Origin: Isoetes taiwanensis
Lineage: Eukaryota; Streptophyta; Lycopodiopsida; Isoetales; Isoetaceae
Assembly (NCBI GenBank): GCA_021234155.1
Contig: JAJEKV010000002.1
Span: 36,495,107-36,559,106, forward strand
Length of the DNA: 64,000 bases
Reading direction: 5' to 3'
The position numbers and the translations under genes were made by a program. The notes beneath the pieces are model-generated. The model saw only the letters and a list, made by a program, of their open reading frames with translations, searched no databases and was not told the DNA's origin. This document shows, one piece after another, positions 1-64,000 of the stretch. Position 1 is the first letter of the stretch; every line of letters starts with the position of its first letter.

Positions 1-230
1 TGGAAGAGCCGCCACGGGTCGCGGGTCGCCCCACACGCCGGCAAGCATCACATGTGCGGGCGCGGGCGAGAGCGCCTTTGAAGAGCGGGGCCAAAAATAA
101 CCAGCAAGAAGGATTTTGGCGCGTCGTGGTGTCACCATGAAAAATGACTACCACCGAGCCCTTCATGGGCTTCTCGAACAATATCCGGGACCTCATGAGG
201 GAGAACACGTCATCGGGCGATGGTATCCTT
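1..230 (-). pseudogene. Integrase N-terminal fragment of Ty3 copy A
   Basis: This corresponds to 37828-38076 of element B, where the integrase zinc-binding region with its HFHGDTTTRK..GYYWP stretch is coded. The copy here is shifted in frame and cut by the window edge. Integrase would insert the reverse-transcribed cDNA into the genome. The identification rests on nucleotide collinearity with B rather than on a readable protein. Confidence 0.55.
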
Positions 231-299
231 ACCCTTTTGTAAAGATGGCCCGCAACCATGGTGTAGTCACCACCTCGGGGAGAAATTGATGTCGACGGG

Positions 300-1970
300 A
301 TTGTCGCTGGCCGAGAGAGCGGGCGCCCCTCGTGGAAGAGCTCGCGAGAAGATATCACTGAAAGTCATGGAACCAATGAGGTGTTGCCGCGACCGTAAAG
401 AGTTGAGCCGCCGAAAGGCGCCCGAGACTCCAAAGGAGGGATCATCCGTGGTGGATGCGGAAAGATAATCCGACAACATGAGATTTGCCGCCTTTGTGAA
501 CAATTTCAAAAGGTGCAAATTCCTGGTGTATGAGGACCCAACGAGCAATGCGCCCGTGGGCGGGATTTGTTGATCAAATAAAGAAGTGCCCGGTGGTCAA
601 CAAAGAATTTGATCCGACCGCCCAAAAGATAATGACGGAAGCGCTGGACGCAGTAAAATTAAACCCAAGGCTTCTCCCTGCGGGCGTAGTAGTTGCGCCG
701 CCAGAATTGAGTTTCCTACCGGGCGAAGGTTTGGTTTGTCAAGGCAGCGATCATATTATTCTTGAGAAAGAACAGCCCAATAGCAAAGGCCGGTGACATC
801 GACATGAACATGAAAGGGCTTGTCCCATTGAGGAGGAACAAGAACCGGGCCCGAAAAGCAAGAGCTTCAACTATTGAAAGCAAAGATCCGCCTGGAATTC
901 CAAGCCCGTGTGGATTCATCACCCGTGAGTTTATGAATGGACTCCGCAATGGTCGCAGTCCGTGAATGAAAGTGGAGTAATAATTGACCTTACCCAAGAA
1001 AGAGCGTGTTTCCTTGATATTGGCCGGTGCTTGAGCCTTGAGCACACAAACTGATTTTGGCAGATCCGTGGTGATACCGCTTTGTCACCACATGTCCCAA
1101 CAAACACCCGGCGACGCAAAAGGTGCATTTCTCGATTGAGACTAATGCCTGACTCATCACATTTCAAAAGACGAAGTTCCAATTTATCCAAATGGTCAGC
1201 CATGGAACCAGAGGCGAGAAGTCATCTTGAAAAATTTGCAAGAAGGGATTTTCCTTCATAAAATCATGAAAAAACCGAGAGCATGATACGCTGAAACGTG
1301 GATGGAGAGTTTGATAATCCAAAAGGAACCACCTTGTAGGCAAAAGTGACTTCCACCGGGTGGTGAAAGTAGTCTTGAGTTGATCGATTCTTTGATTGAG
1401 ATCCGATTGTAGCCGAAAAACCATCCATGAAGGAGTACATCTCATGTCCAAAGAACCTCTTCCGTAACCCGGTCCGTGGAAGGAAGTGGAAAATTATCAC
1501 GCCCGCGGGCCCGATTGAGTTTTCGGTAGTCCACGCAAACGCCGATTTTACCATTGTGTTTGAGTGCAATGACGATGGGGCTCACCCATTCGTAATGTTT
1601 GACCTCATAGATCAAACCCGCAGCAAGGAGTTTGTCAATTTCCGCCTTGACGCCATCACGCGTAATTGGGGTTGAGCCGGTGCATCGCCGCTATAATCGG
1701 ACGTGCATCGAATTTGGTAGGAATGGTGAGTTCCCCCAAGGTTTTGTTGATCCCCAAGATCTCGTAGCTCCGTGCGAAAAATGTGTTTGAACTTTTGAAG
1801 AGCGTGGACGCCCCCTGTTACGATAGGGTGTCTCAAGATTTGGCAAAGAATGCGACAGTCGATTGTTGCCTACGCCCACAATCTCGACTTCGTGAGTCCG
1901 GAATATGGGGATAACTTCCGCGGTCCCGACAATATGAGCAGGAGGTTGAAGCATAACAGATGCGGGCACT
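300..1970 (-). pseudogene. Reverse transcriptase/RNase H remains of Ty3 copy A
   Basis: Short minus-strand frames carry pieces of a Ty3/Gypsy polymerase: YKVVPFGLSNSPSTFQRIML around 1264-1370, the catalytic-loop vicinity FLQIFQDDF near 1230, and the connection region PANIKETRSFLGKVNYYSTF near 970-1030 leading into RNase H. Reading frame changes every 100-300 bases, so no long protein is encoded as the sequence stands. Many differences from copy B are CTG to CCG or small deletions (for example at 1021-1030 and 1268-1276), which may be sequence errors rather than decay. Confidence 0.75.
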
Positions 1971-2039
1971 CAAGCGGGTGAAAAGAGAGGTTGCTGAGTT
2001 TCATCGCTGCAGGTTGCTTCATGACAGTGTACATCGGCG

Positions 2040-3080
2040 AGAGCGGCAGGAGGTTCAAAGATCCGAAAAGTGATCAACACGCTGGATTCGATTGCAAGGA
2101 GCCGTAAGGGTCAAGCAAAGCAGCCACACCTAGTCCCGGATCAAGAGTCATTTCTCCCCAAGGATCAGCATATTCGGGTAGGATGACAGAGGCGCACTCG
2201 CAGTGGAGCCCGAACTTGATAGATATTCGGGCGCCCTCGAATCTGTGGGGTCGAGAGAAAGGGTTCAGCATTGTCGACGGAAATGATTTTGCCTGCTTCC
2301 AAGTCCATGGTGGCATTGAGGTGACCATCCGTGATGACTAACTCGATCCGTGGCCCAAGAATGGATACTCTTGGCCCTGGCGGAGAAAAGGTCTCACACC
2401 AACATTTCATAATCACCGGATCTTCTCCAGCCTTCCAAACACCAAATTCCAAGGGAAATCCGAGATCACCAATGTTGATGTGAAGAAGAGGCGTGACGCC
2501 TTGAGGTCTCGTGGATATGGCCATTGGCCAATTTGATGTCATATGGGGCACGATAGAGTTGTTTGATGCCCATTTGTTTGGCGGAGTTTATCCGTGATGA
2601 GATTGACCGCGCTACCTCCGCCAATTTGAACATGATTGACTTGTTGATTGCCCACCGTGGCATGTACCGTGGGAGTAGAGGTAGCAACAGCCCCAACCAA
2701 AACAAATGGAGTGGTAACCGGTCCTTGAGAGCGTGACGAAGTTTCAAAATTATGGCCAAACTTAAAGGAATTTTGATTTTGGCTAGCTCCTCTTGGAGTT
2801 CCGTGAGGCACATGAGAAAAAGGATCTCACCGGATCCACTGCAAAAGGTGTGCGGGTAATGAAGCAAAGAACTTTTTTGAGTAGGTCAACCCCGGCAAAA
2901 TATTTGGATAGGTCCGAGAGCGTGGAGGTTGAGACGGGAAGGTGCTTCTTGTCTTTGTTGAGCTCGAGTAGTGGCATGAACATTAACCAACGTCGGCCTT
3001 CGCCAGCTTTGCATGAGGTTCAAAATGCTTTGGCTTAACTTTAGGCATGACATGCGGCATGAGTTTCTCCAAATCGTGTG
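2040..3080 (-). pseudogene. Aspartic protease region of Ty3 copy A
   Basis: Minus-strand frames at 2165-2867 match the intact protease segment of copy B (39906-40910). The retropepsin signature, HVQIDGGSAVNLI in B, reads HVQIGGGSAVNLI here (about 2610-2650), so the catalytic aspartate is replaced by glycine. Together with several frame changes this marks the copy as non-functional. The upstream part contains the linker that follows gag. Confidence 0.7.
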
Positions 3081-4880
3081 CAAAGTGAACCTTTTTTTTC
3101 TTCTTCATGAGGAATGGTGTCGACGGCAAAGGCAAAGTTCTGCGTGCCATTAGGAATAATGGTTATGGGACGACGCATTTGGTCCGGCGTGAAACCAAAC
3201 CAACCCAATTTGATGGCCGGACTGAGGATTAAGAGCCCGAAAAATTTCTTCATGTGCTTGTTGATCCATGTGAGGTTGATTGGCGTGAGCTGGTTGATAG
3301 CGGATTGCCGAGGCGCGAGGTGGCTTCCAAGAACAGACGCCGGCCTTGTTTGCCATTAGCAATCCAGAGTTGGTAAGCCGTGAGGCGGACCGATGTGGTC
3401 CGATTTGTGCCGTGAAGCCGCACCCCAACTTGTGGAAGTTGAGGACACGCCGCGGGTGGTATGACCCCATTCTTGACAAAGATAACACCGAAGCCAAGGA
3501 TCAAAAGGAGGACGGTGTTGGGTCCCCGTGGTTGCTCCCCGCTGCGATAGAGTTGATTGGGTTGCGCCCGCAGCGGGTGGTCGCCGATATTGCGATTGGT
3601 GCCGAGGTGTTGTTTGCACTTGATAAACCATCTTGTTATGAAAAGGTGTAGGATGAGTGCGAGTGCACTCTTCCGCGGGCATGATTGCACATGTTGCATC
3701 TTTTACAATGAGGCGGGCCATTGGTGGAGTTGCACTCATTAGCCAAGTGGCCTTGATATTTGCGCATATGGCACCAGATCCGATCAAGGCCGCATTGGCG
3801 GTTGAGGTTGAACAACAGTCCGGGGAACCATGACGGGTGGAATGAAAGGGAGCTCCCCAAGAGCCACGCCACCCGGAGGAAACATTGACCGAAAGTGATT
3901 GACAAGATCGATAGCCCGCTCCAAAGTCTTCGGGCGCAGGTATTCACCATGAGTCGGATAGTCGGAGGAAGTCCTTGGAGAAACCGCACCAAGATCCGCT
4001 CGCGGTGGGTACTCCTTGAGTTTGCCGAGCGTAATGTGAAGTCGACCGCAAAATCCCCGAGACTCCGCGGGCTCTTGTTGAAGGTCATTGAGTTGCTTGA
4101 GATGAAGCCGATCATCATCCGTGGGTCCCATAGTGAGAAAGAAAAGCAGCTTCTCATTTCGACCAATCTTGTTTCCAAAGTGGCTTTTGTTGGACATGAG
4201 CCATTGATGAGGGGAGCCACGCAAATGGGGTGGAAAAGATGTGGAATTTCAGCTTGAGGTTGCGATGACCATTCAGACAGCCGTAGCCTCAAATTCTTCC
4301 ATGTGGGCCCCGAGCACTTTGGTCTAAGGGTTTGCCTTCGTGTTGCCAAAGGTGGGATAAGTCACCTTAAGGGTCCGAAGGTAGAGGTGAAAGTGCTTGG
4401 CTGGACGGAACCGATAGGGATTATATTGAGGTGGAGTTGAGGGGGTATGGTGCCTAAAGACCCCGGCGAAGGGGTTGCCGAGGTGGAGGTACCGAGGTGC
4501 CCGATCATTGGTTTTGAGGTCTGTAAGATTGTAAACCTAAGAGCTGCGTGGGAAAGGTAGGGAAGGGAAAGTCCCGTGGAGGAGCAAAAGAGACATGTGG
4601 ATATCCTTGCCCACCCGGGGAGATGATGGTTGTGAAGGCAGAGGCGATGGCCGCATTTAATGATGGATGTAGGCATGTTCGGGGGTATGAAAGTAAGGTT
4701 GAGAAGGTGGAGCCTGATAGGGCTCCCCGATAGTGATGAGATGACCGAGGTCCGTGAGCAATGTTTGCACGCTTTGAGGTGGGGAATTTGGACGAGACAT
4801 GACATGAGGGGTGTGTGGCGCCGACCGAGCCCTAGACCGAATGTGGCCTCCTCAATGTCATAAGCAGATCCATACATGTC
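3041..4880 (-). pseudogene. Gag remains of Ty3 copy A
   Basis: Frames at 3250-4350 and 4362-5039 on the minus strand are collinear with gag of copy B. Recognisable pieces include the capsid-type stretch around SPHQWLMSNKSH (near 4190) and the C-rich segment with HLANECNSTNGPPHCKRCNMC (near 3690-3760) that forms two CCHC zinc knuckles in B. The protein would package element RNA. Frames are interrupted repeatedly. Confidence 0.7.
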
Positions 4881-5008
4881 ACGAACAGCCTTCTTCGATG
4901 ATGGCGCCCCAAGCGACGCCGTCTGGAAAGGAGTTCTTCCGCGTGAAGTTTCGGACGCATATTGCGATTTAAGAAAGGAAAATCGAATCGACCCGCAGCG
5001 CGACATGC

Positions 5009-5593
5009 TGTTTGGGGTCCGGGTTCGAACTCCCCGCAAGACAGCCCCTCCGTGGAGGACCCTTGATCTAACAGAGAATCCGGGACTATGTCACGCGGGA
5101 TTTGCAAGAAAAGAACAAGAAGAAAAACAGAACAAAAGAGAACAATGAGAGGAAAATGATAAGCTTCCTTGATATCAATGATGAACATATATGAGCTCTC
5201 GCAATCGAGAGAAGACTGAAGAGAGACAAGACTCAAAACTCATCTAAACTCATGTGCTAGCTCTACTCATATATATAGTACAATGGCCTTTGGCCCAATA
5301 TAGACACTCTGACTGATCTCGGTGCCGACTCCTGGAAGGAGGCCTGATTTGCAGGAATGTTGGCGGTGCCTCTTGAAGTGCCTAGAATCACGCTGACGCT
5401 GACACCGGCGGTGATGGGTCATCACTTGTCGCGGCGCCTCTTGGTAGCAGACCCAGGCTTTGACTGCGTGGTCTGCTGCTTGGTCTTTTGCTGGGCTTTT
5501 GACGGCTGACCCGTGCCTGTCTGTGGATCCTTGAGCTTGACCTGGTCCGTCGTATGCATGAATAGTCCTGTACCAGGAGGCACAGGACTAACA
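5009..5593 (-). repeat. 5' LTR of Ty3 copy A
   Basis: A 585-bp block starts TGTTTGGGG and ends GACTAACA on the plus strand (TG...CA ends) and is homologous to both LTRs of element B (32410-32977 and 42672-43248). The minus-strand promoter is marked by a TATATATA run near 5268-5276, in the same place as in B. The LTR supplies promoter and polyadenylation signals. It differs visibly from both B LTRs, so A and B are separate insertions. Confidence 0.88.
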
Positions 5594-7676
5594 ATTGCAT
5601 GCTTATTATGAGGTCATAGTTGCCAATGTACATAAGTTGGTGCCGATGCTCTACTTTGCTTCGCTTGAGGTTGATGTCGAACTTGACTCTTGTTCCGTTG
5701 GTGCTGCTAATTACTTGGCCTAGGCTTAATTACTGGACTAGATTTAGACTTAAGAGTCTCGCTCTTAAAGATGTCCGTCATCTAGGAGGTGCAAAATTAA
5801 CATGTTAAAGAACTACTTTCATAAATCCTATGGCCATAACTTTAGCAAGCATAACATTACTTTTGGGCACACCTAGAAAACTATATGATTAGATAATTAT
5901 TCTTGCTTTAGATCTACTCTGTACTCTAGGATCTGCCCTTTCTTAATTATTGCCCTCTTGGAATAGTCCCACCTTTGAGTTGATGCCATCTAAGAAGTTG
6001 GCCGGACTTATTAGATTGCTTCCCTTCATTTGGTCGGATTATTCCTTATGCTGCGGAAGTACTCGTCATATACATAGTCGACGGTTATCCTATTATTGAA
6101 TGCTTCTTAGCGAGGTGATCAAGCTCATGAAGAGGTTCCAATACATTAGATATCTGCCAGCAATGTATACAATTGTTGTACTCCATACATTTTCTTCCCA
6201 ATCCTTGAAGCTTTGCTCAATTCTTGGGTCCATCTTTCTAAAAGAAAAAAACAAAAAAAAAATCTACTCGAAATTTCGTCCCAATCCCATCATGGATGCT
6301 ATCACCCATAATTCTAAGATACTCAACTATCTGATAGGTCATCTAACTCGCTTAGAGCTGGTGTAGTCGTTAATCGTTGGAGTAACAAGGCAATGATCCC
6401 TAATTTGTTGAAAAGTCTGGTATCCTTGGAGTTGTTATATGATCATCCAAGTGCTCTGCTTCCTTTCATTGAACATATTCTGACTCTACTCGTTCTTACT
6501 GTTGATGTTGACTATCATCCTTAACATTATCCCTCTTAGTGGACTTGCTGATGTAGATAACATAACGCTCGGTGTCGCATCCCAAAAGCTTGAGGGTAAT
6601 GTTCACCATTGCGTAGAATCTTTTGTGTTTAACTCATCTGCCTTGAAGGTTATTAGATTCGAGGATGATTCTTCTAACTCCTGAATTGATATTGTTGTGT
6701 TGAGCTTGTCGATTTGATTCTTCATCCTGGCGGCCACATGCTGCTGTTATAAGGCTGAAGACAATGTCGAGTGCTTTATCACTCCTAACTGTGCAACTTC
6801 TCTTGTTGAGAGAAGTTTATTTGCATCCATCTGCAAGGACTAATCTTGACTGATCAATTAATAATTCTGGTATTTGGTCCCTCATGATGCCTCTTCTTGA
6901 TGGTGTTTGACCTCCATCTCTAACGTGGAAGATCGAAGATCATCATGATCTTGAGATGATGCTTGCCGAGGTTGATGTAGCTGGTCTGAAGTATCGGGGC
7001 TGATGAGGAAGAAGTTTGTTGTAGTCTCGCCATATTCCTATTCCTGAGCAGCCCACCCTTGCTGGCTTGTAATACCTCCTTAGCCGAAGCATCTTTGCTT
7101 GAAGTCTAAATCTGATACTACTATGGCCTGGATACCTATGATAATTTCCCTTCCGAGGAGATATGCTCAGTCTCATCCTTCAGAACTCTTGATATCATAA
7201 GTTGATGAAGTCATCTACTTGTTGGTGGCGTAGCTGTGACATTAGTCGTCGATGTGGGGTCGTTCCTCGAGACAATATGGCACTTGGAGAATATCCTTGA
7301 CTAGGAGATGTTCCTCCCCTAATGTGATCAATTTTGTAAGTGCCACGATGCCCACTGGCTGTTGCATAGCCCTCTTGGGAATTCTTATGTCTAATGTTGA
7401 TGTCGCAATCGTTCTTCCTATAGGCTCTCCTTTATTTTTCGTGTTCGGGCTTCCCTGTACACCTTCTTGGCCTTGATTTGCTGAAGTTTCCTCCCTAAGT
7501 TTGCCCTCTGCTTTCAATTCGTTGATGTTGTCGAGTGGCTCCACCGCCGAGGCTCGAGGATCCGCAACGAAGGTTCTCCTGACCTATTTTACTGCAAGAT
7601 ACTGGAATGCATGGCAAGAGGCTAGAATATGCACTGAGAACTTTTCATCGCAATTTTGCAAAATTTTCGGATGAAG

Positions 7677-7959
7677 GCATATGAAACCGGGTCGCTGTGT
7701 GCAAATGAGGTCTGCGGCTCTAACGCACATGCCTTTTTCGCACAGCAACCCGATTTGCTTGATTTTTGCCAAGAGCCAACATTTTTAAGGACTATAAGGT
7801 CCCAAAATGCCTATTTGGATCAATCCTAAACTAACTAGCAACTTGTTTCATGCTAAAAAGATATCTAAAAGTGCAAGCATATGAAACCGGGTCGCTGTGC
7901 GCAAATGAGGTCTGCGGCTCCAACGCACATGCCTTTTTCGCACAGCAACCCGATTTGCT
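7677..7959. repeat. Two 83-bp near-identical repeats with hairpin potential
   Basis: Positions 7677-7759 and 7877-7959 are near-identical 83-bp direct repeats exactly 200 bp apart, differing at only a few positions. Each copy is also an imperfect inverted repeat: the outer segment CGGGTCGCTGTGCG can pair with CGCACAGCAACCCG at the far end. A + frame through each copy reads ETGSLCANEVCGSNAHAFF, but there is no evidence that it is a gene. Possible explanations are a small foldback element inserted twice, or a segmental duplication. Confidence 0.8.
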
Positions 7960-10176
7960 CGTTTTTTTGCTGTTTTTAGATATTTTTAACAAATTTAAAG
8001 TGCTACACTGCATTTCTAGACGATTTCTAAGCATTCTAACATCTTTTGGTACGAAATTTGGATCAATTTTGCCCTAATTCAAGTGACTCGGATGGGTTCG
8101 CCGATTTCGAGCCAATTTTTTATTTCTATTTCAAAATTTTATGCTACTTAGCCAATTAAGAGCATTCTAAGTAAGATGCAAAGGATTCTACTACAAGTAA
8201 TTTATACAAGAATATTTTTATATCCTACAAGCGATTAATTTACAGTAATTTTACTTCTAATGAGTAAAAACAATGTACATGAAAAACTTATATATATAGT
8301 TTGCTAGACTGGGACTCTTCACGGCTTCTCCTTGCGAATTCTCCTTGCCGGGTGGAGGTCTTTGGGCCTGCTTGATATGGATCACGCAGAGGTTGCCTTC
8401 TTCAAAAAGTTGTACCAGCTCCATCTGTACTGCCTCCTGCAGGGCTCAGACCATCAAGGGTGCAGATCTTGGCCTCCTCGGCTTTGGCCGCTCCCTGGCG
8501 AGATCCCGCCGTCGTTGATGTGGTTCAGTAGTCGTAGCCCATCTTGAACTCCTGGATAGACCTTTGATGTAGGTGCTCGAAAGGAGAGTTTCTGGATCAT
8601 CCGACTGGTACGCTGTTGGGAATGCCAAATATGCTGAGCAGCTCTACTGTGCTGGGGATTTGGCCCGTGGCGGACCTTCTTCGGAGAATCGAGTCGAGGT
8701 GGTGGAGGCTTGCTTTTCGCCCCTGGCTGGCTACCTTGTCAGATCCATTGGCGGAGATAAATCTTGCATGCTGCCTTCTTCTTCTCATACTCCATATCTT
8801 GCTTCAGCTTTAAGTAGCTTCTCGCTGATGTTGCCCCCCTTGGACTGCATTGGATATGGTTGCCGAGCGTAGACCGCGTCTGTTCTTCGGCCTCCTCCTC
8901 CTCTTCTTCTTTAGCCCCTTGCTCCCTCCTCTTGTTGGTGTGGTCTTTCCTCCTCGGGCTCATCCTCCTCTAGTTCGTCCGGCTGTGGTTCTCTGATAAC
9001 CATGCTCTCCCTACACCTAGCTTCACGCCTCTTTGTTCGCTTCTCCCTTGCATGGCATTGATTGCTCGCTCCCCTTGCTGCTGTTCTTACGGCTGGAGTC
9101 GCTCGTGCTACCGAGGTTGCTCCTACTGCTTGCTGCTCACCTACACTTCCTGGTGTTGGGGTTGCTCCTGCTGCTTGTTGCCCACCTACTCTTTCTGGTG
9201 TTGGGGTTGTTCCTACTGCCGAGGTTGCTCTTGCTACTCGCTCTTCATCTGCTCTTGTTGGTGTTGGGGTTGCTCCTGCTGCCGAGCTTGCTCTTGCTAC
9301 TTGCCTTCACCTCCAGAAGCAGACGCCACGATCTCAATTTCCCCTGAACCTTGCGATCATTCACCTGAAGTGTTAAGTCGTTGCTCCTCCTCGAGTGAAA
9401 CAATTCGTCTGAAGAGCTTGAGTGGCCAAGTTCGTCGTCTGGCCTAGGTCGCAGGGCCTCAAGAATTTGCTTGTCGCCGCCCACCGTGAGTGCTTCAACG
9501 TTCCAGTGCAAGCTGGAGCCTCCAACCTTCCTAGCTACTTGTTTGGTCCTCCCAACAACTTAGCTTCCTTGATGGTGGCCTCTTCGAGCGATCTTGCCTC
9601 TATCTTCGCGGCTCCTTTGGATCGATCTCGTCGGCTGTTCGTTCGGTGGACACTCTTATGGCAGCTTCGGAGATTAGCTTCTAATTCGCCTTACAAGGGT
9701 AAAAGGGAGGTTCAAGCTACCATTTGGGAACTTCTAGGGAGTAGAGGTGCTTCCATAGGTTTATTAGCTACTTTTTCTTAAGAGTAAATTTATTATAACT
9801 ATGGGTTAATAATTAAGGTACCTCCCCTAATCACTTAACTATTTCTCAAAATTTCCTAATTCCTTTTTGGGCCAAGTAGTGGTCATTTCACGCCATTTCT
9901 TTCAAGCTTTATTTTGAGCGATTTCTCATTCAATTTTTCACTTGAAAGGTGCGGTTCATGAACAACTTGAGCTCAAATTTACTAGAAGGTTTCTTTTGAC
10001 TATATTATTTCTACCACTTAGACTATACTTAATCTAATTACGACCCTACTAATGGGAAAAAAATTTCTCCCACATTTCGCGGTTCAAGATTGGAATTCTC
10101 ATTCCATTCATTAGCTAGGCCAGTTAGTCTACCTATTCAGGGATATGGTCAGTGCTAGCTCTTGGTCAACCAAGAA

Positions 10177-10192
10177 CATTGCTCTGATACCA
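10177..10192 (-). other. Primer-binding site (tRNA-iMet) of LTR element C
   Basis: Read on the minus strand this is TGGTATCAGAGCAATG, the standard plant retroelement primer site complementary to the 3' end of initiator tRNA-Met. It lies one base inside the LTR end at 10194. It fixes the orientation of element C as minus and identifies 10194-11822 as its 5' LTR. Confidence 0.93.
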
Positions 10193-10193
10193 T

Positions 10194-11822
10194 TGTGACG
10201 CTCCCTGCTAAATATACGGTGCCCGGCCGTACACTCGGCAGGAAATCCCCCATCCGGTCCTTCAACCGCATGGGCCCTCCGTCTATCCCGCACTCTGAGA
10301 GGATCCTAGTGCGGGAAGGGGACACGAAGGTGTCTTGCGCGCCCTTCCCCTAAGGGCTCCTATCACAGCGGAAGCATAAACAACGTCAGAACTAGCGATA
10401 ACAATACAACATACTACCTCGAAGGGTAGTCCATCACATATCCACAAATGCAGTGAAGATAATCATAAACCACAAAACACGATAGCTCCTACCCAGGCTC
10501 AGACTCGTAAGGAGGATGACTGACCGGCTGGGCCTCAAGATAGAGCAGACCGAGTCATGGCAATGGCGAGGGCTGGCATAAGACAACGGCTAGGGTTGAC
10601 CACTCCATCCGCCCCTCCTGTGCATACTTTGCAGATGGGCTAAATCAGGCTCTGGCGTGACTCTAGTCTTCCAGATACGCAATCCCATGGCATCACCCAT
10701 CGGGACTACTCCAGGTTGCATCTTCCTGGTCCGATGAGGCAGGGAGGGTTGCATCTCCCCTTCCCGGGGTCTAGAGGTTCCGTGGGCGTCTAGAGAATCG
10801 TGACGACACACGATTCGCACCCGACTTAACCCCCCAAAATGAGAGCCAAGCCAACACTTGCAGCTCTCGAGAGGCAGGGCGACACCATTGCCCCAGGAGG
10901 TGTCGGACCCATGCTCGGCCCACATGAAGTGACCGACCATAAGTCTAGCCCACTATGGGATCCCCCGAAGCCCCCACTCGGCAGGGATCCTCCCTCCACA
11001 TTCCCTCTAGCCCCGTTATGTGGTGCTGAGTCACATCATAGCCTCGATAGCCTGGTGGGCTCCTATGCACAGGCCGCAACTAATAGGAACTAAGGGATCT
11101 AATCTAGGAGCATACTACATATGGCTCTAGGTCTCTACCCCCCTTCCCAATACAAGAGGAGCAAACATGATCAACCATCATCACATAGCATCATAACATG
11201 ATAATCATCATAAGAACATCTTAACCTAATCATACATATCTAACTTATAGTTAGGGTTCTTTGATTAGGGTTTAAGATGTTGATTACGGGTTCTAGGATG
11301 GCTCTACTCTAGATACGAAACACTAACCCATCTGGAGTGCTAACTTCCAGATGGACTACTAAGAGCACTACTCCACATACCTGCTCCAGAAGCACTCCCT
11401 CCCAATCCTGGCGTCTCCATGATCTTCAAGGTGTTCGAGGTAGCTCCCACTCCTGCTGATGCGCTCACGCTCTGGGGGCTGCCACGCTATGCTGTGCCAC
11501 AGCAGATGGTTCTCGAAACGGAGTTTCGAGCGCGAAGAAGGTTCCTAGACTGTTGGAGCCAGAAAAGAGGCCTAGGGTTAGGGTTTAGGCCTTTATAGGT
11601 TAGGGTTCACATGTTATGCCACATGGCTCCAATAGGGTAAGTCCGTGTGAGGTTAAGGCCACGTGGAAGTGGTCTTAACCTAAGGTTGGCTAAGTTATAT
11701 GAATAACTTAGTCATGCCCCCTAGCCACTTTCTAAGGCATACAAGGCTACATAGGTAGACTTGTATGGTGACGGGTCCAGGAATATACGTATTTATAGCG
11801 TATATTTCCCTGGAACGTCACA
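10194..11822 (-). repeat. 5' LTR of element C (1.63 kb)
   Basis: The block begins TGTGACG and ends CGTCACA, giving 7-bp terminal inverted repeats around the usual TG...CA. It is bordered by the tRNA-iMet primer site on the inner side. On the minus strand TATAAATA (11790-11797) lies close to the 5' end, a plausible promoter. Reading frames inside (for example 10590-10940 minus) look incidental. The 3' LTR is not in the window. The outer flank is AGTTC (11823-11827), expected to be the target duplication. Confidence 0.88.
11790..11797 (-). promoter_or_regulatory. TATA box of element C LTR
   Basis: The minus strand reads TATAAATA about 25 bases inside the 5' end of the LTR, immediately after CGC. 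Position and sequence fit a core promoter, although this is close to the LTR end for a U3 promoter. It could be chance in AT-rich DNA. Confidence 0.4.
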
Positions 11823-12221
11823 AGTTCTTGGTGGATCTTGCACTTCCTTGTGTGTTTCTGGAATTTTCTGGATCTTTTTCGACTGGAGCACCTCCTTTCA
11901 GTAAGAATGTTTGATTCTTGCTTGATTCTTGTTTGATTCTTGTCTGGCGTCTTATTGTTTATTTGTTTTAGCAACTGCACCTTCAACTCGGAGATTGAGA
12001 CTGCTTGGACGACTCAGACTACTTCTAAGAACCCGGATTTTGATATAGGTAATCATTTTTGCTGCATTTTCTTTTAGAATATATATATTTTTAGTGCCAA
12101 ATGCCTTTTTTTTTTTCTTGCATGCAGAATCTGAAGCATGTTCAGAATGTCTAGTGGTAGAATTTTTGTCCTTTTTGTTTTATTGTATCAAAATACGATT
12201 GGAAGTCTCGAGTTTTTAGGA
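11823..12221. other. Region between element C and the recombinase gene
   Basis: No protein is recognised. A + strand exon-like stretch around 11965-12050 ends in GATATAG|GTAATC, and an intron-like pyrimidine tract (12107-12127, ending GCAG) precedes the recombinase frame. It may hold 5' exons of that gene. TTGATTCTTG is repeated in tandem at about 11910-11942. Confidence 0.35.
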
Positions 12222-14367
12222 ATGGCAGATCTGCCCAAATTCAATGTTTTGTGTGATATTACCAATGGCCAGAATAAGGATGGAGATGACTCTGGCAGTT
12301 TGGCAAAGAAGGCAAATGTGGATTTTGAGGCAGAGATTAGCAAAGAGTTTTCAGAATCGGTTATATTCTGAATGTTTGAGAATGTGCACAAGTTTCCAGA
12401 ATGTTTGACCGTCCGGTTCTGCCCAAAAACCGTAGCATAATTGGTTTGAATGGTGAGAGAATACCATTTATAGATATTGATGACAAGCTTTGTAAGAAAG
12501 TTGATGCTGGAGGTGCTAAGAAGTCACAGAAGAAGATTGTATGGGCTAGAAATAGGTTTGATTTGTGGAGAGAGTATCGGGGAATTTCATGTGAGAAGAC
12601 AATTGAAGAGCTTGACCTTTTGGATTTTGCGAAAATGCTTGAGGAGTTCATGCTGCAAGTAACCAAATTAGATGACCAACTTTATCCTACCGAATCGTAA
12701 GTTCTAGTTTTTTTTTTCTTTTTTAGATTCTTTTCGTAAGTTCTACCGAATCATAAGTTCTAGTTTTGCATTCTTTTTTATTCTGGTTTTATTCTGCTTC
12801 ATAAATTCTAGTTTTATTTTGGTTTATAAATTCTGATTCTTTTTTATTCTGTCTTGCAGCTTGCAGGATTGATTCAGGAAATTTGGGAGCATGATTCGGC
12901 GTCATAGGGAAATTCAATCCGCAAAGGAAGGCCGCATTGAATTCCCATTCGATATTCGACACAGTCCTATCTTTGAAAGAGCAAGGTTGGCTTGCGTAGC
13001 AACCATGAGGAGGTCTAGGATGACCCCTGGTGTTGTAAGAAGAGAAAAAAAGTTGAGGAGATTACTTTTGCTGATGAGACAGCATTGTTAAATGATATTG
13101 ATCATCAAATTTACCATAATCATGGTCTGCAACGGTGATTCCTATACTATTGTGTTGCTAGGTTTGCCATTCGTGCAAAGGAAGAGTTGCATAAGCTTTT
13201 AATTACTGACTTTGTGGTTGGTAACGATGATGGTACAAAATATTTAGAATATTCTGAAAGGGTTTCAAAGAATCATGATGTGGACATGAATCATTATCAG
13301 GAAGAATCGTTCAGATTACCTTGCAGGTGTTTGGAAGGTGACATCATTCTTACATACAAGCAACTTTTGAGGCATCTACCTGAGGCTGAGTCTAGTTCTG
13401 ATCCTGCGAAGCCTGCTAAAAGGTTTGCTTTTATGCAGGTATGAATTTTCATTTGCTAGTGTCTTTCTTAGTCTGTTGTATTAATTTTTATTTGTATTAG
13501 GTGATCTTTTCTCCACGGACGCCAGTGCGGTATAACTCTAAGCTTAGGGTTAGTGGTCAGGCATTAACTGGCATGGTCAAATATATGATGAAGACGATTG
13601 GCATCGAAGGTAATTTTTCTGGCAAATCAGGGAGGACAAGTGTGATTAGCAGGATGGTTAGGGCTGGTGTTCCGAACGCTGTTGGGATGCAGATTACTGG
13701 GCAAAGGACGCCAGAAGCATATCATAGGTAATTTTCTTGCTTTCTTGTTTAATTGTTTCTGATTTTTTGATTTATTTGTTCATTTATAATTATTTGTTGT
13801 ATTACAGATATGACAAGAGTGTTGAACTCCGGTCGAAATGTGCAATGTCTGTGGTTAGTAAGCCGTTTGATGATTTTGGGAATCGGCGAATGTTTGAGGA
13901 TGTGTACAAGGAAGAACTGAAAAGACGTGACGAGTCTGAGAAGTGCATCTGCCATTCCATTGGCTGATAATGTAGATCAACATGAAGGCGTAGGAGCAGA
14001 CGTGCCACATGATTCTGGGCAGTGTTCCATGGAAAATGATTGTGGTGAGGATGTCATTTCTGGTAAGAAATCTGAGACTTCTATTGCTGAACTTGCAACT
14101 CGTGGAGTGCAAGTTTTAGATTTGAAGAATAGGAGTTTGGAACAGATTGTAGATGCCACCTAATTTGATGTTGATGAAGCTGAACTAGCGAAGTGCCCGA
14201 TAGCTCGCAGGGCTTTGAATCTGAATATAAACATTGGGAGTTCTGTAGGTACGCACATATATGGTGATTCATTTAGCAACCGCACGTTCACTGCTTCTGC
14301 TGCACTTGAGAAAGAATTTCAGGAATTTATGATCGAGAAGAGAAACAAACTGCGTAATTCTCTGTAA
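12222..14367 (+). pseudogene. Crypton-type tyrosine recombinase gene, broken
   Basis: The frame ATG 12222, then 12401-12700, 12850-13090, 13140-13440, 13501-13727 and 13808-14367 gives, in order: an N-terminal helical segment (KIVWARNRFDLWREYRG .. LDDQLYPTES) like the SAM-like core-binding domain of Crypton recombinases, and a catalytic domain. The first catalytic arginine is in FAIRAKEEL (about 13165-13190). Next come SGRTSVISRMVRAGVP and ITGQRTPEAYHRYDK, with HRYD split by a GT-AG intron (13728-13807). The second arginine and the tyrosine are present. The two usual histidines appear as K (KSGR) and Q (ITGQR). At least three frameshifts or stops occur (near 12370, 12900, 13060, 13940 and 14161). 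The C-terminal tail is acidic and ends at 14367. It is either a mobile-element gene or a domesticated relative such as the DUF3504 proteins of animals. The family call is from motif recognition. Confidence 0.72.
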
Positions 14368-14651
14368 TCTCTGGAATCTGGATCAGAAATCTCTGTAATC
14401 TCTTTAATTGAATGAAAAACTGAATGTGCTTAAAAACTGGAGTGTTCTCAAATTGAATGAAAAACTGAATGTTCTGATTTTATAACTGTAATAGTATAAT
14501 TGTGTTTTCTACACATATATAATCAATTATAATATAACTGTGTTTGGAAAACATATTTTTGAGTTAAAAACGCACCAGAGAAAATTTGGAGAATCGGTGA
14601 TTCTGAAAAAATAGACTCGAAGAATCATTGTTTCTGGGAAAGAATGTGTGC

Positions 14652-14730
14652 CACGTGGCACACAGAGATTGGCGGATGGGGCAGAAAATGCCCCACCCAA
14701 ATTTTATGAGATGTAAAGTATTGCCACGTG
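14652..14730. promoter_or_regulatory. Two G-box (CACGTG) motifs upstream of the RING gene
   Basis: CACGTG occurs at 14652-14657 (within GCCACGTGGC) and at 14725-14730. In plants bHLH and bZIP factors bind such sites. They lie 200-280 bases before the start of the TRAIP-like gene, so they could be promoter elements, but they might equally belong to the end of the recombinase locus. Confidence 0.3.
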
Positions 14731-14816
14731 ACAGAATAGAAATGAAAGCCAACTAGAAAAATCGAGCTGGAAAAAAATATACGCCCGGGAAAAAAAGAAA
14801 TTGAATCACTTAGAAC

Positions 14817-14824
14817 ATTCCCGC
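14817..14824 (+). promoter_or_regulatory. E2F-like site before the TRAIP-like gene
   Basis: ATTCCCGC fits the E2F consensus WTTSSCSS and lies 109 bases before the ATG at 14933. E2F sites are typical of plant S-phase genes, which suits a replication-linked ubiquitin ligase. No clear TATA box was seen. Confidence 0.4.
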
Positions 14825-14932
14825 GTTTAAAGTGTTTTTCGATGATCCATGGAGTTGGACTCTGCCTTCAAATATTAGGCTGTTAAGATTGCTGCTTGAG
14901 AATACGTGCGAAGACGTATGTCAAATTGAAAA

Positions 14933-17900
14933 ATGCCCGGTGTTATTTGTGCAATCTGTTATGAAGATGCACAAGCTGGCCGTCAAGATTTGCAATCTGT
15001 CTCTGGCTGTGGTCATGTGTTCCATGAACTCTGGTAAGCTATAAACAAAAACCCTCAAATGCATGTTACATTAGGGCAATTATTGTGATATCCAGTTGAT
15101 TAGATTGAACAAACTACTGTGGCTCCTGTCTGGCAAGTGGGATGTCCATTACCATACTACCTCTCTAACTATGTTATGGTATGCTTGAAGTTTGCAACAA
15201 TGGTTCGAATATTGCCCCAATAATCGGCAACCAACATGCCCCGTTTGTAAACAAACATGCTCAAGAAAGGATGTCCATCGGTTATTCTTTCTGTCAATGG
15301 ATGAGCTCTCTCAGGCGAACAGCCCATCACAGAGTTCTAAAAGACTGTTAGCAGATGGCCAAAGTTTCGAGGTAAGAGTACTAAAAATTATTATCCAAAA
15401 GTTTACATATTCGTATCAAATTAATTATTGTCTTGCAGACCTGTCAAGCTGAATTGAATAAGCTGGAAGGACAGCTTAAAGTTACAAATTCTGCCCTGCA
15501 AATACATAAAGAGCAGTTGTTGGAGCTAGATAACAAAGTAAGTTGTCATGTATTTTGAAATTCACGTCCTTTGTTTGGAAGATCTGACTTCAGGATTCAT
15601 CATGCCCTTTGAAAAAATAATGGTTAGATCCCTTTGTAAATTAAGTTTAGTTCTTATTGAGAATCAGATTAGAGGTGAATCAAGACATTTTTTACTCAGG
15701 TCATCAAACCCAGATCAATCCCTAGTATGATTTCTTGTGTCAAGTTGGCAAACTTATGTCTGCTCATTTTCAATCACAAATAGATTATGTTTGGTTTAAG
15801 TAACGCACTGCGCATTTCTTTGATAGCTTGCAAACTGCAAAATGCTTTTGGAGAAATCAGAAACAGCTAGACATTGTGCCATGAAGGAGACGGAAAGGTT
15901 CCAGTTAGCTCTTAATAAGGCTCAGCAGGTATTTGAGCGATTCCTTAAATACCTCGATGGTAAAGTAATATATTTGAATGTTTTTTGGACTGTGCAATTG
16001 ACATAGATAATTGATCACTCTGTGATGGCTACTGCTTGGACTTTCCTGCTTGCTTGACTCATTAAAAATTTTCAATTTACCTCTTTCTGAAGCATTGGAC
16101 ATTGGATTTTCCATTTAACGTAGTCATACTTTGTTGAAATTGTTGTTAGTTTTATTGAGCTTTTCATTCTAACCCCATAGGTTTTATATACAATTTTATC
16201 AGTTTTAACACATAGTAGTCTCTAGTGCAGCTGCAATTTAGTGATCTCTTCTGTCATAGCAAATTAGATTTGAATATTTACAATAATTTGTTCATACTTT
16301 TATAAAAATTGTTTTTATTTTTGTTGTCTGCCCCATAGGTTTCTCATTCAATTATATCAGTTTTAAAGGCATAGTTAGTGATCTCTTCTGTCCCAGTAGA
16401 TTAGATATAGTCCCACACATCTTTGTACATGTCATCCGCTGTATTAATATAATCCTTCTTTGTCAGTATCTCAGATAATGATTGCAGAGGGGGATAAGGT
16501 ACCTAGATGATACGAAGCCCTTCATTAGCCTGGTCCAAAATGTTGTATTATCAACCAGTTGTAGTGATCCAGTCATTTGCTTAAGTGATTAGGAGTATGT
16601 TCATTTCCATCAACAACCTAATATGATGCCAGATGAGGAATGCATACCTTCATTTGCTTAACATTAGTTACACTCATGATGAGAGATAAATTGCTACTAT
16701 AAAAATTAGCTCTGTTCTGATGCGTTATGTTTCTTAGGACCTGAAGAATGTAGTTACTGAGAGGGACAAGCTGGCTGAGAAGAATGTAGTTTTGACACAA
16801 GATCTTGCATCTATCAAATTGTACGTTTGCAGTCAATTGTGCTGGTTTTTTGTCTAATTTTATGCAATATAATGAACATGGTGTATCTCTTTCCTGCAGG
16901 ATAACCGACGTAAATATTGATGAACATGAGGCAGTAAAATTAGCTCAAGTTCAAGTTCGATGTGCATCAAACAAAAATGAGGTTATCAACACGCTTAGCA
17001 AGTCCCTAGTACTTCGCAACAAGTATACTTGCTTTATCTTTTTCTAGTAAATACATGGGGAAGAAGAGTTAATTATTTTGAAAAAAGAGAAGTGCAATAG
17101 TCACAAGACATGTGATAACTAATAAATAGCTAGATGAGAAGCTGGCATGCATTTGGAATCTGCTTTGATAGAAGCATAATGAAATGGGACAGGATATTGG
17201 ACTCTGCTTGTGTATTATCATAGAGTTTCAATTGGAAAAATTGCATGAAGCTGTCTAGTATATTTTGTCTATAATAGATTTGAGACACATGTTATTGGTC
17301 GTGTTTTGTAGAACCTACAAGGAGCTCATGACGAAATGTAGTGAGCTGGGAATGAGTGAAAGCTGTGCTTTAAGGAAGGTTGCTAAAGCTACGGAGCAAA
17401 TCAAACAATTGAAGGTCACCTTGCAATTTAAACTGGTCATTTATTCTAGAGATTCTGTACCCATACTTATTTAAATTAAATTGAAAGCAAAAGCATGTGC
17501 TGTTTAGATTATGCCTTTATATCACTGTGTAGGCTAGAATGCACTTTTTAGTTTATAGGTGGAAGTGTTAATTGCGCTTAGGTGTCTAAGGTTAGTACAT
17601 GGTTTTGCCTATGCAGGCGCATATACAAGGACTCGAAAGATCTTTGGACAATAAGGCCAACGCGGAAATAAGATTAAAAACTGTGTTAAAGAAAAAACCA
17701 TGTCAAATGCCCGATCAGGCTCAGAATAAATTATTACCTGGCAGATCTTCTGCAGGAATAGAAGCAGAGACTTCTTGCCTTTCTTCTGATCAATGTTTCC
17801 ATGGTCATGATCAATTCATTTTGGGTAATGAAAATGTATCTGGAGGTGGGGATAAAAATTATAGCACTAAACCTCAGGGGAGAGAGAATGATGCTGGCAT

Positions 17901-18600
17901 TACATTGTATGATGAGCAAGAAGATAGAGGAATCGGAATTCATCTAAAAAGATTACATGAGCAATCACATCTTGGAGAAAACAAAGGTCCCGTGTGTGTC
18001 TCAGGATCTGGCAGTCCTGAGAGCAACGATGACTGCATAATTCTTGATAGCAGCAAGCATACCAGGTGTCCAAATATACCCAGAGAAACACGGCAAGATG
18101 CTTCAAATGACTTTGGTTTGTCATTCTCCATCCGCAGGGAAGTGGGTATTTCGCAAAAACAAAGCTACAATGGTCCATCCATAATTGCAGGTGCATTTTC
18201 ATCATGCTTAATATTTCTGTTATAGATTATCATATCCTGTGCTCATAATTTCTGTTTTATTATAGGTGATGCACATCCTGAAAAGGATGTCCAAATGTAT
18301 GGGAAGATCTTCGGCAGGCCGCAAAAGTATTCTGATTGCGATTCTAATGGGAGCTTCATCCTTTCGGGGCCAAATGGGAGGGGTGGCCGTGTTAAAGTCT
18401 TCAAGCCTCCAGCTCCTATGGTAAGCTTGAATTTTATTTTCCACATGTTTTGGGCAAGTGTTCAATTGTAAGTGCTTGGGCAGGGAATTGTTAATACCGT
18501 CTGTAAACCTGCTAAACGGTGCAAGACGATGCCGAATGCTGGTAATCGAAATGGTGCGCTGCAGATTGAACACTTTTTTGGTCCAGGCCGGGGGATTTGA
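14933..18600 (+). CDS. TRAIP: TRAIP-family RING E3 ubiquitin ligase, ten exons, 545 aa
   Basis: Exons: 14933-15033, 15191-15371, 15439-15537, 15827-15928, 16738-16820, 16900-17022, 17312-17414, 17617-18190, 18266-18420, 18484-18600. All introns are GT-AG and the phases join to 1638 nt. The protein starts with a RING-H2 finger (CAIC ... CGHVFHELC ... CPVC, residues about 6-51), then a long coiled coil through about residue 230, an acidic polar region (exon 8) and a C terminus ending LQIEHFFGPGRGI. That end resembles a PCNA-interacting peptide, though the first position is A rather than Q. This order is the TRAIP/NOPO layout. In animals these proteins ubiquitinate replisomes stalled at crosslinks or converged forks in the nucleus. 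The frame is intact and host-like, and this is the best-supported resident gene. An E2F-like site precedes it. Exon 7 ends before GTCACC, a weak donor. Confidence 0.88.
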
Positions 18601-18729
18601 TATCATATGTTAATCCAGGAATTTTCTAACAACCATAAAATAAGACATTACTGGTTCAGATTGCACCCCACAGTTTTGAAGCGACATCTTGTACAACACG
18701 GTTTCTTAGTCTGGCTATCTAAAGTCTAA

Positions 18730-18873
18730 GGGTGCTTTCCCATGGGCCCAAAACCTTAGAGATTCCCAGGTCAAGACCTGGTACGGCAATCCGCAATTTT
18801 TTTTTGCCTAGGTCAAGACCTGGTATGGCAATGCAGGTCTGGCAATACAGGTCGAACCCATGGGAAAGCACCT
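18730..18873. mobile_element. 144-bp Tourist-like MITE
   Basis: Terminal inverted repeats GGGTGCTTTCCCATGGG and CCCATGGGAAAGCACCT bracket 144 bp, with TAA on both sides (18727-18729 and 18874-18876) as a 3-bp target duplication. Size, TIR and TAA duplication fit a PIF/Harbinger-derived Tourist MITE. Inside are two copies of GGTCAAGACCTGGTA. No coding potential. Confidence 0.7.
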
Positions 18874-18879
18874 TAAGCT

Positions 18880-20900
18880 AGCACGAGTTACTCAAAAATC
18901 ATCGAAATGTAAATTTGAGCCTCAACTTTATTATGTTTGATATTTTCCACCATCAAATGTCCACATTGCATCGAATTTGTTTTCTAAACTATAAAATACA
19001 TTTAACAACAACAATATCATAATCGAGCCGACATTTTCTTTGGTGTTGGCCGCGGACGATAAAAGAACCTTCCTTCCCTCCTTCCTATGATGTCATATGG
19101 CATCAACGAATATCATAGAATGACGATTGGGTCCACGAATTCTGGTTTACTGGTTCAACTGGTGGATGCGATCAAGAATTTTCATTCAAGAAACCATTGG
19201 ACGCGATCAAGAAGCTTGCTTGAACACAAAATTTGATGCACAAGAACTTCTGTTTCGGCACACAAAATCCCGTGCACAAGAATTCTTTGTTTTGGCAGTA
19301 CAGAAACCCCATGTTTTTGCTCAGAATCGTAGGTTTCATCGAGAAATTTCCTATGGTTACTTTGGCCAGTCAGATATCTTGTGTTTAGAGCCGGAAGTTT
19401 TCATTGTCTTAATAGAAAACCATAAGAAAACTCGCCGGAAAAGTTCCTACGACATACTAACTTAACCAGAAAATTCTTAATTTCAACCGGTTGGTTTATA
19501 GTGTTTCCCAAACCTTAACCCTCAGAAATACCCGGTTTTTGCTTACAAAATACCCTGCACAGGAATTCCCTGTTTTGGCAGTATAGAAGCCCCATATTTT
19601 TGTGACATAGAATACCTTGGACATGCTATGTCTTTGCTTGGATCATTGGAGTAAATTTCTTGAATATGCACGAAAAATAAAGGGAATCTTATCAAGATTT
19701 CCAGTGCAAGCAATGCAGAAGGTGGTTCCGACAGAGATTTCAAGGGCAGAACAGATGCATGCTCCAATTTTTGAGACATTTTCATTGATCTAACAAGATT
19801 TAAACTCTGAAATCGGGTTCTAGGCTCCCTGATTGAAGAAAATGCCTCTTCGATTATGATACTGTAAGGGTATATGTTTTAGTCAGCAATTCCTTGTTTG
19901 CTTCTGGTGGATTGTTCCCGGCTACCGTCGATTGCAGTATCCACTCGGCAAACAGGGAATTACATCTTAAAAAGCTTACTCTTATACAATGTTTTATTAA
20001 GGGTTAGGCTGGATCACATGAGCATTCGCAGCCCTCACCCTCATGTAAAATGCCTCGTCATTTTATGCCCACCATCACAAGCCATCGTCAATTTGCACAA
20101 GGTATAATAGGGCCTCTCTCCAGCGACAGTTGCATGTGAACTGGCTCTTAAGAGACCAATGTTTTATTAAGGGTTAGTGAGACGATGCAGCTTTTCATTG
20201 TCCTCATGCATTATGTACCAGGTAATGCCCACCTGGAAGACATTCTAGCGGGTAATTTTCTAAGGCAGCTCTGCCATACGAGGCAGAGCACGAGTAGTGC
20301 AAGTGTACCGTCGAGTGTAGTGGCATCGCCGAAAAAAAAATTCGCAAGAATTTCTGACGGGCAAGCATTACAGACGTAATGACAGGTCGTTTTAAATTTC
20401 ATGTGGCACTAAAAAGCTATGTTCTGACGACTATGGCAATGTATGTGGTGCCACTCTATCTAATATTCTTACCGTAAAGGGTGACCTTGTACTTTATCTA
20501 TAACCTCTTTCTTTTCTCTCTACCTATATTATTCAAATCTTCAACCAAAAAATACCCCATCAAAACTTCGGAGCTCCATAGCTCAAAAGTATTTCACTGT
20601 TCTTATAAAACCAAAGAAACATTAAAACAAAATATGAGTAATCATTCATGCAAATAAATGGAAGCTTGCACGTGATGTAAAAGCTTCAAGATCAAACGTA
20701 ATAAAAAATCAAAGCCAGGTAGGGTATATGCAGCAAGCAAAAAGTTGGGGACATTGTTTCTAAGACACACAAGGTTGAGCATATATAAATGGATCACGAC
20801 TAAAAGAACATTCCTTAAGCAAACTAGAGAATTCAAGACAAAACAAGTCAGCTTCCCCAAAGACAAAATTCGTCACTAAAGGGAGAAAAAAAATATTAGA
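18880..20900. other. Intergenic region with duplicated segments, no gene recognised
   Basis: A segment around CACAAG/GAATTC..GTTTTGGCAGTA..AGAA..CCCCAT occurs twice in the same direction (about 19258-19330 and 19538-19610), and AATGTTTTATTAAGGGTTAG occurs at about 19988 and 20159. The 112-codon + frame at 19127-19465 spans one copy of the first repeat and resembles nothing I know. Most likely relics of small repeats. Confidence 0.4.
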
Positions 20901-20904
20901 CAAA

Positions 20905-21354
20905 CTACAGAAAAAACTCCTCCAAATCTGAAGGATTGAAGAACTTTGTATGGCAAATGCTTTTTCTTAACAGGCCTGGCCTTCTTGAGGTGTTAAAGAA
21001 CAGAGCATTCGTTTGTGCTATAGCTGAGAAGTGATTTTTTAGCATAAAGCATTCATTTGCATGCTTGAGTCCATGATTTTCATTCAAAATAGACAAAGTA
21101 AAGCCAGGAAGACAAGATTTTTCATCTACACTTAAAACCACAAGAGGAACCCATCTACTCTGCCGATCTTGATGCAGATCGATCGACCCTTGAATTTTGT
21201 TACCTACAATTTGGGAAGCAGCGCGGCTCCTCAGAATACGAAGCCTTATTCCGCCTTGTAATTCTGGTGGAATAATGTCGATGGGTTTTCTGGTACTCCA
21301 TTTAGTGCACTTCAATAAACCCTCCCCAATTTTCCATGGAAACCTCCCCACCAT
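20905..21354 (-). CDS. Unidentified ORF, 149 codons
   Basis: A single open minus-strand frame, longer than its surroundings would predict, with a hydrophobic, structured-looking middle (RWVPLVVLSVDEKSCLPGF) and a C terminus ending NPSDLEEFFL. Its 5' end overlaps an inverted-repeat element, so the true start is doubtful; it could be the last exon of a gene or gene fragment. I recognise no domain. It may also be chance. Confidence 0.25.
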   Translation of the reverse strand: MVGRFPWKIGEGLLKCTKWSTRKPIDIIPPELQGGIRLRILRSRAASQIVGNKIQGSIDLHQDRQSRWVPLVVLSVDEKSCLPGFTLSILNENHGLKHANECFMLKNHFSAIAQTNALFFNTSRRPGLLRKSICHTKFFNPSDLEEFFL

Positions 21355-21473
21355 TCTGTGGAAACCTCCTCAACTTTCCTTGAAACCTCCTCTCGTCCAT
21401 AGAAGCCTCCTTGTCTTCTTTATACAACTTGTGGAGGTTTCCACTCCAGAAAACAGGGGAGGTTTTCATGGAA
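21333..21473. repeat. Inverted-repeat (MITE-like) element rich in GGAAACCTCC
   Basis: TTTCCATGGAAACCTCCCC at 21333-21351 is mirrored by GGGGAGGTTTTCATGGAAA near 21455-21473. Between them the unit GGAAACCTCC/GAAACCTCC recurs several times. This looks like a short foldback element. I did not find a clear target duplication. Confidence 0.5.
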
Positions 21474-21787
21474 AGTTAGGAATGTTTCCATAAAATAAAA
21501 TAAAAAGTCTCCTCTAAATATGCACAAAGACAAAGATTCATGCTCCCCTGCACCTCTCGGTCCATGTGCTTTTTAAATGAGGAGGAGTAAGTGCACCTTG
21601 GTGGTTGTGTAAATTAATAATTATATATGTATACACAAGAACTTTGACGGTCTATTAGAACTTTGACGGTCACGAACTTGGCATGCATTGAGCATACTAT
21701 AACTCTTGCGTTTTTTACGCGTCCTCTATCTTTGTCCAATATTTTTGTGATGTGGCATATGGTGTTGGGCTTTAATTGGAGTTCGTG

Positions 21788-22860
21788 TTATGGAAGCGCT
21801 GGGTGTTTGTAGCTGTTGAGGAAGTCCGTCATTGCCATTGGCTTGTTGTCGATGGTCTGATCATTTTCTGTCCATTTGTCGACATTAAAGTGGTTTGCTA
21901 AGATCATTCGTATGATTTCGATGTTGAAGTCGTCGACGCGGATGTTCTTGGGAGATAAGAATGGTCTCTTCTCCCATAGGGTAGGTGTTAGCAATATGTA
22001 TACGTTATATAAGAAGTTGATGGCGTCCTCTATTTTGGTTGTTGTCTTGAATATGTTAGCAGAATGTCATTGAGTAGATGGCCCTCTCCGATGTCATCGA
22101 CGAATCGTATGAGGTCTGGATCAGCTGCGTTTCTTACTGGTTCATTGAGCTCCAGGATTTCGAAGTGGTTCCATGGTGGGAAGAGATGATGGATGCATTT
22201 ATTATTCCTGTTTTTTCTCCTCATTTGACGACGGGAGCGATCTGTCTAAAATCACCCGCTGCTATAAGTAGCTTTCCTCCGAACGGACTGGCTATGCCTG
22301 TTATGTTCTGTAGGAGAATATCGACTACCTCTATGACTGCTCTGTTTGCCATGGGAAATTTGTCCCATATGATTGTTATTGCGGTGCCGATCAACAGGGC
22401 CCTTGGGGAATGTGGGTCAAATAGTGAATGGATTCTGATATTGTCGTCGATGATGGGTATTTGGAAAAGGGAATGTGCTGTTCTCCCAGCGGGATACTGC
22501 AGTGATGCTCATGCCGTAGTGGCGCATGGTAAGATTATTTGGTTGAGTCCTCGTATGTAAAGACAGATGGCATTGAGTACGTATGTTTTTTCGGTTCCAG
22601 CTTTTTCGTACACGAAAATTGGGGTTGGTGAATTCTTCTTGTTGATAAGTTTGCATATGTATGTGTAGATTGAGGTCTGGTTTTGGTTCATGGTCTCTGA
22701 CATAGTTGAGCTCTCTGCATGGAATGTTGTGCGTAGGCAGACCGAAAGCTTCAGCACTGGTTCCGTGCTGGATCAATATGTTGTTAATGGCGAGGAGACT
22801 TTCATTGATGGCAGCTGATTGATTTTCTGGGTATTGTTGTAGGATGTCGGCTATCATTTG
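21788..22860 (-). pseudogene. Helitron D helicase fragment
   Basis: Frames at 22417-22857 and 21788-21994 match the helicase of Helitron E: an N-terminal segment with MIADILQQYPENQ.. AINESLLAINNILIQHGT, a degenerate Walker A, and RVDDFN .. MAMTDFLNSYKHPALP. The last matches the HVDDFNG..TSDFLNNFTHSGIP part of E. The stretch after this, which carries the arginine-finger motif in E, is absent. Helicase activity is needed to unwind the donor strand in rolling-circle transposition; this copy cannot supply it. Confidence 0.75.
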
Positions 22861-23489
22861 GTCTTGAAATATTTCTCACAGTTGAAGTGCTGGTCCATAA
22901 TCTAGAATTAGCAACGGGAATAGGAATCGTTGTTGTGATGGAATCTACAGGCATGAGATTGCCTCCTGCATTACTGTTATGGATTTGGTTACTGGTGCCA
23001 TTAGTCCCATGGCCTGGGCAGTTTCCTGATATGTTTCATATTGTTTCTCGTCATGGATTTTGAGTTCGTTCCAAGATCATGCGGCTTTGTGGAGTAGGAT
23101 GAGTCTAAGGTAGAAAGGCTCTCTAACCTTTGGAAGTAGTAGTCGTATTCTATAGATTACCTATCCTCTTGTTCTATCGTGGATGATGTTTTGGGTTGCG
23201 CCTGTGGCTTTCTGCTCTAGATGATCGGTGGGATTGAGAACAATGCTTGATCTATATGTAGTAGAAGTGCATTGTTCATTGTACTCGATGTAGGTTATAT
23301 GATCAAATTTAGGAGCAAGCGGGCGTAGGAAATACCTGTCTAACAGGGAAATTCAAGTGTCTGTGGATGTGTCCCTGAAACAGTTTCTGTTGTGTCCTTT
23401 CAAGTGTAGGGGAAGGCACTTTACGGAGGGGTGCTTTTCAGTCATGTAGTCGGACATGATCCTCCATATGGCTTCCATGGATGATAGAT

Positions 23490-25060
23490 ATCATGCAGAA
23501 ATATAATCTTGGACTTCATTTTTTGTGTGATTTAAATCAGTAATAATTGTTGTGAAAGGCTGTTTAGAGATATTTGTGCCTGGCGCATGCTTTACAGGAT
23601 CAATATCAAAACGAGTCGCATCAAAGCCTTTGTATATGTAGCCATAAATGTATGCGAATATATGTACGGTCTGCAATGTCAACATAGACACGACAGTCCA
23701 TTTCTCTCAATAGAAATGGGATGTGTGGAACAACATTTACGTCTGCTTCCGTTCGACGACTGTATTGTACGTATCCTTTTTCGTTGATGTAGGCCGTTGG
23801 GTTTAATGGTTTTGGGTACTTATAGCAGCATTTGTTATTTTCTTTGAGGCAACGCTTTGTGTGTCCGTGGATCATGTAATTCTCAACTAGTGCTCTGAGT
23901 GCGGGGTCTGTTGGTAGTTCGACAGATATTAGATTATCAATCATTTCTATCGAGATCTCATGCTCTGTCTTTACAACGATGTGTCCATGGGGTAGTCCAC
24001 GCTTTTGGAATTCAATATGTAAGAGTAAGATAAGGATCCGAGATACTTTCGAATGATGTTCTTTACATGTTAGACTCTTTCATGACATGGTCGGACAATA
24101 ATAGTAGGGTTGTCAGATGCATTTTGGCCGGGGTGTAATTTATGCTTTATTTCTGGCCAAGCTGGATTGGTTGTCATGGTTATGAAGAAGCTCGGTCTTC
24201 CTTTGATCCTTGCGAGCGCAAGGGCATCTGCTACCTGGGCGGCGCACCATTGTCTGGAGGCCAGAAAGGATGCTGGCAGAGTTTTGTAATGCGAATTGTC
24301 GTCCTCGACGTCATTGAACTCATCTTCATGTTGTGCTAGGTTTCGTCGATAGCCCTCATTTACGATGTAGTTGAGTCGCTCTTCTTTGACTCTAGAATAC
24401 ATGTCACCATACAATCTACCTAGTTGTGAAAAGCGAGGTTCGTGAAGTAGTCTAGTTCGGTATCAATCTATTTGGGACATTTTTTGGTCATTATGTGGAT
24501 GCCATCCTAGTGTTCCGTGTGGGAAGAATAATGGGTATTGAAGCGATTCATATGTGGGATCAAGGATACACAAAAATACTGGATTATGGTCGTGCCGCAT
24601 CCAGATCATTGCAGTTCTAGGTTATATAGTAATGCTATTGTTAGCATGGACAATGGCAGCTATTTCATCTGATGTGGCGGACTCTGCGAGCATAAGTCTT
24701 GTGGGTGGATGTAGTTCTTTTACTATTTTCAATTCTTTGACATATGGATTGATGGCATTTAAGACTGTCAACTTGCATAATCCGTGTGGACTACACTTGC
24801 ATGTTGGTAGCAACGATATATCTCATTGAATTGTCATATATGTACCAGTGAAGAGTGCTCGTAGGCATGGCTGCAGATAGGAGCCGATGGTATGTACGAC
24901 CCATAATTGCAACAGATGATGGTATTTTTAGGTGCATAAAGTCAGCCTCCACACCGAGGGCAGTGTGCGAATTATCAGAAAACTCATGGATGGAGTAAAG
25001 TTCCTCCAGGGTTCATGGTAGAGGTTCAAGGGATGGGACCATTGTTGCAACAAAATGAGA
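23490..25060 (-). pseudogene. Helitron D Rep (HUH endonuclease) fragment
   Basis: Two long minus frames (24070-24414 and 23621-23944) and broken ones between them match the Rep of Helitron E at the protein level: YGDMYSRVKEERLNY, QWCAAQVADALALARIKGRPSFF, PHGHIVVKTE, CCYKYPKPLNPTAYINEKGYVQY and the tyrosine pair. Rep nicks one strand and joins it to the target in rolling-circle transposition. Several frameshifts and stops interrupt it. Confidence 0.8.
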
Positions 25061-25476
25061 GTCGAGTAAGTCAATATGGCATATACTATATTTTTTTTGT
25101 CCATTTTAATGGTTCATGTCCTTCAGTTCCTGTCTTGCTGCATCATATGCCAATTTGCTTTTGCCAATGCTAACTTGCAAAATTACAAATCGACATATTG
25201 GAATCAATGGTTATTGTACTTTGGTCATTTGTTCCATGGAGGCCATATGCGATTCTCCATCTTTGTCTATCTCACAATCCTTAGAGGTAGCGAGTTCCTT
25301 CAGTTTTTTTTGCTCTATATTCTTGATAATAGTTTCGGCGACTAAGAATCTTGTTTATCTCATTGCCGGGAAGCCCTTCTAACGTAGCCGCAGAGAGCCT
25401 ATTAAAGGTAGGATTAAAAAGGTATCAATCAAATGTAGTAACCTTCACTACATATGAATTGCACATATATGGCTTG

Positions 25477-25858
25477 CCTTGATGATAGTAATAGGTTTTC
25501 AAGATCAAAATTGAAGAGGCATAATAAACACTATAGTGTACGAAAATGTAAATATCATTTTGCCAAGAAATGAATGTATGGAATTATTTTAACTAAATAT
25601 AATTAACTGAGCTATGCATCGATAACTGTATAGCGTTTGTACTCACCTTGGACGGCCTCTTTTTTTCGTCCTTGGTGATTTTGGCATACCTTCATTTCGT
25701 ATAATAGGATTGCGTTGTGTTTGAATGCTATGAATAAACCATAGAAAAATATATAGTCTGTTAGAGACATTTTATTTTATCATGCCTTGATGATAGTAAT
25801 AGGTTTTCAAATTCAAAATTGAACAAGCATACTAAACGTTATGGCATACAAAAACAAG
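25477..25858. repeat. ~308-bp tandem unit of Helitron D (first copy and start of second)
   Basis: The unit starting CCTTGATGATAGTAATAGG at 25477 restarts at about 25785. The second copy breaks off at 25858 and resumes at 29803 with AATGTAAATATCATTTTGC, running to about 30055. The two halves therefore form one repeat interrupted by a 3.9-kb insertion. Each complete unit carries one 81-nt AT-hook exon. Confidence 0.75.
25647..25727 (-). CDS. 81-nt AT-hook exon of Helitron D (copy 3)
   Basis: Acceptor TTCATAG precedes 25727 and donor GTGAGT follows 25647 (minus). The exon is phase 1 in, phase 2 out and open throughout, ending SPRTKKRGRPR, a textbook AT-hook that binds the minor groove of AT-rich DNA. 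The same 81-nt exon, also open, occurs at 29909-29989, and a related one ends at 43725. It is followed (leftward) by an exon starting at 25378 that encodes GLPGNEINKILSRRNYYQEYRAKK. Confidence 0.65.
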
Positions 25859-26686
25859 GTGCTGCGCACGAGGGGTTGCCCTCTGATGGCTCGAGGTTGT
25901 GGTTTCATGGGTTCTGTTTCGTTCTTTTGTGCTCGAATGAACGCAAGAACAATAGTGTTTTTTATTAGTAAAGTTGCTATTCATTGAGATGGTTGTATAT
26001 GTTGTTCTATCATTTACATTAGGGTTGGAACATAAAAACACTCTGTATAATCCTGAGCTCAACTCTCAGACGATTTTTTATTTGCATTAAGATGGGTTTT
26101 GGCCATTAAAATGAATATATATAATTGTATGGTGACATGATATACCAGAATGTCACTATCGGACACAAAAATAAAGAAGAAAGAACATGCAAAGGAAGAA
26201 CAATATTTGCAAGCTCAGCATGTAACTCAGCTTGTAGCTTGTTTCAAAATAACTCAGCATATATTTCCACGGCGTTATGCAAGTGGGGGGGCAGTAGAGG
26301 GAAAGGTAGGCAAGAAAAACATGCAAAGGAAATATTCACAAGCTCAAAACAGGACAAAGCAGAAAACTATGAGTCCACACGCCATTGAACTTGGTTATTC
26401 AGTAAATAAACACCTTATTAGATCTTTGGTTTCCCATCAGAAGTAGAAATGAATTGTTCCAAGGCCCATGCTTGGTTTCGGTTGAGAGGCCATCTAGACA
26501 ACTAGAGGATAGCCAGCATTGATTTGGGGTTTTAATTTGCATTCCAATCCTCTTCAATTTGGATATCAGTGCTTTTGCTGCGCTGTAAGCTTTAATGGCT
26601 TAACACTCAATTTATCCTTAAATTGAAGGATTGAAACCTGGCAACTCTAAAAATTCCTTTCTGATTATCATATAACCAAGCTCAAA

Positions 26687-26946
26687 GGTCTGGATGTGGC
26701 AGATAATCGTGTTCTCCAAGAAGCTCAAGGTTACATTGTAAAGTCGTATCATTGTTCTTCACTTGTCCCTCACTAGAGGCGATTGATTTTTGAGGAGTTT
26801 TTGGATGTGCACTCTTATGCTTAGGCAGGTTGCTTCACTCGGTGGGTCTCCGCTTATCCGCTGAGATTTTATTCCTGTCTCTGCATTTATACTTGTATTT
26901 GACTCTTTGATTGAATAAAGTCTGACGTCCTTCAACAAAAAAAAAA
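26687..26946 (+). mobile_element. 5'-truncated poly(A) retroposon (LINE-like 3' end)
   Basis: A 260-bp segment ends with AATAAA (26914-26919), a short spacer and a run of 12 or so A, and is bracketed by AAGCTCAAA at 26678-26686 and 26947-26955 as target duplication (the A bases overlap the tail). This is the signature of target-primed reverse transcription. The body resembles the 3' end of plant L1-type LINEs, but it is too short to assign. Confidence 0.6.
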
Positions 26947-27420
26947 AAGCTCAAATAAATTTCGTCTGCAAATCAACACCACCCTACCAATTAAGGAAGA
27001 TTTGATGAATTGTAACCTCTTTTCTGCCCTGAAATCATAAAATTATGATCCAATCAAACAATTGTTTACCTCCATTGCAGACTTATGTACATGATATGAA
27101 CAGAATACTAAATCCTTCATTCCCCTAGTGGTGAAATTGGCAAGGTTTAACACACAACACAATGAGAGTGCCATTCTACCACAAATATCAAGAATTCTGT
27201 AAAGGAAGCCGAAGCAGTTCTAATATATGTATGATGTAAAGCATAGTAGAAATATCATAGAAGGATGTTAGAATTGGTAAATATTTGTATAGTACATGGC
27301 TGTAGTTCTTGCCCTTATTGCAGAATTCGTAATACTTCATAATGGACTGGCTCGTTTGCTAAGGATTCTTCGCTTCATCTTTTGCTCAAGAACCCTGAAA
27401 AGGTCTGCAGCGGCTGGAGA

Positions 27421-27895
27421 TTAAGAAACAGGTGATTTCTTTTCCTCAAAACCTACTTTGTCACTGGAAATATCCTTTGAGCTTTTTTCAGGATATGGAG
27501 ATGTCCCGCTATATCTTTGTTTCCGTTTTAACAGAAATCTATGCAGCGAAGCTCTCCTCGCTTGCTTGATATCTGAGAATCATGAACAATGTTACTTATT
27601 CTGACCTGTTTTTACATGTACTGGGGAAGGAAATGCTATTACCAAGACCGCCATCATCTGAAGGTGTTACAGGCTGAGAAATATTGGCTGAGGTTTGTGT
27701 ACCTCCCACAGCTTGACAACTGGCAGCTGCAATGTTCATTAAAGCATTTGCCTGAAAGATGAACATGGTGAAATCTCAACTGTAGAAATATGTGCATCAA
27801 CAATAAGTCCAACCAAACCATACAGTTGCTTCAGGAACACGATCATAAACATTCACTTTTCCCGCATAGAAGATGGTGAGATGTGCAAGAGGGGT
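27421..27895 (-). CDS. JAZ: JAZ-type TIFY/Jas protein, three 3' exons
   Basis: Minus-strand exons 27895-27824, 27751-27643 and 27572-27421 join in frame with GT-AG introns. They encode a TIFY domain (LTIFYAGKVNVYD.VPEAT..ALMNIAAA), a polar linker, and a Jas motif ASLHRFLLKRKQRYSGTSPY matching SLxxFxxKRxxRxxxxxPY, then a short tail and TAA. JAZ proteins repress jasmonate-responsive MYC factors and are degraded through COI1. The residues before the Jas helix are DIKQARR rather than LPIARR, so the degron is non-canonical. A possible upstream exon ends at 28211 (reading GLQDLPAGLK), but an in-frame TAA lies just 5' of that, so the 5' part is missing or broken. Location inside Helitron D suggests a captured or transposed gene, though the exons look well preserved. 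Confidence 0.85.
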
Positions 27896-28339
27896 CTATG
27901 TGTGCCATACATTCTATGCACGTGGAATTGGAACGTAAGACCGACAAACCTTTGTGACATCAAGGATTTTCAGGGGCCTCTAAGCTGAAGGTGGAATGTA
28001 TGATCCGGATGGGCAATGCCACAGAAACATCATGGCAGATCAACAATTTGATAAAAACTCACGTCTTCAAAATTAGTGACCTTAACTATTATATTTTTGT
28101 CTGAAACTTGAGATATGGCATAGGGAGTGCAAAATATTCAAAAAACTTGTTAGAGGTTTTGTTTGCATGTACTGTAAACCCCATCCAAGGAAAGGGCATA
28201 ATAAAATTACCTTGAGTCCAGCAGGTAAATCCTGTAATCCTACGCTTTACAAGCATCCTGTATGGCGGCAGTCATCTGGCTGGAAGTGATCTAAAACAGA
28301 AGTCCAACATTACTGACTCATCTAAGAATGTTGTACTTG

Positions 28340-29717
28340 CACAGGCTTCCAAGAAGTATCTACAGCTAGCCTGAACATGACCGAAGCTGAATGAAAGCTA
28401 TGCACATGTGACACAAGATGCTTGTTCATCTCTTATAGAACAGGCAGGTGAAAACAGTAAGTTCAGCTCGGTTCCAAGTTGATAACTGAGGTGCAACAAA
28501 GCTGACAAAAAATTTGAAGTTGCATCCAGCTGCCAAGCATTTGGATACCCAATACGAGGGCAAATTGCACAGGGTATTTCCAACATTCCTCTTAAGGAAA
28601 ATGCCTCAAAACTTAGCTCACTTTACATAGCTTAAAATCCCATCCGTTTATGTTTAGAAATCATATTATTGCCTTGGTCTCAATGAATCCCTGGAAATGT
28701 CTATTATGCATACTCCATCATTTGCAAGAGCTAGGCTACCAGCATAAATTTTTTGGCCAGTTGAGGATATAACCTTTGCAAGAAGATTTTTGCAGCCACT
28801 AGAATGTTGAATACTGCGTGTTGCAAGTAAAGACAAAAGACATTCCAAGTACCCTTGCCAATGAACGTGAAGAATAATCTAAAGTCTGGTAAAGAACATG
28901 TATTGATTTTCTTTCTGTCTTCGGATCATTACCAAACTTAACTTCCGATGCATAATGTTTCGATGAAATGCTTGTCACTAAGCTAAGCAAGAAGGAAATA
29001 TCTGTCAGCTGTGAATAGATATTTCCCTGGTCTGCTAAGAGATTCAAGGAGACTATACCATTCCTTGTTTTGAAGTGCTTTTCTAGAATAGGGGCAATAG
29101 GCAATCTCATCGAATTCAAGTTAATTATTTTAATATTATTTGCCTTGATTTTTAAATGGCAGAGCATGTGAGAATGAGCCGACTGTGTTATCGAATTTGA
29201 AGCTGCTGTGATGAACCTTAAGTGGCCTATAACAGATATTGAATCACATGTTTTGCATTTGAAACATCGCAAGAATGCCGTCTTCAAACTGGAATTAAGG
29301 AAATAAGCACAACCTAAAGATCTAAAGAGAAGAAAAGACTATGGATCCAAAACGAAAACAAAAATGAAAATCAAGAAAAGCCTAAAATTGTGAAGAAGAT
29401 TATCTACCACCGGCGCTTGTTTGCTTTCATAACGATGGCAGAAAGCTTCTCGGGCCTCTTTTTGCTCCGGCGGATCCATGCCGCCCTAGCCATTCAAATG
29501 CTTCCATAACGATGGCGGAAAGCTTCTTGGGATTCTTGAGCAGAGCAGAACCAAGATGGACATCTTTTTGTAGAAGCTCCATCGCATCGATTTGCAGAAT
29601 GAAGGCATCAGAGGGTGCATTTGTTGTTGAAGAAATCTGCCGGAGTAGATGCGAAGGAATGGGGCTGGATGACCGAGAGTTTACAGGCAGCAGGCAGTTT
29701 GGAGCAGTCACCAGCAT
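28340..29717 (-). pseudogene. MCM-like (MCMDC2-like) gene fragment
   Basis: Three open minus frames in order. 29717-29460 reads FILQIDAMELLQKDVHLGSA and LKNPKKL, resembling the N-terminal MCM pattern. 29287-28800 reads ..LKIKANNIKII .. DQGNIYSQLTDISFLL. 28848-28666 reads IYAGSLALANDGVCIID, resembling the Walker B region of MCM-family ATPases, with the acidic pair reduced. The order and spacing fit MCM domain-containing protein 2, a meiotic recombination factor in animals. A one-base shift lies between the second and third frames (near 28840), so the copy seems broken. A further open segment (28586-28398) may be its continuation. The identification is tentative. Confidence 0.4.
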
Positions 29718-29908
29718 ATGCTAGGCATATGCCGGCATATACCTGGATATGCCCGCATACCCACATAAACGAGGGTTTGCCCCCCTAGGGGCAACCCAAA
29801 AATGAATGTAAATATCATTTTGCTAAAAAAATGAATCTATGGAATTATTTTAACTAAATATAATTAACTAGTGCTATAGATCTATAATTGTATAGCATTT
29901 GTACTCAC

Positions 29909-29989
29909 CTTGGATGGCCTCTTTTTTTCGTCCTTGGTGACTTTGGTATATCCTCATTTCGTATAATATAATTGCATAGTGTTTGAATG
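29909..29989 (-). CDS. 81-nt AT-hook exon of Helitron D (copy 2)
   Basis: Same length, phases and splice sites as 25647-25727: acceptor TTCACAG, donor GTGAGT. It is open throughout and ends SPRTKKRGHPR, where H replaces the central R of the AT-hook core GRP. About 90% of bases agree by eye with the other copy. It is separated from copy 3 by the 3.9-kb insertion, which therefore lies in an intron. Confidence 0.6.
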
Positions 29990-30087
29990 CTGTGAATAAA
30001 CCATAAAAAAATATATAGTTTGTTAGAGATGTTTTATTTTATCATGTTCTGAGAATATCAAATTGCATAATTACCATATATACATAC

Positions 30088-30263
30088 ACAATATTTGCTT
30101 TCTCTTTGTTGTGTCAATATGACTGTCTGTATCGTTCTCTTCATTGTTTGCCGTTTTAATCTTCAATTTCTTTCGAGCTTGGTATTCTCGCTGCTGTTCA
30201 CGACGTTTTAGAACTTTTGCTGCCTGATTAACTATAGTATTATTTGGGCTCGGTGGGGGCAAT
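30088..30263 (-). CDS. Helitron D 5' exon with RREQQREYQARKK segment
   Basis: Acceptor TTTCAATAG precedes 30263 and a GTATGT donor follows 30088 (minus). The exon is open and joins in phase to an upstream exon ending ..GRP(R). It encodes LPPPSPNNTIVNQAAKVLKR, then REQQREYQARKK, and is related to the exon beginning at 25378. Such Arg-rich Y-x-A-R-K-K segments occur in the N-terminal part of Helitron Reps. Confidence 0.45.
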
Positions 30264-30302
30264 CTATTGAAAGTGAAATGTGGTAAATGTCTTTGAAATG
30301 AA

Positions 30303-30323
30303 GAATAGAATAGAATAGAATAG
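30303..30323 (-). repeat. (TATTC)n 3' tail of LINE copy 1
   Basis: The plus strand reads four GAATA units. The second LINE copy ends in the same repeat at 63101-63120. A simple-repeat tail instead of poly(A) is known for several LINE clades. It marks the 3' end of the element. Confidence 0.75.
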
Positions 30324-30381
30324 TTTTTTTATCGTCCACTGAGACCAATCGGCCTATGGGACCCAGAAGGAGCGCAGCAAA

Positions 30382-30452
30382 CTTATTACTGTCCGGGTTA
30401 AAAAACCCCCGCCCCGAAGGGTTTTCGAGGGAAAAACCGTGGCAGTAATAAG
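30382..30452 (-). other. Conserved 3' UTR hairpin of LINE copy 1
   Basis: CTTATTACTG (30382-30391) pairs perfectly with CAGTAATAAG (30443-30452). The enclosed part has C-rich and G-rich arms (AACCCCCG .. CGAGGG). LINE copy 2 has the equivalent fold at 63189-63255, including a G-C pair changed to A-T. Probably a recognition structure for the element's reverse transcriptase. Confidence 0.6.
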
Positions 30453-32409
30453 AATGCTGTCAAACTGTACAAGTATACATCATCATGAAATAAATGTGTA
30501 TGTACATGTCAAGTGCGTGCCCGAGGACATAGCTGATCTCGCATGTCCATGACCTCCCTCGTAGTATGATCCTAGCATCCGTCACGGATCACAGGTGCTC
30601 AATGTCACATATAGCGGCTGGCGGGCCCGACCAACTCAAAGATAGCGTCCGGATTTGATCATATGTTGGGCAACTTTGAAGGGTATGAGATTCATCCTCA
30701 ATGACTCCCATTTGGCAAAGATTGACAGAGCAGCCCGCCCGACGTGGCTCACCAATCCATCCGCCTGTCTCAATTCGAAGATGATGTGCCCCTGCGGCGA
30801 ATGGAGGCAATGAGTCTCCGTCTTTTCATGGGCAAGTGGGTGCATGTAGCATTGTGGGCCTCGCTCCAATGTGGGATTTATGTGCGCCGTAGTGTCTTTG
30901 TGTTGACTGTTCAAGGGCGCCGGCATCCCAAAGCTTGCTGATGAAGCAAACGCCAAGATATTGCCTCACGCCATGGCGATCGCCTCTGCTTGCACATGTA
31001 TGCACCTGCGGTTCCCGCACATTCCATCTAGCCATCCATTGAGCTCTCTTTCCCTCCAAAGAGGCCTTGAGGCGCTGTGGCCCCATTGCCATGATATAAG
31101 CTAGTTTTGGGAGACGAGCATCGTCCATGTTGACCACCTTCCTTCAAAATAGACAATGTGGCGATCAAGGGCCACCCTCCTAAGAGGCAAGAATCCTGTT
31201 TCCTCGCAGAGAATTTGATATGGGACTGTGGACTTCACCCCTAGTGCTTTCGTGCCAAGAAGGCTTTCTCGCACCGCCCAAGTCATTCCAAGTAGCGAGG
31301 GATACCATCGGGCCCCATACTTCAACCCCGTATAAAAGGACAGGCTCCACTAAGACTTTGAACAGGTGTGACTGATGGGTCCAATCATACAACTCCGCTT
31401 CTATGACTATTGTTTTGCATTGCATATAGTGCTTTCCAGCCGCAACTTCGTGGCCGTATGGATGTGTCCCAAAGCATAGTAGACGGAAACTCCACTCCCA
31501 AATATTTGTATGTGGATGCTACTTCCACATTCTCGCCCCTCGATAACGGAAGGAGGGGATCCTCTACCGTCGTGAAGATGATATGAAAACCACCTTAGTC
31601 TTGGCCAAGTTGACGCCATATCGGTCACTTGGCAAAATGTGTCCGTGGCATCGAGATGTCGCTGCATGTCCGCTGGTGTGTAAGCTAGAGGTCCACATCA
31701 TCAGCATATATTAACCGCTGATGATCCGGTAGAGAAGGTGAGCCCCGTCGCCCCATTATCGCCAAACCGCCTCTCCAATTGATCAATGTAAAGCCCAAAC
31801 AATGTTGGGGAGAGGGCATCCCCGGGAACCCCGATACTACTATCAAATGGTTGGCTTGTCGGCCGCAACCGACCCGAGCATCTTTCATAAAGCTCGCATA
31901 ATCGCATTCTCGCAAATCTATCGAACCCCAAATTGCCGCAATCTTGCCCATAGTTTTTCCCGAGGCACGCTGTCAAATGCCTTTGCAAAATCCACGGCAA
32001 CAACAATATAGATCCCGACGGGCGGTTCTCGCTGTCTTCAACCGTGAGCTCGCAATGTGAAGATGTGGTCAATGGTTGAGTGTCGGGTTCGAATCCCGCC
32101 GGGTGAGGGCCCTTATCTCTTGCCTCCCCCCGCCGGCTGCTTTCGAGAATCCCAAAGCAATTTTGCAAACACCGAACCGACCATGTTTTGTTCGGTAATT
32201 ACGGGCAAAGGCGGGTCACCCGCCTTTATAGATGGGAACAACTCGCTATTGGTCCATCGCTGATCGGAAGCCTTCCCCAAATGCCTTGTTGAACAAGGCG
32301 GTCAAGACTGGTATTATGGACGCCTCCCTGCCCACTTAAGCAATTACGCCTCGCATGCCATCCAGTCCCGGCTTTCCCATTGGCAAGACGCCGTAAGCCT
32401 TGTTCCACG

Positions 32410-32977
32410 GTTTGGGTCTGGTTCGAACTCCTGGAAGACAGCCCTCCGTGGAGGACCCGTGGATCTAACAGAGAGTCCGGGGACTATGTCACGCGGGATT
32501 TGCAAGAAGAGAAGAAGAAGAAGAAAACAGAACAAATGAGAGGAAAATGATAAGCTTCCTTGATATCAATGATGAACATACATGAGCTCTACGAATAGAG
32601 AGAAGAACCGAAAGGAGACAAGACTCAAAACTCATCTAGAACTCATGTGCGAAGCTCTAGTCATATATATAGTACAATGGCCTTGGGCCCAATATAGACA
32701 CTGACCGATCTCGCCGACTTCTCGGAAGGAGGCCCGATTTGCAGGAATGTGGGCGGTGCCTCTTGAAGTGCCTAGAATCATGCCGACGCCGACGCGGGCG
32801 GTGACGGGCTGTCACTTTGTCCGAGCGGGCGCCTTTGATAGGCTTTGATCGCGTGGTCTCGCCGCTGGTCTTCTCGGCCGAGCCTTTGATGGCTGACCTG
32901 TGGCGACTGAGGATCCTTGAGCTTGACCTGGTCTGTCAGATGATGAATAGTCCTGCACTGTGAGGCACAGACTAACA
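32410..32977 (-). repeat. 3' LTR of Ty3 element B
   Basis: 568 bp, homologous to 42672-43248 and 5009-5593. The plus strand begins GTTTGGGTCTGG and ends GACTAACA. Compared with the right LTR it repeatedly shows CCG where the other has CTG (for example 32775-32800 against 43025-43050). Confidence 0.9.
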
Positions 32978-32990
32978 CTCCCCACCAAAC
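32978..32990 (-). other. Polypurine tract of Ty3 element B
   Basis: The minus strand reads GTTTGGTGGGGAG immediately before the 3' LTR start TGTTAGT. This is the expected place and composition for the primer of plus-strand DNA synthesis, although two T bases interrupt the purine run. Confidence 0.65.
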
Positions 32991-32999
32991 GACACTGAG

Positions 33000-35946
33000 T
33001 GAAGAAAAGGAGGAAGGGTTTCTGAGGGCTGAAAGCCATCTCTGTTCGAAAGTGATCCTCACGGGAGGAGGATCGCACCATTATGGTATCGCCAATGAGA
33101 TCCCGGGCGTGTTTGAAGAGCAGTGAGGAGTGTTGTGGCCAAGGGCAGGATCTGCATCAATAAGAAAGCGAGATCGCACCATATCTTCAAGGGGCAGATG
33201 GGCTCCCGAGAAATGTCTTAACGACATTCCATGAGGAGGCAGTGTCCGAGGCCAAAGGCACCGACACCGCATTCGGATTGCGCGGAAAAATGGGACGCCG
33301 CCGATTTAAGGAGCCGAGCAAAATGCATTTGAGAGCAGCACAAAAACTCGCTTGAAGATGGATCAAGGATCGTGAGGTGGTGGCATTCTCAAGAAGGTGT
33401 CAAGACCATGAAGCGCATCCGCCGGCCGCTGCCAACCACGCCATTAGCAATATAGATCCAATTCGTGGTGGTATCCGAGTGGCACCTTCTTCCCAATGTG
33501 AGCGGGCGAACAAAAACGCGGATCCCACCGAGATCCGGCCGAGATCCGAGGTGGAGTCCATCCGCATGACCATCCATGACCTTGGTCCAAAAGGGGCGCC
33601 AATCAAAAAGTCAGAACCTGGGGCGTGGAGGTACGCCCGTGGGAAGCATAGGGAGAAGGAACCATGCCCGTGGGCGGGGTTCTTGGCTGTCTCCTGAATT
33701 GACCGACAAGATCCCATCAAGAGCTTGACACCAACGACCCCAAAGAGAAGCAGAGAGTTGAGAGTTGACAGGAGGGCTATCCCATCCCGTGGGGACCGTC
33801 TTGCTATCCAACAGAGCCCGTAATTGATTATAACCTGCGAGGTGCTGCATATAAATTTGTGCATAGGGAAGATCCTCGGATGTCCTAGATACTTCCTTTA
33901 TCATTGCGGCCGCTTCCCTTGCTAGAGAGATAAATGATTGGCAAGCTCGTGCATGTACCCCTCGATGAAGAGTGTGGGTCCGGAAAGCATGATCCGCAAG
34001 ATATGGATTGTTATCCCGAAGCAACCATTGCATAGTGGGGTCACCCCGAAAGAGTCCGGCGCGGCCCATCTCTAAGTGTTCCCGTGTATCACCCGCATAG
34101 AAATCATGAAATATGTAAGCCATGGGCTGAACAACTCAAGGTGATAAAGTCCGATCGGGCATGTTGTAGGAGATCAAAGACCAAAAGGGCACAGCATAAC
34201 CCTTTGTCTTCAATGGAGAGTTCTCGCCAACCAAGAAAATCTGCAAGGTTTCGGGGAATATCCACAGTCCATCCGCCGCATGCCACTTCGAAAAGGAAGA
34301 GGTGGCGCGCGAGCAACCACATAATCGCGATAGCAGGAAGGAACCGGGAAGTCAAAAGGCATTCTCGTTAATAATGGCGGTATGGCCGCAAGTTTTGCTT
34401 GAGCCTCATCGCCAGATCAATAGCTTGCTGCAGCCGTTGTTCAAGATCACGGATCCGGGTTGTCCTTTTCTAGCAAAGAAGCGTGATTGGTCACGGACCC
34501 GCTTCGAAAGTGTTGACTGGAGGAGGATTGCCCCGAGTATTGAGACGGGCACGGCAATCTCCGGGCCATCAAGAATCTTCGCTTTACGCACCTCCGTAAG
34601 CTGATCTTGAAGAGAGGTGAGCCGAGAGGTCTGTAGAAAGCCGAACCGCCAAGGAGGCAATTCGAGCGCCCCCGCCTCAGAAGGTTTTGAACTTGAGTGC
34701 TGAAATTTTCACAAAGTTCTGAGTACAAGGCGTTGAGCTTGGCAATATCTGCAAGGCCCTTGGTACCCGTGAGAGCTTTTGGACTTGGTGTGCTCCAATA
34801 AATTCTGAATTTCGATTGAGCCGAGCCCCGTGATCCGCAAGTTGGCCGACTTGATCCCGGCACTTTTTGAGATCCTCAGTATGAGCCCTGTAAGAGAGCT
34901 CCGTGCTTGTCTTGAAGTTTGGCCTCCAAAGTTGCAACTTGGGCAGTGGCAGCTTGAAGGTCCCGGTGTACCGCCTCAGAGGCCTCTAGTGCCATTTGAA
35001 CCCCGTTCATAAGAGCGTCTTGGGATTCTTGTAACTTGAGAACAGCAGTTTGAGCATCCTGCTGATACTGATACAACAACTGACGAGGGTGTTGTGGTGG
35101 TGGAGCCGGCTGTTGCCTGGTTTGTGATGTTTGGGAAAGATGGTGTGAACTGGATGGTGTAGCTGAGGAGGAGACAGTGACATGGGTGTGCGGATTTTGG
35201 ACATGACCAGTGGAAGAAGGGCGTGAAGTGCCAACTCGGTTAGTCTGTGGAAGGGACCGTTGAGTGGAAGTATGAGAATTTGGTGGTGTGGGAGGGAAGT
35301 AATGACGGATGAGGGCTTGAAGGTGGCCTCCCACAGAAACTTCAGAAATGGAAGTGGCACCCCGAAGGCGGTCCACTTCTTGGAGAAGACGATAGAACAT
35401 CAATTGGGGCCAATCTATGTGGTGGTTGGAGTGTGTAGCAGTGATGACCATGTTATAGAAAGGCTTATTGATATGGGTGTTCTTGATAGAATACCCAAGA
35501 ACTTGGCGCCACGTAAACTTAACAAAGGTTTCGTGAGGCTTGTCGATATTGGTCGACGATGCACATTGGCATGATAAGGAGGTGCACCAAACTCGCGGAC
35601 ATCTAGATCCCGTATGGCGCACCATGATAAACAAGGGGTTTGCAAGGGAATATGAAATACCTCAAAAATCAAATGTTGAGTCAAATGGTGGTGTCATCGA
35701 CCACAACGCTGGTGTATCCATGCGGGTCGTTAACGATATTGGCGATGAACCGCTTCTGCTGATCGATTTGGAGCCGAAGTTCCATTTGAGAGAATTCGTT
35801 AAAGCTTTTGTCGCTCCGGGCCGACTTCTTTATTTGGGCCAACAAGGGCTTCACGGAAAGTGGAGGCCAAGAAGGATACAGACTCAAAAAGAGCCGGATC
35901 CTTGGGAACAAGAGCTTGAAGTGTAGAAAATCTTGGTGCAGCCATG
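33000..35946 (-). pseudogene. Third ORF region of Ty3 element B, after integrase
   Basis: The minus strand starts at ATG 35946 (MAAPRFSTLQALVPKDPALF) and continues through shifting frames. These include 35634-34876, with FYNMVITATHSNHHIDWPQL, a proline/serine/threonine-rich tract and a C-terminal coiled coil (QDAQTAVLKLQESQDALMNG), and 34123-33400, with MAYIFHDFYAGDTREHLEMG. Domains in this position in Tat/Athila-type elements are annotated as envelope-like or putative plant transposon protein. The function is unknown. The coiled coil and proline-rich linker are seen directly. Confidence 0.5.
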
Positions 35947-36476
35947 GTAACGATTTGCGTAAACGAAAGAGTGATTCAAAGGCGAGGACGAAAAGCCAAG
36001 TACGGAGGACGGCGGCGCAGGAAACTAAAAGGTTTTAGGGCGCATAACCGGAGGCTTAAGAGGTATGATGAGGGCTTAAACCGAGCCGCTGATGGTGCCA
36101 AAAATAAAGATGCCAAGGAGTGTATTGAGAGGCAAAAATTTGGCTAAGTCCCCGAAAAACGTAAGGGAGAAGCAATGAACGGTGAGGATGAGACTTGAGA
36201 GAAGGATCGATGTGACAAAATAAAGGACACATATTAATTGTTGACGGGTATGAAAAGAAGCAAGGGCATTTAATGCGTGCAACTCGGGTGGGATATCATG
36301 AAAACGAATGTGTCGTGAGAGTACCACGCTAGTTTTAAGGGGCGGGAGAAAAGATTCTCAGTTTAGAAAGAGCCTTGCATTGCAAACACGTTGGCGAATT
36401 TCTGATTGGTCCACGTCGGCTAGCAGTTCCTCGGTTGGCTATATAAGACGAACCGGGAGGGAAGCGAAGACATCCG

Positions 36477-36743
36477 ATGGCGCTGAGCATGGCTGCTGCT
36501 GGTTTGAATGAAAATTGCACGATGCCCACCAATTGTCAGGAGTGGATCACCTGTAAAATGAACTGTCTGGATCTCTGGCGCTGCCACAACCGTGGCATTC
36601 GAATGGATGGCTGGTGTTCCGGGATGGCTGAACATCCCGACCCTATGACCAACGGGATGGAGGTGGTTCTGCATCTTCGCTGGGACCCTGAGCAGAACCT
36701 CTACTATCTCCTCCGCATCACCTCTGCTCCGAACCCGGAGTAG
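36477..36743 (+). CDS. Antisense ORF inside Ty3 element B, 88-aa Cys-rich protein
   Basis: This frame runs opposite to the element, between its integrase and third ORF. ATG 36477 is preceded by TATATAA (36440-36446) at promoter distance and an inverted CCAAT (ATTGG, near 36398). It ends TAG after CCGGAG. The product has six cysteines (positions about 14, 20, 26, 30, 36, 47), tryptophans, and a C-terminal part with EVVLHLRWDPEQNLYYLLRI. There are no stops or shifts, unlike surrounding minus-strand frames. Antisense ORFs at this site have been described in plant Tat-lineage elements. I do not recognise the protein. It has no signal peptide that I can see. Confidence 0.55.
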   Translation: MALSMAAAGLNENCTMPTNCQEWITCKMNCLDLWRCHNRGIRMDGWCSGMAEHPDPMTNGMEVVLHLRWDPEQNLYYLLRITSAPNPE

Positions 36744-36936
36744 AGGGTTTTTCCTCTTAGGTTTTTAGTAGATAGGGCTCTGAGCCCGTTTTTGTATCTA
36801 GGGCAGTGCCCATAGCGGAAATAGTCGGGCGCGGCCCGCGATTTTGTAAAAATTATCCACTATAATATAATATGCCGCCTTTCTAGTCACTTTCTGGTGT
36901 TTGCTTCTTGAACTCAGATCCTTTGTTGATTGTCGC

Positions 36937-38076
36937 TTACAGGTGATGAAATGTTTTGAGACGAAAACCATTAACCAATGTAGGTAATGGAGTGCCATCT
37001 AACTCTGCCAGTTGGAAAACGCTGGGTCTAACCACTTGAACAATTTGATAAGGGCCAAGCCAACGAAACTTGAGTTTACCCGGAAAATTTTTGTACCTGG
37101 AATCATAAAGAAGAACCAAATCGCCTTCTTTTTGAATGTTTTTGTCTTCGACGCTTGTCATGTAAAGATTTTTGCAACCGTTGTCCATGAAGAACACGAA
37201 TATAAGCATCCCTTCAAGTTCATCCAACTGCTCTAATTGATAGACCCTTTCTTTGAGTGCAAAGCAGTGGATTATGAGCAAGAGCCGCTGAAAAACGGAG
37301 TGTTGGAAGGATGTATTCAAACGGCATGAGAGCTTCCTGACCATAAACCAATTTAAAAGGAGTGTGACCGGTAGCAATCTTGAAACAAGTATTGTAGGCC
37401 CAAAGAACGATAGGGAAGTTTTGTGTGCCACCAGTGCGGAAGCGCCACAAATTTTCTTGAGAATGGTGACCAGAGTTTTGTTGGTGCTTTCGCCAAACCA
37501 TTACCTTGAGGATAGTAAGGTGTGCTCTTGTGATGATGTATCGAGATAATCCGTCAACTCCTTGATAGTATGATTGATGAAATGGACACCACGATCACCG
37601 ACCAGCTCCGTAAAGCAGCCGAATCGCGTGATAATTTGTTGATAGAGGACCCTAGCTGTGCTTGCTGCAGTGTTGTCTGGAAGTGCACAAGCTTCCCATT
37701 TGGTAGCGTGAAGTCGGTGAGAACCAGAATGTAACGGCAATGTGTGTGCCGCAGAGGATCTATAGGTCCCACAAAGTCCATTCCCCATTTGCTCGAAGGG
37801 AAGTGGCGCATGGCGACCGGTGTCAAGGGGAAGAGCCGCCACGGGCCGGGGCCCCACCACCGGCAAGCGCCACACGCGGCGGGCGGGCATGAGCATCTTT
37901 GAAGAGCGGGGCCAATAATACCCAAATAGAAGGATTTTGCGTGTCGTGGTGTCACCATGAAAATGACCACCACCTAGCCCTTGATGAGCTTCTAACAATA
38001 TCCGAACTTCATGAGGTAGAACACAAATACCGAAGGATGGTGTCCTTACCCTTTTGTAGAGATGTCCCGCAACCAT
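36937..38076 (-). pseudogene. Integrase of Ty3 element B
   Basis: Frames 38076-37501, 37973-37554 and 37501-36937 (minus) carry a zinc-binding region (HQGLGGGHFHGDTTTRKIL, GYYWP), the catalytic core with GMDFVGP and later ELVGDRGVHFINHTIKEL (D and E of D,D-35-E), then GHTPFKLVYGQEALMPFE and the C-terminal GPY module (GKLKFRWLGPYQIVQV). Integrase inserts element cDNA. Several one-base shifts separate the parts. Confidence 0.82.
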
Positions 38077-38329
38077 GGTGTAGTCACGACCTGTGCGGAG
38101 AAATTGATGGCGACGGGATTGTCGCTAAGTGAGAGAGCGCCTCGCCTTCCCTCGTGGAAGAGCACCGTGAGGAGGTACTGCTGAAAATCATGGAACCAAT
38201 GTGGTGTTGCCGTGACTAAAAAGAGCCGAAAGCATCGTGAAAGGCGCCCGAGACTCCAGTTGCGGGATCATCTGTGTGGATGCGTGAAAGATAATCCGGA
38301 TCTACATGAGATTTGCCGCCTTATGAACA

Positions 38330-39850
38330 ATTTCAAAAGGAGCAAATTCTTGAGAAGAAGGACCCAACGAAAGCAATGCGCCCGTGGGCGTGGACTTGTT
38401 GATCAAATAAAGGAGTGCTTGGTGGTCCACAAAGAACTTGATTTGACTGCCCAAAAGGTAGTGACGGAAGCGCTTGGACACGAAAAAATGAGACCCAAAG
38501 CTTCACGCCTGCGGCGGCGAATAGTTGCTCGCCAGAATTGAGTTTTCTGCTGGCGTAGCGATTTGGTTTGTCAGTGTGCGCATCATATTCTTGAGAAAGA
38601 ACAGCTCCAATAGCAAACGCCGAGACATCTACATGAACATGAAAGGGCTTGTCCCATTGAGGAGGAACAAGAACCGGTGCCTGAGTAAGCAAAAGCTTCA
38701 GCTGTTGGAAAGCAGCATCCGCCTGGGAATTCCAAGCCCAGGTGGATTCGTCACCCGTGAGTTTATGAATGGGATCTGCAATGGCTGCTAGTCCAGGTAT
38801 GAAGGTGGAGTAATAATTGACCTTACCCAGGAAAGAGCGTGTCTCCTTGATATTGGCTGGTGCTTGAGCCTTGAGCACAATAACCGATTTTGGCGGGATC
38901 TCGTGGTGATACCGCTTTGTCGACAACATGGCCTAACGTAACACCGTGAGGTGACACAAAAGGTGCATTTCTCAGGATTGAGACTAATGCCGGACTCATC
39001 ACATTTCTGGAAGACGAGTTCCAATTTATCCAAATGGTCAGCCATGGAACTGTAGGCAGAGAAGTCATCTTGAAAAATTTGCAAAAAGGGATTTTCCTTC
39101 ATGAAATCATGAAAAACTGAGAGCATGATGCGTTGAAACGTGGATGGAGAGTTTGATAATCCAAAAGGAACCACCTTGTAGGCAAAAAGTGCTTTACCGG
39201 GTGGTGAAAGTAGTCTTGAGTTGATCGATTCTTTGATTGAGATCCGATTGTAGCCGTAAAACCATCCATGAAGGAGTACATCTCATGTCCACCCACCTCT
39301 TCCTTAACCTGGTCTCCGTGAAGGGAAGTGGAAAATGATCACGCCCGCGGCCCCGATTGAGTTTCCGAGTAGTCCACACGCACGCCGGATCTTACCATTG
39401 TGTTTGAGGGCAATGACGATGGGGCTCACCCATTCGTAATGTTTGACCTCATAGATCAAACCCGCAGCAAGGAGTTTGTCAATTTCCGCCTTGACGCGAA
39501 AGCACGGTAATTAGGGTTGAGCCGGGTACTATCGCTGCTAAACCGGGTCGTGCATCATCGATTTGGTAGGAATGGTGAGTTCCCCAAGCTTTTGTTGATT
39601 CCCCAAGATCTCTGTAACTCCAAAGAAAATGTGTTTGAATTTTTGAATAGCAGACGGCCTGCACGATAAGGGGCCTAAGATTTGGCAAAGAATGAGGACA
39701 AAGTTGATTGTTGCCCACGCCCACGCATCTCGACCCGAGTCCTGAATATGGGGTATTACTTCCGGTATCCCGACAATGTGTGCGGGAGGTTGGAGCATAA
39801 CCGATGATGTGGCACTTTGCGGGTAAAAAGAGGGGTTGCCGAAGTTTCAT
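38330..39850 (-). pseudogene. Reverse transcriptase/RNase H of Ty3 element B
   Basis: 39174-38788 encodes VPFGLSNSPSTFQRIMLSVF and FLQIFQDDFSAYSS (the FQDD catalytic box). 38929-38333 encodes the connection and RNase H part: PANIKETRSFLGKVNYYSTF, FHVHVDVSAFAIGAVLSQEY, ASRKLNSGEQ. The parts are in different frames. Upstream frames 39850-39479 hold the fingers region. Function: copying element RNA to DNA and removing the RNA. Confidence 0.88.
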
Positions 39851-39905
39851 CCAAATAGGGTTGCTTCATGACAGCCGTGTACATCAACAGGGAGTTGCAG
39901 GAGGT

Positions 39906-40910
39906 TCAAGATCCGAAAAGTGATAAACACGTTGGATTCGGATTGCAAGGAGCCGTAAGGGTCAAGCAAAGCAACGGCATACCGTCCCGATCAAGAGTCA
40001 TTTCTCCCCAAGGATCGATATTCGGGTAGGATGACGTGAGGCGCACTCGCAGTGGAGCCTGAACTTGATAAATATTCTGAGCTTCTTCAGAATCTGTGTC
40101 TGAGAGAGAGGGTTCCGCATGTTCAACAGAAATGATCCTGCCTGTTTGCAAGTCCATGGTGGCATTGAGGTGACCATCAGTGATGACTAACTGGTCCGTG
40201 GCCCAGTAATGGATACTCTTTTGGCCCTGGCGGAGAAAAGGTCTCACCGACCAACATTTCATAGTCACCGGATCTTCGCCAGCTTTCCAAACTCCAAATT
40301 CCATGGGGAAGCGGAGATCACCGATGTTGATGTGAAGAAGAGGTGTGACGCCTTGAGGTCGCGTGATATGGCCATTAGCCAACTTGATGTCATATGGGGC
40401 ACGAAAGAGTTGTGTGATGCCCATTTGTTTGCGGAGTTTATCCGTGATGAGATTGACTGCGCTACCTCCATCTATTTGAACATGGTTGACTTGCTGATTA
40501 CCCACCGTGGCATGGACCGTGGGTGTAGAGGTAGCTACGTACCCAACTAAAACAGTTGGGAGTGGTAACTGGTCCTTGAGAGCAGGATAGAGTTTCAAAA
40601 TGGTTGCCAAGCTTAAAGGAATTTTGATCTTGGCTAGCTCCTCTTGGAGTTCTAGAGGCACATGAGAAAAAGGATCTGCTGGTTCCACTGGTGCTGGAGT
40701 GCGTGGTAGTGAAGCAGCAACTTCTTTGAGTAAGTCAACCTCTGCAGCAATATTGGGATACGTCTGAGAGCGTGGAGGTTGAGATGTGGAAGGTGTATCT
40801 TGTCTTTGTTGAGCTCTGGTGGTGGCATGAACATTTGCCAATGTGCGGCCTTCAGCAGCTTGCATGAGGTTCAAAATGCTTTGGCGAACTTTTGGCATGA
40901 CATGTGGCAT
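39906..40910 (-). CDS. Gag C-terminal/aspartic protease segment of Ty3 element B, 334 codons
   Basis: The longest intact frame of the element. The N-terminal 100 residues are low-complexity linker. The retropepsin signature VQIDGGSAVNLI lies around residue 150, with D as the catalytic residue, followed by a flap-like region (LANGHITRPQGVTPLLHINI). Homologous segment of copy A is broken and has G for the D. The frame probably continues from gag and into RT in the active element. Confidence 0.8.
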   Translation of the reverse strand: MPHVMPKVRQSILNLMQAAEGRTLANVHATTRAQQRQDTPSTSQPPRSQTYPNIAAEVDLLKEVAASLPRTPAPVEPADPFSHVPLELQEELAKIKIPLSLATILKLYPALKDQLPLPTVLVGYVATSTPTVHATVGNQQVNHVQIDGGSAVNLITDKLRKQMGITQLFRAPYDIKLANGHITRPQGVTPLLHINIGDLRFPMEFGVWKAGEDPVTMKCWSVRPFLRQGQKSIHYWATDQLVITDGHLNATMDLQTGRIISVEHAEPSLSDTDSEEAQNIYQVQAPLRVRLTSSYPNIDPWGEMTLDRDGMPLLCLTLTAPCNPNPTCLSLFGS

Positions 40911-40959
40911 GAGCTTCTCAAGTCGTGCAAAGTGAACCTTTTTTCGTCCTCATGAGGAA

Positions 40960-42530
40960 TGGTGTCAACCGCAAAGCGCAGGTTGCGTGCCATTCGAATA
41001 ATGGTCAAGGGGACGTGATGCCCGGTCTGGCGTGAAACTAAACCAACCCAATTTGACTACCGGACTGGAGGATTAAGTGCCTGAAAAATTTCCTCCTGTG
41101 CTTGTTGATCCAGCTGAGGTTGATTTGCTGGAGCTGGTTGATAGCGTGATTGCTGAGGCGCTCTTGGTGGCTTCTTAAGAACTGGTCTCGGGCCTTGTTT
41201 GCCATTAGCAATCCAGAGTTGGTAAGCCGTGAGGCGGACCGATGTGGTCTGACTTGTGCCGGGAAGTCGTACACGAACTTGTGGAAGTTGAGGACACGCC
41301 GCGTGGTATGACCCCATTCTTGACAAAGGATAACACCGAAGCTTTAGAAGGATCAAAAGGAGTACGTGGGTTGGGTCCCCGCTGTTGCCCCCGTTCTTGC
41401 TGATAGAGTTGAGTGGGTTGCACCTGAAGTGGTGGTCTGCTGATAGTGCGATTGTTGCTGAGGTGTGGTTTGCACTTGATAAACCATTTTGTTGCGGAAC
41501 GGTGTGGGATGAGTGCGAGTGCACTCTTCCGTGGCATGATTGCACATGTTGCATCGCTTGCAATGAGGCGGGCCATTGGTGGAGTTGCACTCATTTGCCA
41601 AATGGCCTTGGTATTTGCAAATATGGCACCAGATCTGACTGCGCTGTGGATTAGCGTGTTGAGGCTGAACAGCCGTCTGTGGAACCATGACAGGTGGAAT
41701 GAACGGGAGCTCCGTGGGCTCTTGTTGAAGTTCATTGAGTTGCTTGAGATGAAGTTGATCATCATCCGTGGTCCCATAATGAGACGTAAAAGCATTGAGT
41801 TAGCATTTCCGACCCCATAATGATCTTGTTTCCAATGGCTTTTGTTGGACATGAGCCATTGATGAGGAGAGCCACGCAGGGTGGTGGAAAAGATGTGGAA
41901 TTTCAGTTGAGGTTGCGCATGACCATTTAGGACAGCTAGAGCCTCAAATTCTTCCATGTGGGCCTGAGCACTTTGGTCTAAGGGTTTGCCTTTCGTGTTG
42001 CCAAAGGTGGGATAAGTCAGTTTCAGAGTCTGAAAGGTAGATGTGAAAGTGCTTGGCTGGACAGGAACAGTATAGTGAGGATATTGAGGTTGAGTTGGAT
42101 GTGGCATGGTGCCTGAAGGACCCTGATGAAGGGGTGACTGCGGTTGAGGAGCTTGAGCATTGGTTTTGAGATCTGTAAGGTTGTAAAACAGAAGGGCAAA
42201 GGGGAAATGTAGGGAAAGGATATTCCCCGGTAGGCTTAAAGAGACTTGTGGATATCCTTGCCCACCCGGGGGAGATGATGGTTGTGAAGGAAGAGGCGTA
42301 TGGCCTGAAGAATGATGGATGTAGGCATGTTCAGGTGTATGAAAGTACGGTTGAGAAGGTTGAGCCTGATAGGGCTCCTGATAGTGATGAGGTGAATGAG
42401 GTGACTGAGGTTGTGAGCAATGTTTGCACGCTTGGGGCGGGAACCGGACGAGACAGACACGAGGGGTTGGTGGCGCCGATCGAGCCCTAGACCAAGATGG
42501 CCTCCCTCTATGTCATAAGTAGATCCATAC
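40960..42530 (-). pseudogene. Gag of Ty3 element B
   Basis: It begins near 42530 (MYGSTYDIEGGHLGLGL) with a proline/histidine-rich N terminus, followed by a capsid-like domain (FTSTFQTLKLTYPTFGNTKG, LKFHIFSTTLRGSPHQWLMS). Two CCHC zinc knuckles follow: CHICKYQGHLANEC (about 41590-41632) and CKRCNMCNHATEEC (about 41530-41572). Frames shift several times. Gag forms the particle that packages element RNA. Confidence 0.8.
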
Positions 42531-42671
42531 ATGTCGCGAAACAGTTTCCCCGACGATGGCGGCCCCAAGCGAGAGGCCGTTCGAGAAAGGAGTTCTTCCG
42601 GGCGTGAAATTTCTACGCACATGGCGACATGTAAGAAAGTGGGATGGAATCAGACCCGCAGCATGCGATGG

Positions 42672-43248
42672 TGTTTGGGGTCCGGGTTCGGGACTCTCGA
42701 AGACAGCCCTCTGTGAGGACCCGTGGATCTAACAGAGAGTCCGGGGACTATGTCACGGATTTGCAAGAAGAGAAGAAGAAGAAGAAAACAGAACAAATGA
42801 GAGGAAAATGATAAGCTTCCTTGATATCAATGATGAACATACATGAGCTCTCGCAATAGAGAGAAGAACTGAAAGGAGACAAGACTCAAAACTCATCTAG
42901 AACTCATGTGCGAGCTCTAGTCATATATATAGTACAATGGCCTTGGGCCCAATATAGACACTCTGACTGATCTCGGTGCCGACTCCTGGAAGGAGGCCTG
43001 ATTTGCAGGAATGTGGGCGGTGCCTCTTGAAGTGCCTAGAATCATGCTGACGCTGACGCGGGCGGTGACGGGCCGTCACTTGTCTGAGCGGCGCCTCTTG
43101 ATAGGCTTTTGATCAAGCGGGTCTGGCCGCTTGGTCTTCTCTTTGAGCCTTTGATGGCTGACCCGTATCGACCGAGGATCATTGAGCTTGACCTCGGTCC
43201 GTGTCAGATACATGAATAGTCCCCGGGTACCAGAGGCACGGACTAACA
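42672..43248 (-). repeat. 5' LTR of Ty3 element B
   Basis: 577 bp beginning TGTTTGGGG and ending GACTAACA. The minus strand carries TATATATA (42923-42931) as likely promoter. The primer-binding site should lie just left of 42672; CGCATGCTGCGGGTC.. is present there but I could not match it to a tRNA with confidence. Confidence 0.9.
42923..42931 (-). promoter_or_regulatory. TATA box in LTR of element B
   Basis: An alternating TA run reads ACTATATATATGAC on the minus strand, conserved in all three LTR copies (also near 5268 and 32663). It is the likely start-site element of the retrotransposon. Confidence 0.5.
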
Positions 43249-43253
43249 CCACG

Positions 43254-43705
43254 CCCTGAATCTGTGCGGATTTCCAAAGATCGGGCCTTCTTTTGGGTAA
43301 TGCTGCATGTGCACCCTGAGGGTCGTATAGCTGTTGCAAGTATTGCCTCCACTGCTCGGGAGTGATGTTCCCTGTGGGCTGTACTGGCTTTTTAAGAACC
43401 CTTCGCCAGAAGGTCCTGGGGTGACGTTCCAGGAGATAAAACATTTCCCTTTGATGTGCTGCAATGTACCTGGCTTTCTTAGCTTTAAGGAAGACGCGGT
43501 ACTGTCTGACTGCATGTGGGCGTAAAGCAGGGTCTGTGACTTGGCAGAGCCAGCGTTTGTGTTCCTTGCACTCTGCATCAAACCATTGATTACGTGGGAA
43601 GGTTGTGTTCCTGGAGGTCCGTCGCGGGCGGCTTATCCCAAAGCATCTCTCTGCCGCAGTCCTAAGCACATCAGTCAGCCGGGCTGTATGAAGTTCAATT
43701 GACAT
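43254..43705 (-). pseudogene. LINE copy 1, segment upstream of RT
   Basis: An open minus frame reads QWFDAECKEHKRWLC, then KAKKARYIAAHQREMF, then WRRVLKKP..NITPEQWRQYL. This W-x-D-x-E-C...K pattern is the usual linker between endonuclease and reverse transcriptase in LINE ORF2. It continues directly into 32404 once Ty3 element B and one CCACG are removed. The element is 5'-truncated near 43705; endonuclease is absent. Confidence 0.8.
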
Positions 43706-43724
43706 GGATACGAAATTTGCTTAC

Positions 43725-43800
43725 CTTGGACGACCTCTCTTCTTTACTATTGTTTCATCTTGGATACCTTGTTCTTCGACATTATGGCCTTCGAGCTTCT
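43725..43800 (-). CDS. AT-hook exon next to LINE copy 1 (Helitron D copy 1)
   Basis: The minus-strand frame ..VEEQGIQDETIVKKRGRPR ends at donor GTAAGC (43724-43719), in the same phase as the 81-nt AT-hook exons at 25647 and 29909. The next exon across the LINE is 30263-30088. This supports 43706 onward being the 5' side of Helitron D, split by the LINE. The upstream exon border is uncertain. Confidence 0.4.
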
Positions 43801-44042
43801 CAACACTTTTAATAGATCATTAAAAGTAAGACAAAGGCATTCCATTACCAAGTTTTTATCAATAATGCTTTCATTCAACCAAGTTTTGTGTGTGAACTTC
43901 ATCAACAATCTGAAACATGAGATAATGGCATGCATTATAGAATCGAATTGTTGTAAGGAACTCTAGTTTATACAACAATTTACTTACACATTTTGCCATT
44001 TTAATTTACCTACTTGTTTTTGTTATATATACAAGAAACTTA

Positions 44043-44068
44043 TCGTGGCGGCCTATCGGCCGCCGCGA
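44043..44068. repeat. GC-rich perfect hairpin
   Basis: TCGTGGCGGCC, loop TATC, then GGCCGCCGCGA: 11-bp arms with one wobble in AT-rich surroundings. A hairpin near a 3' end is a Helitron hallmark and this lies downstream of Helitron E, but no CTRR end follows at the expected distance, so assignment is open. Confidence 0.45.
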
Positions 44069-44099
44069 ACGTTTCTCTTCACCAACTCATCTATACGTG

Positions 44100-44760
44100 G
44101 TAGAACATGCAGGATTTGAACCTGCACTTTTTTTTTTTGCCTTGTGTCCAGCGCCTGCACGATAGAAGAATGCTGACCATCACGACTATAGGATGCCCTT
44201 TTTTTTTTGACAATCATGTCATGCAACAATAGCCAGTGGGTTTTGAACCTGGACAGGGGAACACCCATATCCATTGGTCTAACCACCAGGCTATGATCGC
44301 CATGACATAGATCATCCATGCCACCCAATAATGGTCAGTGGGATTTGAGCTTGGACAGGGGACACCCATATCCAACAGCCTAACCACTAGACTACTACTG
44401 CGATAAGCACTTTTCATAGATCAATCACGCCACCCATTGATAGCAAGTGGGGTTTGAGCCTGGGCGGGGAATACCCGTAACCAGTAGCCTAACCACTATA
44501 CTGCCAATGCGATAAGCATTTCTGCCATGTAAGCAAAGGGAATCCCATAGTAACTATGTAGCACGTCGTCTATTGAACAGGCTATATATATGTATAGGTA
44601 TGCACATGTACTTTATTGTTTTGAGATGGATATCTCATTTCATCTCTTTTTTTTTTTTCCTTTTTTTTAACCACCCGATGATAGTCAGTGGGTTTTGATC
44701 CTGGCTAGGGGCCACCTATAACCAAAGGATTTACCACTAGGCCATCACCGCGATGGATGG
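44100..44760 (-). repeat. Array of tRNA-derived (SINE-like) units
   Basis: Five minus-strand units carry RNA polymerase III-type boxes. B-box-like GGTTCAAA/TCC-type sequences are at 44112-44122, 44238-44250, 44341-44350, 44451-44460 and 44691-44700. Matching A-box-like TAGCCTGGTGGTTAG segments (for example 44279-44293) precede them. Units are about 100 bp. They share CACTGGC/TCCAGG.. stems but no intact cloverleaf is evident, so these are repeats rather than working tRNA genes. The leftmost unit is different, with a T/A-run insertion. Confidence 0.55.
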
Positions 44761-44795
44761 TTTTTAGTTGTTCACTTTTATCAAACTTGGTCGAG

Positions 44796-45061
44796 GGAAA
44801 TCCCGTTATAATCAAACAGCACGTCATGCATCACACAGGCGGGTAATAGTACCCGTTAAAGTATAGGAAAAATACCTTATTTGAGTCCAGTTGACGTATG
44901 ACGTACTTGCTTAACCTACAACTGAAAAGGGAAATCCCGTTATAATCAAACAACACGTCATCTATCACACGGGCAGACAATAGTACCTGTTAAAGTATAG
45001 GGGAAGTACCTTATTTGAAGTCCAGTTGACTTATAACGTACTTGCTTAATTTGCAACTAAA
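44796..45061. repeat. ~133-bp tandem duplication beside Helitron E
   Basis: GGGAAATCCCGTTATAATCA.. through ..CTTGCTTAA occurs at about 44796-44925 and again at 44928-45061, with scattered differences. A weaker third start is near 44538. These lie just downstream of the Helitron E helicase stop and are probably part of its 3' region. Confidence 0.65.
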
Positions 45062-45280
45062 ATGCAAGGAAACATGTTTGTGATACCGGCCGAGAGAAGG
45101 GGGGGGGGGGGTCCGCCTTACTTGAACTCCAGTTCTCTATCACTTTCCTGTGGAAGGGTATTGAGGGAGTTATATGCAACTACCACTTACTGCAGTGGTG
45201 GAAATTCCTTCAAATTTGTTAGCAAGGTAACACGCATCAATGATAGATGTATGATATGCTAGAGGAAATGTACCTTTTTG

Positions 45281-46594
45281 TTAGAGTAGCTCCTTGTAGA
45301 TGACGTTCACAGTACTTCTGGTTATGTTCTTTGGGGAGAGGAGTATTAGCAGGTCTTGTCTGTTTCGTACACGCGTAAAGGCCGTATATAACTGGCCATG
45401 TGCAAAGACATTTGTGCGCAGATCAATGACCACTCGATCCAATGTTAAACCCTGACAGCTATTAAACGTGGTTGAATACGATAGTCGGAGTGGTAATTGT
45501 CGTCGATGAATAGTCCATGGGCGGTTTTCTGGTTGATAGAAGAAATCTGTTCTGGAAATCGGGTACATGTTCCCTTCTGGATCACCTAAAACCCTCACCA
45601 TTACAAACTTCTCATGCATCGATTCAATCACAACTCTAGCATTCTTCACAAGTCCCTTCTCCATGTCTAATCGTTTCATCACATGACATATCGCCCCCAC
45701 CTTAAGTGTGAGTTCATGATTGGGAATCCCAGAGTGTGTGAAATTATTCAAGAAATCCGATGTTGCGTAGGGATGGTCATGAATAAGTTGGTCTTGTTCG
45801 GTTATATGATCATGGCTGTAATACAACTTATCCTGGTTAGGAACCCTGCTTAAGACCCGACCATTGAAATCGTCAACGTGCCTGTTAATTGGAGCGAGGG
45901 AAACTCGTTTGTCACATTCGACTGGATCGTGGAGGATATTTGTTGGATAGAGGAATTCAACTGTATCTGCAATGTTTGTAGTTATGTTGAATAAATCCAA
46001 CGATACCGTAGTTTGTTCCCAGTTCTCCCCGATATTGTCAACAAAATGCATGAGCTCTGGATCTCCTGCATTTCGTATTGGTTGATGCAACCTCAACACG
46101 CGAAAGACTTTCCATAACGACGATGATTTTATAGATGCACTGAATGCTGCAATTCTTCCCCCACCCTTTACTACAGGTGCGACTTGCCTAAAATCACCAG
46201 CAGCTATGAAATGTTTTCCACCAAAAGGAAGATTGTTTCCACACAGTCGTTGCAACACATGATTTACGCTTTCTATTACGGCCTTATTGGCCATTGGAAA
46301 CTCATCCCAGATAATGACCTTAGCCGCAGCGATGAGTTGTGCTGCTCCTGAATCGGGGTCCAACATCGAATGAAGCCCAGCATTATTTTCAATTACAGGG
46401 ATCTGAAATAGGGAATGCGCCGTTCGCCCGCCTGCATATAGTCGGGCTGCCAGTGCCGTTGTACCACATGGAAGGACTATGCCTCTGTTGCTGCGTATGA
46501 GAAAGCATATGCATTTCAAAACAAATGTTTTCCCTGTGCCAGCTTTTCCATCTACAAATATAGGGTCATTGCTTAGAGGAGATTCCAACCATTG
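45281..46594 (-). CDS. Helitron E helicase (PIF1-type), C-terminal part
   Basis: An open frame of 435 codons carries Walker A VDGKAGTGKT, Walker B IIWDEFPMAN, GDFRQVAPVV, and the C-terminal FNSCQGLTLDRVVIDL .. YTAFTRVRNRQDLL motifs of superfamily 1B helicases. It ends VIYKELL, TAA. The frame continues on the far side of the 10.1-kb transposon: removing 46595-56721 plus one CCATTG gives uninterrupted codons across the junction. Unwinding of the displaced strand during rolling-circle transposition is its expected role. Confidence 0.9.
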   Translation of the reverse strand, partial: QWLESPLSNDPIFVDGKAGTGKTFVLKCICFLIRSNRGIVLPCGTTALAARLYAGGRTAHSLFQIPVIENNAGLHSMLDPDSGAAQLIAAAKVIIWDEFPMANKAVIESVNHVLQRLCGNNLPFGGKHFIAAGDFRQVAPVVKGGGRIAAFSASIKSSSLWKVFRVLRLHQPIRNAGDPELMHFVDNIGENWEQTTVSLDLFNITTNIADTVEFLYPTNILHDPVECDKRVSLAPINRHVDDFNGRVLSRVPNQDKLYYSHDHITEQDQLIHDHPYATSDFLNNFTHSGIPNHELTLKVGAICHVMKRLDMEKGLVKNARVVIESMHEKFVMVRVLGDPEGNMYPISRTDFFYQPENRPWTIHRRQLPLRLSYSTTFNSCQGLTLDRVVIDLRTNVFAHGQLYTAFTRVRNRQDLLILLSPKNITRSTVNVIYKELL

Positions 46595-46699
46595 GGTTAA
46601 AGCATGGTATAGTGGCTCAATATGTTAGTTTTGCAACATCAAATAATAGATCCAAAATAGTGGGAATTTTAGTCCAAAAATAGCTCCAAGAACTTCGAC

Positions 46700-49600
46700 C
46701 AACTCGAATGGCGAGAATGACGGAATTTTGGGGGGAACTCGTTTGAAGCACCCAAGAGCTTAGCCTTTACCGCATCTCCAGAACCAGATGTTCACACACA
46801 GACGCCTCCATCAAGAACACGATTTGGGGGCTTGCAATTGTGGCGTCAATTAAACAGTTACAACAGGATTTCGAATTTTTCAAGGTCGAATTTGCACTGC
46901 ATGTATTGACAGGGTGACAGGGAAGCTACCATTTGAAGATTCGAAGTTATTGAGTAAGATTGGTTATGCACATAGACTATTACAATTTTTTCTTTAGCCT
47001 TGGCATTCGATTTGCTTCACCCCTTTATTCTAGCTTTGGTGGAACCTTTTAAATCCACTCTTTGGAGTCGGATTTGTGAAGACCTGAGAGAATTTTTTGG
47101 TTCCCAGATAAGATAAATTTTAGATATGAGCAGCAAAGCCATCTAACTGTGGCCAAGAATTTCATATTAAAACTTTTCAAAGGTTGAGCAATATGAAAAA
47201 AGTGGCTGCCATTTAGAATACATTTGTTTTGTTCTGAAATTCTTATTAAAGAAAGCATTGTTGATTCTGACATTATTAAAGTCTCAACGCATGTATATGT
47301 AAATGGTCGTGTGTTTCTTGTTATTTGCTTTAGCGGTGCTTTTGCTTTTATTGAAGCTAACGGTGTAAGTGCACATTTGCGTGGAAGTTTTGCACATTTG
47401 TAAGTCCGCAAAGCTTGCATTTGTATCATTTTTGGTCAGGCCCTAATATTAGTCAATGACTTGCTACATATCAAAGAAAGATAATGATCACGACATAAAA
47501 GAGTTTAGAACACTCATTTTCCCAAAGAAGTCTTTCTTTTTATTATTATAGTCGGTTTGTGGTTTGTAATTGTGCTTTTCATTTTTATTTTCGGGTTCAT
47601 GGAAGAAGATAAGCGAGCGTGACCGACAAAGAGAGGGGATCACCTATAAGGATTTGTATAAATCTGAGGAGAAGGTCGATGACATTGAGAGATCACGGAA
47701 GATGTGGGGTGAGAAAGTGAAGGGTAGAGCTTGTTACTGTATACAAGCTTCTACAAGAGAAAAGAAAGAAGGAGTTCATGGATCTATACAAGAAAATATT
47801 CAACAGAGATAAAGTTTTAGGCGGGCAGGTTCCAGGTGCTTTAGCGATGGCTTTTGTGTTACATTGCAATGGGCAGACGATAGATTGGCTTAGCTTTTAT
47901 GAGCATGCATCTTCAGCCTCAAGAACTAAAAGAATGAGTCATAGTGCTGAAGATGTCGTTACAATTGATGAAGAGGAGGAGAATGACGTACCTAAAGTCA
48001 TATCGTCTCCAAGAGCACCCAGCTCCTATGTAACATCTAACACTAAGCGAGAGCAACTTCCAAAGACAATCCACAAGGTAATTTAGATGTATCTTTCTTG
48101 TTTGATGAGTGTATAGATAAGTTGGCAGTTTGCCATAGTTCATAGTTTGTGTCTGTGTCGTTTGCATACGTTTAAATTTCTGTTGTTTATTTTGAGCTCG
48201 TGTTCATGTTAGTTACATTTGACATTTGAGTGGCAGTGTTAGTTTTAGTTAGTGAAGTCTTATTTTTAGTTAGTGTTAGAAGTTGTTTATATGCAGTAAT
48301 AGTTGCAGTGGCAGTTAGAACTGGTGGAGTTCTAGTTTGGTGTTCAATTTGCAACTTTGGCGATTCTGATTCGAGTTGAAACTACTTTGAGTTACTGATT
48401 CGAATGTCGATTCTGCAGTGTAGTGTCACCGCGATTCGAGTTGCAACTCTTGTTAGAGTTATAGCTCGAATGTCGATTCTTGCGATGTAGTTCTGATTCG
48501 AATGTTTTTGTTGGTAGTAGTTGCAGGTTGGTGGTAGTTTCAGGTTTGTTTTAGTTTCAGTTAGCTATTAGTTGCGGTTTCAACTCAAACAATGCTCATT
48601 TGTTGTTGCGGTTTGTATATACAATTTTGTCTAATTAGATGCATGTTACAAAGAATGTCAACGGGTTTGAAAGAATGGATTTCGGGGATAGAAGATAAGA
48701 TTAGCAGATTGGCATTGGAAAGCCGTCCAATGAATGACGATGCAATGACTTAACCGACAAAATCAAAGGCCTTGGCGATAAACAAAGCACACTTGGAGGG
48801 TGACATTGGCGGATATGAAGCATTAATTGCAACCTTACCCACTATAGCAAGGGTTGGCATTGAGGTCGTCATTGACCCTCTGAAAAAAGAACTTGGCGAG
48901 ATTACACCATGTCATAAAGGATGCAAGTAGCGACACATTACTTTCAGAAATTTCTAGGGATGGCACATTGGATGAGCTGAAAAAGTTAAAATCTTGTCTT
49001 AAAAAGAATGTTACTTGCTAGACAAACTATGAGTCGATCATTTGATTTGGATCCTTCACGCCACGAGGGAGCAATAGTTATGAGTATCTGAAGGATAGTA
49101 TTGAATTGAACGAAGCGTGCCCATTTTGTCACGGATCATTGAAAACAGATGGCATGCTTCTACCTACCATTGTTGCAATGCATGCATGCGTATCATCTCC
49201 CTTGTTGTCTTGTGCATTTCGTAGTTGAACATTATCACTCTTTTGCCTCATTTTCTTTTAACTATTTAACCATGTATGTCTCTTGTGTAGTGTATCGGAA
49301 GAATGTTTGCGAGATCCATTGTGAGCACAAGATATCAATGACATGGATATCTCTACTTGGTCCGAATCGGACGAAAAAGAGTGCAAATGAACACAATGAT
49401 AGAGTCTTGTGATGGTTGGTTGTACATTTATGATAAGTTTGAAATGATCATACCTTATATTGAGGAATGTTTATGCATGTGGAGCAGATAGGAATGGAGG
49501 ATTTGCAATGGCTGCCTTTACTCCAACATCCATGTCCTCTGCCAAGGAAAACAAAAGTTCTTTGCCAAGACGTTTGAGTGCTGATTTGACCGTTGAAGAA

Positions 49601-50110
49601 GAACACAAAAAAGATCGCGTTAGTCATTACTGAAAATAATGTCAAAGAAGGTAATGTAATCTTTGTATGAGTTGAGGTTATATGCATGTTTAAAATGACA
49701 TGCGTTTATGACAGTAGGTGCAGGTTATGAAATTGTTACTGCAGGTTTTGATTCGAACACCAAGGTTAAAGAAGTTTTAGCTGATATTAAGAGTGAAGCA
49801 TGTTTTGAAGTTGAGAATGACATTTATCTTGAAGAGACAGAAGATTTGGCCACAATGTCACTTCCACCAGGTAGCTTATAGAAAAATGGAAAGGTCAATA
49901 AGTGAGTTCTTAGTCCTTACAATATTTAAAGCGTTTGCAGATAAAGAACATATGCCGGAGAGGCCATATCATGGACAAGAACTAAGTGATACTGCATCAT
50001 CACCTAGTATGAAAAGCAAAGTTGATCACAGTCCATGTAAGGAGAAAAGAGGGACTAACCAGGCCTTAAGCAGTCAATTTGAGAAGAAGAATGTTGAGTA
50101 CCACTCGTGA
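46700..50110 (+). pseudogene. 5' exons of the plus-strand gene in the TIR transposon (RING-like)
   Basis: Open, exon-like plus-strand segments follow one another. 47590-47810 is charged coiled coil. 47760-48077 is EKRKKEFMDLYKKIF .. DVVTIDEEEEND, a SUMO-interaction-like motif, donor at 48078. 48642-48930 is LKEWISGIEDKISRLALESR .. GGYEALIATLPTIARVGIEV, with one stop. 49000-49215 has EACPFCHG and then, one frame over, CMHAYHLPCC, which together look like a RING-type C..C-C-H..H..C cluster. 49750-50110 is polar. Frame changes between parts are either introns or damage. I do not recognise the family. It leads into the phosphatase-like exon at 50261. Confidence 0.4.
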
Positions 50111-50260
50111 AAAGAATTATGCGTTGAAGGAGCGAGTATAGGCAGCCCGAAACAAATAAGTCAATCCTTGAGATCAGAGGAATCATATTCACCTGGTAAC
50201 TTAGAAATTCCATCTCTTAACTTCCACTTAGTACGTGTTTTTAACATTTAAATTCTACAG

Positions 50261-51003
50261 GAAGTACAAGAGAGCAGATGGCTACTATAAAGAAAAGTAA
50301 ACGTGGCGGTGACATACATAGCAGTCCCTCTATGTTGCGAATCAATAAGCGGCTTAAACTGCCTATGAAGCTTTTAATTTTTGAGCTTGAAGGAGTTTTG
50401 TGCAAGCTGTTTGAGAAAGGGGAACTATTGCCCAGCAGCCTTCAAGATGATGCAGAGGCAAAGCATCTCAATCTCTCAAAGATATTGGTTTTGCGTCCAA
50501 GAGCATTCGAGTTTTTGGAATGGTGCGTGGAGCACTTCAGGGTTGCTATCTGGACAACATTGACGAGTGTGGCTGCAAATTTAATCCTGAAGCATACCTT
50601 TTCAAGGAGTCTTAGAGACAAGTTGCTATTTACTTGGCACTCAGATGTGTGCACAAACACATCATTTAAAGTGAGCAAAAAGCCTATTCTGCTGAAAGAT
50701 CTCAACAAGGTCTACCACGACTCTAGATACAAGGGAACATGGGCTGAACACAACACAGTTTTGATTGATGACATGTTATACCGCGGCTACAAGAATACTG
50801 CGGGCACAGTAGTGACCCCAAACAGTTATCAGCCATCTCGCCGTGAAGGTAATTTTCTCTTGGAGCATTTGAAACCTTTCCTTGCGGGGCTGTTGGAAGT
50901 TGAGAATGTGAAAGACTACGTGCTTGAGAAGAAACTATCCAATCTGTTGGATAAAGAATCTAAGCAAGCAATGGATATCCTGAAAAAGTTTAAGTACTCT
51001 TGA
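50261..51003 (+). CDS. FCP1-type (NIF/HAD) phosphatase-like domain in the TIR transposon
   Basis: The exon starts after acceptor TTCTACAG (50260) and is open to TGA after KKFKYS. Residues after MATIKKSKRG.. form an FCP1 homology domain: MKLLIFELEGVL (motif I), FRVAIWTTLTSVAANLIL (motif II), KKPILLKDLNKVY (motif III lysine), HNTVLIDDMLYRGYKN (motif IV DD), then NSYQPSRREGNFLLEHLKPF. In active members motif I is DxDxT/V; here both aspartates are glutamate, so catalysis is doubtful. Working enzymes dephosphorylate RNA polymerase II tails or related proteins. Its place in a transposon suggests capture from the host. Confidence 0.75.
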
Positions 51004-51220
51004 TGTACCTGATGCCAGATTTGCATTTAACATTTTGGATAATGAAGTTTGATTATGGTTGGTGATTGATCAAAGATCATGTTGTTGCCATCTTGATAAT
51101 GTAAATTGATGTACTTTTTGAACTGCATTTGTTTTTGATGTTCAACATTGTCTCTGCTCTGATTTGGAAGTGCATCAGTTGTAACTAGTTTGGTTTTTGT
51201 ATTTCCTTTGACAGTATTAA

Positions 51221-51476
51221 GTAGGACTTGCAGAAAAAGATGATTCACATAGTAAATACATTAATAGATCTGGAGAAAAGAAATTACACAGGTTTACGGT
51301 CAAAAAATAAATTACACAAAGTTTACGTCAGATATTAAGGTCTTGTCCAAGTAGGACTTGCAGAAAAAGATGATTCACATAGTAAATACATTAATAGATC
51401 TGGAGAAAAGAAATTACACAGTTTCTGGTCAAAAGAAATTACACAAAGTTTCTGTCATATATTAAGGTCTTGTCCA
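51221..51476. repeat. 130-bp tandem repeat in the TIR transposon
   Basis: GTAGGACTTGCAGAAAAAGA.. begins at 51221 and again at 51351, with nearly identical units. It lies between the 3' ends of the two convergent genes, just after the FCP1-like stop codon. Confidence 0.85.
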
Positions 51477-51773
51477 AGGCTTGTCGAAGCCTTGAGTCCT
51501 ATACTTTTGTGTTAATCTGTTTGTTGTAGAAGAGGATTAGAGCCAGGAACTGAGGTCTTTTCCAAAGAGGTTATCCCATATCTCGTCCAAATAGCAAAAA
51601 ACTGTCTCTGTTAACAAACCTGCAAAAACCAAACAGATACTATTGCATCTCAAAGGAGGCAATACTGTCAATGTATGTCTCATCAGGAATGGTAGGAATC
51701 TTTGGATCATCAGAGTTTATGGCAGTATTGAACAGTTGGTTATAGGATTGAGTGAACAGATAGGTAGTGAATA

Positions 51774-51975
51774 AGTTCACAGTATTAACTAGCAATGAGA
51801 TTAGCTATAGTTTCACGAAAATTTTGCAAAAGGATAGCAATGAGATTAGCTATAGTTTCACGGAAATTTGGCAAAGTTCACAGTATTAACTAGCAATGAG
51901 ATTAGCTATAGTTTCACGAAAATTTTGCAAAAGGATAGTAATGAGATTAGCTATAGTTTCACGGAAATTTGGCAA
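51774..51975. repeat. ~101-bp tandem repeat with internal half-repeats
   Basis: GTTCACAGTATTAACTAGCA.. starts near 51774 and 51874. Each unit contains GAGATTAGCTATAGTTTCAC twice, so the motif occurs four times. Sited in the intergenic spacer between the convergent genes of the transposon. Confidence 0.85.
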
Positions 51976-52149
51976 AAGGAATGGCTGCTCATGGATTCCA
52001 GGGTGCCAGGGGTCCATGAACAACCAATCCAACCTAAATTTGTGCATAGGTCCAAGACAACTGTGCATCAAGAAGGCATCCAATGCCCCCACATTAACCC
52101 ATTTACTAGAAATAATTTTTTAATTGCTTATATGTGAAGCCCTTTCATT

Positions 52150-52790
52150 TGGGTTAGGTTTGTGGGATATACGCCAGCAATAACCATTGGTTTTTTTTTC
52201 TAGGGTTCACGGTTCACTTCCTTCCAGATCTGCCCTAAACCTGAAGTCGCCAGCAAGAGTGGTACATGTATGAAGTGATGGGTCCTTCCTATGCATGCGA
52301 ATTCTACTAGGAGCAGAAAAGATGCTTTTTATAAATATATTTGCCTAATTTGGTTGCATGGCCTTTTTGGGTTGGCCTTTTTTTATCTGTATCAGATGCT
52401 ATATTTAGAGCGGGACTTTATGTATGCAATCTGATTTGTTCCAATCTGTTTGTAATATAAGTGTTCATGTTTTGTATCAGGAAGTTTTGTCTTAGAGCCC
52501 TTCCAAATCAAAACAGTGATAATACAAATACACATCCAATCTGATATTTCCAAACCAGAGCAGGGATATTTGTTTTATTCAAGAAAAAGAATAATTACAA
52601 TAGAAGTCCAAAATTTGACTTCAAAATTAATCGTTTGTTGATGATGCAAAGAAAAACATCAACAACATAATAACAGCATACATCATAGCTGCACACAATA
52701 TAAATCAGACCCTTCGATCTGTTTGTTTCACTTAAAGCTTCAAGTACAGGAACTGCAACACTAACTACATTCCAACTGTAAACTGAATAT
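52150..52790. other. 3' spacer between convergent genes of the TIR transposon
   Basis: No coding signal. AT-rich, with no further repeat that I can see. Probably 3' UTR of the minus-strand gene; several AATAAA-like strings occur on both strands. Confidence 0.4.
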
Positions 52791-55700
52791 TTAATCCTCT
52801 TCGTCTGATAGCACATCAGGGAGATTGTCTAAAATCTTTTCACTGTCAGCTTCACAAAGTTTGTAAACAACCTGGTTTCCTTTCAGCCTATGTTTTGCTT
52901 GTGCCATATCAAGTCTTATTGAGCAAACTTGGGTAGCATAAACAATGCCTTTTGGCTCGTTAGAACATAAAGTGTAACCTGTAAGCGATCTTGGGACTTT
53001 TTTGTAGTAAGTTCCCTCTAAAACTTCTTCCCCTTTATAAAACCAATTCCCATAGGCTTCAAAATCTGTCTGAACCACATATTTCTCTTTCGTACACAAT
53101 AATATCCAAAATAAAGTGTCCTCATCATTGTCCTTTGGAGCGGCGACAAATGGGTTATCTCCTTCCCTTACCAAATCACTCAACACACAGTTTTGCATCT
53201 CCGGAAAATAGAGCTCTTTCGGATCTGCGCCTTCATTCATTCATCAGCTATAGCCTTGCTTGGCTCAACAACTACTGAGCTCCCAATCATCTACATATTC
53301 CTTGTTCAGACACTTCTCCCATTGTGCATCAAGGCAATATGCACAAAAACAAGATAAACGCCTTATATGCAATTGCGTAGGAGATGCTAAGTTAAATGCA
53401 TGCACAGAATGAATGTTCCTCGTGTCCTCCACAGTCTCAGCACCCCATGCATTCTTTCTATCCACATTTTTCACTTCCCAAAACGACCTTCTTCTTGGTT
53501 TCTTGTTCACACTTGAAGATGGAGCAACAAAGTGAAATTCTCCCCGGCTATATTCACAATATCAGCGACACATTCTACTTTTTACGATGTGATCTCTTCA
53601 TCATCTCCCTTAGCCAATTGTTTCAACTCTGCAGCCTTCCCATCATGCTCCCTTTGCGTGATTGGAGCCGAAAAAATTCCACATCATTTCAATGAGTGTC
53701 TCATGAGAATACCTTCCTACAAAATAGAATGGCGGGCAGCTTTGAATTGGGATGCAGCTCCATCCGAAAATACCCAATGCTTTTTGGATGTATGCCCTCG
53801 TTCTTTCATGAATTCGTGATGCATCATAAATGCATGCTGGACCGAATAGTGTGTCATGTTTTGTATCATCAGATATATAGTAATGGGTGTCCTTGATGAC
53901 ATCACCTGATGAAGGCTCCAAATAGTATGTGATTTGTACAAGAATGGTGACCTGTTTGCTTGTCCAGTACGCAGATTGAACTTGATCCCCGCGAATCGAT
54001 TGTGAAGTTCTCTGCAAAGTCTACTACAGATACAATAACCCCAAAAAAGGAGGTTGTCTAACATATCCCTAAACTGCATCGCTTGCCATTTGTGCCTAAA
54101 GCTGTGCACTGGAAACTTTGCCAATCTGTCAATCAATGTGTGCATAAGATCTTTTGGTTTTGTTTTCCTCCACAGACGCTGGAGTACTTTCTTGGGTTTC
54201 CCCCACTTATCCTTACCTCCTTCCTCATAATCCCAAGCTCCCAACTCACAAATCCTTCTTCTGGACAACTCTAGAGGACACACAATTGTAGCCGAGACAC
54301 ACCACACTGCTCACAATCTCCATAAATGCAATCTTTCTTGTGGAATTCTTGATTTTCTTCTTTAGGACACAATATGGATTGCCAGAGCTGAGTGGTTGAC
54401 TTATACTTCTTAGTCTTGGCAGCACATAGTTGGCCTGTAGATTGGCATACCTCACATGCACAGGTGCAACATTCTACATGCATATTTCTAAGTGAATTTA
54501 AGCCATCCAAGAGCATCTGCAGTCTCACATGATGAATGCAACAACATGAATTGAACTGTTTCAATTTCATTACATACCATGGTTTTAGTTTTTCAAATGC
54601 TCTTTGGCCAATTGTAATTTGTGGGTGCTGCTCTTTGAATTTAATGAACATCTCTGACTGCAAAAAACATAATCAAGAAATATGTGAGTAACAAGTCAAA
54701 TAACAAGTACACATGAACATGTAACTCTACTCTAACTGCAACTATAAACTGCCACTGTAACTCACTATGACAACAAAAACACAAACTACAAACATACAAC
54801 CTGCAACTAATGGTCATAACTGCAACACCAACTGTAACTGCAACAAACATAATCACAAACTGCAACCACTGACATAACTCGAACACTTGCTGAAACACTA
54901 ACTGTAGTCTAACTATTTAACATGCTCTCTGCAACACAAACTGAAACTATGTAATGGAGCTCAAACACTAAGCGCAACATCAATGCGGACTAACAACCTA
55001 AGTTGAATCTCAACCACCAACTGCGCAGCAAAGCAGCTTCGAAATGTTTAAGTTGCATATTAAGAACTGTACTTCAAACCTTATTTGCAACACCAACTAC
55101 ATCTACATAAGCTGCAACAACAACTACATCTACAAATGATGCACATATCACCAAAAATCAACAAAAGATAATTTGCACTGAGTATCCTCCGGATAATGTG
55201 TAGCATGTCCCTCCTTCACATTTCTTTCCGGTCTTACGAACTTCACATCCTTTGCATTAGGGGAAACTCTTGTATTTGTGTCCCAAAAACTTTGAACCAG
55301 TTCAATGACATATTTGTCAATTGAATCAAACCTCCGTGACCTTCTAAAATATACCCATCCCTCCTTATTAAACTCCACTTCTTTATGTTTTTCCTTGGTC
55401 GCTGCAATACATCTAGGATGGACTCCCAAAACTTTTCCCAAACTTCTCTTGCTAATAGCTTGATTTAAAGTCTCCTTCCCAATAGACATGGCAAGTACAC
55501 TTCTTCTTGCAGCCATAGAATCTAAACTACTAGATCCTTTTATAGTCCGAATAGATTCTCGAATGTTCTCAATCACATGGCTTTTGACTTCTCAATCCTT
55601 CAAGTGATCAGCGGTGACATCCTTCATTTCTTTGTGCTTCAAGAAATCATTTAGCACTTCCCTTTTATCTTCCAAATCCATTTGACAAACTTGCCTTTTG

Positions 55701-55943
55701 AATGAGAACACTAGATTAGACACAATCTTTTGTTTACTCACTTGATTGGCATAAGCTTTGGACTCCAAAGATCAAAGCATTCTTCTCTTCTTTTTTTCTT
55801 TTCTTTGTTTCCTCTTCTTTAGAGTCTCCTGCTCTCTTGTCCTCTTCCTCTTTCCCATAAAGTTTCTTTGCTCCACTTCTTCCATCTTGATTGCTCGCAA
55901 ACGCCACCTTCGCACCTATAATAGTCACTGCTTACAAAATTAA
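52791..55943 (-). pseudogene. Transposase-like gene of the TIR transposon
   Basis: Minus-strand segments in order. 55928-55734: basic/acidic N terminus. 55733-55148: helical, with SMAARRSVLAMSIGKETLNQ and VFSFKRQV upstream. Exon from 54659 (acceptor TTTTTGCAG): MFIKFKEQHPQITIGQRAFEKL, then a Cys/His cluster C-x-C..C-x2-C..C..CEQCG. 54307-53540: DFAEN, a YISDDTKHDTLF stretch, FSDGAASQFKAARH, EMMWNFFGSNHAKG and, after a one-base shift, HDGKAAELKQ. 53510-53265: FWEVKNVDRKNAWGAETVE..LSCFCAYCLD. 53240-52791: acidic C terminus. The three acidic/His motifs look like an RNase H-fold transposase core. I have seen a similar arrangement in uncharacterised proteins of cnidarians and fish. Four or more frame breaks are present, some possibly introns. 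Confidence 0.55.
54700..55140 (-). other. Intron-like stretch with repeated GTTGCAGTT motifs
   Basis: Read on the minus strand, GTTGCAGTT, GTTACAGTT, AGTTGCAGGTTG and variants recur many times between two coding segments. A similar stretch in the mirror position and mirror orientation is at 48230-48600, also about 1.6-2.0 kb from its transposon end. It may be an intron; it may also contain protein-binding sites. Confidence 0.4.
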
Positions 55944-56721
55944 CGAGAAGTAAGAAAGTATCATATAGAAAAGGAATTACATAGCGTAATACTTTAAGTC
56001 TTCAATATGCCAAAAAAAAAATCAGAATTCACCACATTAAACCGGATATATTTTTCATGCATGGCTCTTGAATGCATGCCGGATATATTTTTCTGGATGA
56101 TTACAAGAAGGAAACCAAATCTACATGCAAATCAAACACAAAACAAAGAGAGCACTACAATCAATTTTAATTGCTAGAATGAGAATAATCTGTGATTAAA
56201 AGCAAACTTTGAATGGCAACATACCCAAATTTTAGTCTTCAAACGAAATTTCAAGAGGCCTTACAATCTTGAAATTCGAATTTGATCTTCTGCAAATAAT
56301 AAGAGACCCGAAAAAATTTAAGGAAACCAAAGGTACATGCAAATAAAAAACAAAGCAAAGTCATGTCTATTGAAATCAAATTACAATGAAAGAAATCTTG
56401 GATTCAAAGCAAAGCAACAGACCCGAAATTTTGTCTTCGAAAGAAAGTATGCAAAAAGGCTCTACATTCTTGTAAGGCCGAATTTGATCTTCTGTCAGAC
56501 CCAAATCTTAGGAGAAAGTCCATACATTCTTCTTCATCAGTGATTAGTGATGGTGCACCGAAAATTCTCCCCCAAATTTTGAATTCTCTCGGGCGGGCGG
56601 TGGTGGTTGAAGCAAGGAACGAAAATAGGTAAGTGGCTAACTACCTTTCGAACTAATTTTCGAACTAATTAGGGGGGGACAGGGGGACAACTAAAATAAG
56701 ACACTATACCATGCTTTAACC

Positions 56722-57690
56722 CCATTGTTTTATGGAATGAAATATTTCTAGCTGGTTATCATTCATCATACTTGACATTTGAAGCATAGATTCTAGGTAC
56801 GATGCGTGGTCAGAAAATTTTGTTAGCTCGTGCATCACATCTCTGCCAATACGATGTTGCAATTGCAGCCCAAACGCCATGATGTTAGTCCCATGTTGAA
56901 CGCGAATATTATTGACTAAGTGCAGAGATTCATTGAAAGCAATTACATCATCATTAGGATATTCATCTAATAAGTCAAGGCTCATAGGCACCTGAAACTT
57001 GGTCCATAAATCGACTGCTGGTCCCTGATCAAGTATTAACATGGCAAAAAGAAAACGTAGCTGCGTAGGACTCAACGATAGAGAAGTTGCCTCTTCCATA
57101 ACTAGCATTGCTTCATTGTGTGCCGCAAGCAAACCCCCCCGCTTCTGCAGCCTGTTGATATGTCTCATATGTTTGATCATTAACCCTCTTTAATTCATCC
57201 CACGTCCTGGCCGGACGGTGCAACAAAATTTGTCTTAAGTAGAACGCCTCGCCGACCTTAGGTAATAGTAAACGTATTCTACATACTAATGGTTGTCTAA
57301 TCCTTTTCCTCACAATGCTTCGTGTAATTCCTTCTTGCTCTTGTTCTACATATGATCCAGATTCAGATGCTAATGATGGGTTAAAGGGTGTTAACGTATA
57401 TTGTTCGTAGTATTGAATATAAGTCAGCGTATCAAATACATGATCAGGCGGTCGTAAGAAGTATCGATACAACAATGATCTTGTATTTGGTCGCAACAGA
57501 TGCAAAGGCAGACATTTAACAGCAGGGGACTTATTCGTTATGTCGTATGACATTATTCTCCAAGACGCCTCCAGGCCGAAAGGTATCGTGCCTTTAAGTA
57601 CTCACGTATCTCATCTCTAGGAACCGATGCAGTAATATGCGTCTGCGGAATGTTTTCAGAGCAATGACCTGTATTGAGATTTGTATGCGC
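56722..57690 (-). CDS. Helitron E Rep-helicase linker region
   Basis: Two overlapping frames, 57553-57113 and 57180-56716, join if one G is removed from a run of seven near 57137, turning AGGFAC into AGGLLAAH. Another one-base loss near 57575 separates LEASWRIMSYDI from RYLSA upstream. The protein part contains the conserved Helitron segment EASWRIMSYDITNKSPAVK and later QLRFLFAMLILDQGPAVDLW, and ends IFHSIKQW at the transposon. Otherwise it is free of stops over 970 bases. Confidence 0.82.
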
Positions 57691-57938
57691 CCCGGGGGAT
57701 TCACATAGTGTAGGCCGTATATACCATGTGAATGGACGATAAGGGGTTTTTTTTAACCTAAAGCGTACGAATACGTACGGGAAGGGGTTCTTTAGACCTT
57801 AAAAAATCCAATCTCTAGTGATGTATTTCATACGGAAAGGGGTTTTTTAGACCTTAAAAAAAGCGTATACGAAGGGGTTTTTTATGACCCCTTCCTCGCA
57901 CATGGCGTATCCCTTATACACTAAGTGATATCCCCGGG
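57691..57938. mobile_element. 248-bp MITE with 8-bp target duplication in Helitron E
   Basis: Ends CCCGGGGGATTCACATAGTG and, inverted, CCCGGGGATATCACTTAGTG give TIRs of about 40 imperfect bases. GTATGCGC flanks both sides (57683-57690, 57939-57946). Removing the MITE and one GTATGCGC joins VNDAHT to NLNTGHCSENIPQ in frame. The 8-bp duplication suggests hAT-type. The body has three copies of GAAGGGGTT(C/T)TTTAGACCTTA or close variants. Confidence 0.85.
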
Positions 57939-60742
57939 GTATGCGCATCATTCACTTGTGTACCTCGTGTGATCGGAACTCTCTGCTGATCAAGGCCCGA
58001 TGACGTCTCCGTGTTTGTATGCCTCTCTTGAGTAATTTGAAATCTTGCAGTATCAAAGCCCTTATATATGTAACCATAGAGATAAGAGAAGACATGCACA
58101 GTGGATGCGATGTCAACCATAATATGGCAATCGAGTTCATGAAGCAAGAATGCATTATATGGAACTACCCACGCGTCATCTACACTCCTCCTCCTATATT
58201 GCACGTACCCTTTCGAGTCAAGGTGCGTCGTTGGATTAACTAGCTTTGGATAGTTATAGCAGCAAGAAGCACCACGTGGGGAGCATCTATTAGAATGTCT
58301 ATGCATCATAAATTTTTGGACCTGCGCCCGAATAATCGGATCACTTGGTAGTTCTGCAGATATAATTTCATCAACACATTCTATTGGTATATCTGGTTCG
58401 GTACGTAACACAAGATGCGAATGCGGTAATCCTCGCTTCTGAAACTCTACTACTGTTATTATATAAGATACCCGCTGAAAGAATTTATGCAACAATTCTT
58501 TTAGGCGTTGCAACCTTCCATGAAAACATCGAACAACAGTGATAGGTATATCAGAAGCATTTTGTCCAGGCCCAAGGGCAGCCCTTATTTCTGGCCAATC
58601 CGTGTTAGTCGTCATCGTAACGAATAGAGTTGGCCGGCCTTTTGACCTAGACAATGCCAACGCATCAGCAACCTGTACAGAGCACCACCTTTGACAACCC
58701 AAGAACGACAAAGGAAGGATAACATCATTTTGATTGTCATTTTCTCGCTCAGAGTAATCTTCATCGTATTGAATCCTCCTATTCCTGAAGGCGGAAGTCC
58801 TAAAGTAATTTAGTCGTGCGTCCTCAACCCTTGAATACATATCAACGAGATACTCCCCACATAAGCGGCCTAGCTGAAGGAACCTATCCTCATGCAAGGT
58901 TCTTGCTCTGTACCATTGTAGTTGCGTGAGACCATATTCATTCTTAAGACCCCACCCTGGTGTACCATGCGGAAATAGTAGTGGATATTGCAAAGGTTCA
59001 TACATGGGATCAAGAATATTCATAAAAGTCGGTTCACCCTCATTTCGAGCCCAAAAGCCCGCAACTCGGGATGCAATATCAGCCGTATTGCTGACCTCTG
59101 CAATTGCCGCTATTTCATCGCTCCCAATTATTCCCTCAACTGTAATATATGCCGAAGGCATATGCACACTCCCCATAGTTCGAAGGTGTCTAATAAATGG
59201 ATTTGCTCGATCGAGAATTGAACCAATGGTTGCAACCCACTGAAAGGGCACACCCTGAAGTCCTGCTTGCACATAACGTTGCGAATCGTCATATATATAC
59301 CAGTGTATGGGATTTCCAGTATCTCTTGTTGGAAGCAACCGATGATACGTACGACCCGTGATCGTCACTGATGAAGGGAAGTCCAAGTTGACGAACTCCC
59401 CATCAACTCCAAGCACGCTGAAGCAAAATAGTCTATTTATCTTTCTACATACTCCATTAAAACCCGGCATGTTGTATAGATTAACCAATGCATCAGGCAA
59501 GGAAGGTAACTGCGGGAGCAACCACTTTCCCTTATTACAACAAAACCCATTTTGTTCAACATTCAACAATGGAATATTGCAATACGTGCATCGTTTATTC
59601 CATGTGCACATCGTGAACGTTCGATTAATTGCTGTTCTCATATGTTGTGCACGAGCCTGCCAATGTGTAAGCACCCTTGACACTGAGTCCTCCTCCATAC
59701 TACCTGCTTGCATTTCAATATGGCTAGATGTCGTGCCTGCAGCAGATATATTTGTATGACGTCCTCTGCTTATTAGACGTATACGATCCCTTTCTTCATC
59801 AGGCAAGTTCGCATAACGCTCTCTTCGTCTATGGCGTACTTCATCTCTGTCCCCCTCATTTAACCTTGCATACCATCCTGCTTTGTACGTGTTACGATCG
59901 CTCGCATTTGCCGATGAGTCATTGACCAACTCGTTTTCATTGGTCGTTAACACGTTTAGAGTTGGAACAGTTCTATTTGTTCCATCTCCATGTATGTTTA
60001 CCATTCCAGGTTGAGGCTGTCCTGCCTGATGTCCACTCCTAGCACGAGATGCATCTCGAGCAGCTTCTCGTAAATTTCTATATCGCTCTATTTGCCTACG
60101 TCGCACCTCATCCCTGCCTTCCTCACTCAAACTAGCATACCATCCTGATCCATACGTACTCTGTTGGCCTTCAACTACTGGTGACCCCTCGTGTAACTCG
60201 CTTTCAAATGCAGGTAGGACATCCAAATTTGAAACAGATTCACTTATCCTAATTCCAGCTGCAAAGGAGGATTCACGTAAATTTGCATACCGTTCCCTTC
60301 GCTTACGACGCACTTCCTCCCGATCTTCCTCACTCAATCTAGCATACCAGTTCGAGTTACAGGTATTCTTCTCACCTGCAACTACCGGTGACCCCTCGAG
60401 TAGTCCGCTTTCACTAGCAGACGGAACATTTGCACTTACAGCAAATTCGTTTACCGTAAGTCCATTTGTATGCAAAGGAGCTCCATCTAAGTCGTTAGTC
60501 CTCCCAGGTTGACGTTGTCTTGGTCGTCGTCTCGCCCTCTCACGTACCACCTCTCGAGCAGCATCACTCAAGCTTGCATGCCGCTCTCGCTCCCGCTGTT
60601 GACTCCTCTCCCTATAATCTATTTCTGGTAGAGCACGAGGGGTCTCTCCTATCTGCCCAGCTAGATGCCATCTAGCACGATCTCTTGCCATTGCTCGCAA
60701 ATTTACATACCGTCCTATCCTTCTAGATGAGTTATCATCCAT
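57939..60742 (-). CDS. Helitron E replication initiator (HUH Rep), N-terminal part
   Basis: From ATG 60742 (MDDNSSRRIGRYVN) the frame is open for over 930 codons. The N-terminal third holds Arg-rich repeats of the type WYARLSEEDR.EVRRxxxERYANL, at least three times. Next come a C-x5-C-x2-C..CC zinc finger (about codons 378-405), a Helitron_like_N domain, HUH motif RGLPHSHLVL, CCYNYPKLVNP, and the tyrosine pair YLYGYIYKGFD near the end. Rep nicks and ligates DNA at Helitron ends. The last codons before the stop lie in the MITE. Splicing upstream is likely; the annotated ATG is the first in frame after the last plausible acceptor. Confidence 0.92.
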
Positions 60743-61281
60743 ATTCAATGCAAATTCTATTGCGACGCGCAATGATGTAGAAGAAGACTTACATGTCTGT
60801 CTACTCTGCGAATACCTTCCATTCGGATAGATAGCAATGAGATTGGGAATCTGTAATTAGGATCAAAGGAATTGCATTATTAAGGTAGCTCATCATGCAT
60901 TACATGACACAACCATCTAGTACATACATGGCATCTAGATATCACATCCATCAGCTCACAACATATACCTTGTATAATGAGTTTATTGTGATGGAATTAT
61001 ATTGATAGTATATTACGCGTAAATAAAAAAAATACATATATCTAAATCCGCTTAAATACGCATGGTTACCTAATTATCATTTGCCGGGGAACAAGCACAC
61101 TTGGAGAGCGCTGGCATAATCCATAATTCATCCCACATTATATACCTTACGTAACATGTTTATTATAACGAAAATATATTCAGAGCATATTACGACTCAC
61201 AAGAAAAAAGTATCCTATAATATGTCCACGGCAGTGGCAGTATCATCTAGTTATCATAAGCACATAACATGATCAAGTCAT

Positions 61282-61689
61282 CTACATATCTCCCTCTAAT
61301 ACTGCCGACATTACAGCATCCTTCGCCTCAACAATTTGCAACAATCGGTGGAGACGTGTTAATTGCGCAGTGAGCCTTTTAACACTGATCGTAAGAGTGA
61401 TATAATCCTTAGATATTTTATCGAGCTCTTCAGAAAGTCTCTCCAACTGTTTTTGAAATTTCCTTGTGATTACTGGAGGAGCACGTTTCCTATGCGATGC
61501 TATGTGCAAAGCAATTTGGTTCCGTCTGTACTTGTGAAGGATTCCCTTCCTGACAGTCATCACGGATACCTTGCGACTGTTCTGATTATTGTTCAAATGC
61601 ACATTCATATCACGAATAGTTAGAGACTCGTCAGTACCATTATCCAGGTCAACTTTAGCCCCAGCGGTCTCCTCAACCAATTCTGCCAT
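61282..61689 (-). CDS. Helitron E accessory ORF 2, 135 aa
   Basis: An open minus frame starts MAELVEETAGAKVDLDNG. It has a basic middle (HIASHRKRAPPVITRKFQKQ) and a C-terminal leucine-heptad coiled coil (LERLSEELDKISKDYITLTI and so on). It is possibly spliced: GTAG|TAAATG precedes it. It lies between the Helitron promoter and Rep on the same strand. No known domain recognised. A DNA-binding, dimerising protein would fit but is inference. Confidence 0.5.
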   Translation of the reverse strand: MAELVEETAGAKVDLDNGTDESLTIRDMNVHLNNNQNSRKVSVMTVRKGILHKYRRNQIALHIASHRKRAPPVITRKFQKQLERLSEELDKISKDYITLTISVKRLTAQLTRLHRLLQIVEAKDAVMSAVLEGDM

Positions 61690-61851
61690 TTACTACAATG
61701 CAAGATACAACAAACAAAAATCAAAATAAATCCAAACATGAACATTCCAACCCCACAACACACATTAAGATTATGTAAAGGTTAACATCGATATTAAATT
61801 AAACAAAAGTACATTCAATAATCCAAGTTTGTTCAATAACTAACTATAGGA

Positions 61852-62196
61852 TTAGATGTCACTGAATATCCCAACTTCAATCCTACCATCCACCATTTCA
61901 GTCTCCACCCTAAAGATACCTGCAGGTTCAATGGAGCCACAACCCATGTACTTCTCAAGATAATAGGATATGGCGCCTAAAGGGTAATTTGTTTCGATTA
62001 CTTCTAGTTTGTTGAGTAAGGAGCTAGGCAGAAAACGTTCCACAACTAAAGTATCAAAAAGAAACTCCGAGGATCCCTGTATCCAACCACATTCCACATG
62101 GTATAACTCATCTCCCTTTACTTTAATCGTTACATATAGAAATTTTTTAATCTTAGACGTCATCATAACTATGGCCTCCGGCAATGGCTTGCCCAT
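61852..62196 (-). CDS. Helitron E accessory ORF 1, 114 aa
   Basis: The ATG comes directly after a splice acceptor (CTAATTTCAG|ATGGGC). Upstream, AAG|GTAATT near 62405 is a donor, so a short 5' untranslated exon followed by an intron of about 200 bases is likely. The protein is mixed alpha/beta in appearance: KIKKFLYVTIKVKGDELYHV .. FDTLVVERFLPSSLLNKLEV .. GIFRVETEMVDGRIEVGIFS. I do not recognise it, and it does not look like the RPA-type proteins some plant Helitrons carry. Confidence 0.55.
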   Translation of the reverse strand: MGKPLPEAIVMMTSKIKKFLYVTIKVKGDELYHVECGWIQGSSEFLFDTLVVERFLPSSLLNKLEVIETNYPLGAISYYLEKYMGCGSIEPAGIFRVETEMVDGRIEVGIFSDI

Positions 62197-62478
62197 CTGA
62201 AATTAGTAGACATTATTAACTCACAGAGCAAAGAAAATTCAAGCAAAATTGAACTTCATAAAGGGATCAAAATAAGTGGTAATAGTGTACATGGAATATT
62301 AGTGTAGATCTTGAGGGAGACATAATACATTTATAGAATGGTCGAGAGAAGGGAATGAGAAATATAGAATGCAAGAAGCAAGAAGAAAACTGCAAAGAAT
62401 TACCTTAGAAGTAGGAGCAGTGCAAAAATAAGCGCCCAGAGGAGTTCGATTTGTGTTCGACCCTTTCAAGATGCCTTC

Positions 62479-62486
62479 TATTTATA
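62479..62486 (-). promoter_or_regulatory. Likely promoter (TATA box) of Helitron E
   Basis: The minus strand reads CATATAAATAGAAGGC. A start about 30 bases on would give a leader exon ending at the GTAATT donor near 62405. It is the only good TATA between the accessory ORFs and the next element. Confidence 0.5.
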
Positions 62487-62499
62487 TGCCAATCTTAAC

Positions 62500-63100
62500 A
62501 TGCGCACGTTTTTTTAAAGTAGAATAACATGCAAAGATCAAGAATCTAATGAATCTAATATTTATACGGTACATATATTATTTGATATCCACGTGATATA
62601 TAAAGCGATTCTAATAATGTGGTATAATAATGGCCTGCACAATGGTACGATGGGAATAAAGACACCTCATAATTAATGATATAATGATGGTGCAGTTATT
62701 GGCTCCAGCAATATCCCTGTCCCCCAAGGTGAGCCGGAGATCTTGAGAGTTAAAAATAAAAAATTCATTTCTAACAATGTGGATAGGCTATCAAGCTTTC
62801 AGATCAAGAACTTAAGAACTTGATCGCTATCAAGCTCAGATCAAGAGCTTTGAAGTAACTCAGAGAATCACATTTGAGCACAGAAGATACATGCCATTGG
62901 GCACAGAAGCTTTTGCCCATTCCTTCTAGGCACAGAGATTTGCTGCCGCTGCCGCCAAATCAGAAGTGCTGCCGCTGTTTGTTTTTGGTCTAAAGATTGG
63001 GGAGGTCCTGAGGGCGGGACTTACATGGGTTGGGGTGTGCAATGCCTTCCTGCTTGGAATAGTATTGCGGAGAGCATATGGACGGCAGGGTCTTCTTATA
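62500..63100. other. Region between Helitron E promoter and LINE copy 2
   Basis: AT-rich to about 62700, then mixed. The phrase TATCAAGCT..CAGATCAAGA occurs twice near 62788-62850. The 5' end of Helitron E (expected TC on the minus strand) must lie here, but I cannot place it. No gene seen. Confidence 0.4.
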
Positions 63101-64000
63101 GAATAGAATAGAATAGAATATGATTTTATCGTCCACGGAGACCAACTGGCCTATGGGACCCAAGTACAAAGAGAGAGAGCAGCAAGCGTATTACTACCAG
63201 GATTAAAAAACCCCCGCCCCGAAGGGTTTTCGGGGGAAAAACCTTAGTAGCAATAAGGATGCTGACATACTGCACAGTTATATACATAATCACAAGTACA
63301 ACTGAGGTTAATGTCGGACGGGGGCATAACGAAGTCCGCGTATCCATTACCTCCCTCCCGGTAATGATCCCAACAAGCCTACAGAGGCCGTGCTCAGTAG
63401 CTCATGCAAGGCCTGATGGGGCACAACTAACTGAGCATACTGAGCCCGGATATGCTCGTACGCCGGACAGGCCTGGAGGGCGTGACTTTCATCCTCAATG
63501 GCGTCCTGTTGACAAAGACCGGCGGACTCTGCCTCCTCGGCGTGACTTTCATCATCCTCAATGGCGTCCCGTTGGCGGACAAAGACGGACGGACTCTCGT
63601 CCTCCGCTGCGGCTCCCGAATCCATCTCCCTCGCCTCAATGCGGAGGTGGTGTGCACTGTCGCGAATGGAAGCAATCACCTGCGCGCTTTTCATGGGTAG
63701 ATGGGTGCGCAGTAGTGGTGTGGGCCCCTCGTGAGCATGGGATTAACCCGCCGTCGATAATTTGCCACCTTGACATGTGATAGGGCCTCAGATCCCAAAG
63801 CTTGGCCATGAAGCAAGCATCCAAGTACTGCTTCAAGGCAGCGCGTTCCTTCGGTGTATGCACTGGTCCACATCTGTGTGCCTGCACATTCCATAGCGAG
63901 AACCACTGGGCTTGCTTGTCTTTCCAGCAGGCTTTGAGTCGCTGCGGGCCCATCGCCACTGCCAAAGCAAGGTTGGGCAGCCGGGCTTCATCCATAGCCA
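63101..64000 (-). mobile_element. LINE copy 2, 3' end, cut by window edge
   Basis: It has the same (TATTC)n tail (63101-63120) and 3' UTR hairpin as copy 1. The minus frame 63995-63636 (MDEARLPNLALAVAMGPQRL) matches 31137-30826 of copy 1. The C-terminal zinc-finger region (HHLRIE.. then IEDESHALQACPAYEHIR) contains an internal tandem duplication of about 60 bases (63479-63600). The element continues beyond the window. Confidence 0.85.
63189..63255 (-). other. Conserved 3' UTR hairpin of LINE copy 2
   Basis: TATTACTAC (63189-63197) faces TAGTAGCAATA (63245-63255), with C-rich and G-rich inner arms. Same fold as at 30382-30452. Covarying change relative to copy 1: CTG/CAG there, CTA/TAG here. 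Confidence 0.55.

Follow-up and report, generated by a model that had tools for sequence, protein, structure and literature searches.

Sola, a superfamily reportedly due to Bao et al. in 2009, is probably the closest described group to the transposon analysed here, and the animal relatives of its transposase presumably resemble what repeat libraries call Sola-2. In the published accounts, available in part, Sola elements have a DDD transposase, a 4-bp target-site duplication, large size and moss hosts, and they occur in bacteria too (PMC10741241) and in ferns (PMC6786969; PMC6890710). Dada has a D567/D635/E811 triad, no terminal inverted repeat (TIR) in the families described, small RNA gene targets and a 6-7 bp duplication (PMC3706591, in the part available), and IS3EU has TA..TA ends with usually a 6-bp duplication (PMC10045372, available in excerpt). 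Ginger is characterized by TG..CA termini, TIRs of 40-270 bp and similarity to integrase (rve) (PMC10741241, partial text), whereas Kolobok and piggyBac duplicate TTAA (PMC9587614). Duplications are 3 bp in Zator, 8 bp in Merlin, 2 bp (TA) in Tc1/mariner and 8 bp in Zisupton (PMC10045372, PMC12730594, both in part).

Here we analyse an insertion in the lycophyte Isoetes taiwanensis, within a 64,000-nucleotide stretch of contig JAJEKV010000002.1 (the window), whose numbering is used throughout. A sequence-only reading of the window had proposed a large, two-gene TIR transposon, apparently recent, that fits no nameable superfamily.

Results

The element interrupts a Helitron and duplicates 4 bp

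The Helitron around the element was recognized by Pfam matches to PIF1 in a minus-strand ORF at 45281-46624 and to Helitron_like_N in a second minus-strand ORF at 57914-60856 (980 aa stop-to-stop), the PIF1 helicase being interrupted by the transposon. Joining 193 and 174 flanking bases with one CATT removed gave an open helicase frame (...NDNQLEIFHSIKQWLESPLSNDPIFVDGKAGTGKTF...) over all 367 bases, which bears out the earlier claim that removal of the element restores the helicase codons. Elsewhere in the window, a 347-aa minus-strand ORF (39906-40949) matches an aspartyl protease weakly (E 0.0051, short of the cut-off) and is perhaps a retroelement remnant.

By itself, the window is fitted as well by a 20-bp TIR with a 6-bp CCATTG duplication as by a 21-bp TIR with CATT. 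A genome search for left ends gave at least 40 matches (40 of 74 candidates scored); GGG was the start in all eight of the first loci, window copy included, and of the remaining 39 left ends, 32 carry the 21-bp TIR exactly and 38 with at most one mismatch. For 20 copies, right ends were sought at distances of 9.3-10.9 kb from the left one, with 14 of these 20 also covered at 9.9-18 kb; for the remaining 19 the range was 12.1-13.3 kb only. Within the stretches searched, a right end was located for 12 of the 39, with an exact 4-bp duplication in 11 of these 12 two-ended copies and a longer one in none; the duplications vary (AACT, ACAC, AATG, ACCA, AGTA, CTCA, AAGT, TCCC, TGTA, GTAG, AATA). An exact-pattern scan of the genome returned 79 TIR matches (42 + 37) versus 0 for the reversed control, so that the pattern lies above chance, and it yielded 10 more opposite-facing pairs, eight with an exact 4-bp duplication (seven unambiguous, one TTTT) and two with none. 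Altogether, 19 of the 22 other two-ended copies of this one element family carry an exact 4-bp duplication, three carry none, and a duplication of 5 bp or more occurs in 0/22.

Since the other copies begin with GGG and duplicate 4 bp, the 20-bp TIR with CCATTG was rejected and the element occupies 46594-56722 (10,129 bp, a shortened copy), running GGGTTAAAG...CTTTAACCC with exact inverted repeats. The 21-bp TIR, GGGTTAAAGCATGGTATAGTG, lies at 46594-46614 (plus) and 56702-56722 (minus), both ends resting on direct sequence reading, sibling blastn and the genome pattern scan, and the left one also on the start of the other copies. It is paired with the duplicated CATT at 46590-46593 and 56723-56726, read directly, with its length set by the other copies. 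A TIR-bounded insertion with many copies sharing its TIRs and duplications is thus real, and the host copies whose search had been proposed are present; the earlier 20-bp TIR is corrected to 21 bp, and of the earlier 4-6 bp duplication only the 4-bp value survives.

Size classes and age of the copies

The 22 other two-ended copies comprise 11 of 12.2-13.3 kb (a 12-13 kb class favoured by the distance ranges searched for right ends), three of 10.5-11.5 kb and eight of 15.6-28.9 kb, and their flanks differ. When five siblings were compared with the element by blastn, the window copy was collinear with all five and lacked 2.5-3 kb at an approximate junction of 51750-51770 (near 51,756), a segment present in four of the five (C1042, C935, C27, C1037). 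Short direct repeats were read at 51220-51460 and 51785-51970, near this junction, and repeated segments occupy the same region in siblings. One further sibling (L064, contig C1103) contains an internal 3.4-kb tandem amplification of an element segment.

Five copies are similar in length (21.6-23.0 kb; C907, C919, C1018, C1065, C1089). Only the C919 copy (21.6 kb) of these was compared with others, namely the 28.9-kb, the 18.9-kb and two other copies plus C27, and its stretch at 9.9-18 kb had nothing in common with these five. This unshared DNA is read as a later insertion, although the family may have a master form of about 22 kb.

Substitution divergence between the window copy and the five siblings was 2.9-4.6%, which makes the element moderately recent and keeps the earlier "apparently recent" in that weaker sense only. 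Indels amounted to 105-206 events per 8.7-10.3 kb aligned, 68-77% of them 1 bp, and those in runs of at least three made up 24/104, 19/77, 35/125, 42/158 and 27/117, with no marked concentration in homopolymers. The I. taiwanensis assembly was built from Nanopore data with Illumina polishing and Bionano data (PMC8566536, available in part); the frameshifts of the window copy may be assembly errors or decay.

A frame-broken minus-strand gene with a predicted DDD transposase

Transposase exon 1 (55178-55885, minus strand), the N-terminal and putatively DNA-binding part, has two in-frame stops in the window copy and is open in siblings C1037 and C1081. An approximate intron (54658-55177, minus) is placed by the frame jump and by a similar exon split in the paralogue L107, described below. 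Exon 2 (52791-54657, minus) encodes a conserved Cys cluster, an RNase H core, a Cys-rich part and a C-terminal beta domain, and by our reading one stop and nine frame changes break it here. The motifs DFAEN, FSDGAASQFK and FFGSNHAKG singled out earlier are all present, spread over three different frames rather than in one intact coding frame. As both this gene and the plus-strand gene are frame-broken, the two genes do not hold as coding units in the window copy; with 2.5-3 kb also missing, this copy is non-autonomous as assembled and could be mobilized, if at all, only by an intact relative.

Predicted models placed three conserved aspartates, D240, D323 and D364, at the canonical RNase H positions with DD40D spacing. 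These models point to a DDD (DD40D) RNase H-fold enzyme in which the aspartates are predicted to be catalytic, in line with the RNase H-fold transposase suggested earlier; its proposed relatives among uncharacterized animal proteins are also supported. The predicted fold resembles retroviral integrases, IstA/TnsB and Mos1, at 7-13% identity among the matches listed, sharing with them the integrase-like RNase H core, the acids on the same strands and helix, and the absence of an insertion domain. It differs in its third acid, an Asp at spacing 40, in its Cys-rich and C-terminal parts and in the 4-bp duplication of the element. In mariner, the third catalytic acid is Asp.

Foldseek with the first model against PDB and BFVD produced no usable match (best NurA, E 1.6e-4, TM 0.09-0.12), and a PDB sequence search with the transposase profile returned only Cas12e (E 0.18). 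Sola and Academ were absent from every structure match list, which has no bearing either way. Scans of viral contigs and of genome contigs, each with two short motifs, found no relative and lend no support to a viral or bacterial home. Among the matches listed, no Pfam transposase family appeared for the read-through protein, L107, ten family members, 35 members (E<=0.1) or 25 members (25 of 30 families listed), and NCBIfam gave nothing relevant for five proteins.

Some relatives have additional domains. One of P0052 and P0053 is fused to an Ulp1 (C48) protease domain and the other, from Labeo rohita, is annotated as a Sentrin-specific protease; Ulp1 genes may travel with some family members. 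The gene model of P0001 (Klebsormidium nitens KFL_005820050) joins leucine-rich repeats to the transposase and is either mis-fused or a host-transposase fusion.

Related transposase copies in the host genome

When the host genome was searched with the relative P0003, at least 70 matches were obtained; of the 12,982 first-look candidates, many of which may be false, 69 were scored. No internal stop was found in 18 of the 70, and several open ORFs reach about 600-640 aa. The paralogue L107 (contig C623, 442894-444597) combines an open 627-aa exon 2 with an open 221-aa ORF that contains THYLEIPQ and is homologous to exon 1 of the element; over 368 columns, exon 2 of L107 and the C1081 core share 44% identity, and no TIRs of L107 were found within the 9 kb fetched. 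These matches suggest that transposases of this type make up a large and perhaps unrecognized part of the I. taiwanensis genome, and the plant host assigned earlier is borne out.

A plus-strand gene with an FCP1-like domain

The plus-strand gene (47599-51003), followed by frame reading and in siblings, is probably intron-containing and is broken here; its N terminus starts MEEDK, after which the frame is open in the C1037 (9.8 Mb) sibling. An open exon of 252 aa (50245-51003, plus) has a NIF/FCP1 phosphatase-like domain that passed the Pfam cut-off (PF03031, E 1.1e-9), confirming the FCP1-like part recognized before. FCP1-type phosphatases usually have a DxDx motif. By direct reading this position is ELEG in the window copy, C27 and C1081, and in the other three siblings the frame is broken at this point. 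ELEG in place of DxDx suggests that the protein no longer works as a phosphatase, and the gene is an accessory gene that may derive from a captured FCP1-like phosphatase. When 7,993 candidates were scored against the 742-aa read-through, none qualified as a homologue (E<=0.01), and a PDB search with the FCP1 ORF found no real match. The Cys/His-rich pieces CPFC and CMHAYHLPC (49118-49205, plus), read directly, gave no Pfam match when tested; because they lie in two different frames, the RING-like part claimed earlier is possible but unproven.

Discussion

We conclude, from published traits of Sola, that the element probably belongs to this superfamily (rough probability 0.65). The 4-bp duplication described for Sola is found in the window copy and in 19 of 22 other two-ended copies, and the DDD triad appears in the predicted models, its catalytic role being predicted. 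Sola also resembles this family in its variable TIRs, in the large size its elements can reach and in its presence in moss, ferns and animals. The earlier statement that the element fits no superfamily is therefore weakened, since DDD with a 4-bp duplication in non-flowering plants fits published Sola traits, and Sola was already among the superfamilies that the earlier reading listed for checking; the FCP1-like second gene, a difference from Sola, is unmentioned in the available portion of the same account (PMC10741241). The word Sola has no occurrence in the main text of the I. taiwanensis genome paper (PMC8566536), and no paper describing this family was found in the literature searched, which most subscription papers lay outside. 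To our knowledge, no Sola element with two genes, one of them for an FCP1-like protein, has been described. Also weighing against Sola are the three two-ended copies without a duplication, the Foldseek result, the weak DUF7869 matches of two members and, given the reported bacterial Sola elements, the lack of relatives in the genome and viral contigs scanned with two short motifs each.

A less likely reading, which we hold only as a tentative alternative, is an undescribed DDE/D TIR superfamily of streptophytes and animals with 4-bp duplications, a DD40D core and no sequence kinship to Sola. It draws on the lack of any Pfam transposase family, of anything relevant in NCBIfam and of any PDB profile match besides Cas12e, and on the failure of several known superfamilies on duplication, termini or triad spacing; both Sola hallmarks compared are nevertheless present, and the Pfam result says nothing on Sola because Pfam need not hold it. 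Dada elements, like this one, are large DDE elements, most of them with introns, and have Zn-finger motifs; Dada was rejected on the DD40D triad, the 21-bp TIR and the insertion in a Helitron. IS3EU/GingerRoot and Ginger share an integrase-like core and 4-6 bp duplications with it, and GingerRoot was described from the clubmoss Selaginella lepidophylla; the GGG..CCC ends dismiss both IS3EU, together with the 4-bp duplication, and Ginger, together with the 21-bp TIR and the absence of rve among the Pfam matches listed. Kolobok and piggyBac are inconsistent with 4-bp duplications that vary and are never TTAA, and Zator, Merlin, Tc1/mariner and Zisupton with 4 bp in 19/22. Placement in another named superfamily such as Academ, as a DUF7869-related lineage, is very improbable: DUF7869 (PF25273) matches over the RNase H region of P0028 at residues 386-561 (E 0.042, 13.9 bits) and of P0078 at residues 337-441 (E 0.019, 15.0 bits), but both fall below the 26-bit gathering score; a distant relation is possible; no match was shown for any other member scanned, and the word DUF7869 is absent from all papers of the literature searched. 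That the element is a one-off rearrangement and not a mobile unit has next to no probability. Gene decay in the window copy is all that speaks for it. The 79 exact matches to the TIR, the 39 or more additional left ends, the different flanks and the recurrent 4-bp duplication already refute it.

For an element of probable Sola affinity, cut-and-paste movement is the most likely path. The N-terminal exon and Cys cluster would bind the TIRs, and the DDD site, as fold and conserved acids in the predicted models suggest, would catalyse cleavage at the 21-bp TIR ends. Strand transfer into target DNA would then occur across a 4-bp stagger, whose repair by the host would make the duplication. Cut-and-paste is likewise the proposed mode of excision; neither a naturally unoccupied site nor a product of excision was observed. 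The window copy would move in trans only, if at all.

Structural and conservation evidence identifies as predicted transposases a group of "uncharacterized" proteins from animals and plants that no Pfam family was seen to cover. Now that the ends are exact, the 4-bp duplication is settled and open paralogues are at hand in a lycophyte, their class and activity become directly testable. A transposon with an FCP1-like, seemingly catalytically altered protein would have an unusual accessory gene. If it were true, an undescribed superfamily would stand behind many unrecognized copies in one lycophyte genome and behind many "uncharacterized" animal proteins, with an FCP1-like second gene in its quillwort family.
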